From contig CALUNJ010000005.1 of the NCBI GenBank assembly GCA_944321975.1, positions 1 to 49,950 of the forward strand: a stretch of DNA of 49,950 nt, given 5' to 3'. Shown piece by piece: positions 1-49,950 of this stretch. Position numbers and translations under genes: made by a program. This DNA is from an uncultured Paraprevotella sp. (lineage in GTDB: Bacteria > Bacteroidota > Bacteroidia > Bacteroidales > Bacteroidaceae). The notes under the pieces are model-generated. The model was not told the DNA's origin and did no database searches. It saw only the letters and a list, made by a program, of their open reading frames with translations. Every line of letters starts with the position of its first letter. Within the stretch, counting starts at the first letter, position 1.

Positions 1-1
1 G

Positions 2-523
2 CTGATTTGCGACGAAATCCAATGCGGCTATGGGCGTTCTGGCAAGTTTTTTGCTCACCAATATTTAGGGGTGAAACCCGACCTGATCACCGTGGCCAAG
101 GGAATCGGCAACGGTTTCCCGATGGGGGCGGTGTTGATCTCGCCCAAGTTCAAGCCTGTCTACGGGCAGCTGGGCACCACGTTCGGCGGCAACCATCTGG
201 CCTGCGCCGCCGCATTGGCCGTGTTGGACATCATGGAAAAGGAAAACCTGGTCGAAAACGCGGCAAAAGTGGGCGACTTCCTGCTCAAAGGCATCCGGGA
301 TTTGCATCTTCCCCACGTGGTCGACGTGCGGGGCAAGGGTTTGATGATCGGCGTGGAACTGGACATCCCCTACAAGGAAATCCGCAGCAAGCTGCTCTTC
401 GACGAACATTGTTTCACCGGATGCAGCGGGACAAACGTGTTGCGGCTGTTGCCCCCACTATGCCTTACAGAAGACGAAGCCGCAGACTTCCTGAAACGAT
501 TGGAGCGCGTAGCCAAAGCATAA
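2..523 (+). CDS. argD: Acylornithine aminotransferase, 3' part
   Basis: C-terminal part of a class III PLP-dependent aminotransferase; the frame is open from base 2, so the start lies outside the window. The piece begins with the class III motif LICDEIQCGYGRSGK, and TVAKGIGNGFPMGAV carries the lysine expected to bind PLP. In arginine synthesis the enzyme moves an amino group from glutamate to the acylglutamate semialdehyde. Because the carbamoyltransferase downstream is the succinylornithine type, the substrate here is probably the N-succinyl form (inference). It is followed by proC after about 95 bp that contain a GC-rich stem. Confidence 0.93.
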   Translation: MICDEIQCGYGRSGKFFAHQYLGVKPDLITVAKGIGNGFPMGAVLISPKFKPVYGQLGTTFGGNHLACAAALAVLDIMEKENLVENAAKVGDFLLKGIRDLHLPHVVDVRGKGLMIGVELDIPYKEIRSKLLFDEHCFTGCSGTNVLRLLPPLCLTEDEAADFLKRLERVAKA

Positions 524-551
524 AAAACAATTAATGAATAATCGAGTGAGA

Positions 552-590
552 CAAGCCGGTCGCAGGCAGATGCCGGTGGCCGGCTTGCTT
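552..590 (+). terminator. Stem-loop between argD and proC
   Basis: A perfect 8-bp stem (CAAGCCGG at 552-559, CCGGCTTG at 580-587) has a 20-nt loop and is followed by CTTCTTT. The T-tract is weak, so it may be a leaky terminator or an attenuator separating argD from the proline genes, rather than a full stop. Confidence 0.45.
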
Positions 591-618
591 CTTTAAAGAA
601 CAGAGGAGGAACAAAACT

Positions 619-1416
619 ATGAAATTTGCCATCATCGGTGCCGGAAACATGGGAGGAGCCTTGGCGCGTGGCTTAGCCAAAGGCACATTGGTCCACACGG
701 CAGACCTCATCGTGTCCGACCCATCAAATGAAAGGACAGAAGCCCTGCGCCGCGAATTTCCCGAAATAAGGATAGCCGCCTGCAACAAGTCGGCGGTGCG
801 CGAGGCAGACGTGGTGCTCTTTGCCGTAAAGCCTTGGTTGCTGGAAGGCGTAATCCAGGAAGTAAAAGAGGAAATGGATTATGACAGACAGGTCGTCATC
901 TCCATTGCCGGCGGCATCGGGACCAAGCAAATCTGCCAGTACCTTGACCGCGGCGATGCCGATTATCCCGCAGTCTACTACCTGATCCCCAACACGGCCG
1001 TCGACGCGATGGCCGGCATGACCTTCATGACATCCGTGTTCTCCACCGCAGAAACGGACGCACAACTCCTGGCCATCTTCAAAGAACTGGGCGACGCCAT
1101 GCTGGTCGAAGAACGGCTGATGAATGCAGGCATGGCGCTCTCATCCTGTGGCATCGCCTATGTGATGCGCTATGTCCGCGCGGCCATGGAAGGGGGCGTG
1201 GAACTCGGTTTCTATCCCAAAGACGCCCAGCGCATCATCATGCAGACCATGAAAGGCGCCGTGGAACTGCTGGAAAAAGGCGGCGCGCATCCCGAAGCCG
1301 AAATCGACAAAGTGACCACCCCCGGCGGGCTGACCATCCGCGGGCTGAACGCGATGGAGGAAGCCGGCTTCACCCAAAGTGTCATCAAAGGGCTGCGGGC
1401 TTCCATGAAACCTTAA
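619..1416 (+). CDS. proC: Pyrroline-5-carboxylate reductase
   Basis: 265 aa, the normal length for ProC. The last step of proline synthesis: NAD(P)H-dependent reduction of pyrroline-5-carboxylate in the cytoplasm. The N-terminus has the Rossmann dinucleotide motif GAGNMGGALARGL (about residues 7-19), and the C-terminal dimerisation domain has the conserved TTPGGLTIRGLNAME. The ATG follows AGAGGAGGAA, an unusually good Shine-Dalgarno-like sequence for this phylum. proB follows after 14 bp, so proC, proB and proA look like one transcription unit that holds the whole proline pathway. Confidence 0.96.
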   Translation: MKFAIIGAGNMGGALARGLAKGTLVHTADLIVSDPSNERTEALRREFPEIRIAACNKSAVREADVVLFAVKPWLLEGVIQEVKEEMDYDRQVVISIAGGIGTKQICQYLDRGDADYPAVYYLIPNTAVDAMAGMTFMTSVFSTAETDAQLLAIFKELGDAMLVEERLMNAGMALSSCGIAYVMRYVRAAMEGGVELGFYPKDAQRIIMQTMKGAVELLEKGGAHPEAEIDKVTTPGGLTIRGLNAMEEAGFTQSVIKGLRASMKP

Positions 1417-1430
1417 AAGGAAGTCTCTTT

Positions 1431-2519
1431 ATGGCGCAAAAATATAAACGCATAGCTGTAAAAATCGGCAGCAACGTATTGACCCGGAAAGACGGCACTT
1501 TGGACATCACCCGCATGTCTTCCCTGGTAGACCAGGTGGCAGACTTGCGGCATGCCGGGGTGGAAGTGATTCTGATTTCATCCGGAGCCGTAGCCAGCGG
1601 ACGCGGAGAGCTGAAAGACATGGCGGTGCGCAAGATGGACAGCGTGGCCCAAAGGCAGCTTTTCTCCGCCGTAGGCCAAGCCAAACTCATCAACCGCTAC
1701 TATGAACTTTTCCGCGAGCACCACCTGCCCGTGGGACAAGTGCTCACCATGAAAGAGAATTTCGGCACCCGCCGCCATTACCTGAACCAACGGAACTGCA
1801 TGATCGTCATGCTCGAAAACGGAGTCATCCCGGTCGTGAACGAAAACGACACGGTCAGCGTGACGGAACTGATGTTCACAGACAATGACGAACTCTCCGG
1901 ACTGATAGCCACGATGATGGACGTACAGGCCTTGGTCATCCTGAGCAACGTGGACGGCATCTACAACGGCATGCCGGGCACACCGGGCGTGGAAGTGATC
2001 CGCGAAGTGGAACCGGACAAAGACCTGCAGGAATACATCTGCACGGAAAAGTCGGGATTCGGGCGCGGCGGCATGATGACCAAATGCGGCGTGGCCCGCA
2101 AAGTGGCAGACGAAGGCATCGAAGTGATCATCGCCAACGGACGGCGCGAAAACGTGCTGACCGACCTCGTGTTGCACCCCGGGAGCGTGGTGCACACGCG
2201 ATTCGCGCCCCGGGCCGGCAGCGTGTCGAGCGTGAAAAAGTGGATCGCCCACAGCACAGGATTCACCAAAGGGAAAATCTACCTGAACGCCAAGGCCGTG
2301 GAGGCCGTTTGCGGAGACAAGGCCGTGAGCATCCTTCCCGTGGGCGTGACCCGCATCGAAGGCGATTTCGAGAAAGACGACTTGGTGAACATCCTGTCGC
2401 CGGAAGGACGGCACATCGGATTGGGGCGCGCGGCCTACGGATGCACCGAGGCGCGCGGCATGATGGGGCAACATGATTGCAAGCCGTTGGTACACTACGA
2501 CTACTTATATTTAGAATAA
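1431..2519 (+). CDS. proB: Glutamate 5-kinase with PUA domain
   Basis: 362 aa. Phosphorylates glutamate to gamma-glutamyl phosphate, the first committed step of proline synthesis. The N-terminal amino-acid-kinase domain begins [12 protein letters not shown] and contains [13 protein letters not shown] and the substrate-binding [20 protein letters not shown] fits the nucleotide-side loop. About the last 80 residues form the PUA domain found in long-form ProB proteins. It lies 14 bp after proC and 16 bp before proA. Proline feedback inhibition is known for the family but was not checked here. Confidence 0.95.
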
Positions 2520-2535
2520 AAAGCAGAAAACAGAC

Positions 2536-3786
2536 ATGGAACTGACAACTTTATATGCAGACGCAAAGAAGGCCGGGCGCGAATTGTTGCAGTGGCCTGC
2601 GGAACGAGTAAACGAACTACTGCTGGCCGTGGCCGACGAGATCGGGACGCAATCGGAATACATCCTGGCTGAAAACGCCCGCGACCTGGCACGCATGTCG
2701 CCCGACAATCCTTTGCATGACCGGCTGAAACTCACGCCGGAACGGCTGCAGGGCATTGCAGCCGACACACGGCACGTGGCAGCCCTGCCTTCGCCGTTGG
2801 GACGGGTACTGAAACACACCGTACTGCCCAACGGACTCGACCTGACCCGGGTGAGTGTCCCCTTCGGGGTCATCGGGGTCATCTACGAGGCACGCCCCAA
2901 CGTGACGTTCGACGTATTCTCACTTTGCCTGAAAGCCGGAAGCGCTTGCGTCCTGAAAGGGGGAAGCGACGCCGACTTTTCCAACCGCGCCATCGCAAAA
3001 GTCATCCACGGCGTATTGAAACGTTTCGGGATGCATCCGGCCACCCTGACGCTGCTGCCTGCCGACCGGGCGGCCACAGCCTCCCTGCTGCAAGCCCGCG
3101 GCTACGTGGACTTGCTCATCCCGCGCGGCGGGCGTGCGCTGATCGATTATGTGCGTGAGCATGCACGCATACCCATCATCGAAACGGGCGCCGGAGTGTG
3201 CCACGCCTATTTCGATGCGGCCGGCGACCTGCAGAAAGGAACAGCCATCGTGAACAACGCCAAGACGCGCCGTGTCAGCGTGTGCAACACCTTGGACAGC
3301 CTGCTGGTGCATGCCGGCCGGCTGCCCGACCTCCCGGCCTTGTGTGCGCCGTTGGCCGAGAGCCATGTGCGCCTGTATGCCGACGCACCGGCATTGGCAG
3401 CCTTGCGCGGACAATATCCCGGCGAATGGCTGGAAGAAGCCACGGAAGACACCTACGGCACTGAATTCATGGATTACAAAATGGCCGTGAAGACCGTGGC
3501 CTCGCTCGACGAGGCTTTGGGCCACATCGCCCGCTTCGGCTCCGGGCACAGCGAAAGCATCATCACCGAGGACGAAGCGGCCGCCGCAAGGTTCCAGCAA
3601 GAGGTCGATGCCGCCTGCGTGTATGTCAATGCGCCCACCTCTTTCACCGACGGGGCACAATTCGGGCTGGGGGCGGAAATCGGCATCAGCACGCAAAAGC
3701 TCCACGCCCGCGGCCCCATGGCCCTGGAAGAAATGACCACCTACAAATGGCTCATCAAGGGCAACGGGCAAGTGCGCCCGAAATGA
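2536..3786 (+). CDS. proA: Gamma-glutamyl phosphate reductase
   Basis: 416 aa, full length. NADPH-dependent reduction of gamma-glutamyl phosphate to the semialdehyde, which cyclises to the ProC substrate. It is an aldehyde-dehydrogenase-fold protein. [12 protein letters not shown] (about 116-127) and [11 protein letters not shown] are family signatures, and the catalytic cysteine is expected at about residue 250 in [13 protein letters not shown]. It sits directly after proB (16 bp) and 39 bp before the carbamoyltransferase, tying proline and arginine synthesis, both of which start from glutamate. Confidence 0.96.
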
Positions 3787-3825
3787 GCATCAGCCTGTTT
3801 TTGCACCATAAATGATTATAGAGTT

Positions 3826-4788
3826 ATGAGAGTATTTCAGAATGTAGAAGACTTGGGAAATCTGAAACTGGCCTTGGAAGAAGCGGCCGCCATCAAGAAA
3901 GACCGCTTCCAGTTTCAGCATCTGGGACGCCACAAGACGGCCCTGCTTATTTTTTTCAACAACAGCCTGCGCACGCGCTTGAGCACCCAAAAGGCAGCCA
4001 TGAACCTGGGCATGAACGTCATTGTGCTCGACGTGAACCAAGGTGCATGGAAACTGGAAACGGAACGCGGCGTCATCATGGACGGCGACAAAAGCGAACA
4101 CTTGCTCGAAGCCATTCCGGTGATGGGCTGCTACTGCGACTTGATCGGCGTGCGTTCCTTTGCCACGTTCGAAAACCGCGAAAACGACTACGAGGAGAAA
4201 ATCCTGAACCAGTTCATCAAATATTCCGGCCGGCCTGTGTTCTTCATGGAAAGCGCCACGGTGCACCCCTTGCAGGCCTTTGCCGACCTGATCACCATCG
4301 AAGAGTACAAACGGACAGCGCGTCCGAAAGTCGTGCTTTCCTGGGCTCCCCACCCCAAGGCACTGCCACAAGCCGTGCCAAACAGCTTCGCCCAATGGAT
4401 GAATGCAGCCGACGTGGACTTCGTCGTGACCCATCCAGAAGGCTACGAGCTTGACCCGAAATTCGTGGGCGGCGCCCGGGTGGAGTATGACCAGATGAAA
4501 GCCTTCGAGGGAGCCGACTTCATCTATGCCAAGAATTGGAGCTGCCCTGGCGTGACCCGTCCGGAAGACTACGGGAAAGTGCTGAGCAAAGACATGGGCT
4601 GGACGGTAGACGCAGCCCACATGGCCGTGACGAACAACGCCTATTTCATGCATTGCCTGCCCGTGCGCCGCAACATGATCGTGACAGACGACGTGATCGA
4701 AAGCCCGCAGTCGCTGGTGATTCCCGAAGCTGCCAACCGGGAGATTTCAGCGACCGTCGTGCTGAAGCGCATGTTGGAATCGTTATAA
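3826..4788 (+). CDS. argF': N-succinylornithine carbamoyltransferase
   Basis: 320 aa. Transfers a carbamoyl group to N-succinyl-L-ornithine, the Bacteroides variant of the arginine pathway. The protein agrees closely along its length with what I recall of the Bacteroides fragilis enzyme (recall, not an alignment): carbamoyl-phosphate loop FFNNSLRTRLST, then VLDVNQGAWKLE, AIPVMGCYCD, the SATVHPLQAFADL block, and HCLPVRRNMIVTDD near the C-terminus. The ATG at 3826 gives MRVFQNVEDLGNL, matching the family's start. It is the last gene of the leftmost operon and is followed by a hairpin and a dispersed repeat. The succinyl rather than acetyl specificity is inferred from this resemblance. Confidence 0.93.
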   Translation: MRVFQNVEDLGNLKLALEEAAAIKKDRFQFQHLGRHKTALLIFFNNSLRTRLSTQKAAMNLGMNVIVLDVNQGAWKLETERGVIMDGDKSEHLLEAIPVMGCYCDLIGVRSFATFENRENDYEEKILNQFIKYSGRPVFFMESATVHPLQAFADLITIEEYKRTARPKVVLSWAPHPKALPQAVPNSFAQWMNAADVDFVVTHPEGYELDPKFVGGARVEYDQMKAFEGADFIYAKNWSCPGVTRPEDYGKVLSKDMGWTVDAAHMAVTNNAYFMHCLPVRRNMIVTDDVIESPQSLVIPEAANREISATVVLKRMLESL

Positions 4789-4817
4789 GACGCGCGGCGT
4801 GCCGGCCAACCAAAAAT

Positions 4818-4878
4818 CAGGGGTCCCTGCGCATTTGAAATATGCGCGAGGACACCCCTGAAACTTTTTCTTTCCCTT
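4818..4878 (+). terminator. Probable terminator after argF'
   Basis: A two-part hairpin has an outer stem CAGGGGT (4818-4824) with ACCCCTG (4854-4860) and an inner stem GCGCAT (4829-4834) with ATGCGC (4842-4847). It is followed by AAACTTTTTCTTTCCCTTTT. It sits 30 bp after the argF' stop codon. Confidence 0.6.
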
Positions 4879-4894
4879 TTCCTTTCCCGGTATT

Positions 4895-5320
4895 TTCCGG
4901 AGCGGTAGGAAACATAGCGGGAAGCGTTTCCCGCATTCACCACCAAGGGGAATGCCCCGTTTCACTTTTTTCACACGACAGGCCGTCGTGACCACCGTGC
5001 CGGATTTCTCCGGCATGGGAAGGCAATAGCCCTCATCGGGCTCCCATGCGAACCCGCCCTCTTCCCGTCCTTTTCCCTTCCGTAGGCTCCATTCCCAAGT
5101 CTATATCGTCCTATTTTAAGGAAAATCCTTATTTTGTTAATAATCAACAAAATAAATACATCTTGAAGCACTCGGGTTTTTCTCAGGCGATTCACTTTTT
5201 TTTCTCAAGCAAAAAAAATGTGAATCGCTTGGAGGAAATTTGCATTCCTCTTGAGAACGATTTTGTCCTATTCCGCCAAGCATCTTTTCCTTCACGAGGC
5301 AGTGGAAACGTCTTCCGCTT
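4895..5320 (+). repeat. Dispersed intergenic repeat, copy A
   Basis: First full-size copy of a repeat family that recurs at 22023-22512 and, in the opposite orientation, at 49640-49950. Left to right it holds: a hairpin GCGGGAA/TTCCCGC (4917-4934); a GC-rich block; the block TTCCCTTCCGTAGGCTCCAT; a hairpin ATTTTGTT-AATAATC-AACAAAAT (5131-5153); a long palindrome (about 5177-5233) built from CTCAAGCGATTCACA plus a T-run and its reverse complement; and a 3' block CTCTTGAGAACGATTTTGTCC. Its limits come from eye alignment with copy B. It lies between the convergent ends of argF' and waaA. The rest of the gap (5321-5478) shows nothing I can assign. No coding function is proposed. Confidence 0.8.
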
Positions 5321-5478
5321 CGGCACTGCAAACTTTTAGCTCCCGACACCAAAGATCTACTGGCCCTACCCCCCGCAGACTGCACAAAAAGGAGGGAACT
5401 GCCCCGTGCCCATGGAAATCCGGCCGGCACAGAAGGAAAAAGACGGAAAAGAGCAGCAATGGGGGGATGTGCAGCATT

Positions 5479-6696
5479 TCAAAATGCCACGCTGCGGAAA
5501 ATCAAATCAGTGGCACCCGCGTTTTTCGCGATATACTGGCCCGCGATGCGCCCCCGCTCCCGAAGGAAAGCCTCGTCCGACAGCAAACGGTCCATCACCT
5601 GCCCATAGGCATCGGCATCCGCCACCTCCAGACATCCTCCTTCGCGCAACAGATCCTGCGCCTCGCGGAATTTCTCATTGTTAGGGCCAATGAGCACCGG
5701 GACACCATACACGGCAGCCTCTGGCACGTTGTGGATGCCCACGCCGAAACCGCCTCCCACATAGGCCACCTCGCCATAACGGTAAACCGACGACAGCAAA
5801 CCATAGCAGTCTATGATCAGGCAGTCGGCATCCGCCACGCGCTCCGGCGTGGCCTGCGTGTAACGCACGAACGGGCGCGACAACCGGCCTTCAATCTCCC
5901 GCAAATGTTCCTCGCTCACCACATGCGGGGCCAAGACCAGCTTCAGCCCCGGACGGGCGTTGAAATAAGACAGAAGCAGGTCTTCGTCGGGCGGCCACGT
6001 GCTCCCGGCCACCTGCACCACAGACTGTCCCTTGAAAGCCTGCACCAAGGGCAGGACTTTCGCCTGGCGGCAAACATCAAGCACACGGTCGAAGCGGGTG
6101 TCGCCCGCCACGGTCACATTCGTAATCCCCTTGCGGGCCAACAACTCGCGGGAGTCTTCGTTTTGCACGAAAAAATGGGTCACACAATGCAACACGTCGC
6201 TATAGCAACGCCCATACCACCGGAAGAAAACCTGCCCCTCGCGGAATATGCTGCTCACGCTATACACCGGAATGCCCCGGCGGCGGCAGGCATGCAAATA
6301 GTTGTTCCAAAACTCATACTTAATGAAAAAAGCCATGCAAGGATGCGCCAGACGCAAAAAGCTACGCACGTTGCCCGGCGTGTCGAACGGGAGATAACAC
6401 ACCACGTCCGCCCCCTCGTAGTGCTTGCGCACCTCATAGCCAGAGGGAGAAAAGAAAGTAAGCAAGATCTTATATTCCGGATGCTCACGCCGCAAGCGTT
6501 CCATGAGCGGACGCCCTTGCTCAAACTCACCCAACGACGCGGCATGGAACCACACATACCGCTCCCCCCGCCTGATGTCTTTGCGGAGCGTGCGGAAGGT
6601 GTTCCATTGCCCTTTCACCATCAGGCGCGCCTTGGAGTGGAAAAGCGAAGCCAGAATGACTGCGAAGGCATATAAATAAAGCACACAAGAATACAT
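5479..6696 (-). CDS. waaA: 3-deoxy-D-manno-octulosonic acid transferase
   Basis: 405 aa. Transfers Kdo from CMP-Kdo to lipid A precursors at the inner face of the inner membrane. The first 20 or so residues (YLYAFAVILASLF) form the usual N-terminal membrane anchor. HAASLGEFEQGRPL holds the family's catalytic glutamate (about E57). The C-terminal half is GT-B: VGGGFGVGIHNVPEAA is the conserved nucleotide-sugar-binding segment. The ATG overlaps the gltX stop codon by one base (TGATG, 6694-6698), so the two genes are probably translationally coupled. Confidence 0.95.
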   Translation of the reverse strand: MYSCVLYLYAFAVILASLFHSKARLMVKGQWNTFRTLRKDIRRGERYVWFHAASLGEFEQGRPLMERLRREHPEYKILLTFFSPSGYEVRKHYEGADVVCYLPFDTPGNVRSFLRLAHPCMAFFIKYEFWNNYLHACRRRGIPVYSVSSIFREGQVFFRWYGRCYSDVLHCVTHFFVQNEDSRELLARKGITNVTVAGDTRFDRVLDVCRQAKVLPLVQAFKGQSVVQVAGSTWPPDEDLLLSYFNARPGLKLVLAPHVVSEEHLREIEGRLSRPFVRYTQATPERVADADCLIIDCYGLLSSVYRYGEVAYVGGGFGVGIHNVPEAAVYGVPVLIGPNNEKFREAQDLLREGGCLEVADADAYGQVMDRLLSDEAFLRERGRIAGQYIAKNAGATDLIFRSVAF

Positions 6697-8213
6697 CAGC
6701 CCAAGATTTCCACCGCCTTACGCATCCGTCGCAATGTTTCTTCCTTCCCCAAGAAAGCAGCCAGTTCATACATGTCCGGCCCCTTCCCGGTGCCCACCAA
6801 GGCCACACGCCAAGGATTCCACGGCTTTTTGCCCTGCGTCTCTGCCCAATGGTCCACTGCGCTTTTCAGTGCCTCCACCGAGAAGTCGTCCAAGCTTTCC
6901 AACAAGGCGGCCAGTTCCGTCAGGTCTGCCGCAGTGGACTCCGTCCAATTCTTGCGGACGAACTTGTCTTCACGGCTATACGTCTCCGGGGCGATGAAAA
7001 AGAAATCGCACAACGGCCACAGTTCCTTAATGAAATTGATTTTCTTCATCTTCATCATCCCCACCACGGCTTCCACCCGCTCCATCGGGGCTTCTATGCC
7101 ATTCTCACGCAACACTTTGTCAAACACAGGAGCCAGCTCGCCATTGTCTGTCATTTGGATGTATTCCCGGTTGAACCACAGTCCTTTCACATAATCAAAC
7201 TTGGCACCTGCCTTGCTGCACTTGGCAATGTCAAAAAGCCTCACCATCTCGTCCAGCGACATGATTTCCTGGTCGGTTCCCGGGTTCCAGCCCAGCAAAG
7301 CCAGGAAGTTGAGCACGGCTGCGGGCAAATAACCGCTCTCACGGTAGCCCGAAGAAACCTCACCCGTCTTGGGATCATGCCACTCGAGCGGAAAGACCGG
7401 GAAGCCCAGCCGGTCGCCGTCGCGCTTGCTCAGCTTGCCTTTCCCGTCCGGCTTGAGCAACAAAGGGAGGTGGGCAAAACGGGGCATCGTGTCTTCCCAA
7501 CCGAAAGCACGGTAGAGCAACACGTGGAGCGGGGCGGAAGGCAACCACTCCTCGCCGCGGATCACGTGGGTGACCTCCATCAAATGATCGTCTACGATGT
7601 TGGCCAAATGATAAGTCGGCAATTCGTCTGAACTTTTATAAAGCACCTTGTCGTCCAGGATGGAGGAATTGATGACGACATCCCCCCGTATCAGGTCGTG
7701 TACATGCACGTCCTCGCCCGGTTCCACCTTGAAACGCACCACATACTGCGCGCCCTCCTCCCGCAGTTTTTCCACCTCGTCAGCCGGCAGCGACAGCGAA
7801 TTGCGCATCATGCCCCGCGTAGAGGCATCGTATTGGAAGTTGGGGATTTCCTTGCGCTTGGCCTCCAACTCCTCAGGCGTGTCGAAAGCAAGGTAGGCTT
7901 TCCCGCTATCCAGCAAACGGCCTACATATTCCTTGTAAATCGCCCTGCGTTCCGATTGGCGGTAGGGGCCATGGGAACCGCCAAAGCCCACCCCTTCATC
8001 AAAGGGAATGCCCAGCCAACGGAAGGATTCCAAGATATACTCCTCAGCCCCGGGCACGAAACGGTTCGAATCGGTGTCTTCAATACGGAAAATGAACTCG
8101 CCGCCATGCTGGCGTGCAAACAAGTAGTTATATAACGCCGTGCGCACGCCGCCGATATGCAACGGCCCCGTAGGACTCGGGGCGAAACGCACCCTGACTT
8201 TTCTCTCTGACAT
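6696..8213 (-). CDS. gltX: Glutamate--tRNA ligase
   Basis: 505 aa class Ib aminoacyl-tRNA synthetase that charges tRNA-Glu. The N-terminus [16 protein letters not shown] carries the HIGH-equivalent motif (about 19-22) and GKLSKRDGD carries the KMSKR-equivalent lysines (about 260-264). The C-terminal anticodon-binding region is complete. It is divergent from the 7TM-HD gene at 8312. A -7-like TATTTTTG reads on the minus strand at 8236-8243. The gene is followed directly by waaA. Confidence 0.97.
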
Positions 8214-8235
8214 AGCCTAATTTGTGAATTTTGCG

Positions 8236-8243
8236 CAAAAATA
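8236..8243 (-). promoter_or_regulatory. Candidate -7 element for gltX
   Basis: TATTTTTG on the minus strand fits the Bacteroidota -7 consensus TAnnTTTG, about 23 bp upstream of the gltX ATG. No good -33 TTG was seen at the usual distance, so the call rests on the -7 box alone. Confidence 0.45.
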
Positions 8244-8311
8244 CTACTTTTTATCTAAATGCCCCGTATTTTTTTCGTATTTTCGCCTTGCATAAAAAAA
8301 GAAAGACAGAG

Positions 8312-10420
8312 ATGAACAGACACAATCAGGAATACAAGTTGAAGGGGAAAGCCGCCCTCTACCGGATCATCATCACCATCGCCACCCTATTCACCGTGTG
8401 CTGGTATATGCCACGCGACAGCCGGTCCGCCTTCCAGTTCGACATCGGCAAGCCTTGGCGGTATGGGCAGATCATTGCCACGCACGACTTTCCCATCTAC
8501 AAAAGCAACGAAGCCATACGGAAAGAGCAAGACAGCATCCTGCAAGAATACAAGCCTTATTTCGCCATCAACCCCGCCACCGGGCAAGAACAGATCGAAC
8601 GCTTCAAAAGCGACATCGGGAGCCAACAACCTGCCGTCATTCCGGCCAACTACCTGGCTTACGTGCAAAAGAAGCTGGAGCACATCTATTCCTGCGGCGT
8701 AATGAACACCCATGACTTCGACCAGATGCACGCCGAGCACGTGAAAGCCATCCGAGTCTTTGCACAGAACGAAGCCACGGAAACCACGATGGATAAAGTT
8801 TTCTCGCACAAGACCGCCTATGAATACCTTATCGACACGGGAGAAGACAGCATCCACTACGACCGCAACCTGCTCCGCAAATGCGACCTGAACGACTACA
8901 TCACCGCCAACCTTACCCTGGACCAGACCAAGTCCGAGGAATCTCGGAAGGACCTCCTCGCGTCTATTTCTTACTCTTCCGGCATGGTGATCAGCGGGCA
9001 AAAGATCATCGACCGGGGCGACATCGTGGACGAGAACACCTACGACATATTACTGTCGCTGGAAAAAGAATATGCCAAACGCCACACGTCGAATATGCAG
9101 TCACACATTGTCCTGCTGGGGCAATTATGCTACGTGGGCATCATCATCGTCTGCATGTCGCTCTACTTCAACCTCTTCCGCCGCGACTACCTCTCCAACA
9201 CGCGCAACTTGCTATTCATCGCCTCGATGCCGGTGATTTTCACGCTCATCACGTCATTCCTTGTCAAGCACAATCTTTTCAACGTCTATATCATCCCGTT
9301 TGCCATGGGACCCATCTTCATACGGGTGTTCATGGACTCACGGACCGCGTTCGGCATCCACGTGGCCACCGTGCTTATCTGTGCCGGGATGCTGAAATAC
9401 CCGTATGAGTTCATCGTCACGCAAACCGTGGCGGGCATGGTGGCCATCTACAGCCTTCGCGAGCTGTCACAACGCTCTCAACTCATCCGGACGGCATTCT
9501 ACGTGACCCTCGTGTCGCTCCTCACCTATGCCAGCATGGAACTGATCCACGAAAAGGACTTCAGCCGCATGGAATACATCATGTACATCTACATTTTCAT
9601 CAACGGCATCCTCCTGCTTTTCGCCTATCCTGTGCTGTTTCTCTGCGAGAAGTTGTTCGGCTTCACGTCCAATGTCACCCTGGTGGAACTGTCCAACACA
9701 AACAATGAACTGCTGCGCAAGCTGACCGAGCTGGCGCCGGGCACCTTCCAACACTCGATGCAGGTGGCCAACCTCGCCACAGAAGTGGCCAACAAAATCG
9801 GCGCCAAGGCGCTGCTGGTGCGCACGGGAGCACTATACCACGACATCGGGAAGATGAACAACCCGGTTTACTTCACCGAGAACCAGAACAACTTCAACCC
9901 ACACAGCCGGCTAAGCTACGAACAAAGCGCGGCCATCGTCATCAACCACGTGAAAGAAGGACTGAAGCTGGCCGACAAGTACAACCTTCCGCAAATCATC
10001 AAGGACTTCATCACCACGCACCACGGACGGGGAAAGACCAAATACTTTTTCATCTCCTACAAGAACCAAAACCCCGACACGCCGGTGGACGAAAGCCTGT
10101 TCACTTACCCCGGCCCCAACCCCTTCACGCTCGAACAAGCCATCCTGATGATGGCCGACTCGGTGGAAGCCGCCTCGAGAAGCCTGAACGAATATACGGA
10201 AGAGAGCATCAGCTCGCTGGTCGACAAGATCATCGACGCCCAAATGGCCGAAGGGTTCTTCAAAGACTGCCCCGTCACGTTCCACGACATCGCATTGGCC
10301 AAGGAAGTGTTCAAGGAAAAACTGAAAACCATCTACCACACCCGCATCAGCTACCCGGAACTGAAAAAGAAATCCGAAGAAACAGCCCAAAAGGCTCAAA
10401 CGGGATCGACATCGAAATAG
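8312..10420 (+). CDS. 7TM-HD family membrane phosphodiesterase (PgpH/YqfF-like)
   Basis: 702 aa from the ATG at 8312 (MNRHNQEYKLKGK); an in-frame TTG at 8231 lies too close to gltX to be likely. The order is: a cytoplasmic N-terminus and one membrane segment; an external domain of about 240 residues (7TMR-HDED type); about seven membrane helices (for example SHIVLLGQLCYVGIIIVCMSL); then a cytoplasmic HD domain with GALYHDIGKMNNPVYF (H510, D511) and FITTHHGRGKT. Family members with known activity hydrolyse cyclic di-AMP to pApA; that activity is inferred here. The 3' end overlaps the convergent priA by 25 bp. Confidence 0.9.
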   Translation: MNRHNQEYKLKGKAALYRIIITIATLFTVCWYMPRDSRSAFQFDIGKPWRYGQIIATHDFPIYKSNEAIRKEQDSILQEYKPYFAINPATGQEQIERFKSDIGSQQPAVIPANYLAYVQKKLEHIYSCGVMNTHDFDQMHAEHVKAIRVFAQNEATETTMDKVFSHKTAYEYLIDTGEDSIHYDRNLLRKCDLNDYITANLTLDQTKSEESRKDLLASISYSSGMVISGQKIIDRGDIVDENTYDILLSLEKEYAKRHTSNMQSHIVLLGQLCYVGIIIVCMSLYFNLFRRDYLSNTRNLLFIASMPVIFTLITSFLVKHNLFNVYIIPFAMGPIFIRVFMDSRTAFGIHVATVLICAGMLKYPYEFIVTQTVAGMVAIYSLRELSQRSQLIRTAFYVTLVSLLTYASMELIHEKDFSRMEYIMYIYIFINGILLLFAYPVLFLCEKLFGFTSNVTLVELSNTNNELLRKLTELAPGTFQHSMQVANLATEVANKIGAKALLVRTGALYHDIGKMNNPVYFTENQNNFNPHSRLSYEQSAAIVINHVKEGLKLADKYNLPQIIKDFITTHHGRGKTKYFFISYKNQNPDTPVDESLFTYPGPNPFTLEQAILMMADSVEAASRSLNEYTEESISSLVDKIIDAQMAEGFFKDCPVTFHDIALAKEVFKEKLKTIYHTRISYPELKKKSEETAQKAQTGSTSK

Positions 10421-12873
10421 ACCTGCGCGCTGCGGAAATCAGGCTGCGACACCACCGACTGACGAACGCGGAGCAACTCCCGGCGCACGGCGGAAAGAGA
10501 AACGCGGGGTTCTATCTTCACCACAATCTTGCGGATGTAGAGCAACTGGATGCGTGACACAGGCGGCACGTCGGGCCCCAGCACGCGGCCGCCCAACACG
10601 GCACGGAGCCGGCGGCCCGTCTCGGCCGCCAGGCGGTCGAGCACATCGGCCTGGCGGTGCTTCATGTAGACATAAACCAAGCGGCAGAACGGAGGAAAAC
10701 CGAACGTCTGCCGCTCTTCCATTTCCCCGGCATACAATCCGGCGTAGTCATTGGCCACCACCTGGCGGACGACGGGCAGGTCGGGGTTTTTGGTCTGCAA
10801 GATGACCAACCCGCGGCGGCTGCGCCGTCCCGCACGCCCCGCCACTTGCGCCATGAGCTGGAAGGCCCGCTCGAAGCTCCTGAAATCGGGCACGTTGAGC
10901 ATGGCGTCGGCATCCAAGATGCCCACCACGCTCACCCGGTCGAAATCCAGCCCTTTCGTCACCATTTGCGTCCCGATAAGGATGTCCGTCTTCCCGGTCT
11001 CGAAATCATTCAGGATGTGCTCATAAGCCGACCGCGCGCGCGTGGTGTCAAGGTCCATTCTCGCCACCGCCGCATCCGGAAACAAGCCACGCACCGCGTC
11101 TTCCACCTTTTCCGTCCCGAAACCGCGTTGCACCAGCTCTGCCTCCCCGCAAGCGGGACAACGCGGGGGCACGCCGCACGTGTAGCCACAATAATGGCAC
11201 GTGAGCTTGTTCAGCCCCTTATGATAAGTAAGGCTGACATCGCAATTCTGGCACTTGGGCACCCAGCCACACGTGTGACACTCAATGACAGGCGCATATC
11301 CGCGCCGGTTCTGGAACAAGATGATTTGCTCCCTGCGCTCCAAGGCCGCACGCATCTCAGCCAACAGGCGGGGCGAGAACAGCCCCGTCATGCGGCGTTT
11401 GCGGCGCAGTTCCTTGATGTCCACCACCTCCACTTCGGGCAACTGCACCTGCCCGAAACGCTCGGTCAGTTCCGCCATGCCGTACTTCCCCGTGCGGGCA
11501 TTATAATAAGTTTCCAGCGAAGGCGTGGCCGAACCGAGCAAGGTGCGGGCGCCATACGACCGCGCCAGCACGATGGCCGCATTACGGGCATGATAGCGCG
11601 GAGCCGGGTCCTGCTGCTTGTAGGACGGCTCGTGCTCCTCGTCGACAATGACCAGCCCCAGCCGGCGGAAAGGCAAGAACACGGAAGAACGCACGCCGAG
11701 AACAAGTTCATAGGGCACATCGGACATCTGCTTTTGCCAGATCTCAACCCGCTCCGCATCGGGAAACTTGGAATGGTAGACCCCCATCCGCGTGCCGAAC
11801 ACCCGGAAAAGCCGTTCGGTGAGCTGCGTGGTGAGCGCGATTTCAGGCACGAGGTAAAGCACTTGCCGGCCTTGAGCCAATGCCTCCTGAATCAGGTGGA
11901 TGTAGATTTCCGTCTTCCCGCTCGAAGTGACGCCATGAAGCAAACACACCGGATGGCGTGCAAACCCGGCCTCGATTTGCGACAAAGCCCGCGACTGCGC
12001 CTCGCTCAAAGGCGGCAGCCCGATGGTGTCAGCCACTTCGGTGCGGGGCAAGCGTCCCGTCTCGTAGGCATAAGTCTCCAATATGCCCTTTTCGACCAAA
12101 GCGGCGCAAACGGCCGGCGCGACCCCCGCCGCCTCCACCAGGCGTTTCCGCCCCACTTCCGCCAGCAACCGCGGGTTCTTCAGCCGCAAGGCGGCCGCCA
12201 CGTCGGCCATTTCCAAATATTTCAGCAAAAGAACCTGCTGTTTCACAGCCCGCCTCAGATCGTCCAGCGCGGCATGCAGCCGGGCTTCGTCAAAATAAGC
12301 CTCCGCCAGCCGCACATGCACTTCCGTGCGGGGCTTGTAGCTGCGTTTCACCTCTTCCTTCATCAGCAGGACTTCCTTGTCCAGCAGGCTCTTCACGACC
12401 CTCAACACCTTGAAATCCCCACAAGCCTTTTGCAACTGGGCCAACGTCTGTCCCGGCCTGCCCGACAACGCGCCGACCACGGCCTGTTCACGCGCCGACA
12501 ATCCCACCGCCCCTTCATAGTCTTCGTTCAGCACCACCCGGCTCTCGCTCTCCAGTTTCATGCCCGAAGGCAAAGCCGCCTTGTAGACATCGCCCAAAGC
12601 ACAAAGGTAATAATCGGAAATCCAGCGCCAGAAATCCAACTGCTCCGGCAACAGCAAAGGCCGCCGGTCGAGCAGTTCCAATATCGGCTTGACTTCGTAA
12701 CCCTCAGGACAACGGTCATGCACCTCACAGACGATGGCCGTATAAATCTTCTTCGCCCCGAAAGGCACCACGACCCGGCTGCCCACACACACGACAGACT
12801 GCAGTCCGGGCGGCAAAGCATAGGTGAACACCGAGGACAAAGGAAGCGGAAGCACTACGTCTATGAAATTCAT
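10396..12873 (-). CDS. priA: Primosomal protein N', replication restart helicase
   Basis: 825 aa superfamily 2 helicase that reloads the replisome at stalled forks. An N-terminal 3'-DNA-binding domain (YALPPGLQ, VVVPFGAKK) is followed by the helicase core with Walker A GVTSSGKTEIY (about 314-324) and DEEH (about 411-414). The zinc-binding cysteine cluster follows (HTCGWVPKCQNC, HYCGYTCGVPPRCPACG), then GTQMVTKGLDFDRV and QVAGRAGRRSRRG. It is a single gene with a -7-like box at 12895-12902. The last 25 bp overlap the 3' end of the convergent 7TM-HD gene. Confidence 0.96.
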   Translation of the reverse strand: MNFIDVVLPLPLSSVFTYALPPGLQSVVCVGSRVVVPFGAKKIYTAIVCEVHDRCPEGYEVKPILELLDRRPLLLPEQLDFWRWISDYYLCALGDVYKAALPSGMKLESESRVVLNEDYEGAVGLSAREQAVVGALSGRPGQTLAQLQKACGDFKVLRVVKSLLDKEVLLMKEEVKRSYKPRTEVHVRLAEAYFDEARLHAALDDLRRAVKQQVLLLKYLEMADVAAALRLKNPRLLAEVGRKRLVEAAGVAPAVCAALVEKGILETYAYETGRLPRTEVADTIGLPPLSEAQSRALSQIEAGFARHPVCLLHGVTSSGKTEIYIHLIQEALAQGRQVLYLVPEIALTTQLTERLFRVFGTRMGVYHSKFPDAERVEIWQKQMSDVPYELVLGVRSSVFLPFRRLGLVIVDEEHEPSYKQQDPAPRYHARNAAIVLARSYGARTLLGSATPSLETYYNARTGKYGMAELTERFGQVQLPEVEVVDIKELRRKRRMTGLFSPRLLAEMRAALERREQIILFQNRRGYAPVIECHTCGWVPKCQNCDVSLTYHKGLNKLTCHYCGYTCGVPPRCPACGEAELVQRGFGTEKVEDAVRGLFPDAAVARMDLDTTRARSAYEHILNDFETGKTDILIGTQMVTKGLDFDRVSVVGILDADAMLNVPDFRSFERAFQLMAQVAGRAGRRSRRGLVILQTKNPDLPVVRQVVANDYAGLYAGEMEERQTFGFPPFCRLVYVYMKHRQADVLDRLAAETGRRLRAVLGGRVLGPDVPPVSRIQLLYIRKIVVKIEPRVSLSAVRRELLRVRQSVVSQPDFRSAQVYFDVDPV

Positions 12874-12894
12874 ACCCTTCTCATTTTACCTATG

Positions 12895-12902
12895 CAAAAA
12901 TA
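12895..12902 (-). promoter_or_regulatory. Candidate -7 element for priA
   Basis: TATTTTTG on the minus strand, 21 bp upstream of the priA start codon, fits TAnnTTTG. The call rests on this box and its position. Confidence 0.45.
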
Positions 12903-13090
12903 CGGAGAATCACCGGAACGGACGAACAAAAACCGGAAACTTCTTTCCGATGCCGCACGCTTCTCCATCAAAATCCCAGACATTACCCCCACAAAGCAGC
13001 TTCCTGCAAGCCATCCGCGAGGAACGTTCCGTATGCGTCCTGCCCCTCCGTGAGGCTACCCGCCAGATTGGCTGAAGAGCACGCGGGAAA

Positions 13091-13150
13091 TATCGCTTGA
13101 GAAAAAAATGTGAATCACTTGAGAAAAAAATGTGAATCGCCTGAGAAAAG
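13091..13150 (-). repeat. Dispersed repeat core, direct-repeat form (copy D)
   Basis: Read on the minus strand, two units of CTCAAGCGATTCACA plus seven T (first unit CTCAGGCG, second CTCAAGTG) follow each other head to tail, and a third partial unit (CTCAAGCGATATTT) closes the array. The same unit forms the palindrome of copies A, B, C and E, but here it is in direct orientation. The long flanks of copies A and B were not recognised. It lies in the 484-bp gap between priA and the 13358 barrel gene. Confidence 0.75.
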
Positions 13151-13274
13151 CAGAGACACGACAAGCCTTTGGCCTTCAACTGCTTAGAAAAGCCCATTCA
13201 CCACAATCCTGCTTGCCGGACAAAACCAGGCGGAGACACCCCCACCCTGCGCCAGGCCAGTTGAGAAAGAAATG

Positions 13275-13312
13275 AAAAAAAAGGACCATCGCAGCCTGGC
13301 TGCCAATGGTCC
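13275..13312 (-). terminator. Rho-independent terminator of the 13358 barrel gene
   Basis: On the minus strand the stem GGACCAT...ATGGTCC with inner GCAGCC/GGCTGC (13283-13312) is followed by eight T. It begins 45 bp after the stop codon of the barrel gene at 13358. Confidence 0.88.
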
Positions 13313-13357
13313 CTCTCATTAAAAAAATCCACGCATGCCGGCTCCCGGCCCGATGGC

Positions 13358-13972
13358 TTAGAACAGATAAGCCAGACGGACCTGCCACGTGTTGTTCTTC
13401 ATGTCAAAGGCACGGGCCGCGTCGACCACGTCGCGGATCTGCCCTGTTTCGCCCATGGCGATGTTATAGGTCACCCCCAATTGCAAATGGCCGAGCAAAT
13501 TGACACCAGCCCCCACGTTCCAGCTGAACGTGGAACGCTCCAAATTGCCGATGTTGTAGCCGTCGAAAGTCAGCCCACGGCCTCCCAGGTACCAGTTATA
13601 CTGCGGCCCCGTGGCCACATACACGCCCACCAGGCTGCTAAAGCCATAGTTATAACGCAAGTTGATGGGGATCTCCAGATAAGGCATGGACTTGTTGGGG
13701 GCAGATTCCCCTTCAGCCTCCAGTTTCATGTACTTCTGCGAATAAAGGATGGCACCGTCGATCCCCAAGCCGATAACCGGCATGACCACTTGAGCCTTGG
13801 GGCCCACGAACCAGCCCGTGCGGTTGGAGGAGTCAAACAGCCCCTCGTCGCCGCTCACGCGCACCTTACTCATATTCACACCGGCTTCCAATCCCCACTT
13901 GAACTGCGCACTCGCCGGTGCCGTCCACAACCACGCGGCCAAACAAGCCAACACAATACCTATCTTCTTCAT
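13358..13972 (-). CDS. Outer-membrane beta-barrel protein, PorT-like family
   Basis: 204 aa with a signal peptide (MKKIGIVLACLAAWLWTAPASA, cut before QFKWG). The mature part has the alternating aromatic pattern of a small 8-strand barrel: KWGLEAGVNMSKVRV, GWFVGPKAQVVMPV, PYLEIPINLRYNYG, WQVRLAYLF, ending in Phe as barrels recognised by BamA do. The repeated GLEAGVN/GAGVNLLG look is typical of the PF13568 OMP_b-brl_2 group. It lies 95 bp after porN but has its own promoter and terminator, so it is probably a separate unit. A T9SS role is possible but unproven. Confidence 0.8.
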   Translation of the reverse strand: MKKIGIVLACLAAWLWTAPASAQFKWGLEAGVNMSKVRVSGDEGLFDSSNRTGWFVGPKAQVVMPVIGLGIDGAILYSQKYMKLEAEGESAPNKSMPYLEIPINLRYNYGFSSLVGVYVATGPQYNWYLGGRGLTFDGYNIGNLERSTFSWNVGAGVNLLGHLQLGVTYNIAMGETGQIRDVVDAARAFDMKNNTWQVRLAYLF

Positions 13973-14002
13973 AGAAATATGCTTTTAATTGATTTCAGCC
14001 GA

Positions 14003-14033
14003 CAAAGATAATAACTGTTTTCCGTATTTTCAA
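14003..14033 (-). promoter_or_regulatory. Promoter of the 13358 barrel gene
   Basis: On the minus strand a -7 TATCTTTG (14003-14010) lies 20 nt after a -33 TTG (14031-14033). This is the standard Bacteroidota arrangement, about 30 bp upstream of the ATG. Confidence 0.7.
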
Positions 14034-14067
14034 CTTTTCCCCGCTTTATCGTCTCCTTTTCATGTTT

Positions 14068-15162
14068 TTATCTACGCTGGCGGCGAACGGTAACCCTCGG
14101 CGTGGCCGAACCGGAATTGCCAGACTCCCGGCGGCTCCTGGACACTTTCGGCTTGTCGTTTTCTTCTTTTTCGGACCTGCGGGACGAAGCCCTGCGGGAG
14201 GAGGCGCCCGAAGCCCGGGAAGCCTTCTTGCCCTTCTCTTCTTCCACGGCCTGTGCTGTGGAATCAGCCGCCACGGAATCTGTGGAATGCCCCCACACGT
14301 GCTGCTCGAAGTCGGACAACTGTTTTTCTATCCGCTTCTGCTCGTGGGCCATCGCGCTGTCCGTCTTGCAATAATTGGCCAGCACCCGTCCCTGCATGTT
14401 GTTCGTCTTGTAAATCTTACCTTCATAAAGGTTCATCGAAAAATAATCCGCAGCCGTCATGTTCGTCACATTGTTATAATTGCTCGACATCATCGTGTGG
14501 CGGGCAAGATAGGTGCCGATATCATCATATTTAAGCCAAAACAACGGATAGGGAGTGGCCTCGCCGCCAAAATCATCACTGCGCATCAGCACCGGGCAAA
14601 GCGCCACCACCTTGGTGCGGAACGTGGAAGTGCGCTGGTCAAAATAAGCGCTTTCCTTGATGTAATACCTGGAAACCTCGGCCGAAGGTATGTCGCTGGC
14701 ATTCACACGGGGGTTGCCGTTCTGCATTTCATAATAAATATGGTGGCGGTCCATCAGTTCTTTCACGTCCACCTTGTCCTTGGCCGTAAACGATTCGTTG
14801 CCATCCAGCTTATACTCATAAGCCGTAATCTTTCCCGTGAGCAACAAGTCAAAAAGATAAGTGAACAGGTTGATTTTCCCGGCAGAAGGCTCCACGGGAT
14901 AATACAAGGGGGCATTCTTGTCCAGCGTCAAGTCCAACTGACGGTAAATGTCGCGCTTCCACACCACATCTTCCGGCATTTCCATCGCCGCCGGAAACTG
15001 CAGGCTGGCCCGGTCTATCGTCTTTTCCTTTTCAGCCGCCGTTGCCGCCGCCCTGCGGCGGGGGGGCTGGGCCTCGGTCTGCGCCCATATCATGACACCC
15101 AGCAAAACGAACCACAAACGTTTCATCCCTATCTTGCTTTTATTCTTATTCTTCATGTCCAT
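14068..15162 (-). CDS. porN: Type IX secretion protein PorN (GldN)
   Basis: 364 aa periplasmic partner of PorK in the T9SS ring. The signal peptide starts properly at the second methionine (MKRLWFVLLGVMIWAQ, start 15126), so the real start may be 36 bp later. The core (PEDVVWKRDIYRQLDLT, ARHTMMSSNYNNVTNMTA, YYIKESAYFDQ) agrees with the GldN/PorN family. The last 45 or so residues are an Arg/Ser-rich low-complexity tail (SSRRASSRRSEKEEN ... RVTVRRQRR), unlike the compact core. It is the last gene of the porPKLMN operon, 7 bp after porM. Confidence 0.93.
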   Translation of the reverse strand: MDMKNKNKSKIGMKRLWFVLLGVMIWAQTEAQPPRRRAAATAAEKEKTIDRASLQFPAAMEMPEDVVWKRDIYRQLDLTLDKNAPLYYPVEPSAGKINLFTYLFDLLLTGKITAYEYKLDGNESFTAKDKVDVKELMDRHHIYYEMQNGNPRVNASDIPSAEVSRYYIKESAYFDQRTSTFRTKVVALCPVLMRSDDFGGEATPYPLFWLKYDDIGTYLARHTMMSSNYNNVTNMTAADYFSMNLYEGKIYKTNNMQGRVLANYCKTDSAMAHEQKRIEKQLSDFEQHVWGHSTDSVAADSTAQAVEEEKGKKASRASGASSRRASSRRSEKEENDKPKVSRSRRESGNSGSATPRVTVRRQRR

Positions 15163-15169
15163 CTCTTTT

Positions 15170-16735
15170 TTAATTGACTATGACTTCCATTGAACCATCC
15201 AGCGTCCGCTCGATGCCATCCGGCCCCACGGCGCGTATACGAGAAATATAGAAACGCTTCCCGCGTCCTAAAGAACGAAACAGGCTGCGTTGCTGTTCCG
15301 TGAAATCAGCCGTGCCGGAAACCGCCGGCACGGCATTTCCCATATTGTCGAAGAACACCGTCTCGAAACCCAGCACGCGGAACTCAATGTTCAACAATCC
15401 GTCGTCGATGGCCGCCCCGATGCCTTTCGTCCCCATCAAGACCTGTTTGGACAGACGACCGCCACGGAAGCGGTTCTCCCCGCCTTCCGCCGCATAAGCG
15501 ATATAAGCCGTAGGATCCGGCAACTTACGCACCCGGAAGGTGTATTGCCCCATCTGCTGCATGCGCCCTTCCATGTTGGCATTGACCGTGATGACGGCAT
15601 CCTTGCCCACTTCCGACGGGCGGGCGATGTATTTTCCCGCCCCGGAGGGCTGCAACACCCCTCCGCTCATCGAAGCCACCACCTTGTTGGCCGGAATGCC
15701 CGGCACGGAAACACTGATAGGATTCTCATATCCGGCATAAAGCACATTCATCAAGTCGGCCGAGACCGTGGCCGAAGGAGCCACCACCGTATAGGGCTGC
15801 GAGAAATCGCGCCGCACCTTCTGCCCCTGCCCGTCCATCATCTCGATATAACCTTCCAGCGAAAAGTCTCCGGTCCGCCCGCAAACCATCTCATACACGC
15901 CATCCGGCGAAGCCACCTGCCGCCCTCCCACGTAAATGGCCGGACGTTTGGTCGTGTCGACCGCCGCCATGATAATCTGCGCACTCAGCTTGCCTCCCTG
16001 CACGATGGTGCGGGAATTGGGAATCACATAGGCATTCAGTTCGTTCACACGCAAGTCCTTGATGTCGATGTTCGCCACCAGGGAGTGCAGCACTTCGCCT
16101 TCGGCATAACGCACATCGCTCTGCAGTTTCGACAACAAAGTGACAGCCGCCGCCACCGGCATGTTCTCGAACATGTATTCCTGCCAATTCTTGCCCAGCG
16201 TTCCGGGCTTCCTGGGCACCTCCGTACTCAAGTTGTCGGCGATGATTTTCTTCTGCGCCTCGTCCGTCAACATCCCCACGATGCTTTCACGGAAGCGGTT
16301 GATAGACTCATACAAATGCTTGCCTTCTCCCCTTCTCGGCGCCAACATCACGGCAGAAGCCGCCTCAAGGTCTTCCTTGTTCTCCACGTTGGTCACATCG
16401 CCGTCTTCCCCGTCGGCCTGTTTCACGATGCGGACCTTCAGCTCTTCGGCATAATTATAAAGCGAGTCGGAAATCCTCTTCACATATTGAGCCTTGTCGA
16501 ACCATTCCTTCACCTTCGCCGGATTGTCCTCCATCTGTTCCTGCAAATCCTTGTATAGCGTTTCATTCGTGGCGGAAGCGTTCGCCGTGGTCCGCAACAA
16601 GCTGTCTTCCACCAACGAGAACCCGTTCAACACATCAGACGACACATTCAGGGCCAACATGGCCATCAACACCACATACATGAGGTTGATCATCTTCTGA
16701 CGCGGCGACATTCTGTTTTTCTGTTGAGATGCCAT
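15170..16735 (-). CDS. porM: Type IX secretion motor subunit PorM (GldM)
   Basis: 521 aa. Inner-membrane protein with one N-terminal helix (MINLMYVVLMAMLALNV, about 15-31) and a long periplasmic part. With PorL it forms the proton-driven motor of T9SS. The opening RMSPRQKMINLMYVVLMAML is strongly conserved in the family. GldM N-terminal helical and C-terminal beta domains follow (GENRFRGGRLSKQVL, GIERTLDGSMEVIVN at the end). The protein is full length, 25 bp after porL. Confidence 0.95.
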   Translation of the reverse strand: MASQQKNRMSPRQKMINLMYVVLMAMLALNVSSDVLNGFSLVEDSLLRTTANASATNETLYKDLQEQMEDNPAKVKEWFDKAQYVKRISDSLYNYAEELKVRIVKQADGEDGDVTNVENKEDLEAASAVMLAPRRGEGKHLYESINRFRESIVGMLTDEAQKKIIADNLSTEVPRKPGTLGKNWQEYMFENMPVAAAVTLLSKLQSDVRYAEGEVLHSLVANIDIKDLRVNELNAYVIPNSRTIVQGGKLSAQIIMAAVDTTKRPAIYVGGRQVASPDGVYEMVCGRTGDFSLEGYIEMMDGQGQKVRRDFSQPYTVVAPSATVSADLMNVLYAGYENPISVSVPGIPANKVVASMSGGVLQPSGAGKYIARPSEVGKDAVITVNANMEGRMQQMGQYTFRVRKLPDPTAYIAYAAEGGENRFRGGRLSKQVLMGTKGIGAAIDDGLLNIEFRVLGFETVFFDNMGNAVPAVSGTADFTEQQRSLFRSLGRGKRFYISRIRAVGPDGIERTLDGSMEVIVN

Positions 16736-16760
16736 TTCGTGCTCCTTTTAATTACACCTC

Positions 16761-17678
16761 TTATCCCACGACAGGGCCTCCGCCCGGAGCCTGCCTCATG
16801 TTGACCGTGAGCGCCTGGATCATGCGGTTGTAGATGGCGTTCAATTCTTCGATCTGGCGGGCCATCTTGCGCGTCTGTTCGTTGATCTGATCAATGGTGC
16901 CCACCTGAGTGCTGATGCTCTTCAACTGCATTTCGTAGATGGTGTTAATGCCGGTCAGCGTGCGGTTCAGGCTGTCCATCTCCTTCGAGTCACGGGTCAT
17001 GCACTCGGCCTGTTCCGACACCCGAGCCAGCGTCTGCGTCAGATTCTTCAGTTCTTCCACGTAGGCCTCGGCCACCTCTTTCATTTCAGGCGCACAAGCA
17101 TCGCGGGCCGACTCCAGGAAATCCGCCATCGAAGCATTCACCATATCGGCCAACAGCTTCACGTCGAAAGGCTGCTGCACGGCCTCTGCCACCGGCTGTG
17201 CCGCCCCGGCCGGACCGTTCCCGCCCACGGGCACAGGCTGCGGCTGCGTTGCGGCCGACACTTGTGTGGAAGAAGGAACCGGACCGCCGATGATCACCGT
17301 GCCGCCTCCGCCCACGGCCGCCTGCGCGACAGGTTGCCCGCCTTCGCCGGTCGTGGCGGCCGCCTCCGTCTCTTCGGCCATGGGAGCCGTCAAAGCCTCC
17401 TCACGGTCTTCCTCTTCAGCCAGTCTCGCCAGTTCCTCTTCTTCCTGTTTCAAAGCCACAGGCCGGTCAAACCCAGAAATGAAGAAGACCAGCACTTCGG
17501 TTCCCATGCCGATAAACAACATCGCATTCGCCCCCGGGATATGTGTCAACTTAAACAGTGCGCCCAATATCACGACCGCAGCTCCCCAGCTATATGCATA
17601 GTTCAAAAAAGTCTGCCCCGACACGGACTCGATCCAATCCTGAATGCGCAGGATCAAGTTTTTTTTATTATTAGCCAT
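16761..17678 (-). CDS. porL: Type IX secretion motor subunit PorL (GldL)
   Basis: 305 aa. Two N-terminal membrane helices (about 27-45 and 51-69; GAAVVILGALFKLTHIPG between and around them) carry the glutamate of GMGTEVLVFF, a position that in the GldL family is tied to proton flow. A long cytoplasmic part follows: an acidic stretch, a Pro/Gly/Ala/Val-rich linker (about 110-175), then a helical, probably coiled-coil region that includes MARQIEELNAIYNRMIQAL. The linker is low-complexity. It lies 14 bp after porK and 25 bp before porM. Confidence 0.94.
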   Translation of the reverse strand: MANNKKNLILRIQDWIESVSGQTFLNYAYSWGAAVVILGALFKLTHIPGANAMLFIGMGTEVLVFFISGFDRPVALKQEEEELARLAEEEDREEALTAPMAEETEAAATTGEGGQPVAQAAVGGGGTVIIGGPVPSSTQVSAATQPQPVPVGGNGPAGAAQPVAEAVQQPFDVKLLADMVNASMADFLESARDACAPEMKEVAEAYVEELKNLTQTLARVSEQAECMTRDSKEMDSLNRTLTGINTIYEMQLKSISTQVGTIDQINEQTRKMARQIEELNAIYNRMIQALTVNMRQAPGGGPVVG

Positions 17679-17692
17679 ATCTTATATCTTTT

Positions 17693-19129
17693 TTATTTAC
17701 GTCTGTTTGTGGTTCCCGACACCGAACGCACGCAACGGAAGCCGATGTACGAACGCGGCTGGTTCTGATACTCATACGAACGCCATACGGAACGGATCAT
17801 AGACTCGGGATCTTTCCACGACCCGCCTCTCACGGATTTCTTTTTCAAACGGTAAGGATCTTCTTTCGCGGCATTATACTTCAGTTCCGGATTCATGTCG
17901 CTCATTCCGTCCACGCCCGACTCCGTGTAAACCGTGCTGGTCCACTCCGCCACATTCCCGGCCATGTCGAACAATCCGTTCGAATTGGCCGAATAGGAAC
18001 CGCACTTGGACGTGATCAGGCTGCCGTCTTCCGTGTAATCCCCCCTGTCGGGCTTAAAGTTCGCGAAATAGCACTCTTTCTCGCTCTTTACATCGGGGGT
18101 CTCCCACGGGAACAAGGCTCCCTCGGGGCCACGCGCGGCGAACTCCCATTCCACTTCCGTGGGCAACCGGTAGGGCTGCACTTGGCTTGCCGCAGCTCCC
18201 AGCCCGCGTTTCAAGAATTCCGTGCGCCAATGGCAAAAAGCATTGGCCTGCTCCCACGTTACTCCGACCACGGGATAGTCATCGTAAGCCGGATTGGAAA
18301 AATACTGCAACATGTAGCGCTCGTTCTCCGCATTGGCGAAATCATTCACCCAACACGTCGTGTCCGGATAGACATTCACGATATAAGTGTTCAGGAAGTC
18401 ATGCAATCCCGACAAGGGGCGGGTCACGGTCTCGCACACGATGCGCCCTTCGTCATCGACATAAGCCGTGTCTTTCGAAATCATCACCACTTCATTTTCA
18501 TCCACCGCCACATCCGTGTTCAGGTTACGCTCTTCAGGGCGCAAGCGGTTTTTACGCAGAGCCGCCGCCGTGTAATCGAACACTTCGAAGCGATAGTTCA
18601 TCTGGCTGGCATCCAGCATGCGCTCGCCCGTCACCGGGTGGGTGACATAAACACTTTCTATCGCGCGCAACTCATCCTCATTGGGCCTTTTCCAGGGGAT
18701 CGGCTTCTTCCAGTTCAGATAGGGCCTCACAGGATTGCCCAATTCATCCTCTTCTATCTTATAGGTCTCGTCACCGGCATAAGCAGGGTCTGCCAACCGT
18801 TCGCGGATAATGGAATCGCGCACCCAAAGGACAAACTGCCTGTACTTCGCATTCGACACCTCCTGGGCATCCATCCAAAAACCGTCCACTGAAATTTCCC
18901 GCGTGGGGATATTCGTCCCCCACAGCGTGTCGGTCTCTTCCGTACCCACTTTCAAAGATCCCCGTTTCACGAGCACCATGCCATAAGGAGTAGGCTCGCT
19001 GTACGATTGCCTATTGATGCCTGTGACTTCACCGCCCGTCGCCGAAGAAGCTGAACGAGGCCCCAGGCAGGACGCCAACGCCATCCCTGCCATCACACAC
19101 AGCACCACTCCAAAACACTTCCTATTCAT
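17693..19129 (-). CDS. porK: Type IX secretion lipoprotein PorK (GldK)
   Basis: 478 aa. A lipoprotein signal peptide ends at LASC (Cys21). The mature protein has the formylglycine-generating-enzyme-like fold used as a scaffold in PorK: GYVLV-type entry MVLVKRGSLKVG, DGFWMDAQEVSNAKY, VGVTWEQANAFCHW, DMAGNVAEWTSTVY, RGGSWKDPESMIRS and IGFRCVRSVSG. With PorN it forms the outer-membrane-associated ring of T9SS. It lies 7 bp after porP and 14 bp before porL. Confidence 0.95.
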   Translation of the reverse strand: MNRKCFGVVLCVMAGMALASCLGPRSASSATGGEVTGINRQSYSEPTPYGMVLVKRGSLKVGTEETDTLWGTNIPTREISVDGFWMDAQEVSNAKYRQFVLWVRDSIIRERLADPAYAGDETYKIEEDELGNPVRPYLNWKKPIPWKRPNEDELRAIESVYVTHPVTGERMLDASQMNYRFEVFDYTAAALRKNRLRPEERNLNTDVAVDENEVVMISKDTAYVDDEGRIVCETVTRPLSGLHDFLNTYIVNVYPDTTCWVNDFANAENERYMLQYFSNPAYDDYPVVGVTWEQANAFCHWRTEFLKRGLGAAASQVQPYRLPTEVEWEFAARGPEGALFPWETPDVKSEKECYFANFKPDRGDYTEDGSLITSKCGSYSANSNGLFDMAGNVAEWTSTVYTESGVDGMSDMNPELKYNAAKEDPYRLKKKSVRGGSWKDPESMIRSVWRSYEYQNQPRSYIGFRCVRSVSGTTNRRK

Positions 19130-19136
19130 TATTATA

Positions 19137-20108
19137 TTATAATATTCTTACGCTTTTATGTCTATTCTTCCCTCTCTTAAACAGGTCCAGTTCCGTCTTA
19201 TAGCCGATCAATATTTCATGGCTCCCGTTCAACGCCCCAATGCCGGCCGTATACATCTCATAAGCATAGCCTAAGTTGATGCCATGGAAATCAAATCCGA
19301 ACAGCAGGCTGACCGAGTTCATCGGACTATACGACACGCCGCCATAAAGTTCGTGCCTGCTCCCATGGTAAGCGATCCGTCCCGTGAGATCAGAGCGGAA
19401 CCCCACACCATCATAGCGCAGCATGGCAGCAGTATGTATAGTGTATAACGGACTTTTAAGCCGGATATTGTACCCGCCTGTCAAATAGTATGAAGGGGAA
19501 ACCTTGAATTCATTCACTTTCTCATCCCCCAAGGTGACCGTGGGCGAAAGGCAATGCATCATCGAAAATCCCGCGAACCAAGATTTCCGGGCATATTGCA
19601 GCCCGAAATTCATGTCGAAGGCAGCCCCGTTGGCTTCCGACGTGGGAAAAGCCGGGTCGCCCGTCTCGCCCAGATCCAGCCCGCTCCCGTCAAACGTCTC
19701 GCTCAGCATGGCCAGATGGATGCCGCCGCTCAGGCGCCCGCCCCACAAAGGCTGGTGGTAGGCATATTGGAGATAAAACTTCTGATGCTTGAACAAACCG
19801 ATCTGGTCGTTCATGAACCCCACGCCCGCCCCGTGGCGGTCGCTAATGAAAAACAAAGGCAGGTCCACATGGGCCAGCATCACCGCGGGAGCATTCTCAA
19901 ACCCCGTCATCTGCATGCTGTATGCCCCCTGGACGTTCAGCAGGGCGTCCTGCCCCGTCGCCGCCGGATTATAGAAAGAGGTCAAGGCCCAATAATTGAC
20001 AAAAGAAGGGTCGTATTGGGCTTTCACCCACAAAGGGAGAAGACCCAAACACAACACGAACCCTATGACTTTCTTCTTCAACTTCACGCCCTTTTCATCC
20101 GGACACAT
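19137..20108 (-). CDS. porP: Type IX secretion membrane protein PorP/SprF family
   Basis: 323 aa. A signal peptide (LKKKVIGFVLCLGLLPLWVKA) precedes QYDPSFVNYWALTSFYNPAA, the family hallmark at the mature N-terminus. The rest is a predicted 14-strand-type outer-membrane barrel with repeated GVG/GGVSY turns (YGGVSYSPMNSVSLLFGFD, NLGYAYEMYTAGIG). It is the first gene of the porPKLMN operon. The ATG at 20108 adds seven residues before the signal peptide; a GTG at about 20087 (VKLKKK) is an alternative start preceded by GGATGAAAAGG. Confidence 0.93.
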   Translation of the reverse strand: MCPDEKGVKLKKKVIGFVLCLGLLPLWVKAQYDPSFVNYWALTSFYNPAATGQDALLNVQGAYSMQMTGFENAPAVMLAHVDLPLFFISDRHGAGVGFMNDQIGLFKHQKFYLQYAYHQPLWGGRLSGGIHLAMLSETFDGSGLDLGETGDPAFPTSEANGAAFDMNFGLQYARKSWFAGFSMMHCLSPTVTLGDEKVNEFKVSPSYYLTGGYNIRLKSPLYTIHTAAMLRYDGVGFRSDLTGRIAYHGSRHELYGGVSYSPMNSVSLLFGFDFHGINLGYAYEMYTAGIGALNGSHEILIGYKTELDLFKRGKNRHKSVRIL

Positions 20109-20174
20109 TCATTAAACAGCCAAAAAGCGGTTTTATTGCCCGCGCCTCCTGAAAAATCACTCCAGACAAAACAA

Positions 20175-20216
20175 CGGAGCGAATGCACATGTCCACACCC
20201 GCTCCGCCGCATCTTA
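20175..20216 (-). terminator. Possible terminator after the DUF2795 gene
   Basis: On the minus strand the stem CGGAGCG/CGCTCCG (7 bp, loop 28 nt) is followed by TTGTTTTG, 40 bp after the stop at 20256. The long loop makes this only a moderate call. Confidence 0.4.
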
Positions 20217-20255
20217 TATCTTTTCGAGCTTTCCCTCCCCGTTTCCGGAAACGCC

Positions 20256-20477
20256 TCAATACTCGTCCTCGTTGAAGAGAAAATCTTCCTTCGTAGGGTA
20301 ATCCGGCCAAACATCTTCTATCGTTTCATATATCTCGCCTTCATCCTCTATCTCTTGCAAGTTCTCTATCACCTCCATGGGTGCGCCCGAACGCATCGCA
20401 TAATCAATCAGTTCATCCTTGGTGGCCGGCCATGGCGCATCTTCCAATTTTGAAGCCAATTCCAATGTCCAATACAT
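20256..20477 (-). CDS. Small conserved DUF2795 protein
   Basis: 73 aa, acidic and cytoplasmic. The sequence MYWTLELASKLEDAPWPATK, with PTKEDFLFNEDEY at the C-terminus, agrees with the short DUF2795 protein I recall as common in Bacteroidales. DUF2795 members have a small helical fold of unknown biochemical role. A -7 box TATTTTTG (20519-20526, minus) lies upstream, so it is probably transcribed alone between the adenosyltransferase and porP. Confidence 0.85.
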   Translation of the reverse strand: MYWTLELASKLEDAPWPATKDELIDYAMRSGAPMEVIENLQEIEDEGEIYETIEDVWPDYPTKEDFLFNEDEY

Positions 20478-20518
20478 AACATAAATGTTTAAAACAACTT
20501 CATTTTCCTATTTTGGCG

Positions 20519-20526
20519 CAAAAATA
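20519..20526 (-). promoter_or_regulatory. Candidate -7 element for the DUF2795 gene
   Basis: TATTTTTG on the minus strand, about 41 bp upstream of the ATG at 20477, in an A+T-rich stretch. It fits TAnnTTTG; no clear -33 was assigned. Confidence 0.45.
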
Positions 20527-20544
20527 ATAATATTTTTAATACCA

Positions 20545-21102
20545 TCAACATTTCTTCCAAATAATTTCTTCACGCCCCTCATTAAATAACATTTTGCGGG
20601 ACAGGACGAACAGATAATCCGATAAGCGATTGACGTAAGCGCACACTTCCGGGCGCACTTCTGCCCGCTTGGCCAACTCCAGGATGCGGCGTTCGGCACG
20701 CCGGCACACCGTCCGGCACACATGACACCATGCGGCTCCCGGGCTTCCGCCCGGCAAGACGAAGCCCTTCCATGCGGGAAGCCCCGCCTCGGCCTCGTCG
20801 ATGGCCTGTTCCAAGCGCGCCACATCGGCCGCCGCCACTGCGGTCATGTGCCGCTCCTCCGCCCGCCCGGATTCCGTGGCCAAATAAGCCCCGATGCCAA
20901 ACAGGTCGCCCTGCACGTCTATCAGCCGCCGGCGGTCTTCCTCCTCGCCCAGATAGGCGACCAGCACCCCGATATGCGCGTTCAATTCATCCACCGTGCC
21001 ATAGGCCTCCACCCGCACGTCGGTCTTCGACACCCGCGTGCCACCGTTCAGGCTCGTCGTCCCGTCGTCTCCCGTCCGGGTATATACGCTGCTCTTTTTC
21101 AT
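20545..21102 (-). CDS. Cob(I)alamin adenosyltransferase, PduO type
   Basis: 185 aa. Transfers the adenosyl group of ATP to the cobalt of cob(I)alamin or a corrinoid. The N-terminal ATP-binding segment is VYTRTGDDGTTSLNGGTRV. AYGTVDELNAHIGVL, LFGIGAYLAT and ILPGG-type FVLPGGSPGAAWCHVCRTVC follow, then RRAERRILEL and YVNRLSDYLFVLSRKM, all family signatures in the expected order. The methyltransferase-like gene lies 13 bp upstream, so the two may be co-transcribed. Confidence 0.93.
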   Translation of the reverse strand: MKKSSVYTRTGDDGTTSLNGGTRVSKTDVRVEAYGTVDELNAHIGVLVAYLGEEEDRRRLIDVQGDLFGIGAYLATESGRAEERHMTAVAAADVARLEQAIDEAEAGLPAWKGFVLPGGSPGAAWCHVCRTVCRRAERRILELAKRAEVRPEVCAYVNRLSDYLFVLSRKMLFNEGREEIIWKKC

Positions 21103-21115
21103 CCTTTCCCTTTCT

Positions 21116-21736
21116 TTAGAATTTCACAATATAATGTTGACGCTGTTTCGACCGGTCATAAAAGACCAAGCCATAGTCGTACAGGTCAAAAGTCACCACC
21201 GCTTCCGGCAAGCTCCTCACCGCCTCCCATTGGCGCCGCGCCTCGGCCGAAGCATGGATCCCGGCCAGCACACACACGGAGCGTCCTTCCGCTATGCTTC
21301 CCGCAATGTCCTTCCAACAAGCCACCGGCACATCCGCGCCCACCACGTCGAGCACCACTTCGCCGGCCTCCGCGCCCGGACGCCTACCGCCCGCCCGGCA
21401 AGGAGACATGTACGGACACACGCGGGCCGAGACACAGCCGGCAGAGAGAAACGCCACCTCGGCTTCCGGCCAACAGCCATAAAGACGAATGGCTCCGGGA
21501 TGTACATAATTGGCCAGACGGAACAAAAACCTGCGGCATTTCAACACATGCCTCCGGAACAGCCGGGCAGGAAAACGCCCGTCCAAATCCGAATAAGCAT
21601 AATATACTCCCCGCTCATACACCACATTCGTCAGGAAATCAAAAGCGAAAGGGGAATGCACGCCATAACCGCGGCAATGCCCGAAACGCGCCACGCCGGC
21701 CCACCATTTGCCCCATATGCCTGTCTCCATCCTCAT
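21116..21736 (-). CDS. Bacteroidales methyltransferase-like protein, SAM site eroded
   Basis: 206 aa from the ATG at 21736 (MRMETGIWGKWWAG). A longer frame to 21781 is unlikely because a -7 box (21758-21765) puts the transcript start near 21752. The N-terminus GYGVHSPFAFDFLTNVV and the C-terminus PEAVVTFDLYDYGLVFYD agree with a Bacteroidales family usually labelled class I SAM-dependent methyltransferase. The glycine-rich SAM motif expected after LFRLANYVHPGAI is not recognisable (RLYGCWPEAEV), and a Cys-rich, Gly/Arg-rich segment follows. It may be catalytically inactive. Real gene: likely; function: unknown. Confidence 0.72.
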   Translation of the reverse strand: MRMETGIWGKWWAGVARFGHCRGYGVHSPFAFDFLTNVVYERGVYYAYSDLDGRFPARLFRRHVLKCRRFLFRLANYVHPGAIRLYGCWPEAEVAFLSAGCVSARVCPYMSPCRAGGRRPGAEAGEVVLDVVGADVPVACWKDIAGSIAEGRSVCVLAGIHASAEARRQWEAVRSLPEAVVTFDLYDYGLVFYDRSKQRQHYIVKF

Positions 21737-21757
21737 CCTTCTTCTCTTTTTGGAGGA

Positions 21758-21765
21758 CAAATATA
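21758..21765 (-). promoter_or_regulatory. -7 element for the 21116 gene
   Basis: TATATTTG on the minus strand fits TAnnTTTG, 21 bp upstream of the ATG at 21736. It decides the start: longer reading-frame starts lie upstream of the expected transcript start. Confidence 0.5.
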
Positions 21766-21838
21766 CGATAAAAAGCCACATGGTTATTGATATAAATCAA
21801 GAAAAAACCGCTTTTTCCGACAAACCAAGCCCCAAGCC

Positions 21839-21869
21839 TTGCAAAAAACGCCCAAAGCCCATACCTTTG
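21839..21869 (+). promoter_or_regulatory. Promoter of a short transcription unit
   Basis: A -33 TTG (21839-21841) and a -7 TACCTTTG (21862-21869) are separated by exactly 20 nt, the standard Bacteroidota arrangement. It points rightwards into a region with no gene on that strand. Confidence 0.65.
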
Positions 21870-21874
21870 CATCG

Positions 21875-21937
21875 TGTTTTTCATAGTATTAGATTTAAGG
21901 TTAACAAAGGTTGGGTCAGAGCGCTGACCCTTTTTTT
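21875..21937 (+). ncRNA. Candidate small RNA, about 63 nt
   Basis: A full promoter (21839-21869) is followed within 70 nt by a strong intrinsic terminator (stem GGGTCAG/CTGACCC, then seven T). Between them is the single-stranded-looking GATTTAAGGTTAACAAAG. No reading frame of useful length lies in the unit and no gene follows on this strand, so a free small RNA is the simplest reading. I believe similar promoter-leader-hairpin sequences occur elsewhere in Bacteroidales but cannot name a family. It could also be a transcript attenuated upstream of a lost gene. Confidence 0.5.
21913..21937 (+). terminator. Intrinsic terminator of the small transcription unit
   Basis: A perfect 7-bp stem GGGTCAG (21913-21919) and CTGACCC (21924-21930), loop AGCG, is followed directly by seven T (21931-21937). 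Confidence 0.85.
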
Positions 21938-22022
21938 ATGCCCGGACGTTTTTAAATGATGCCCCGCAAACGGCTCCGATAAGATTTCCCGGAAGCCCCG
22001 GGCCAGGCACATGCACACAGAT

Positions 22023-22512
22023 TTGCGGAGCAGCAGGAATTTCGCGGGGAACGGTTTTCCGCTTCCTTCCCAAGAGGGAAGCGCACTCCTTTTCATTTCT
22101 TTTCGCGCACGGTCGCCAAGCCCCCCGCCCCCTCGGCGAGATGCCCCGCCAACACGGCGGCCATCAGCGTCATCGCGGAGCCAACCCTTTAACCCACAGG
22201 ACTTCATGCCGGTAATCCCCCCTGCCGCCCCCATGTGGCCTTGCCCTCGTCGCAAGCCCCTTTTCCCTTCCGGTAAACCCCATTCCCCTGTCCATATCAT
22301 CCCATTTTGAGGGAAAATTTCATTTTGCTAATAATCAGCAAAATAAGTAATCCCTTGAAACATGCTGATTTTTCTCAAGCGATTCACATTTTTTTGGCTT
22401 GAGAAAAAAATGTGAACCGCTTGAAGCAGACTCGCGCTTCTCTTGAGGGCGATTTTGTCCTATCCCGCCACTCGTGTCCTTTTCTCCCATCACGGGCTGT
22501 AGAAAATACGTC
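22023..22512 (+). repeat. Dispersed intergenic repeat, copy B
   Basis: Second full-size copy, same orientation as copy A. It aligns by eye over its length: GCGGAGCAGCAGGAA (A has CCGGAGCGGTAGGAA); a hairpin GCGGGGAA/TTTTCCGC (22044-22062); the block TTTTCCCTTCCGGTAAACCC; a hairpin ATTTTGCT-AATAATC-AGCAAAAT (22322-22344); the palindrome at about 22369-22425; and CTCTTGAGGGCGATTTTGTCC. It lies 3' of the caspase gene that ends at 22610. It fills most of the 828-bp gap; 22513-22609 shows nothing assignable. Confidence 0.8.
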
Positions 22513-22609
22513 CGTCACCATCGCCAAAATTCGGGAGCATCCCACAAGAACCTTCTACACGCCCTTCACAAACCCAAACAGGCACTAATCTTCCACACTC
22601 CCATTCATC

Positions 22610-24466
22610 TCACTGCCAATAAGTAAACGCAATATTTTCTGCCCGGTCCAAGAGATTACCTTCATCATCCCTTATCACAATATCAAAGGAAAATGCGCCA
22701 AACCCATGTCCAAACAGATATAAACCGCCCTGAGGGATATGAATTGTGAAATCTTCAAAGATACTTGACGCATACCGGACTTTGCCATTGGCACTGTAAA
22801 CCAATCTATTCCCAAATGGATCCAGGAGAGGAGTCCTATTGTCCGCATAATAGAACTCCGCCGCGACCTTACAATCCCGGCCTTCCAGTCCTTCCGTGGT
22901 GAATCTCACATGTATCATCATGCCGTTCATCATCAACGGTTCCGTCCAAACCCGCTCAATGAGGGCTTCCGGAGCTCTCTTGGGATCTTGGCTGATGTTT
23001 ATCCGGACAGATTTCCCCGCAGCCCGCACTTCCATGTAATCATTCCGCCTCAAATCTTCCGGATTGCTTTCGCACACCAAGGTGAAACTCGAAGAAGTCC
23101 TTTCCTCGACCCTGCACCACGAAGGCACCCCATAAAGCTCATAAGCACCTGCACTCGTTTCCACAAAATAGGTTTCACGCTTGCCTTCTTCCGGAACCTC
23201 CATGGAAATAGCCGAGGCCTTTCCATCCACAGTCAAAAAGGCTTTCTGCGGCGTGTAGTCGAAGGTGCGGAAACCTTTGTCCGCATAGACCGTCTTACCC
23301 GTGTGGTCCTTCACATAAACTTGGAGGCCCAAGGTTCGGTCTGACTCACCAGGCAAATGGAACTGTTCGTTCGGAATTGAAACCTCGAGGGCTGAAACAT
23401 CTTCATTCCCTGAATTCAGCTCGAAGTCTTCGTAGGCCGCCACATTTGAAACCTCGCCGGTCGTTCCATAGCGATGGTCTGTGTCAACCAAGTCTTTCCC
23501 GTCCTCATCAGAAAAATAGAGTATCACACGGCCGCGCGTCCCTTTGAAATTCCTGACCTTAAAAGAAACAAAGAACTTCATTCCCAGCCCGCCCTGCAAT
23601 TCCACATTGTTCCGATAAGTAACACGCTCAATCTCCGCCGTCGGCCCAAGGACTTCCACGGCAGGAACCGGCACCCGCACCGCATCGGAATAGGCACCCT
23701 TGATCCACTGGGGATTCTGCGTTTCTCCGGCATACTTGTCCGCATACTTCTGGGTTTTCAAAGCCACATCATCCAGAAACGTGTCCCATGAAATGGTTTC
23801 CCTCCGTTCGTCAATGGCATCCCGGAAGGCTGTGGCGAAATAGCTTAACCCTCCCAAAGGCGACCATGACTTCTGCCCCTGCTTGGAACTGGACATCAGA
23901 TAATCCCCCCGGGACACACAAAACAAATTATAAAAATTGTCATTATTCCCCTCGAAGACATCGTAACTGGACACGCGATTGCCTTTTACCCCCCGCGAAG
24001 CATAAACCGCATTGCAGGCCTCAGCCATCACAACCAACAGCTTATGCGGTCTTTTCCGCAAAGCCTCGTACACCTCCACCACCGGCTTCTTCCTCTTTTC
24101 CAGATCATCTCCGCGCAGCCCCAAAGTCATCAGGGGAAACTGGCTCGAACCATCATTATAACCATGTCCCGAATAATAGAAAAAGATCACATCGTCGTTT
24201 CTGCTGGGAAGAAACTTAATGGCCGCATCCAGAAAATCCCGGTTGAAACGTCCGCCCGTAAACACATGTTCCACCACTTCCAGCCCGGTACTTTGTTTCA
24301 GTTGCGGAATGAAGTTGTTCAGGAAGTAACGGTTCGCTTCCTCCGAACTTCTGCCAATCTCTGAATCGTTGGTGTCTGAGAAATAAATGAAATGGAACTT
24401 TTGGGCGCGCGACATCTGCACCGCACACAAAAGCACCAGCAATAAGGTAAAACCACGTTTGTTCAT
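22610..24466 (-). CDS. Secreted caspase-fold peptidase with BACON domain
   Basis: 618 aa. A signal peptide (to about residue 21, SRA|QKF) is followed by a caspase-like domain (about 22-270) with the catalytic pair His101 in FFYYSGHGYND and Cys151 in VVMAEACN. The C-terminal part holds a domain that starts AEIERVTYRNNVEL (about 280-410), a BACON domain (about 411-497; GVPSWCRVEE, FTLVCESNPEDLRRNDY, VRINISQD), and a second domain that starts ALIERVWTEPLMM (about 502-618) and resembles the first. No T9SS C-terminal signal is seen. Likely a Clan CD cysteine peptidase acting in the periplasm or at the surface. It lies 18 bp after the second caspase gene. Substrate unknown. Confidence 0.82.
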   Translation of the reverse strand: MNKRGFTLLLVLLCAVQMSRAQKFHFIYFSDTNDSEIGRSSEEANRYFLNNFIPQLKQSTGLEVVEHVFTGGRFNRDFLDAAIKFLPSRNDDVIFFYYSGHGYNDGSSQFPLMTLGLRGDDLEKRKKPVVEVYEALRKRPHKLLVVMAEACNAVYASRGVKGNRVSSYDVFEGNNDNFYNLFCVSRGDYLMSSSKQGQKSWSPLGGLSYFATAFRDAIDERRETISWDTFLDDVALKTQKYADKYAGETQNPQWIKGAYSDAVRVPVPAVEVLGPTAEIERVTYRNNVELQGGLGMKFFVSFKVRNFKGTRGRVILYFSDEDGKDLVDTDHRYGTTGEVSNVAAYEDFELNSGNEDVSALEVSIPNEQFHLPGESDRTLGLQVYVKDHTGKTVYADKGFRTFDYTPQKAFLTVDGKASAISMEVPEEGKRETYFVETSAGAYELYGVPSWCRVEERTSSSFTLVCESNPEDLRRNDYMEVRAAGKSVRINISQDPKRAPEALIERVWTEPLMMNGMMIHVRFTTEGLEGRDCKVAAEFYYADNRTPLLDPFGNRLVYSANGKVRYASSIFEDFTIHIPQGGLYLFGHGFGAFSFDIVIRDDEGNLLDRAENIAFTYWQ

Positions 24467-24484
24467 GAGACGTCCAAAAGTTTG

Positions 24485-25252
24485 TCATTCGAAAGGGTCG
24501 CTGCTTTGCGTCACATTGTATTGCGGGATCTGAAGCTCCGGCGCACGCCTCATCGTCTGAGCCTTCGCCTTTTCCATCACCATGTCCCAAGTAGCCTCCT
24601 CATACGCTACATTCCGGACAGCCTGCCGGAAACTCATTCCGAAAATGGCTCCCTGCTCCTGGTCGCTCCAAGAGTATTGCCCCTGTTTGCTTGCTGAGAT
24701 TATAATGGTTTTCTTTCCTTTAAAACCGGTGAACAGCTTTTTCACCGCAGACTCGTCCGTCTCATACGAATAAGCCACGCTGGACGTATTCCTGCTCCGA
24801 AACGGTTTGTTGCAGCAATCCGCGATGCACAACGTAAGTTTGGCCTTGGCATTCACCTTTTTCAATCTTTTCAGGATTTCAATTTCCTGAATCCCCGCGT
24901 CATTCAACGTCAAAGTGGGCCACACATTGGTTTCATCATTATAGCCATGCCCGCTATAATAAAACACAACGATGTCATTCGCCCCCACGTTTAGAGCGGA
25001 AATGGAGTTCCTGATTCCTTCTGCCGTGAAGTCGTGGCCGCTGTGTCTTGAACATTGATAGTCATAACCGATAGCCCCGGCTATTTCCTGCCAGAAGGCA
25101 TCCATCTGTTTCATGTCTTCCCGCCGGTCTTTCTCTCGCTCCGGCTCCTGTTCGTTCACGAACAAAATGGCGCGTAGCGTTTGGGCTTCTAAAATGCCGG
25201 ACCAAGAGGAGACACAAAAGCATATTGCAAAAAATAAAAAAATCCGTTTCAT
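24485..25252 (-). CDS. Secreted single-domain caspase-fold peptidase
   Basis: 255 aa. A signal peptide (MKRIFLFFAICFCVSSWSG, cut near EAQ|TLR) is followed by one caspase domain. The catalytic pair is His102 in VFYYSGHGYND and Cys147 in LCIADCCN; IIISASKQGQYSWSDQEQGA matches the post-catalytic strand and loop of its neighbour (SSSKQGQKSWSPLGG). The two caspases share a layout, so they look like an ancient duplication. The start codon overlaps the stop of the lipoprotein gene upstream by 4 bp (ATGA). Self-processing or a role in activating the larger caspase is possible but not shown. Confidence 0.82.
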   Translation of the reverse strand: MKRIFLFFAICFCVSSWSGILEAQTLRAILFVNEQEPEREKDRREDMKQMDAFWQEIAGAIGYDYQCSRHSGHDFTAEGIRNSISALNVGANDIVVFYYSGHGYNDETNVWPTLTLNDAGIQEIEILKRLKKVNAKAKLTLCIADCCNKPFRSRNTSSVAYSYETDESAVKKLFTGFKGKKTIIISASKQGQYSWSDQEQGAIFGMSFRQAVRNVAYEEATWDMVMEKAKAQTMRRAPELQIPQYNVTQSSDPFE

Positions 25253-26235
25253 GGTCTATAACGCTTTAAGTAACGGTCTTCCGGAAAACAAGCAATGGCA
25301 CATTCCAGCACCTCGTGCATTTTGGGTGAGAACTTGAGAAAAAACTCCTTTTCCCCGCAAGCCACCATCATTTTCCCGCAATAAAAAGAAACCAGCACTT
25401 CCGTCCGCCGCCCATCGCGCACAAACGTCCAGGCGATGTCCGGCAAGAATGTGCAATTGTCCGCCAGTCCGCTGTCGTCATAGGTGGTTTCCGATGCCAG
25501 CAAGCCTTTCACTCTCTCTTCCAAAGGCTTTGAAACGGCCAGCGACGTGTCGATGACCGCGAAGGAACGGACCACGGCACCGCCGTTCTCTTTCATCGGA
25601 TCCAGCAAATAGGCGGCCTCCAACTTCATTCTGCGAAGTCCTGTCATGAACTCACCTTGTCCGTGACGGCCGTTCGCTGGAACCTCCTCTGTTCCCGTCT
25701 GTCCGGGGTGAAGTTCCCCCAGCATCCGGGCTATTCCGGCATGCCCGTCCAAATCCAAGATGCGCGTTTCCAAGACTTTCTTCCCCCTGTGTTCCACAAT
25801 GTGGAACTGCCCGGCCCCGAAGTCTGCAAACACCGAATAAATCCTCCGGCCTGCCTCGGGAAGCGTGTCTCGGGAATCCCATCCCCCTTCATAAAGGCTG
25901 ACACGCAAATCCGGTTCATAATCCCACCGCATAAGATTACCAAGCCCTGTGCCTACACGGCTGGTCTCATGCTGGAGCAAGCACGCTTCCACCTCCCGCA
26001 ACAACTCTTCCGCCAAAGAATCGGCCACAAAATTCATCCTTCCCCCGACTACCTCATACTTCCACTCTTCCTGGTCGATAGCCGAGACATAGACGCGCCT
26101 GCAGAGTTCGGAAGCCATGCCCGAAACCTCTCGTCCCCCCGGGGCTGGCTGTTTTCCGTAACAAGCCGACACCAATCCTGCGGTCAGCACGAAGAAGACC
26201 CACTTGCGTATAAGATTCATGTTTTTCATCTCCAA
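25249..26235 (-). CDS. Lipoprotein of unknown function, caspase operon
   Basis: 328 aa. A lipoprotein signal peptide ends at LVSAC (Cys25 from the first Met; Met3 and Met6 are other possible starts). I recognise no domain. The mature part is mixed alpha/beta with several cysteines near the C-terminus (LADNCTFLP, FYCGKMMVACGE, LECAIACFPED), which could form disulfides in the periplasm. The stop overlaps the caspase start by 4 bp, so the two are translationally coupled and probably work together, for example as anchor, inhibitor or sensor of the peptidase (inference). Confidence 0.75.
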   Translation of the reverse strand: MEMKNMNLIRKWVFFVLTAGLVSACYGKQPAPGGREVSGMASELCRRVYVSAIDQEEWKYEVVGGRMNFVADSLAEELLREVEACLLQHETSRVGTGLGNLMRWDYEPDLRVSLYEGGWDSRDTLPEAGRRIYSVFADFGAGQFHIVEHRGKKVLETRILDLDGHAGIARMLGELHPGQTGTEEVPANGRHGQGEFMTGLRRMKLEAAYLLDPMKENGGAVVRSFAVIDTSLAVSKPLEERVKGLLASETTYDDSGLADNCTFLPDIAWTFVRDGRRTEVLVSFYCGKMMVACGEKEFFLKFSPKMHEVLECAIACFPEDRYLKRYRP

Positions 26236-26305
26236 TCGCTTGTTTTCAAATTAGAACTTTACCCATCACACCGTCCTTCCCCTCACGATGGCAGCGGTTC
26301 GAAAT

Positions 26306-26335
26306 CCCGGAGGCGCGCAGACCCGCGCCTCCGGG
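26306..26335 (-). terminator. 12-bp perfect stem-loop between the two lipoprotein genes
   Basis: CCCGGAGGCGCG (26306-26317) and CGCGCCTCCGGG (26324-26335) pair perfectly around a 6-nt loop. On the minus strand only ATTTC follows, so it is not a classical intrinsic terminator. It may attenuate transcription or protect an mRNA end between the barrel/lipoprotein pair and the lipoprotein/caspase genes. Confidence 0.5.
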
Positions 26336-26367
26336 AAAACTACACCGGAACCGTTTCCCTTACGCGA

Positions 26368-26832
26368 TTATTCCACGATTTCTATCGCATTTTCATACGT
26401 GTCGGCATGGTTATCTGCGGAAGAAGCATTGGCAGCGGTGAATCCCACATTATACAGTCCGGCGGATTTCCCGTTCACCATATACTCCACCTTATAGGGC
26501 TTCCCCGTTGAAACCATCTGTTCGCCACAAACGGTATATGTCACCGTGTAAGTCAACGAGTCTGCCAGCGACAGGCATTGCAGGCTCAGTATATCTCCAT
26601 TGCGCGCCGTCAGCCGCTCAGTCCCGACTGATCCTTCCAACCGCAGCGTGTCATGAGTGGTTTCATTCACCACTTCCAGCGAAGATTCCTTATTGTCACC
26701 AATGGATAGTCCAATATTTTGGGCTATTATTATAGAATCATCCTCGATTATAGAATAATCCTCGCCACAACCCATCAAAAAGCACGCAGCCATAATTGTC
26801 ACAGGACACAAAAACTCCTTTTTCATTTCCAT
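26368..26832 (-). CDS. Small lipoprotein of unknown function
   Basis: 154 aa. A lipoprotein signal peptide ends at FLMGC (Cys22). The mature part is short, acidic at first (GEDYSIIEDDSIIIAQ), then beta-rich with paired short strands (TYTVTYTVCGEQMV, YKVEYMVNGKSAG), suggesting a single beta-sandwich domain. No family recognised. It lies 15 bp after the FadL-like barrel gene and is probably co-transcribed with it; a 132-bp gap with a strong hairpin separates it from the next gene. Confidence 0.72.
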   Translation of the reverse strand: MEMKKEFLCPVTIMAACFLMGCGEDYSIIEDDSIIIAQNIGLSIGDNKESSLEVVNETTHDTLRLEGSVGTERLTARNGDILSLQCLSLADSLTYTVTYTVCGEQMVSTGKPYKVEYMVNGKSAGLYNVGFTAANASSADNHADTYENAIEIVE

Positions 26833-26847
26833 TTTCGCTTATTATGA

Positions 26848-28290
26848 TTAAATACTATAATTAACGCCCACAGCGATTTGGACTCTCGGCTTATACTCAA
26901 GTCTCAGTTTTTGCTGGAATGAGGTCGCTCCCAAGTCAGAAGAAACATCATAAAGCAAATTACAATTTATGATTGATTTAAGATCGAAACATCCCCCAAA
27001 ATTAATCTCCATTTTTTCCAACGGACGGTAGGCTATGCCAAGGGAAAAACGGTGGTCATGAACCGGAAGGATGGGGTTAACATTATAGTCCGGCACAGAC
27101 CGTTCCATATGTCCATAGGTGTAGCCCCCGCTCACCAGCCATTTCTCCGTGAAATCGTAGGTGCAACTCGCAGACAAGTCATAGGCATTGGAAGTGTTAT
27201 TCTCAGAACCTATGCTATTGTACGATTCAAACACGACATTGCTTCCTGCCGCCACTTTCAGGCTTGGCAATGCCTGCCAACTCATGCCGGCCGAAAAAAC
27301 AGCAGGCACATTGAAATGCCCGGCACCTTTAGCCTTGATATGGCTGGCGAACTCATACTTCGCGCCAAAATTGAAGTTCTTGCACTTATAGTCCAATCCT
27401 ATGATAGGAGCAAATCCCCAACCGTCAATCTTATCGTCAGAAGAAAATCCTGTTTCTCCCAAAGCTGACAAATCATCAATACTTTCTTCCATCTGCTCCC
27501 TCGAAGCCTCATCAATGCCATCCATTTGATCCAACACCTGACGCCATGACTGGGCATAATCGGAATAGCTCCAGTGTTCTCCCGTGGAAGGACGATAAAC
27601 ATATGAAGCAATCGACATGTCTGCGTTTGAATATACATAGTTGGCCTTCAGCCCCACATATGCGGAAAAATTCCGGGTGATTTCAAACGAGCCTCCCAAA
27701 CGGATGGTCCAGTTATACAATGACGTATTCAGACTCTTGGTGGAAAACCCCACTTGATCGTCTGCCTGTATGTCTAAGCCCGATGCCCCGTGAAGAAACC
27801 CATTGAGCAACATTGAAGCATTCAAATTTTGGAAAGACTCATTAAATTCATCCATCAAGCCGTTTGAATTCATCCATCCATCAACAAACGCACTGCCGTC
27901 GCCTTCCCGTTTCCCGAATCCTCCTTCAGAAGCGAATGACGCGGAAACCGCCCACCGGTTTCTCTTGTAAGCCAACTGCACGGCTGGCAAAAACCGCTTT
28001 TCATCTGTTTGCCAAGAAGAAAAAGGTGTCTCGCGATCTTTCACATCAACATCTCGAAATGCGAACATCCCATTCAGGGAAAAATGAAACCCATCCTCCA
28101 AAAAAGCCGTACCCGCGGGATTCGTCAGCACGGCATCAATTTCCGTGGATGCCTGACGGGCAGGGTCGCGTGACAACACGGCATTCACTCCGGTCATGTC
28201 CGACAAATAGCCTTGTGCAAACAAAGGGGCGGAACCAGTCATGCCAGCCCCCAAAAACGCCGTAAACAAAATCGCTTTCAAACCTTTCAT
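26848..28290 (-). CDS. OmpP1/FadL-like outer-membrane protein
   Basis: 480 aa. A signal peptide (to about residue 26, LFAQ) precedes a long beta-barrel. The N-terminal region has ASTEIDAVLTNPAGTAFLED, close to the NPAG motif of the FadL/TodX family, and the C-terminal strands end VQIAVGVNYSI. Many alternating Tyr/Phe/Trp strands support a barrel of FadL size. FadL proteins import hydrophobic compounds; in Bacteroidota the ligand is usually unknown. It is the first intact gene of the caspase cluster, and no good promoter lies directly before it. The nearest strong one is at 28759-28787, across a decayed segment. Confidence 0.78.
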   Translation of the reverse strand: MKGLKAILFTAFLGAGMTGSAPLFAQGYLSDMTGVNAVLSRDPARQASTEIDAVLTNPAGTAFLEDGFHFSLNGMFAFRDVDVKDRETPFSSWQTDEKRFLPAVQLAYKRNRWAVSASFASEGGFGKREGDGSAFVDGWMNSNGLMDEFNESFQNLNASMLLNGFLHGASGLDIQADDQVGFSTKSLNTSLYNWTIRLGGSFEITRNFSAYVGLKANYVYSNADMSIASYVYRPSTGEHWSYSDYAQSWRQVLDQMDGIDEASREQMEESIDDLSALGETGFSSDDKIDGWGFAPIIGLDYKCKNFNFGAKYEFASHIKAKGAGHFNVPAVFSAGMSWQALPSLKVAAGSNVVFESYNSIGSENNTSNAYDLSASCTYDFTEKWLVSGGYTYGHMERSVPDYNVNPILPVHDHRFSLGIAYRPLEKMEINFGGCFDLKSIINCNLLYDVSSDLGATSFQQKLRLEYKPRVQIAVGVNYSI

Positions 28291-28312
28291 AAAGTTTTTC
28301 CTTTTCTGTTTT

Positions 28313-28752
28313 TCATGCCTTTAGAAGCCCTAAAAAAGGCAAAACTCCAATCAAGGTAAAGGAAGCGTGGGCCTCCTTACTGTTGCCCGTCCCACGAACT
28401 GAGGCTCTCGCATTGCCCATTGTAGTTGAACGAGCAACGCGAAAACCCACGCCGATATGATTAATAAGCCAGAAGTCCTGCCGCTTACAAAGCGGCAGGA
28501 TACAATCCCGGCTGTACAGAAATCATACCCGGGTCATCTACCGTTGCCAAGCCTTGACTACAATTGGGATTTTTGCGAGATTCCAGTTCGCCAAAGACAA
28601 AGCGCCAAGTAAACGCCTCCATTATGTCGCACCGTCATATCCCACCCATCCGCTCCTCTACACAGGAAGCCCGGCGTGGATGCAAGATGCGAATACCGGC
28701 AAAACACCTTTGTTAACTCAATGAAAGCCAATTTCAGCATTACAACCGATAC
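28313..28752 (-). pseudogene. Possible decayed formylglycine-enzyme-like coding remnant
   Basis: The 648-bp gap before the FadL-like gene has a good promoter (28759-28787) but no intact gene after it. Short frames on the minus strand, interrupted by stops, include GADGWDMTVRHNGG (about 28610-28650) and, in a frame that ends at the TGA at 28313-28315, HIGVGFRVARST (about 28420-28455). The latter resembles the GFRVAR end of formylglycine-generating-enzyme-like domains. The match is short and could be chance. A leader RNA rather than a pseudogene is the alternative. The 28767-28938 part shows nothing else. Confidence 0.3.
28475..28501. other. 11-bp perfect stem-loop
   Basis: TCCTGCCGCTT and AAGCGGCAGGA pair perfectly around the 3-nt loop ACA. 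Neither strand has a T-run next to it, so it is not a standard terminator. It lies in the leader or remnant between the 28759 promoter and the FadL-like gene. Confidence 0.55.
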
Positions 28753-28758
28753 CAAAGG

Positions 28759-28787
28759 CAAAGATATAAAATTATTTTAAAATGCAA
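28759..28787 (-). promoter_or_regulatory. Strong Bacteroidota-type promoter upstream of the caspase cluster
   Basis: On the minus strand a -33 TTG (about 28785-28787) and a -7 TATCTTTG (28759-28766) are 18 nt apart, within an AT-rich stretch. It points towards the FadL-like gene, about 470 bp away. The early transcript contains GTTAACAAAGG, a 10-11 nt match to the candidate small RNA at 21875-21937. Confidence 0.65.
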
Positions 28788-28938
28788 GAAGGTACAATCA
28801 AATATTTTTAATATTCCCTTTTCCGGGCAAGTCCTGTGTTTTCATACGGCCGAATTCTCAGGCATAAAACAAATTGAAACGATGACTTCCTCCCACAATA
28901 TGGAAAACTGATGTCAGCTTGAGAAATCCCAAGCCCCC

Positions 28939-29784
28939 TCACTCCAGCACCACACGTTCGGCTTCCACACGGTGGCGGAGGAAGATGGAAGCGGAGTCCA
29001 TGAAACGCTCCGGACTTTCCGTGGTCAGGAACCGGCAGGTGCCGCCCTGGGTGCAGGCAGAAGCAATCTCCGGATGGCGCCCAAGGTAGTCCTTCAGGCT
29101 GTAAGCCACATATTCGCCTTGCGGCACGATGCGGACGCTGCGGGGAGTGTATTTCAGGATCTTGTTCAGCAAAAGGGGATAATGCGTGCATCCCAAAATG
29201 ATAGTGTCGATTTGAGGATCCTTCCGGAGCAGGTTGCCGATGCGCTTCTGCACGAAGTAGTCTGCCCCGGGAGAATCATACTCGTAGTTCTCCACCAAAG
29301 GCACCCACATGGGACAGGCCTCGCCGCTCACCACGATGTCGGGATAGAGCTTATGAATCTCCAAAGGGTAGGAGCCGGAACTGATCGTGCCGGAAGTGGC
29401 CAGCACTCCCACGTGGCGCGTGTGCGTGATTTGCCCGATGCATTCGGCTGTGGGGCGGATGACCCCCAGCACACGGCGCGTGTCATCTCCCAAAGGAGGC
29501 AGATCGCGTTGCTGGATGCTCCGCAAAGCCTTGGCCGAAGCGGTATTGCAAGCCAGGATCACCAAATGGCACCCCATGGAAAACAGCTTGCGCACGGCTT
29601 CCCACGTGAATTCATACACCACTTCAAACGAACGGGGTCCGTAAGGCGTGCGGGCGTTGTCGCCCAGATAGAGATAGTCATATTGGGGCATGAGCTGCCT
29701 CATCTGGTGAAGAATCGTAAGGCCGCCATAGCCAGAGTCGAAGACCCCGATGGGGCCGGGAAGGGAAGGAAGCATTTCATTCAT
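28939..29784 (-). CDS. murI: Glutamate racemase
   Basis: 281 aa. Makes D-glutamate for peptidoglycan in the cytoplasm. GPIGVFDSGYGGLTIL carries the N-terminal Asp (about D16), LVILACNTASAKAL the first catalytic cysteine (about C79) and IILGCTHYPLLLN the second (about C199). Length is normal. The ATG overlaps the stop of the upstream skp-like gene by 4 bp (ATGA). It is the last gene of the bamA cluster. Confidence 0.96.
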   Translation of the reverse strand: MNEMLPSLPGPIGVFDSGYGGLTILHQMRQLMPQYDYLYLGDNARTPYGPRSFEVVYEFTWEAVRKLFSMGCHLVILACNTASAKALRSIQQRDLPPLGDDTRRVLGVIRPTAECIGQITHTRHVGVLATSGTISSGSYPLEIHKLYPDIVVSGEACPMWVPLVENYEYDSPGADYFVQKRIGNLLRKDPQIDTIILGCTHYPLLLNKILKYTPRSVRIVPQGEYVAYSLKDYLGRHPEIASACTQGGTCRFLTTESPERFMDSASIFLRHRVEAERVVLE

Positions 29785-30341
29785 GGTTCTGGAGCGACAC
29801 TGATCGGCAATTGGAGTTTTTCCTTCACGAGGTTGGTCACGTCATCGCCCATCGCGGGATTGATGAACGGGCAAGTATTGCCGTCGGTATTCAAGATGCA
29901 GGCATATCCCCGCTCCACGCCTACGGCACGGATAGCCTCATTGAGCAAGTAAGTCATGTCTGCCTGCAAGTCTTTTTCCGCCTGCCGGAGCAGTTTCCGT
30001 GCTTCTTCCTTGAACTCAATGCTTCTCGTCAGCAAGTCCTGCAACTCGTGTTGCCGTTTCAACAGGATGTTTTGCGGAAAGTCCTTCTGCCCTTGAAGGA
30101 ATTCCGCGAATTTGCGTTGAAACTCCTCTTCCCCACGCTGTGCCTCCCGGTCGTACTTGGCTTTCAGTTCCGACAATTTCTTCTGGGAAGCGGCATATTC
30201 CGGCATGACCTGGAAAATCGCATTATAACTAAGATAGCCGAACTTGGGCTGTACGGTCGTCTGTGCCCCCGCCCAAAAAGGCAGCCCGGCAAGCACCAAA
30301 GCCCACGCCAATATATGCACCCGTTTCATCATTGTTTCCAT
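29781..30341 (-). CDS. Skp/OmpH-family periplasmic chaperone, paralogue 3
   Basis: 186 aa; a start at 30329 (MKRVHILAWALVLAG) would fit the signal peptide better. After the signal peptide (WAGAQ) comes PKFGYLSYNAIFQVMPEYAA, then the long charged coiled coil typical of Skp (about 55-135; LSELKAKYDREAQRGEEEFQ, RQAEKDLQADM). Skp holds unfolded barrels for BamA. It is the third of three adjacent paralogues and the most diverged. A terminator at 30355-30392 separates it from paralogue 2, so it may be transcribed less. Confidence 0.88.
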   Translation of the reverse strand: METMMKRVHILAWALVLAGLPFWAGAQTTVQPKFGYLSYNAIFQVMPEYAASQKKLSELKAKYDREAQRGEEEFQRKFAEFLQGQKDFPQNILLKRQHELQDLLTRSIEFKEEARKLLRQAEKDLQADMTYLLNEAIRAVGVERGYACILNTDGNTCPFINPAMGDDVTNLVKEKLQLPISVAPEP

Positions 30342-30354
30342 TTACAAATTGAAC

Positions 30355-30392
30355 AAAAAAGCCCGGGGAGACGAGCAAGCATCCTCCGGGCC
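30355..30392 (-). terminator. Terminator between skp paralogues 2 and 3
   Basis: On the minus strand GCCCGGAGGA...TCTCCCCGGGC (30361-30391) is followed by six T (30355-30360). It lies 37 bp after the stop codon of paralogue 2. Confidence 0.72.
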
Positions 30393-30428
30393 GTTATGGC
30401 ATTTACCAAAAAATGGATCTGTCTGCAG

Positions 30429-30926
30429 TTATTTCAAGCCCAGTTTCTGCTTGATTTCAGCGGTAACGTCAGTGCTCAAGGTAGTGCTGATGTAAGGAAT
30501 GCCAGCGGAAACATCCATGATATACACATATCCGCCGTCCTGGCCGATTTGTTTGATCACGCCCAGCATTTTCTCGGAAATGGCCTGCATTTTCTGCTGT
30601 GAAGTCTCCTGCAAAGACCTTTGGTTGTCCTGGTAACTTTGCTGAATGCGGGTATACAAATCCTGCAACTCGGCTTCGCGGCGCTGGCGCACATTGTCCA
30701 GCAAGTTGGCCTTTTCCTTTTCATACTCCTCTGTTTTCTTCTGCAACTCGTCCTGCATGCGTTTCAGATCGTTTTCATACTGCGTCTGAAGCTGCTGGAT
30801 TTCCGTCTGCGCCGTGCTGTATTCCGGCATAAGCTGGATTATGGCACTTGAATCGAAATGGCCGAACTTCTGCGCAAAGATGCTCATCGGCACGAGCAGC
30901 AATGCCATCAAAATCACTTTCTTCAT
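30429..30926 (-). CDS. Skp/OmpH-family periplasmic chaperone, paralogue 2
   Basis: 165 aa from the ATG at 30926 (MKKVILMALLLVPMSIFAQ, signal peptide); an in-frame ATG 12 bp upstream is possible. The mature part has KFGHFDSSAIIQLMPEYSTA, a coiled coil (about 40-120; QQLQTQYENDLKRMQDELQ), and the C-terminal cap GGYVYIMDVSAGIPYI. Its own promoter (-7 TACATTTG at 30986-30993) and the terminator downstream suggest it can be made alone. Confidence 0.9.
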   Translation of the reverse strand: MKKVILMALLLVPMSIFAQKFGHFDSSAIIQLMPEYSTAQTEIQQLQTQYENDLKRMQDELQKKTEEYEKEKANLLDNVRQRREAELQDLYTRIQQSYQDNQRSLQETSQQKMQAISEKMLGVIKQIGQDGGYVYIMDVSAGIPYISTTLSTDVTAEIKQKLGLK

Positions 30927-30985
30927 CTTATTTCTCATATATTTTTAAATATTTGCTTTGTTTCTATGGCTTCCCATACAAGTTG

Positions 30986-30993
30986 CAAATGTA
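30986..30993 (-). promoter_or_regulatory. -7 element upstream of skp paralogue 2
   Basis: TACATTTG on the minus strand fits TAnnTTTG, about 60 bp upstream of the ATG at 30926. It lies just after the stop codon of paralogue 1. Confidence 0.55.
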
Positions 30994-30999
30994 CGAATG

Positions 31000-31515
31000 T
31001 TAATTGGAATATCCTAATTTTGTAAGGACTTCATTGCTAATATCAATCTTCGGAGAAGCAAAAATAATGCCTGTGTCCGAAGCACGGTCCAGAATCAGGG
31101 AATAGCCCTTGCTGTCCGCGATGTCCTTCACGGCATTGTAGATTTCGTCTTGTATGGGAGCCATCAGGCTTTCGCGCTTTTTAAAAAGCTCGCCTTCCGG
31201 GCCGAAATAAGTTTTCTTCAGTTCGGCAGCCTCTTTCTCCTTGGCCACGATTTCCTCCTCTTTCTTTGTTTTCTGCTCCGCGCTCAGGAAAACCGCCTCG
31301 CCCTGATAGTTCTTATACAAGGTCTGTGCTTCTTCCGTGAGGGCGTCCACCTCGGCCTGCCATTTCTTGGACACTTGGTTCAATTGCTCGTTGGCACGCT
31401 CATAGGCCGGAATATTCTTCAAGATATACTCCATATCTACCAGCGCGAATTTTTGCGCCATGGACGGTGCGCCTGCAACCAGGAGCACGCACAACAATGT
31501 GAATAGCTTTTTCAT
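31000..31515 (-). CDS. Skp/OmpH-family periplasmic chaperone, paralogue 1
   Basis: 171 aa. Signal peptide MKKLFTLLCVLLVAGAPSMA; mature start QKFALVDMEYILKNIPAYER; charged coiled coil (about 45-125; AEQKTKKEEEIVAKEKEAAE); C-terminal cap DSKGYSLILDRAS. It lies 26 bp after bamA, as the ompH/skp gene does in most Bacteroidota, so it is the likely main BamA chaperone. Confidence 0.92.
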   Translation of the reverse strand: MKKLFTLLCVLLVAGAPSMAQKFALVDMEYILKNIPAYERANEQLNQVSKKWQAEVDALTEEAQTLYKNYQGEAVFLSAEQKTKKEEEIVAKEKEAAELKKTYFGPEGELFKKRESLMAPIQDEIYNAVKDIADSKGYSLILDRASDTGIIFASPKIDISNEVLTKLGYSN

Positions 31516-31541
31516 TTTTCGTTTCCTCCGTTTTTTTTATG

Positions 31542-34178
31542 TTAGAACTCCTGCCCCAGGATGAAGTGGAACTGGCTGCCGCCATACTGCTTGGTGCCAA
31601 AGACATCATCGAATCCATAAGCCCAGTCTATGCCCAACAAGCCGACCATCGGCAAGAAGATGCGCACACCCACTCCGGCAGAACGCTTCATGTCAAAGGG
31701 GTTGAAGTCTTTCACGCTCGTCCACGCATTACCTCCCTCCAGAAAGGCCAGTGCATAGATGTTCGTGGAGCCTTGCAACATCAGCGGGTAGCGCAACTCC
31801 AGCGTGAAGCGGTCGTAGGCATACCCCGTGTAGCCGCTCGGGGTCAGCGCGCCATTGTCATAGCCGCGCAACCCGATGGTCTCCGTGGCATAGGTGGTGG
31901 AATACCCCGACATGCCGTCGCCCCCCACGTAATAGGTTTCAAAGGGCGACTTCTTATATTTGTTATAAGCGCCCAAGAGGCCGAATTCCACGCGCGTCAT
32001 CAACACCGGGCATTTCACCGCGCGGCTCAAAGCCGTGTAGGTGCGGAGTTTGAATTTCCACTTATGGTATTCTATCCATTTATATTTCTCCTGCATCTCA
32101 CGGTCGTAACTTGCACTCTGGTAGTTGTTGGCCAAGTTCTTATAGTCCTTGTCGTCAAACAGAGAATAAGGCGGGGTCAAGCCCACGGAGAGCTGGAATT
32201 CGGAACCGCTACGGGGATAGATCGGGTTGTCCGTGGAACTGCGCGACAAGGTCAGGTTCAACGCGATATTGTTGCACGATCCGTTCGAGATAAGGAAGTA
32301 ATTCCAGTCTTTCAGGATGTAACGCTGGTAGGAGAGGTCGGCCGTCAGTTGGAAATAATCGTCCGGCCAGCGCAGGCGCTTGCCCCACCCCAACGACACG
32401 CCGAACAACTTCACGTAGGAATCCGGGTCGAGGAAGTTCTCGTAATAATTGTTATAACTGTTCCCGTAGCCATACAGATAATTATAATAGCTGTTGTAGT
32501 AGGCCGAGTTATAATAATTGTCGCTCACGTCGGTCTGTTTGGAGAAGAAAGCCGAGAAAGACAGGGCGTTCGGACGCTTGCCGCCAAACCACGGATTCAA
32601 GTAACTGATGCTATACGACTGGTAATACTGTCCGTTGGTCTGTCCGCTGATGCTGAACGTCTCGCCATTGCCCTGAGGGAGAATGCCCCTCCGCAAGCCT
32701 TCTTTGGAAAAGAGATTGGCCAGACAGAAGTTGGAGAACTTCAGGCCGATTTTCCCGATGACGCCGGTCTGCCCGTACCCCAACGAGAACTCAATCTGGT
32801 CGTTCGACTTGGAGACCAGCCCCCAATTGATGTCCACCGTCCCGTCAGCCAAGGAAGGCTGCACCTGCGGGTCGATCTGCTCCGGATCGAAATGCCCCAT
32901 CGAGGCGATTTCGCGGAAAGAACGCATCAGTGCCTCGCGGTTGAACAAATCGCCCGGCTTGGTCCGCAGTTCCCTGCGCACCACGCTCTCATACACGCGG
33001 TCGTTGCCGCTGATGGCGATGTGCCGTATCGTGGCCTGGGGGCCTTCCGTCAGCCGCATTTCCAAATCGACGGAATCACCGTCGATATTGACTTCCACCG
33101 GCACCAGTTTATAGAACACATACCCATTGTTGTAATAAAGGTTGCCCACGGCGTCTTCGTCGTTCACCGTACGGTCCTCCAGCTTCTTCTGGTTATAGAC
33201 ATCGCCTTTCTTCATCCGCAAGAACATGTTCAGGCGGTCCGTGGAATAGACCGTGTTGCCCACCCACTCTATGTTGCGCAGGTAATACTTCTGCCCTTCT
33301 TCCACTTTCACGTAGATGTCCACCGTCTTCTCGTCGTGCGGCGTCACGCTGTCGGCCAGGATCACGGCGTCGCGATAGCCCAATTCATTGTATTTCTTGA
33401 TCAGGTTGTCCTTGTCTTCCTTGTATTTTTCCTCAACATACTTCTTGGTGCGGAACCAGCTTCCGGGGCGTCCTTTTTCGTTCGTCTTCTTAAACACTCC
33501 CGGAATGAACATCGACCCTTTGATTTTCTTGGTGCTCAGCGCATGGTTGCCTTCTATCGTGATAGAGTGGATTTTCACCTTCTCCTTTTTATCGATCCGG
33601 ATGTCCACAATGGTCTTGTCGGGAGCCGTCACGTCGTCGCGCTGCACGATCTCGATCTCGGCATTCTTATAGCCTTTCTCGTCAAAATACTTTTTAGCCA
33701 GGATTTTGGCGCGGTCGACCATGTTCGGGGTCAGCTGATTGTCTTTCAGCAATCCGATCCTGTTTTCCAAATCTTCCCGCTCGCCTTTCTTCACGCCATA
33801 ATAGTTGATCCGGGACACCCGCGGGCGTTGCGCCAGCTTGATGCGCAGGTAGGCCCTGTCGTCCACCGTGCTGTCCAACTCGATCGCCACATTGGAGAAC
33901 AGCCCATTGCGCCAGAAGTTTTTCACGGCATTGGTGATTTCCTCTCCCGGGATGTCCACCCGCTGTCCCACGGTCAGTCCCGACAGCCCGATCAACATGT
34001 AGTCATCATAATTCTTCGCCCCCTCGACAGTGATGCCCCCGATGGTGTAAGTGCGGGGGATCCGGGTATATTCCACTGCGGGCTTCACTTTTTTCTCGCC
34101 CACGGTCTGGGCCGGCAAGGCTGTACCCATAGAAGCGGCCAATAATGTAAAACAGAAATATCCTACTATTCTTTTCAT
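31542..34178 (-). CDS. bamA: Outer membrane protein assembly factor BamA
   Basis: 878 aa. A signal peptide (to about residue 23, ALPAQ) is followed by five POTRA repeats in the periplasm (about 38-450; RTYTIGGITVEGAKNYDD opens POTRA 1) and a C-terminal 16-strand barrel that ends FHFILGQEF. ETIGLRGYDNGALTPSGYTG contains the conserved RGY-type loop, and GVGVRIFLPMVGLLGIDWAY is the typical near-terminal segment. It inserts barrels such as PorP, PorG and the FadL-like protein of this window. An Asn/Tyr-rich stretch (NNYYENFLDPDSY region) is an extra surface loop. It lies 13 bp after uppS. Confidence 0.96.
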   Translation of the reverse strand: MKRIVGYFCFTLLAASMGTALPAQTVGEKKVKPAVEYTRIPRTYTIGGITVEGAKNYDDYMLIGLSGLTVGQRVDIPGEEITNAVKNFWRNGLFSNVAIELDSTVDDRAYLRIKLAQRPRVSRINYYGVKKGEREDLENRIGLLKDNQLTPNMVDRAKILAKKYFDEKGYKNAEIEIVQRDDVTAPDKTIVDIRIDKKEKVKIHSITIEGNHALSTKKIKGSMFIPGVFKKTNEKGRPGSWFRTKKYVEEKYKEDKDNLIKKYNELGYRDAVILADSVTPHDEKTVDIYVKVEEGQKYYLRNIEWVGNTVYSTDRLNMFLRMKKGDVYNQKKLEDRTVNDEDAVGNLYYNNGYVFYKLVPVEVNIDGDSVDLEMRLTEGPQATIRHIAISGNDRVYESVVRRELRTKPGDLFNREALMRSFREIASMGHFDPEQIDPQVQPSLADGTVDINWGLVSKSNDQIEFSLGYGQTGVIGKIGLKFSNFCLANLFSKEGLRRGILPQGNGETFSISGQTNGQYYQSYSISYLNPWFGGKRPNALSFSAFFSKQTDVSDNYYNSAYYNSYYNYLYGYGNSYNNYYENFLDPDSYVKLFGVSLGWGKRLRWPDDYFQLTADLSYQRYILKDWNYFLISNGSCNNIALNLTLSRSSTDNPIYPRSGSEFQLSVGLTPPYSLFDDKDYKNLANNYQSASYDREMQEKYKWIEYHKWKFKLRTYTALSRAVKCPVLMTRVEFGLLGAYNKYKKSPFETYYVGGDGMSGYSTTYATETIGLRGYDNGALTPSGYTGYAYDRFTLELRYPLMLQGSTNIYALAFLEGGNAWTSVKDFNPFDMKRSAGVGVRIFLPMVGLLGIDWAYGFDDVFGTKQYGGSQFHFILGQEF

Positions 34179-34191
34179 ATGTCGATGCTGC

Positions 34192-34932
34192 TCATTTGGT
34201 AGTCACTTGCTCGCTGGTCTTTCCGAACCTGCGCTCCCGCGACTGATACTCCACGATGGCTTTCCGGAAGGCTTCCGCATGGAAATCGGGCCAGTAAGTG
34301 TCGCAAAAATAAAACTCCGTGTAAGCACACTGCCACAAGAGGTAGTTACTGATGCGGAACTCGCCCCCGGTGCGGATCAGCAGGTCCGGATCGGGCATGA
34401 AAGCCGTCGCGAGGTGCGCCTGGACGGTTTCTTCCGTGATCAGCTCCGGGCGCAAAGCTCCCTCCTGCACTTCTGCGGCCATTTTGCGCATGGCTTCCAC
34501 CAGTTCCCAACGCGAAGAGTAGCTCAAGGCAATGACCATCGTCATGGCGTCGTTCCCCGCCGTGCGCTGCATGCACTCGTCCAAACGCTTGCGCACGATC
34601 TCCGGAATGCGCGACAGGTCGCCGATTACCCGGAAACGTACATTGTTCTTCATGAAGATGGCGTCTTCCAGATGGTCCAGGATCAGCCCCATCAGCGCGG
34701 CGATTTCCGGCTGCGGGCGGTTCCAGTTTTCCGTGGAAAAAGTATATAAAGTCAGGTATTTCACTCCCAGGCGGACAGCTTCCTCCGTGATTTCCTTCAC
34801 GATCTCCACCCCCTGCTGATGTCCCGCCGTGCGCGGAAGCCCTTGGGCTTTTGCCCAACGCCCGTTACCGTCCATGATGATGGCCACGTGGCGCGGAACG
34901 CGCTCGATGTCTATTTCACTGTTAGAAGACAT
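34192..34932 (-). CDS. uppS: Isoprenyl transferase (undecaprenyl diphosphate synthase)
   Basis: 246 aa. Condenses isopentenyl diphosphate units into the C55 lipid carrier for peptidoglycan and [24 protein letters not shown] holds the catalytic Asp (about D21), [15 protein letters not shown] and [19 protein letters not shown] are family signatures. Its start overlaps the end of porG by 11 bp and bamA follows after 13 bp. Confidence 0.96.
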
Positions 34933-35653
34933 ATTTTATATTATTACAATTTATACATTTAGGCCACAAGTCGTAAGTGAGCGTCAGCATCGTGAACGAA
35001 TAGCAGTCTTTGTTCTTGAAACCGCTGCTGCCCACCCCATAAGGGTCGCTGAGTATCACCCCTTCCGCGTTGGACACATCCAACCGGTCTGTGGTCGTAA
35101 AACGCATGCTCCATTCGAATCCGATGTTTAGCCGGCGTTTCACCTTAAATTTCACCCCCACGCCCAAGGGGATGTTAAATCCCGCGTCGGCCTGCACTCC
35201 GCCCGTGGCCAAGGTCAATCCGGCCCCCATTAATATATAAGGTGTAATCCGGCTATATCCTTCATATCCGCGCCCGATGCCATATCCCCAGAAATTCAGT
35301 TCGAACTGCGCCCCGAAGTCGATCACGTTGCGTTCGAAATGCGCAGTGCCGCGCCGGCCCCCTTCGGCCGTCCCGCTCCACGCATCTGCGGGGAAAAACA
35401 TCGTGTCCGTGTTGCCGGACAGGCGGGCCACAGCCAGATTGCCCTTGACGGCCATGTGGGGATTGAAGATGTAGCGTGCCACCACACTTCCCACAGGCCC
35501 CATATGGGCAAAGGGCTTGCGATTGGCATCGCCCACATAAAAGGCGCCTCCGATGCCGCCGCCCAGTTCCATCCGATAGATTTCATCCTGCGCCCGTCCG
35601 GCCGACGGAAGGACGGCAAGCAAACCCACCACTATGAACGGCACAAGTCTCAT
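34922..35653 (-). CDS. porG: Type IX secretion outer-membrane protein PorG (DUF6089)
   Basis: 243 aa. Signal peptide [19 protein letters not shown], mature start [20 protein letters not shown]. It is an eight-strand-type barrel with [28 protein letters not shown] and [15 protein letters not shown] near the C-terminus. In Porphyromonas gingivalis porG lies next to uppS, bamA and ompH and is required for T9SS; the order here is the same. The call rests on this context plus family resemblance. It lies 28 bp after the DUF6242 gene. Confidence 0.85.
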
Positions 35654-35681
35654 CGGGAAAACAAGTTCGCGAAAGGTTCAT

Positions 35682-37058
35682 TCACTCAACGCGCCCGGCA
35701 AAGCCCAAACTGTTCAACTGTCCACGCCAGACTTGTCCGCCCGCCACGAGCCACAGGCGCGAGCCGGAATCCGCCACGCCCGACACGGGAGCTTCCAGTC
35801 CGCGCAACGCATCCGGCAGGACGTAAACCCCATCGTTTTTCCACGTCACCCCGTTGTCCTCGCTCACGTAGAAGGCTTCGAGGGCTTCGTGCGAGACCCC
35901 GCCCAGCGGCTTGCCGCCAAAAGCGAGCAACACTTCGCCATAGCGCACCAGATTCAACCCGCTCAGCCGCGGGCAGGCATATGCATTGTCCGGCGCCACG
36001 TTGAAATAAGCCCAATGGGAAGCCCCGCCAGGCACTTCCGTGCTCCGGCTCCACAACATGGCCCACGGGTCTTCCGGGTAAGCATCCGCCGGACGGTTTC
36101 CCGCCAGCAGGATCCGCCTCACCCCGTTCTCCTGCACGTAGGCCACCGACGCGAAGTCCTGCGACGGCAACCAGTCCGGACTTTCGTCCAGCGGCTCGGC
36201 CACCCATTCCTGCCCGTCCACGGAACGCCATATGCCCCCGTCCGACCAGGCGTACAAGGCCGTCTCGTCAGCGGCCAACAATTCCAAAGGCCTGTCGGCA
36301 GCCACCACGTCCCATGTCAAGGCGTCGCCCGAAGAGAGCAGGACGCCGTCCGCACGGCTCATATACAAACAGCCCTTCCAGGCCGCCAATGTCGTCACCT
36401 GTGCCGCCGCGCAGCCCGCCAGCGGCTGCTCTTTCCACGTGGTTCCGTCCGGCAAGGAAGCCGAAAACGCGCGCACCTGCCCGTCCGTGCTGGCAAACAC
36501 CCACAGGCCGCCGTCCCAGGCCACAGCTTTCAGGCTGTCGGCTCCGTCCCACAGGCCCGGTTCGCCCGCCTTCCGCCACGTAAACTCGTCGCCCTCCTGC
36601 TGGTGCACGTTGACCCTCACCGTATAGTCACGCCAACCCACATAGTCGGCAGAATAGACCCTGAAGACCAACGGGGTTGTAAAGTCTATGGAGTCCGAAG
36701 AGGAATAGCTGTGCCATTCGCCCTCCGCCTCGTCGGCTTTGCGATAGACCACCGTGCCCTGCGCCTCCACCGTGGCCAGCACCGCGTTCACGCGGCTGTT
36801 CACCGGGAGGGAGTCTTCGTTGGCAATCGTCCCCGCCAGCTGGTCCACCGTCATGGGATAATAAGAGGCATTAAACGTGACATCATAGGTGGTGTCACGT
36901 CCCTCGACCGTCGTAGTAACCTGCCGTTTCACGTTACCCAAGCTGAAACTATGGATATAGCAATCGGTGCTCACCACCGTTTCGTTCTCTTCCGTGCAGG
37001 CACAAACCAGCCACGACAAGCACAGGACAAGGGGCCACAGCCCAAGGGTTTTCTTCAT
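35682..37058 (-). CDS. DUF6242-family lipoprotein
   Basis: 458 aa from the ATG at 37058 (MKKTLGLWPLVLCLSWLVCAC); the open frame runs to 37127, but a -7 box at 37090-37097 lies inside that stretch. A lipobox ends at LVCAC (about Cys21). The first part (YIHSFSLGNVKRQVTT, VRVNVHQQEGDEFTW) is beta-sandwich-like; the rest has repeated short blocks such as SLKAVAWDGGLWVFAST and AAQVTTLAAWKGCLYMSRAD, as in a beta-propeller. Surface or periplasmic location is likely; biochemical role unknown. Confidence 0.8.
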   Translation of the reverse strand: MKKTLGLWPLVLCLSWLVCACTEENETVVSTDCYIHSFSLGNVKRQVTTTVEGRDTTYDVTFNASYYPMTVDQLAGTIANEDSLPVNSRVNAVLATVEAQGTVVYRKADEAEGEWHSYSSSDSIDFTTPLVFRVYSADYVGWRDYTVRVNVHQQEGDEFTWRKAGEPGLWDGADSLKAVAWDGGLWVFASTDGQVRAFSASLPDGTTWKEQPLAGCAAAQVTTLAAWKGCLYMSRADGVLLSSGDALTWDVVAADRPLELLAADETALYAWSDGGIWRSVDGQEWVAEPLDESPDWLPSQDFASVAYVQENGVRRILLAGNRPADAYPEDPWAMLWSRSTEVPGGASHWAYFNVAPDNAYACPRLSGLNLVRYGEVLLAFGGKPLGGVSHEALEAFYVSEDNGVTWKNDGVYVLPDALRGLEAPVSGVADSGSRLWLVAGGQVWRGQLNSLGFAGRVE

Positions 37059-37089
37059 AAATCTCAATACCATATTATCTATCAAGGTA

Positions 37090-37097
37090 CAAAAGTA
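37090..37097 (-). promoter_or_regulatory. -7 element for the DUF6242 gene
   Basis: TACTTTTG on the minus strand, 31 bp upstream of the ATG at 37058. It fits TAnnTTTG and supports the shorter start. Confidence 0.55.
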
Positions 37098-37166
37098 CGC
37101 ACATTTTTTACTTTGGCGAAACATCAAGCGTTGAATTATGCAAAAAATAGATAAATCCGGTCTTTT

Positions 37167-38264
37167 TCACGACCTGAGCCGTTCCCAAAGGGGCATCCGC
37201 CCGCCGGGGAAAATGTGGCACACCGTGTGCCCGTCCGCCGACTCCACCGTCTGTCGTCCGCCGGGTTTGCCCGGGGCGCGGACACCGCCTCGCAGGCACA
37301 CCGGCGACTGCTCCACGATGACTTCATCAAACCATCCGCCTGCCATGAAACTTTCCAGCAGGCGCCGCCCGCCTTCCACCAGGAGCGACTGCACCGACAG
37401 GGCGTGAAGGCGGGCCAGGATTTCCTCCAGGCCTCCCCCGCAGGAGAAGTCCACGCGCACGACCGTCACTCCCGGAAGCCCTTCATAGGGCACGGGATCG
37501 GCCTCCCTGCCGATGAAAGCCAGCGTGGGCCGGCTGCCGTCAAACAATCGCAACGTGCGGGGCAGCCGCCCGTGGGGATCCGCCACCACCCTGAGAGGAG
37601 AAGGCCCCGCCCACAAACGGTTGGTCAGGGCGGGATTGTCGGCCAAGGCAGTCCCCGTCCCCACCATTATGGCCTGGTGGCGGGCCCGCAGCCGGTGCAC
37701 CAACATCTGCGTGAAAGGCGTGGAAAACACATAGGGCGGCTCCTCCGGCGCCTTGCGCGCACTGTCCATAAATCCGTCGGCCGACTCGGCCCATTTCAGC
37801 GTGACGTAGGGGCGGCGGTCGGCCTGAAAGGTCATGAAACGGCGGTTCAGGGCCACGCACTCGGCTTCCAACACGCCCACCGTCACTTCGATGCCGGCTT
37901 CCCGCAACTTGCGGATGCCGCGGCCCGCCACCCGCGCAAAAGGATCCCCGCAACCCACGACCACCCGCGGGATGCCCTTGGCCACGATCAGGTCGGCACA
38001 AGGCGGGGTCTTCCCATAATGGGCGCAAGGTTCAAGACTGACGTAGAGCGTGCAACGCCGAAGCAGGCTTTCGTCGCCCACCGACCGGATGGCGTTCACT
38101 TCGGCGTGGGCTTCCCCGCAGCGCGCATGGTAGCCCTCGCCCACCACTTTCCCGTCACACACCAGCACCGCCCCCACCATGGGGTTGGGGGCCGCGCCAT
38201 AGCATCCGTTGCGTGCCAGTTGCAGGCAACGCCTCATATATTTTTCATCTGTCGTCATTTCCAT
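37167..38264 (-). CDS. ribD: Riboflavin biosynthesis deaminase/reductase
   Basis: 365 aa, two domains. The N-terminal cytidine-deaminase-like domain (about 1-150) has the zinc ligands HAEVNAIRS (His53, Glu55) and LEPCAHYGKTPPCADL (Cys80, Cys89). The C-terminal reductase domain (about 150-365) has VTLKWAESADGF, VHRLRARHQAIMVGTGT and LLVEGGRRLLESF. Converts the pyrimidine deaminase substrate to the ribitylamino-pyrimidine of flavin synthesis. It is divergent from prmC; Met3 (38258) is an alternative start. Confidence 0.95.
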   Translation of the reverse strand: MEMTTDEKYMRRCLQLARNGCYGAAPNPMVGAVLVCDGKVVGEGYHARCGEAHAEVNAIRSVGDESLLRRCTLYVSLEPCAHYGKTPPCADLIVAKGIPRVVVGCGDPFARVAGRGIRKLREAGIEVTVGVLEAECVALNRRFMTFQADRRPYVTLKWAESADGFMDSARKAPEEPPYVFSTPFTQMLVHRLRARHQAIMVGTGTALADNPALTNRLWAGPSPLRVVADPHGRLPRTLRLFDGSRPTLAFIGREADPVPYEGLPGVTVVRVDFSCGGGLEEILARLHALSVQSLLVEGGRRLLESFMAGGWFDEVIVEQSPVCLRGGVRAPGKPGGRQTVESADGHTVCHIFPGGRMPLWERLRS

Positions 38265-38279
38265 ACCGATAAATTTGCT

Positions 38280-38287
38280 TACTTTTG
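38280..38287 (+). promoter_or_regulatory. -7 element for prmC
   Basis: TACTTTTG fits TAnnTTTG, 25 bp upstream of the prmC ATG, in the 48-bp gap between the divergent ribD and prmC. Confidence 0.5.
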
Positions 38288-38312
38288 TGCAGGAATCCTT
38301 TTATTTCACACG

Positions 38313-39167
38313 ATGGACCACACTTTCACCCACCTTCTCGACCGCCTCGTGCCCTGTTACCCCGAAAGGGAAGCGCGCGCCATCGCCCGCCTGGTGCTGG
38401 AGACGCGGTTCGGCTTCACGTGGACGGAGCTCTGCATGGGAAAGGACAAGCCTCTCCCGGAAGAACAACGCGAAGACCTGGAAAATATTGTGGAAAGGCT
38501 GCTGCGAAAAGAACCCGTGCAGTACGTCCTCGGGAAAGCCGACTTCCTCGGACAGACGTTTTCCGTCGGGCCGGGCGTGCTGATCCCGCGCCCCGAAACC
38601 GAAGAACTGGTGGCATGGGCCGTGGCCGAACACCGGGATGCCCCCAAGGCCGGACTGCGCGCCCTGGACATCGGGACCGGCAGCGGCTGCATCGCCGTTG
38701 CGCTGGCCGCCGCCCTCCCCGGCGCGCACGTGTCCGCCATCGACATCAGCACCGCCGCCCTCGCCACGGCACGCCGCAACGCCGAAGCCCTGCACGCCGA
38801 CATAGACTTCCGGCAGGCCGACATCCTCGCCGAGGCCGAAGCACCGCAGGCCGCCGACCGGTGGGACCTCATCGTGAGCAACCCGCCCTACGTGTGCGAA
38901 CGGGAGAAAAAGGACATGGACACCAACGTGCTGGCCCACGAGCCAGGGCTGGCGCTTTTCGTGCCAGACGACGACCCGCTGCGCTTCTACCGCGCCATCG
39001 GGACTTATGCCGCCCGCACGTTGCGCGAAGGCGGGAAACTCTACGTGGAAATCAACCGTGCCTACGGGGAAGCCACGGCGGAACTGCTGGCCGGACTGGG
39101 CCTGCGGCACGCCACGCTGCGGAAAGACCTGTGGGGAAACAACCGAATAATCAGATGCGAGAAATGA
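38313..39167 (+). CDS. prmC: Release factor glutamine methyltransferase
   Basis: 284 aa from the ATG at 38313; a longer open frame upstream is only antisense to ribD. PrmC methylates the GGQ glutamine of peptide release factors. GVLIPRPETEELV (about 88-100) is the family signature, ALDIGTGSGCIAVALA the SAM-binding motif (about 117-132), and VSNPPYVCE the catalytic NPPY (190-193). The stop overlaps the recX start by 4 bp. Confidence 0.95.
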   Translation: MDHTFTHLLDRLVPCYPEREARAIARLVLETRFGFTWTELCMGKDKPLPEEQREDLENIVERLLRKEPVQYVLGKADFLGQTFSVGPGVLIPRPETEELVAWAVAEHRDAPKAGLRALDIGTGSGCIAVALAAALPGAHVSAIDISTAALATARRNAEALHADIDFRQADILAEAEAPQAADRWDLIVSNPPYVCEREKKDMDTNVLAHEPGLALFVPDDDPLRFYRAIGTYAARTLREGGKLYVEINRAYGEATAELLAGLGLRHATLRKDLWGNNRIIRCEK

Positions 39168-39634
39168 ACGCGACCGACGCCGAAGAAGCCTTCCGGAAAG
39201 CGGCGGCCTGCTGTGCCGCCGCCGAACAGTGTGGCGCCGACATCCGGAAGAAACTGGAAAAATGGGGATTGGACGCCGACAGCCGGGAAGCCGTCGTCAG
39301 GCGGCTGGAAGAGGAAAACTTCATCGACGAGGCACGCTATGCCCGCTGTTTCGTGCGCGACAAGTTCCGCTACAACCACTGGGGGCGCGTCAAGATCGCC
39401 CAGGCCCTGCGGCTGAAAGGCATCGCCCCGGCCGCCATAGGCGACGCACTCGGAGAAATCGACGGGGAGGACTACGCCCGCACCCTGCGGCAGCTCCTCC
39501 AAGCCAAAGCCCGCAGCCTGAAAACCGCGTCGGGCTACGAACGCAACGGGAAACTGGCCCGCTTCGCGCTGGGGCGGGGATTCGAAATGGAACTCATCAT
39601 GCGCAACCTCCATGTGGACGAAGATTTCGCATGA
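39164..39634 (+). CDS. recX: RecX-family regulatory protein
   Basis: 156 aa from the ATG at 39164, which overlaps the prmC stop (ATGA); an in-frame ATG 9 bp upstream is the alternative. All-helical. EEENFIDEARYARCFVRDKF and HWGRVKIAQALRLKGI are RecX signatures; the first is the conserved ID-ARYA core. RecX proteins modulate RecA filaments. It overlaps comF by 23 bp. Confidence 0.9.
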   Translation: MNATDAEEAFRKAAACCAAAEQCGADIRKKLEKWGLDADSREAVVRRLEEENFIDEARYARCFVRDKFRYNHWGRVKIAQALRLKGIAPAAIGDALGEIDGEDYARTLRQLLQAKARSLKTASGYERNGKLARFALGRGFEMELIMRNLHVDEDFA

Positions 39635-40331
39635 CCTCGCCCTCCTGGCGGAAAGCCTGGCCGACTTCCTGTTCCCGCGCTACTGCGTGTGTTGCCGCGG
39701 CCGCCTGTCGCTCCGCGAACAGACGCTTTGCAGCGCGTGCCTCCTGAACCTGCCGCGCATGCGCCATGCCTCGTTCACGGACAACGACGTCACCCGCGTG
39801 TTCTGGGGGCTCGTGCCCGTCGGGAAAGGCACGGCCTGGTTCCACTACCCCAAGGATTCGGGCTACAGCCGCATCCTGTCCGAGCTGAAATACCACGACC
39901 ATCCCGAAGTGGGCACCGCCATGGGGCGCATCATGGGTGAAGAACTCCTGGCGCAAGGATTCTTCGACGGCATGGACCTCATCGTGCCTGTCCCCCTGGC
40001 CCGCAGGAAAGAACGGCAACGGGGCTACAACCAGAGCGACTACATCGCGCGGGGCATTGCCGGAGTCACGGGGCTGCCCGCCGACACGGGCTGCGTGCGG
40101 CGCACCGTGGCCAATCCCAGCCAGACCCGCCTCACCGACGCGCAACGCCGCGAAAACGTGCGCCACATCTTCGCCGTGACCCGCCCGGAACGGCTGGAAG
40201 GCCGCCATGTGCTCCTCGTGGACGACGTGATGACCACCGGAGCCACCCTGCTGGCTTGCGCCGAGGCCGTCGCCACCGCCCGCCCCCGCCTCGTCAGCAT
40301 CCTCGCCCTGGCCCGCGGCGGACAGTCGTGA
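39612..40331 (+). CDS. comF: ComF-family phosphoribosyltransferase-like protein
   Basis: 239 aa. The N-terminal zinc-finger-like pair CVCC and CSAC (about 25-28, 40-43) precedes the phosphoribosyltransferase domain; LIVPVPLARRKERQRGYNQS is the ComF signature and VLLVDDVMTTGATL (about 204-217) the PRPP loop. In naturally competent bacteria ComF helps DNA uptake; in Bacteroidota the role is unknown. The first 23 bp overlap recX. Followed by repeat copy E. Confidence 0.9.
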   Translation: MWTKISHDLALLAESLADFLFPRYCVCCRGRLSLREQTLCSACLLNLPRMRHASFTDNDVTRVFWGLVPVGKGTAWFHYPKDSGYSRILSELKYHDHPEVGTAMGRIMGEELLAQGFFDGMDLIVPVPLARRKERQRGYNQSDYIARGIAGVTGLPADTGCVRRTVANPSQTRLTDAQRRENVRHIFAVTRPERLEGRHVLLVDDVMTTGATLLACAEAVATARPRLVSILALARGGQS

Positions 40332-40400
40332 CCCCCGGAAACTCCCCAACAGCCCGAAATCCCATCCTATTGTGAGTCAAGACTTTTGGAAGCTGTTGTT

Positions 40401-40462
40401 TTTTCTCAAGCGATTAACATTCTTTTCGCTTGAGGAAAAAATGTGAATCGCTTGAGAAAAAA
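40401..40462 (+). repeat. Dispersed repeat core, palindromic (copy E)
   Basis: CTCAAGCGATTAACATT (from 40405) and the reverse-complementary AATGTGAATCGCTTGAG (to about 40456) pair around a short centre, with T-run and A-run outside, the same core as copies A, B and C. Upstream, ATCCTATTGTGAG (about 40366-40378) matches the copy A/B segment TCCTATTTTAAG, but the ATTTTGTT hairpin is missing, so this is a shortened copy. It lies between comF and the pyrE promoter. Confidence 0.75.
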
Positions 40463-40572
40463 TCCCCGGACTCTTGGCAATCAGAGCCATTTCCCGGAAA
40501 TCCGGACAAAAAAACGCGCCTGGATTCCATGCGTTAATCTATGCTTTTCATGCAGTTGTCTCATAGAAATTC

Positions 40573-40585
40573 ATTATATTTGCAC
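40573..40585 (+). promoter_or_regulatory. -7 element for pyrE
   Basis: TATATTTG fits TAnnTTTG and lies about 30 bp upstream of the pyrE ATG. A TTG about 16 nt upstream is a possible, slightly short-spaced -33. Confidence 0.5.
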
Positions 40586-40612
40586 GAATATTCACCATCT
40601 TCAAAAGAAATT

Positions 40613-41245
40613 ATGGAAACATTAGAGAAGATTTTTGCATCCAAACTGCTTAAAGTCAAAGCCATTAAACTTCAGCCGACCAATCCGTTCACCTGGGCTT
40701 CGGGATGGAAATCCCCGTTCTATTGCGACAACCGCAAGACGCTGTCCTACCCCGGATTGCGCAGCTTCGTCAAAATAGAAATCAGCCGCCTCATCCTGGA
40801 ACGCTTCCCCGAAGCCGACGCCATCGCCGGAGTGGCCACGGGAGCCATCCCGCAGGGGGCAATGGTGGCCGACCTGCTGAACCTGCCGTTCGTGTACGTG
40901 CGCTCCAAACCCAAGGACCACGGGCTGGAAAACCTCATCGAAGGGGAACTGAAACCCAACATGAAAGTCGTGGTCGTGGAAGACCTGATCTCCACGGGCG
41001 GAAGCAGCCTGAAAGCCGTGGAAGCCATCCGCAACAACGGTTGCGAAGTGATCGGCATGGTGGCCTCCTATACTTACGGATTCGACGTGGCCAAGGAAGC
41101 CTTCAAGGCCGCAGGCGTGGAACTGGCGACCCTGACAAACTACGAAGCCGTGGTGGAAGAAGCCGTCCGCACGGGATATATCACCACCGACGACGTGGAC
41201 CTGCTGCACGAATGGCGCAAGGACCCGGCACACTGGAACGGATAA
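40613..41245 (+). CDS. pyrE: Orotate phosphoribosyltransferase
   Basis: 210 aa from the ATG at 40613 (METLEKIFASK); the frame opens further upstream but across the promoter. Adds phosphoribose to orotate in UMP synthesis. FTWASGWKSPFYCDNRKTL binds orotate, IAGVATGAIPQGAMVAD and the PRPP loop VVVVEDLISTGGSSLKAVEA are clear. A SRPBCC gene follows after 25 bp. Confidence 0.96.
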   Translation: METLEKIFASKLLKVKAIKLQPTNPFTWASGWKSPFYCDNRKTLSYPGLRSFVKIEISRLILERFPEADAIAGVATGAIPQGAMVADLLNLPFVYVRSKPKDHGLENLIEGELKPNMKVVVVEDLISTGGSSLKAVEAIRNNGCEVIGMVASYTYGFDVAKEAFKAAGVELATLTNYEAVVEEAVRTGYITTDDVDLLHEWRKDPAHWNG

Positions 41246-41270
41246 CCCCAACGGGAAAAAAAGGAAAACC

Positions 41271-41759
41271 ATGGCTCAACATCTATACGAAAGCAGCGTC
41301 AAGGCCATCGCCAGCCCGCAGGCGTGCGTGTATGCCAAGCTGGCCGACCTGAACAACCTGGCCGTCATCAAAGAACACTTCGAAGACCCCGCCGTGCGCG
41401 AAAAAATGGCCGCGCAAGTGCCGGAAGACAAACTGAACCAGCTGCGCGAACAAATACGGCAAATGACGTTCGACACCGACTCGGTGAGCTGCAACGTGCC
41501 CCCGCTGGGCACCATCTCGCTGCGCATCATTGAACGGGAAGAACCGAAATGCATCAAATTCGAAACCGAAAACTCCCCTATCCGGCTGAACCTGTGGATT
41601 CAACTGCTCCCCACGTCGGACACCTCGTGCAAAATGAAACTGACCGCAGGGGCTGACCTGAACCCCTTCATCAAAGGAATGGTGGAAAAGCCACTGAAGG
41701 AAGGCGTGGAAAAAATGGCCGAACTGCTGGCCGCACTTCCCTACGGGAGCATAAAGTAA
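41271..41759 (+). CDS. SRPBCC-fold protein
   Basis: 162 aa, no signal peptide. The beta-alpha grip pattern (LYESSVKAIASPQACVYAKL at the start; SCKMKLTAGADLNPFIKGMV near the end, then a long C-terminal helix) fits the START-like SRPBCC superfamily, which binds hydrophobic ligands. The same gene sits between pyrE and argH in other Bacteroidales as far as I recall. Ligand unknown. It lies 17 bp before argH. Confidence 0.82.
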   Translation: MAQHLYESSVKAIASPQACVYAKLADLNNLAVIKEHFEDPAVREKMAAQVPEDKLNQLREQIRQMTFDTDSVSCNVPPLGTISLRIIEREEPKCIKFETENSPIRLNLWIQLLPTSDTSCKMKLTAGADLNPFIKGMVEKPLKEGVEKMAELLAALPYGSIK

Positions 41760-41776
41760 CACAGAAACCAACGATT

Positions 41777-43117
41777 ATGGCAAGCAAACTTTGGGAAAAA
41801 AACACAGAAGTCAACAAGGAAATCGAAAAGTTCACCGTGGGCCGCGACCGTGAACTTGACTTGCATCTGGCCAAATACGACGTGCTCGGCTCCATGGCGC
41901 ACATCACCATGCTGGAAAACATCGGGCTGCTGGCGGCCGAAGAACTGCCCGTCCTGCTGGACGAGCTGAAACACATCTACGCCGACATCGAGGCCGGACG
42001 GTTCGCCATCGAAGAAGGAGTGGAAGACGTACACTCCCAAGTGGAACTGATGCTGACGCGCAAACTGGGCGACATGGGCAAGAAAATCCACAGCGGACGG
42101 TCGCGCAACGACCAAGTGCTGCTGGACCTGAAACTCTTCACCCGCGCCCGCATCAAAGACATTGCCGAAGAAGTCAAAGTGCTGTTCGAGGAACTCCAGG
42201 CACAAAGCGAACGATACAAGAACATACTGATGCCGGGCTACACCCACCTGCAAGTGGCCATGCCCTCCAGTTTCGGGCTGTGGTTCGGAGCCTACGCCGA
42301 AAGCCTGGTGGACGACCTGCTGTTCCTCCAGGCCGCGTTCAAGATGACCAACCGGAACCCGCTGGGCTCGGCGGCCGGCTATGGCTCTTCGTTCCCGCTC
42401 AACCGGACGATGACCACCGAACTGCTGGGCTTCGACTCCATGAACTACAACGTCGTCTACGCCCAAATGGGAAGAGGCAAGATGGAACGCAACGTGGCTT
42501 TTGCCCTGGCCGGTATCGCGGGCACCATCAGCAAACTGGCTTTCGACGCCTGCATGTTCAACTCGCAAAACTTCGGGTTCGTGAAACTGCCCGACAACTG
42601 CACCACGGGATCCAGCATCATGCCGCACAAGAAGAACCCCGACGTGTTCGAACTCACTCGCGCCAAATGCAACAAGCTGCAAGCCCTGCCGCAACAGATC
42701 ATCCTGATCATGAACAACCTCCCCTGCGGCTACTTCCGCGACCTGCAGATCATCAAGGAAGTGTTTCTCCCCGCATTCGCAGAACTGGAAGACTGCCTGC
42801 GCATGACAGCTTATATCATCAACAAGATACAAGTGAACGACCACATCCTGGACGATCCGAAATACGACAACATGTTCAGCGTGGAAGAAGTGAACCGCCT
42901 GGCCGCTTCCGGCATGCCTTTCCGCGACGCGTATAAAAAAGTGGGACTGGACATCGAAGCCGGACGCTTTGTCCCCTGCAAGGAAGTGCACCACACCCAC
43001 GAAGGCAGCATCGGCCACCTTTGCAACGACAAGGTGCGCGAACTGATGGACCGCGTATGGGCCGGATTCGACTTTTTGAAAATGACCGAAGCCGAACGGA
43101 AACTGCTGGGAAGATAA
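41777..43117 (+). CDS. argH: Argininosuccinate lyase
   Basis: 446 aa. Splits argininosuccinate to arginine and fumarate, the last step of arginine synthesis. SGRSRNDQVLLDLKLF (conserved loop near the N-terminus) and the fumarase/lyase signature GSSIMPHKKNPDVFE (about 277-291) are intact. It is part of the pyrE-SRPBCC-argH operon, far from the argD/argF' end of the window. Confidence 0.96.
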   Translation: MASKLWEKNTEVNKEIEKFTVGRDRELDLHLAKYDVLGSMAHITMLENIGLLAAEELPVLLDELKHIYADIEAGRFAIEEGVEDVHSQVELMLTRKLGDMGKKIHSGRSRNDQVLLDLKLFTRARIKDIAEEVKVLFEELQAQSERYKNILMPGYTHLQVAMPSSFGLWFGAYAESLVDDLLFLQAAFKMTNRNPLGSAAGYGSSFPLNRTMTTELLGFDSMNYNVVYAQMGRGKMERNVAFALAGIAGTISKLAFDACMFNSQNFGFVKLPDNCTTGSSIMPHKKNPDVFELTRAKCNKLQALPQQIILIMNNLPCGYFRDLQIIKEVFLPAFAELEDCLRMTAYIINKIQVNDHILDDPKYDNMFSVEEVNRLAASGMPFRDAYKKVGLDIEAGRFVPCKEVHHTHEGSIGHLCNDKVRELMDRVWAGFDFLKMTEAERKLLGR

Positions 43118-43151
43118 GAAAAAGCAACGTAAAGGCAATAAAACACACTCT

Positions 43152-43190
43152 GGCTCCGTTTCCTGAATATGAAAAGGAAACGGAGTCTTT
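43152..43190 (+). terminator. Terminator-like hairpin after argH, overlaps the next start codon
   Basis: CTCCGTTTCC (43154-43163) and GGAAACGGAG (43176-43185) form a 10-bp perfect stem followed by TCTTTTA. The loop holds ATATGAAAA, including the ATG (43169) of the next gene, so one structure could end argH and also control the start of its neighbour. Confidence 0.7.
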
Positions 43191-43726
43191 TATGCTTAGC
43201 CACGGCCACGCTTTTAGCCGCCTTCACCTCCTGCAAAGAGGAGGTGGAAAACACCTATTCCAACTATCGGGCATATTTTGTGTGCCAGAATGTCAGCACC
43301 ATCCCGCAACTCAATGCCGCACTGAACAGCCTGGGGATTTTCGCCACGATCCGTTACGACCGCTCGCGCTTCCTCTTCGCGGACGAGACCGGACATACCA
43401 CTCCCGTCAACGCGACAGCCATCGCCGGCAACTCGTCATTACAAATGGGCATCGCCGGATTTATCGTAGGGCTGCCGAACATCCCGGAACTGGGCAGCAG
43501 CACCTCCGCCCCCGTATGCTACGACCTGGCCTGCCCCAACTGCTTCTCTACCTATAACATATCCAAATCGCTACAATTGAAAGAAGGAGGCTACGCCACC
43601 TGCACATCCTGCAACCGCACCTACAACTTGAACAACCAGGGACAAGTCAGCGCAGGAGAAGGCGGAATCAGCCTTTTCCGTTACCGCATCAACTATTCCG
43701 GCAACACCATGGTCATCAACAATTAA
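43169..43726 (+). CDS. Rieske-like lipoprotein with four cysteines
   Basis: 185 aa. Lipoprotein signal peptide MKRKRSLLCLATATLLAAF ends at TSC (Cys22), which fixes the start at 43169 although that ATG lies in a hairpin loop. The C-terminal part has DLACPNC (Cys122, Cys125), CTSCNRTYNLNNQGQV (Cys145, Cys148) and SLFRYRINYSGNTMVINN, an order and spacing like the Rieske fold (ligand loop 1, ligand loop 2, then glycine turn and final strands), but the two His ligands of a Rieske centre are replaced by Cys. It may bind zinc or iron through four cysteines. Role unknown. Confidence 0.78.
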   Translation: MKRKRSLLCLATATLLAAFTSCKEEVENTYSNYRAYFVCQNVSTIPQLNAALNSLGIFATIRYDRSRFLFADETGHTTPVNATAIAGNSSLQMGIAGFIVGLPNIPELGSSTSAPVCYDLACPNCFSTYNISKSLQLKEGGYATCTSCNRTYNLNNQGQVSAGEGGISLFRYRINYSGNTMVINN

Positions 43727-43745
43727 CGAAAAAGCCGCGAAAATA

Positions 43746-43777
43746 TTTGGCACAAACCCATAAATGCCGTATCTTTG
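43746..43777 (+). promoter_or_regulatory. tRNA promoter
   Basis: TTTG (43746-43749) and TATCTTTG (43770-43777) are 20 nt apart, the Bacteroidota consensus, 23 bp upstream of tRNA-Gly. Confidence 0.75.
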
Positions 43778-43800
43778 CAGCCAAATTCAGCTGCAAACAA

Positions 43801-43876
<76 letters not shown>

Positions 43877-43881
43877 AGGTC

Positions 43882-43967
43882 GCTCGAATGGTGGAATCGG
43901 TAGACACGAGGGACTTAAAATCCCTTGGCCAGTGATGGCTGTGCGGGTTCAAGTCCCGCTTCGAGTA
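43882..43967 (+). tRNA. tRNA-Leu (TAA)
   Basis: An 86-nt class II tRNA. Acceptor GCTCGAA/TTCGAGT (one G-T pair), anticodon loop CTTAAAA (anticodon TAA at 43916-43918), long variable arm (TGGCCAGTGATGGCTG), T arm GGGTTCAAGTCCC. CCA is not encoded. Five bases after tRNA-Gly, so both are probably cut from one transcript. Confidence 0.96.
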
Positions 43968-44046
43968 CAACACACAACCGCTAATTGCCTTTTCAAAAGA
44001 AATTAGCGAAACGGAAGCGAGCCGGAAGAAAACAAGGGCAGGAATA

Positions 44047-44077
44047 TTGCAGGTTTGTTTTTTTAATCGTAATTTTG
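44047..44077 (+). promoter_or_regulatory. Promoter of the glycosyltransferase operon
   Basis: TTG (44047-44049) and TAATTTTG (44070-44077) are 20 nt apart, 19 bp before the ATG at 44096. Confidence 0.6.
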
Positions 44078-44095
44078 CAAAAAGCAAGTAACACA

Positions 44096-45007
44096 ATGAA
44101 ATTGTCTCCCATTTTATTGTTTGTCTACAACCGGCCGCAACACACGCGGGAAGCGGTAGAGTCGTTGTTACGCAACCCGCAAGCGAAGATGAGCGAACTG
44201 TTCGTCTATTCGGACGGGGCAAAAGACGAATCCGCCTGCGAAGCCGTGGAAGAAGTGCGCCGCTATGTGCGAAACATCAACGGATTCCAGCACGTCACCA
44301 TCGTGGAGCGGGAGACCAACCGCGGGCTGGCACGGAACATCATTGACGGGGTGACGGAGACCATCAGCCGCTACGGGAGAGTGATTGTCATGGAAGACGA
44401 CCTCGTTGTGTCTCCCCATTTTCTGGAATTCATGAACGAGGCACTGGAACTCTTCGAAAACGAGCCTCGCGTGGGGCATGTGCATGCCTGCGAAATCACG
44501 GGCGACCCCTTGTTGCCGGAAACTTTTCTCGTCAGATGGACCGGAAGCTGGGGATGGGGCACCTGGCAACGTGCCTGGAATTTGTTCAACCCCGACGGGA
44601 AGGCCCTGCTTGACGAACTGGAAAGGCGCAAACTGACCCGGACATTCGACTTCGAGGGGACATACGGCTACACCCGCATGCTGCGCCGGCAAACGGAGGG
44701 CAAGAACGACTCATGGGCCATACGCTGGAACGCCTCGCTCTTTCTGAAAGGCATGCTTTCCTACAATGCCGGAAAGTCCTTGGTGAAGAACGAAGGATTC
44801 GACGGCAGCGGCACACACTGCGGAAAAGGAGACGGAGGCGGTGGCCGCCTATATGCCGGCCGCCTCAAGGTGGAACGCCCGCACACGATGGAAGAAGCCC
44901 CGGATGCCAGAGCGGCCTTCGTCCGCTATTATGCGCGCACCAATTCTTTTATGGCCAAAGCCTTAAGGCGCATCAGACGCACGCTGAAAGGAGACTTCGG
45001 CGCATGA
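44096..45007 (+). CDS. GT-A type glycosyltransferase
   Basis: 303 aa from the ATG at 44096. The start SPILLFVYNRPQHTREAVES and IVERETNRGLARNI are family 2-like, and VIVMEDDLVVSPHFLEF carries the metal- and sugar-nucleotide-binding EDD. RWTGSWGWGTWQRAWN is typical of a Bacteroidota subgroup. No membrane segment. Probably acts on a cell-surface polysaccharide or LPS in the cytoplasm. It is the first gene of a four-gene operon. Confidence 0.85.
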   Translation: MKLSPILLFVYNRPQHTREAVESLLRNPQAKMSELFVYSDGAKDESACEAVEEVRRYVRNINGFQHVTIVERETNRGLARNIIDGVTETISRYGRVIVMEDDLVVSPHFLEFMNEALELFENEPRVGHVHACEITGDPLLPETFLVRWTGSWGWGTWQRAWNLFNPDGKALLDELERRKLTRTFDFEGTYGYTRMLRRQTEGKNDSWAIRWNASLFLKGMLSYNAGKSLVKNEGFDGSGTHCGKGDGGGGRLYAGRLKVERPHTMEEAPDARAAFVRYYARTNSFMAKALRRIRRTLKGDFGA

Positions 45008-45032
45008 CACAAACCAACGGAAGAAGAAAAAA

Positions 45033-45782
45033 ATGGAAAACCAACTGACCGACAGGGATTTGTGGAAAAGCTATTGGGAGAACTACCATTTCACTCCCAT
45101 TGAGGAGAATCCCGTCTACAAGAAATATATCCGCCCGGCATCCCCGCAAGCCCGCTTCATTGAGATCGGGGGATTCCCGGGACTGAACGCCGGATATTTC
45201 TACCGACATGTGTGCCGTGACGTGACTTTACTGGACTTCTATGTGGAACCGGAAGTAATCCGCAAGGTGGAAAGTCAAAATCAAATCCCGGCCCACACGA
45301 TTAAATCCATCGAAGCCGACTTTTTCTCTTTCCAAAGCCGGAAACGCTACGACATTGTCTTCTCCTTGGGATTCATAGAACATTTCCGCGACACGCGCGA
45401 CGTCATCGCCCGCCACGCCGCCCTGCTGGCCGAGGGAGGCCAACTGCTCATTCTCCTGCCCAACCTGCGCGGCATCAACGGAGCGGTGCAATACCTGTTC
45501 GACCGGGAAAACCTGCGCATCCACAACTTGGATAGCATGGTTCCCAGCCGTCTGAGACATATTTGCGAAGAGCTTGGGTTAGAAAACATCCGCGTAGAAT
45601 ACACCCGCAAGCCCATGGTGTGGCTCGAACCCAAAGCAGGCAAGAAGCAGCATGCCGCCCGCCTGCTCGTGAAAGCTTTAAGCTATGGGCTCAAGCTGTT
45701 CCCCATCAAGTGCAGGCTACTGTCGCCTTATCTTGTCATTTCTGCCACAAAAGGCATTCCACAACCCGCCACCAAATCATGA
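45033..45782 (+). CDS. Class I SAM-dependent methyltransferase
   Basis: 249 aa. RFIEIGGFPGLNAGYF is the SAM-binding motif I, YDIVFSLGFIEHFRDT a typical motif II/III region, and EGGQLLILLPNLRG a post-III strand. It lies between two glycosyltransferase genes (25 bp after the first, 4 bp ATGA overlap with the next), so a sugar or glycan acceptor is likely (inference). Confidence 0.85.
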   Translation: MENQLTDRDLWKSYWENYHFTPIEENPVYKKYIRPASPQARFIEIGGFPGLNAGYFYRHVCRDVTLLDFYVEPEVIRKVESQNQIPAHTIKSIEADFFSFQSRKRYDIVFSLGFIEHFRDTRDVIARHAALLAEGGQLLILLPNLRGINGAVQYLFDRENLRIHNLDSMVPSRLRHICEELGLENIRVEYTRKPMVWLEPKAGKKQHAARLLVKALSYGLKLFPIKCRLLSPYLVISATKGIPQPATKS

Positions 45783-47041
45783 GAGTACTGATTGTCAACA
45801 CTTCGGAGAATGCAGGCGGAGCCGCCATCGCAGCCAGGCGCCTGATGGAAGCCCTGAACCGCCAAGGCGTGAAAGCAAAAATGCTGGTACGCGACAAGCG
45901 CACGGAGGCCATCACCGTGGCCGCTCTCCCGCCATCCCCCCTGTTGCGCGCCAAGTTCATGTGGGAACGCTTCGTCATTTGGCAAGCCAACCATTTCAGT
46001 AAGAAAAACCTGTTCCAGATCGACCTGGCCAATACGGGCACGGACATCACCTCCCTTCCCGAATTTCAGGAAGCCGACCTCATCCACCTGCATTGGGTCA
46101 ACCAAGGTTTTCTCTCGCTGAAAGACATCCGCCGCATCCTCGAAAGCGGAAAGCCGGTAGTGTGGACCCTCCACGACCAATGGCCGTTCACCGGCATCTG
46201 CCATTACAGTGGCACGTGTGACAAATACAAGACCCAATGCCACCATTGCCCCCTGCTTGCCGGGGGGGGAAGTCCCGACGACCTTTCGGCCAAGACCTTC
46301 CGCCGGAAACGGCAGATGCTTCGCGGGGCGCACGTGGTTTTCGTGGGATGCAGCCAGTGGATGGCGGGGCTGGCCCGGCAAAGCGCATTGCTGACAGGAC
46401 AGGAAGTAACGTCCGTGCCCAACGCCATCAACGCGGGCATGTTCTGTCCGGCCGACTCCGCACGGGCACGGCTGCAGTGCAACCTTCCGGCCGACCGCAA
46501 GCTGTTGCTCTTCGGTGCTTTCAAGGCATCCGACCCGCGCAAGGGCATCGACTATCTGAAAGAAGCCTGCCGCATCCTGCTGGAGAAGCATGCGGCTTTG
46601 GCCTCGCGTATAGGGCTGGTCGTCGTAGGACGCGGGGCTGACGACCTGCACGACCTTTTTCCGTTTCCCGTCTACCCCTTCAACTATGTAGCCGACGAAA
46701 AGCAAATGGCCTGCCTCTACAACGCGGCAGACGCCTTTGTCACTCCCTCGCTCGAAGACAACCTGCCCAACACCATCGTCGAATCCCTCTCCTGCGGAAC
46801 GCCCTGTGTCGGATTCCGCGTCGGCGGGATCCCGGAAATGATAGACCACCTCCAGAACGGCTACCTGGCCGAAGCCCGCAACGCGGACGACCTGGCCGAA
46901 GGCATCCGCTTCGTGCTGGAGCATGAAAGACCTGAGGAACTGGCCCAACATGCTTGGCATGCCGCCCAGTCCCGCTACGGCGAAACACACGTGGCCGCAA
47001 AATATATTGCCCTCTACCGCCATGCGGCCGGCCTCAAATAA
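45779..47041 (+). CDS. GT4 family (GT-B) glycosyltransferase
   Basis: 420 aa from the ATG at 45779, overlapping the methyltransferase stop (ATGA); an open frame upstream is only a shadow. The start MRVLIVNTSENAGGAAIAAR has the N-terminal acceptor-side glycine loop. DLIHLHWVNQGFLSL and WTLHDQWPFTGICHYS are typical of wall- and capsule-type GT4 enzymes; LPNTIVESLSCGTPCVGF with GGIPEMI is the sugar-nucleotide site. A Cys/His cluster (CDKYKTQCHHCPL) suggests a structural metal. Confidence 0.9.
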   Translation: MRVLIVNTSENAGGAAIAARRLMEALNRQGVKAKMLVRDKRTEAITVAALPPSPLLRAKFMWERFVIWQANHFSKKNLFQIDLANTGTDITSLPEFQEADLIHLHWVNQGFLSLKDIRRILESGKPVVWTLHDQWPFTGICHYSGTCDKYKTQCHHCPLLAGGGSPDDLSAKTFRRKRQMLRGAHVVFVGCSQWMAGLARQSALLTGQEVTSVPNAINAGMFCPADSARARLQCNLPADRKLLLFGAFKASDPRKGIDYLKEACRILLEKHAALASRIGLVVVGRGADDLHDLFPFPVYPFNYVADEKQMACLYNAADAFVTPSLEDNLPNTIVESLSCGTPCVGFRVGGIPEMIDHLQNGYLAEARNADDLAEGIRFVLEHERPEELAQHAWHAAQSRYGETHVAAKYIALYRHAAGLK

Positions 47042-47065
47042 AAACTCTGTTCACACCGACGCATC

Positions 47066-47866
47066 ATGGACACTGCAACAAACCTTCCCACCCTCACCAT
47101 CGCCACCGTCACTTACGATGCGGAACAGACTCTGCCGCGTACGTTAGAAAGCGTGGCCGCACAGACTTACTCCCACATTGAGCATCTCATCATCGACGGA
47201 TGTTCCAAGGACCACACCATGGAACAAATCCACCGCTACGTGGACGCCAACACGGGGAAAGCCCTCCCGCATGCCATCCAAGTCATCCGGGAACCGGACC
47301 GCGGGCTCTATGACGCGATGAACAAAGCCTTGGAACATGCCACCGGGCACTACATCGTGTTCCTCAATGCCGGCGACCGCTTGCATGCCCCCGACACGCT
47401 GCACCGCCTCTTTGCCCCGCTGGGCCAAACGTCTCCGGCCGGCTGGCCGGCCATCCTCTATGGCGAAACAGACTGCGTGGACAGCGAGGGGCGCTTTCTC
47501 CGCCACCGCCGGTTGCAGGCACCCGACCGCCTGGACTGGAAAAGTTTCCGCTGGGGCATGCTGGTGTGCCATCAATCATTCTATGTCCGCACCGATCTTG
47601 CGCGCAAGACTCCCTACGACCTGCGCTACCATTTTTCTGCCGACTACGACTGGTGCATCCGCCTGCTCAAACGGGCTTCCCGGTCGGGGCTTCCGGTCCT
47701 CAACAGCGGGCTTATCCTCACCGACTACCTGAACGAGGGACTCACCACCCACAACCACCAGAGTTCCCTGTGGGAACGTTTCCGCATCATGACCCGGCAT
47801 TACGGCTGGGCCGCCACGCTCGGGCAGCATGCCTGGTTCGTGCTCCGAGCCGTGCTGAAGAAATGA
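47066..47866 (+). CDS. GT2 family glycosyltransferase
   Basis: 266 aa. TIATVTYDAEQTLPRTLESV, HLIIDGCSKDHT and EPDRGLYDAMNKALEHATG are GT2 signatures; VFLNAGDRLH holds the D-x-D equivalent. It is the last gene of the glycosyltransferase operon, 24 bp after the GT4 gene. Confidence 0.9.
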   Translation: MDTATNLPTLTIATVTYDAEQTLPRTLESVAAQTYSHIEHLIIDGCSKDHTMEQIHRYVDANTGKALPHAIQVIREPDRGLYDAMNKALEHATGHYIVFLNAGDRLHAPDTLHRLFAPLGQTSPAGWPAILYGETDCVDSEGRFLRHRRLQAPDRLDWKSFRWGMLVCHQSFYVRTDLARKTPYDLRYHFSADYDWCIRLLKRASRSGLPVLNSGLILTDYLNEGLTTHNHQSSLWERFRIMTRHYGWAATLGQHAWFVLRAVLKK

Positions 47867-47922
47867 CGTCAGGCTCGGCATAAAGCAAAAATTGCCATTT
47901 TCTGACGCATCCATATGCCTAT

Positions 47923-47958
47923 TGTGATGCCGAAAATCCGTATTTTCGGGCCATCACA
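47923..47958 (+). promoter_or_regulatory. Long inverted repeat upstream of the GH43 gene
   Basis: TGTGATGCCGAAAAT and ATTTTCGGGCCATCACA pair across CCGT; the two arms differ only by a 2-nt insertion. TGTGA/TCACA outer half-sites resemble CRP-type operator halves. TTTATTTT follows, so it could instead be the terminator of the glycosyltransferase operon. It ends 17 bp before the GH43 ATG. Confidence 0.55.
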
Positions 47959-47974
47959 TTTATTTTCCTAAATC

Positions 47975-49588
47975 ATGAAATACCACCTCACATGGGCCGC
48001 ACTTTTGTGCTGCCTGCCAGCCATCGGCCCGCTCCACGCACAAGCCGAAAACACAACCCCGCCCACCGCCGCCCCGGCAACCCTGCCCTCCTGGGGCGAC
48101 CTGGGCAACGGCAACTTCGCCAACCCCATCCTGAACGGCGACTATTCCGACCCGGACGTAATCCGGGTGGGCGAAAAATACTACATGATCTGTTCCGACT
48201 TCCACTTCATGGGCATGCCCGTGCTGGAATCCGACGACATGGTGAACTGGCGCATCATCGCCCAAATCTTCCGACGCATGGACCTGGACGGCTATTCCAG
48301 CATGCACAAGTACGGCCACGGAAGCTGGGCACCCGCCCTGCGCTACCACGACGGAAAATTCTGGATGTTCGTGTGTACGCCCTCCGAAGGCCTTTTCATG
48401 TCCACCGCCACGGATCCCGCCGGCCCCTGGTCGCCGCTCCACTGCGTGGCGGAAGCCCAAGGGTGGGAAGACCCCTGCCCGCTGTGGGACGACGACGGGC
48501 AGGCCTACCTGGGCCGCAGCCAGCTGGGTGGAGGCCCCATCATCATCCACAAGATGAGCCCCGACGGGAAGAGGCTGCTCGACGAGGGGCAGACCGTGTA
48601 CGAAGGCCCTACGGCCGAAGGCACCAAGTTGTTCAAGAAAGACGGCTACTACTATCTCAGCATCCCCGAAGGCGGCGTGAGCACGGGGTGGCAGACCCTG
48701 CTGCGCGCCAAGAGCATCTATGGCCCATTTGAGAAAAAGAAGGTGCTGGAGCAAGGCTCGACCGACGTGAACGGCCCCCACCAGGGAGCACTCGTCGACA
48801 CCCCCGACGGGCAGTGGTGGTTCTACCACTTCCAGTCCGCCGAGCCGCAAGGCCGCGTGGTCCACCTCCAACCCGTCACCTGGAAAGACGGCTTCCCCGA
48901 AATCGGCACCGACCATGACCGCAACGGCGTGGGCGAACCCGTGCGGGTCTGCCGAAAGCCGGACACAGGCGTGCGCCAGGCTCCTCTTGCCCCGCAGGCC
49001 GGCGACGGGTTCGATGCCCCCGGCTTGGGACTGCAATGGCAGTTCAACCACAACCCGCACGACGGCCATTGGTCGCTCGCCTCGCGGCCCGGATGGTTGG
49101 AAATCAAGCCGCAAAGAGCCGAAGGGCTGCGCACGGCCGCCAACCAAATCACCCAGAAGACCATGGGCTACCGCGGCGTGGCCACCGTCACCGTCGATTT
49201 TTCCCAACTGGCGCGCGGCGGACGAGCCGGATTGGAATGCATCGGACGCCATTTCACCGGCTGCGGGATCATGCTGGGGGAAAAGCCCATGCTCTACTTG
49301 GAACACGACGGGAAAGAAGTAGGCCGGGCTCCACTGCCCGCCCACACGGGAACGCTCCGCATCAGGCTTGAAATCGACGCACGGCACAACCGCCACCAGT
49401 TCAGCTACAGTGCCGACGGGCAGACGTTTTCCTCTTTCGGGGAACCGTTCGAGTCGGGTTCCGCCGACTGGAAAGGCAGCCGCATCGGACTATACGCCTA
49501 CACCACCGGGGAAACGGCGGGCAGTGCTTTCTTCGACGACTTCACCTACCTCTACGACGGGCCCGGAGGCCTCCCGCCGGAAAAATAA
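47975..49588 (+). CDS. Secreted family 43 glycoside hydrolase
   Basis: 537 aa. Signal peptide (MKYHLTWAALLCCLPAIG, cut near HAQ|AEN). The five-blade propeller (about 50-340) starts NPILNGDYSDPDVIRVGEKY with the general base Asp (about D59) and has WEDPCPLWDDDGQAYLG and EGTKLFKKDGYYYLSIPEGG, where the acid Glu is expected. The C-terminal beta-sandwich (about 345-530; ANQITQKTMGYRGVATV, FDDFTYLYDG) fits GH43_C2. Likely xylosidase or arabinosidase in the periplasm or outside; no surface lipobox. Confidence 0.9.
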   Translation: MKYHLTWAALLCCLPAIGPLHAQAENTTPPTAAPATLPSWGDLGNGNFANPILNGDYSDPDVIRVGEKYYMICSDFHFMGMPVLESDDMVNWRIIAQIFRRMDLDGYSSMHKYGHGSWAPALRYHDGKFWMFVCTPSEGLFMSTATDPAGPWSPLHCVAEAQGWEDPCPLWDDDGQAYLGRSQLGGGPIIIHKMSPDGKRLLDEGQTVYEGPTAEGTKLFKKDGYYYLSIPEGGVSTGWQTLLRAKSIYGPFEKKKVLEQGSTDVNGPHQGALVDTPDGQWWFYHFQSAEPQGRVVHLQPVTWKDGFPEIGTDHDRNGVGEPVRVCRKPDTGVRQAPLAPQAGDGFDAPGLGLQWQFNHNPHDGHWSLASRPGWLEIKPQRAEGLRTAANQITQKTMGYRGVATVTVDFSQLARGGRAGLECIGRHFTGCGIMLGEKPMLYLEHDGKEVGRAPLPAHTGTLRIRLEIDARHNRHQFSYSADGQTFSSFGEPFESGSADWKGSRIGLYAYTTGETAGSAFFDDFTYLYDGPGGLPPEK

Positions 49589-49600
49589 ACAGGCTTTCAC

Positions 49601-49638
49601 GCCGTCCCGGGGAAGAAGCCCCCGGGGCGGCTTTTTTT
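49601..49638 (+). terminator. Intrinsic terminator of the GH43 gene
   Basis: GCCGTCCCGGGG (49601-49612) and CCCCGGGGCGGC (49620-49631) form a 12-bp stem (one G-T pair), loop 7 nt, followed by seven T (49632-49638). 13 bp after the stop codon. Confidence 0.88.
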
Positions 49639-49639
49639 G

Positions 49640-49950
49640 GGGGGGAATTTCCAAGCGGGCAGAACAGGACAACATCGCGCTCAAGAGAAACGAAAAATTC
49701 TCTCAAGCGATTCACATTTTTTTCTCAAGCAAAAAAAATGTGAATCGCTTGAGAAAAACCCACGCACTTCAAAAAGCAATCCATTCCGTTGATTATCAAT
49801 AAAACAAACCACATTCAAAAAAAAATGGAATGATATAGACCTGGGAATGAAACTTACGGAAGGAGAAAGAAGAGGCGACGAGGGCAAAACCACATGGATC
49901 CCGCCGGAGCGATTGCCCTCCCACCGTATCTCTACATCCCCGCTATTTCT
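49640..49950 (-). repeat. Dispersed intergenic repeat, copy C (runs off the window)
   Basis: Inverted relative to copies A and B. Read on the minus strand it has the CCATGTGGTTTTGCCCTCGT block (B: CCATGTGGCCTTGCCCTCGT), CTCCTTCCGTAAGTTTCATT, a hairpin around GATAATC (49783-49805), the palindrome (about 49700-49757) and CTCTTGAGCGCGATGTTGTCC. The 5' part continues beyond the window end. It follows the GH43 terminator. Confidence 0.78.

Follow-up and report, generated by a model that had tools for sequence, protein, structure and literature searches.

Several intergenic regions of the window (the whole 49,950-nucleotide stretch of Paraprevotella DNA analysed here) carry the same repeat around a palindromic core, which raises the question of whether it is a non-autonomous mobile repeat, a structured RNA or a transcription-end element, the three options offered by the original prediction. 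All five copies named there are present, and the 15-mer CTCAAGCGATTCACA matches the window 10 times (≤3 mismatches), compared with a mean of 1.47 and a maximum of 6 in 100 shuffles. The first copy, placed at 4895-5320, is real, but its limits, as set by its two terminal repeats, are 4899-5366. The long copies are listed here as probable MITEs:

4899-5366, forward strand: probable MITE, copy 1; 468 bp; end scores 36 and 58; left-arm E 2.3e-51, right-arm E 6.5e-23.
5160-5255, forward strand: box array of copy 1, composed of ATCTTGAA, CTCAGGCG, CTCAAGCA, CGCTTGGA and CTCTTGAG in 22-bp steps.
13091-13150, reverse strand: armless array of two 22-bp units, head-to-tail.
22027-22547, forward strand: probable MITE, copy 2; with an intact terminal repeat on the left and a decayed end on the right.
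22352-22447, forward strand: box array of copy 2, composed of CCCTTGAA, CTCAAGCG, GGCTTGAG, CGCTTGAA and CTCTTGAG at 22352, 22374, 22396, 22418 and 22440.
40401-40462, no strand assigned: armless array, with the palindromic form at 40405-40456.
49650-49950, reverse strand: probable MITE, copy 3; truncated by the contig end (49950); left-arm E 9.8e-17.

The left end of copy 2 has 2 mismatches in 24 positions (left-arm E 1.6e-39), and its right arm (E 3.2e-8, model positions 1-90) is traceable to approximately 22547. The core of copy 3 (49702-49753) matches the 52-mer with 0 mismatches; no right arm was detectable by the arm profile in this copy, nor were any arms detectable by the arm profiles in the short copies at 13091-13150 and 40401-40462. 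None of the four ORFs overlapping copies 1 and 2 matched a Pfam or PHROGs family.

The genome to which the window belongs (2.65 Mb in 171 contigs, 85.9% complete) contains 309 matches to the 22-nt unit (≤3 mismatches; 0 control matches), 267 to the 15-mer (≤2 mismatches; 1 control match) and 55 to the 52-nt palindrome (≤3 mismatches; 0 control matches). A census of 392 kb, comprising the window and whole or near-whole contigs, revealed 34 loci, which extrapolates to some 230 array loci per genome. Of 222 candidates 40 were scored against copy 2, which aligns with 39 further long copies at identities of 72-84%, and profiles built from the arms, with the core excluded, give 18 right-arm and 20 left-arm matches (E ≤0.01) within the 392 kb; because of these two results the claim that the copies share long flanks as well as a core stands. 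The repeat family is real, and far bigger than the window shows.

The "palindrome" is two boxes within an array of four to five boxes having an exact 22-bp period. Pairs of CTTGAG-type 8-bp boxes number 99, 67 and 32 at distances of 22, 44 and 66 bp, respectively, compared with 0-6 at any other distance from 9 to 99. At all 34 census loci at least four boxes, in either orientation, lie in 22-bp register (≤2 mismatches); the layout is palindromic at 22 of these loci and takes other forms at the remaining 12. The palindromic core and the head-to-tail form described in the original prediction both exist, but as variants of this one array and not as separate structures. Within the box, T, C, G and G at positions 2, 3, 6 and 8 are conserved in 61-62 of 62 palindromic cores, while positions 1, 4, 5 and 7 vary. 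Core variants coexist in the genome, including palindromic and tandem layouts, middle boxes either way round, and both CTCAGGCG and CTCTTGAG boxes. A motif, GTCCTATT, is found in the consensus of the left and of the right arm, flanking the array, and is better conserved than its surroundings. A type IIG enzyme, BpuEI, recognises CTTGAG and cuts 16/14 bases away; recognition site and cut distance together give the 22-bp period, which may be due to chance.

The long form ends on both sides in an inverted repeat of approximately 24 bp, GGAGCAGTAGGAATTTAGCGGGGA. With thresholds of 30 and 36 for the terminal repeats (maxima on reversed sequence, 24 and 26), 59 distinct copies, drawn from the retrieved parts of the genome, retain both ends in 14 cases, the right end only in 21, the left end only in 10 and neither in 14. 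Comparison of the 8 bp outside either end showed agreement at 58 of 112 positions in the 14 two-ended copies (null approximately 0.30; permutation p 1.5e-4). Other duplication lengths gave p values of 0.005 (5 bp), 0.034 (9 bp) and 0.048 (3 bp), all remaining lengths between 3 and 12 exceeding 0.05. Individually the flanking 8-mers agree at 7 or 8 of 8 positions in three of the 14 copies and at 6 or fewer in 11; the copy at C1:17697 has CATCTTCT on each flank, and copy 1 agrees at 4 of 8. ISL3 elements produce 8-bp target duplications, and the 8-bp duplication of the repeat agrees with the length expected for an ISL3-type source.

A candidate for such a source is found within the genus. The terminal repeat taken from the end of contig C2 occurs in 7 of 18 genus genomes; in the window's genome at least four contigs end in it. 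In genome G012 these ends bound an intact insertion sequence, which scores 528.5 bits against NF049917 and 120.6 bits against NF049916; its transposase matches PF01610 (DDE_Tnp_ISL3) with E 3e-52, and its score against the general NCBI ISL3 model NF033550 is 153.8, under the cut-off of 180. An ISAon1-type two-ORF transposase thus adjoins MITE-like ends in this genome. The right-arm profile, built from the window's genome, matches insertion-sequence ends in G012, G008, G007 and G013 (E 1e-5 to 7e-5). The repeat shares with the ISAon1 family its terminal repeat, GGGGCAGTAGAAATTT...GGGGAT, together with some 60 bp at the right end, but carries no transposase, and its interior is unrelated in the profile matches, which cover right-arm model positions 41-105 only. 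In the window's genome the transposase is present only as a fragment, 94% identical and with one stop, at a contig edge. In G012:C9, L167 and L180 the 3′ part of the ISAon1-type transposase together with its end is duplicated directly behind the intact copy. A literature search on ISAon1 returned nothing, and one linking ISL3 and MITEs nothing pertinent.

Both loci that can be aligned on two flanks in the sister species (G007; 81% identity over 49 kb of hits) lack the insert, the lengths being 557 bases in the window's genome and 168 in G007 at one locus and 468 and 39 at the other; these empty sites are not base-exact. From the terminal repeats, the 8-bp duplication, the insertion-sequence homology and the two empty sites we therefore conclude, with high confidence, that the long copies are MITEs whose ends are of ISAon1 type, within the ISL3 superfamily; among the options first offered, the non-autonomous mobile repeat is thus borne out. 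The MITE would be a non-autonomous relative of an ISAon1-type insertion sequence that has kept the terminal repeats of its parent, and, to judge from the homology of the ends, the transposase of a full-length copy could mobilise it in trans. It would have spread in this Paraprevotella lineage and then decayed copy by copy.

The closest known system is BrickBuilt, an intergenic Bacteroidales MITE of Porphyromonas gingivalis in which a 23-nt internal repeat lies between a leader and a tail (PMC4596501); it was also the only system returned by a literature search on Prevotella MITE repeats, a search on miniature inverted-repeat elements of Paraprevotella returning none. That account describes 1 to 22.8 units per element, IS5-type ends and 19 copies in strain ATCC 33277; it reports no full leader or tail without the repeat, and three copies having the repeat with neither (PMC4596501). 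Our element works like BrickBuilt in being a strictly intergenic Bacteroidales MITE with a repeat of approximately 22-23 nt between an end-bearing leader and tail. It is not filed as BrickBuilt because it differs from it in several respects: the ends are of ISAon1/ISL3 type and not IS5-type, the period is 22 bp with boxes in both orientations in place of a 23-nt direct tandem repeat, and there are four to five boxes at approximately 230 loci. The Correia or NEMIS elements of Neisseria are likewise MITEs with terminal repeats, approximately 107-204 bp in length, one form of which has an internal IHF site and is almost solely intergenic (PMC10969869, PMC2229807). They differ in their ends, and no phased box array is reported in the available parts of these accounts (PMC10969869, PMC2229807). 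They show that a protein site can form part of a MITE.

The core and the remainder of the element differ in conservation. In the 35 of 59 copies that keep the right end, from which all of these figures derive, identity to the consensus is 96.7% in the two 14-nt spacers, compared with 77% in the right arm, 73% in the left arm and 67% (median 73%) in the right terminal repeat. The arms are star-like (mean pairwise value 0.67), and the decay of a core is not predicted by that of its arms (r -0.30). Of 38 arm-only profile matches, 36 (right, 17 of 18; left, 19 of 20) adjoin an array, although the profiles were trained on core-bearing copies and may be biased towards these; of the other two, one is the insertion-sequence end on C2 and one a weak match (E 4.6e-4). 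At the 13 of 34 census loci where no arms were detectable the unit is almost as well conserved as elsewhere (mean best mismatch 1.08 versus 0.81), and one array, at C1:26383, has degraded spacers.

Because the terminal repeats and duplications decayed in the same copies in which the spacers did not, these data, which come from one genome, suggest that the core is kept up after insertion. We surmise from this genome that the array is probably kept by selection. The element carries an array of 8-bp CTCnnGnG-type boxes, four to five in number and oriented either way, spaced at exactly 22 bp, or approximately two helical turns, and the persistence of the array while arms, terminal repeats and target duplications erode would reflect that selection. 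One alternative is that the core is kept for transposition and has no role once the MITE has inserted. Every ordinary MITE feature is present, and the BrickBuilt authors made a similar suggestion, that the autonomous element may require the internal repeat (PMC4596501). The terminal repeats, however, are also needed for transposition, and these have fallen to approximately 67% and the duplications have decayed, whereas the spacers remain at 97%; moreover, 13 of 34 loci keep the array without detectable arms. We therefore regard an element with no role after insertion as rather unlikely.

As had been claimed, the repeats lie between genes. Using a simple codon-score gene caller, 27 of the 34 loci could be placed (7 could not), 13 of these at convergent, 13 at co-directional and one at divergent junctions, and 0 of the 27 inside a called gene. 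The element-free gaps of at least 60 bp number 23, 56 and 35 in the same three classes, so that the location is biased at divergent (Fisher p 0.0027) and convergent (Fisher p 0.0058) junctions; this bias is explained by promoter avoidance alone. The suggestion of a transcription-end element is correct as to location, since 26 of 27 placeable loci lie beside the 3′ end of a gene, but is not supported as to terminator function. No terminator-like site is listed in the cores of copies 1 and 3; copy 2 has a weak five-pair stem only (22435-22451), adjoining the core. Terminator-like stems are located just outside copies 2 and 3 (21913-21930 and 49601-49631), although for copy 3 such sites are approximately as common in shuffles. 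A Bacteroidetes FopS paralogous sRNA (RF04319, 78.7 bits) is found at 21874-21940, ending approximately 90 bases before copy 2.

A transcribed hairpin that protects or ends transcripts on the 3′ side of genes would agree with the position of those 26 loci, each flanked by the 3′ end of one gene or more. The palindrome can form a 22-bp stem, one copy folded alone gives a z score of -5.1, and in the alignment folding of 51 of the 62 palindromic copies double-sided changes in the core stem number 2, where shuffles give 0.39 (sd 0.63), and of 969 cells 13 are broken, where shuffles give 18.7 (sd 1.8). Across the 62 cores there are 25 double changes in the stem, 22 of them pairing, compared with 12 expected under independence. 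Against these stand 57 unpaired changes that give a G-U pair on neither strand, more than the 22 compensated ones (a further 53 are of the G-U type), and the 12 of 34 loci that are non-palindromic and yet keep their units. The alignment folding revealed no conserved structure in the arms; the three Rfam matches in the window at gathering score all lie outside the copies, and copy 2 gave only sub-threshold matches of the miRNA/snoRNA type. Of the structured RNA first suggested there remains a weak core-stem signal, with no conserved arm fold and no Rfam family in the copies. Pairing may matter somewhat, but the box and spacer letters are conserved also where long stems cannot form, and an RNA element is in our judgment unlikely.

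Gene conversion or templated repair, in place of selection, might also keep the cores alike. The numerous near-identical short tracts in one genome would provide for this, and the paired changes in the palindrome could reflect templated repair; strong homogenisation, however, should erase the distinct core variants that coexist here, and we consider this explanation improbable. A REP/BIME-type repeat spread by a RAYT (Y1) transposase, which would likewise present many short intergenic palindromic units in one genome of one species, is very improbable, given the exact 22-bp box period, the MITE arms, the ISL3-type ends and 8-bp duplication of the long copies, and the failure to find a Y1 transposase in the window's genome (85.9% complete), where PF01797 gave no match, in contrast to 5 of 14 control genomes in which it did. 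We favour, with moderate confidence, an account in which an ISAon1-related MITE carries a selected array of 22-bp boxes with a predicted role in phased protein binding.

Of 17 other genus genomes, two (G007 and G013) contain the exact 15-mer, the remaining 15 being at control level; with up to three mismatches the 22-mer gives three units in G007 and one in G013. At the same stringency it is found in 9 of 201 family genomes, namely the window's, G007, G013 and six with a single match at three mismatches. Copy 2 as query added two marginal matches, in G002 and G014 (E 0.007-0.009). A wide distribution was considered and rejected: the exact 21-mer gave six stretches only in genome_contigs, a scan from which the window's genome is possibly absent. 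Three of these are in two Paraprevotella MAGs, one is in a Gastranaerophilales bin, and two are in Lachnospiraceae and Solibacter, neither of which has an array around the match. The Gastranaerophilales stretch (L101; CALUSA010000165.1, 1-3322, 3.3 kb) carries a copy of the repeat with a right arm (E 8e-6). Because 2 kb at its other end are 96% identical to G013, this contig probably belongs to Paraprevotella and was misbinned. Alignment to the corresponding locus of G013 fails over its first 715 bases, so that it provides no base-exact pair of filled and empty sites. An origin from phages, plasmids or viruses was likewise rejected: viral_contigs contain no exact 21-mer, the phage records no match to the repeat, and the plasmids short partial matches only, in 10 records (E 0.04-0.5).

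The sister species G007 has an arrangement of its own, in which CGGGGCTCGG-type boxes at 21-22 bases are separated by A/T-rich spacers; eight loci were found in 387 kb, and the repeat is seen at the G007 loci L155, L187, L190, L192, L196 and L200-L203. A 33-base pattern of this array matches 63 times in G007, 6 times in G013 and not at all in the remaining 16 genus genomes, among them that of the window. Locus L155 is bounded by two ISAon1-type ends separated by 779 bases, while G007:C7:8794 has a left end and a poorer candidate for the right one (8 mismatches in 26); in these two and in L187 the array begins 370-390 bases after the left end. In 14 copies from G007 and G013 the repeat of approximately 600 bp is about 95% conserved throughout (array 0.96, flanks 0.94 and 0.96), so that the G007 array is not better conserved than its flanks, which counts against upkeep. 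The parallel is one of architecture; the boxes are unrelated, and we make no claim of a shared descent of the arrays or of ISAon1 ends on every copy.

As to what the array in the window's genome does, we tentatively propose that it is a phased site for a predicted DNA-binding protein at gene-to-gene junctions. This binding, like mobilisation in trans and upkeep by selection, we infer rather than compute. A wider and more doubtful proposal is that a MITE would have delivered a species-specific phased array to approximately 200 junctions, at which selection would keep it; the sister species would then present a parallel case, the putative binder may turn over together with its arrays, as a rapidly evolving system of sites across the chromosome in Bacteroidales, and BrickBuilt might be another instance. 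If the arrays do bind a protein, this genome would offer hundreds of natural replicates of the seeding of chromosome-wide sites, regulatory or architectural, by mobile DNA. Most bacterial MITEs have been regarded as litter in the genome, or now and then as promoters; at many sites of this genome, the cargo seems to have outlived its vehicle, and a relative has a similar layout in other letters.
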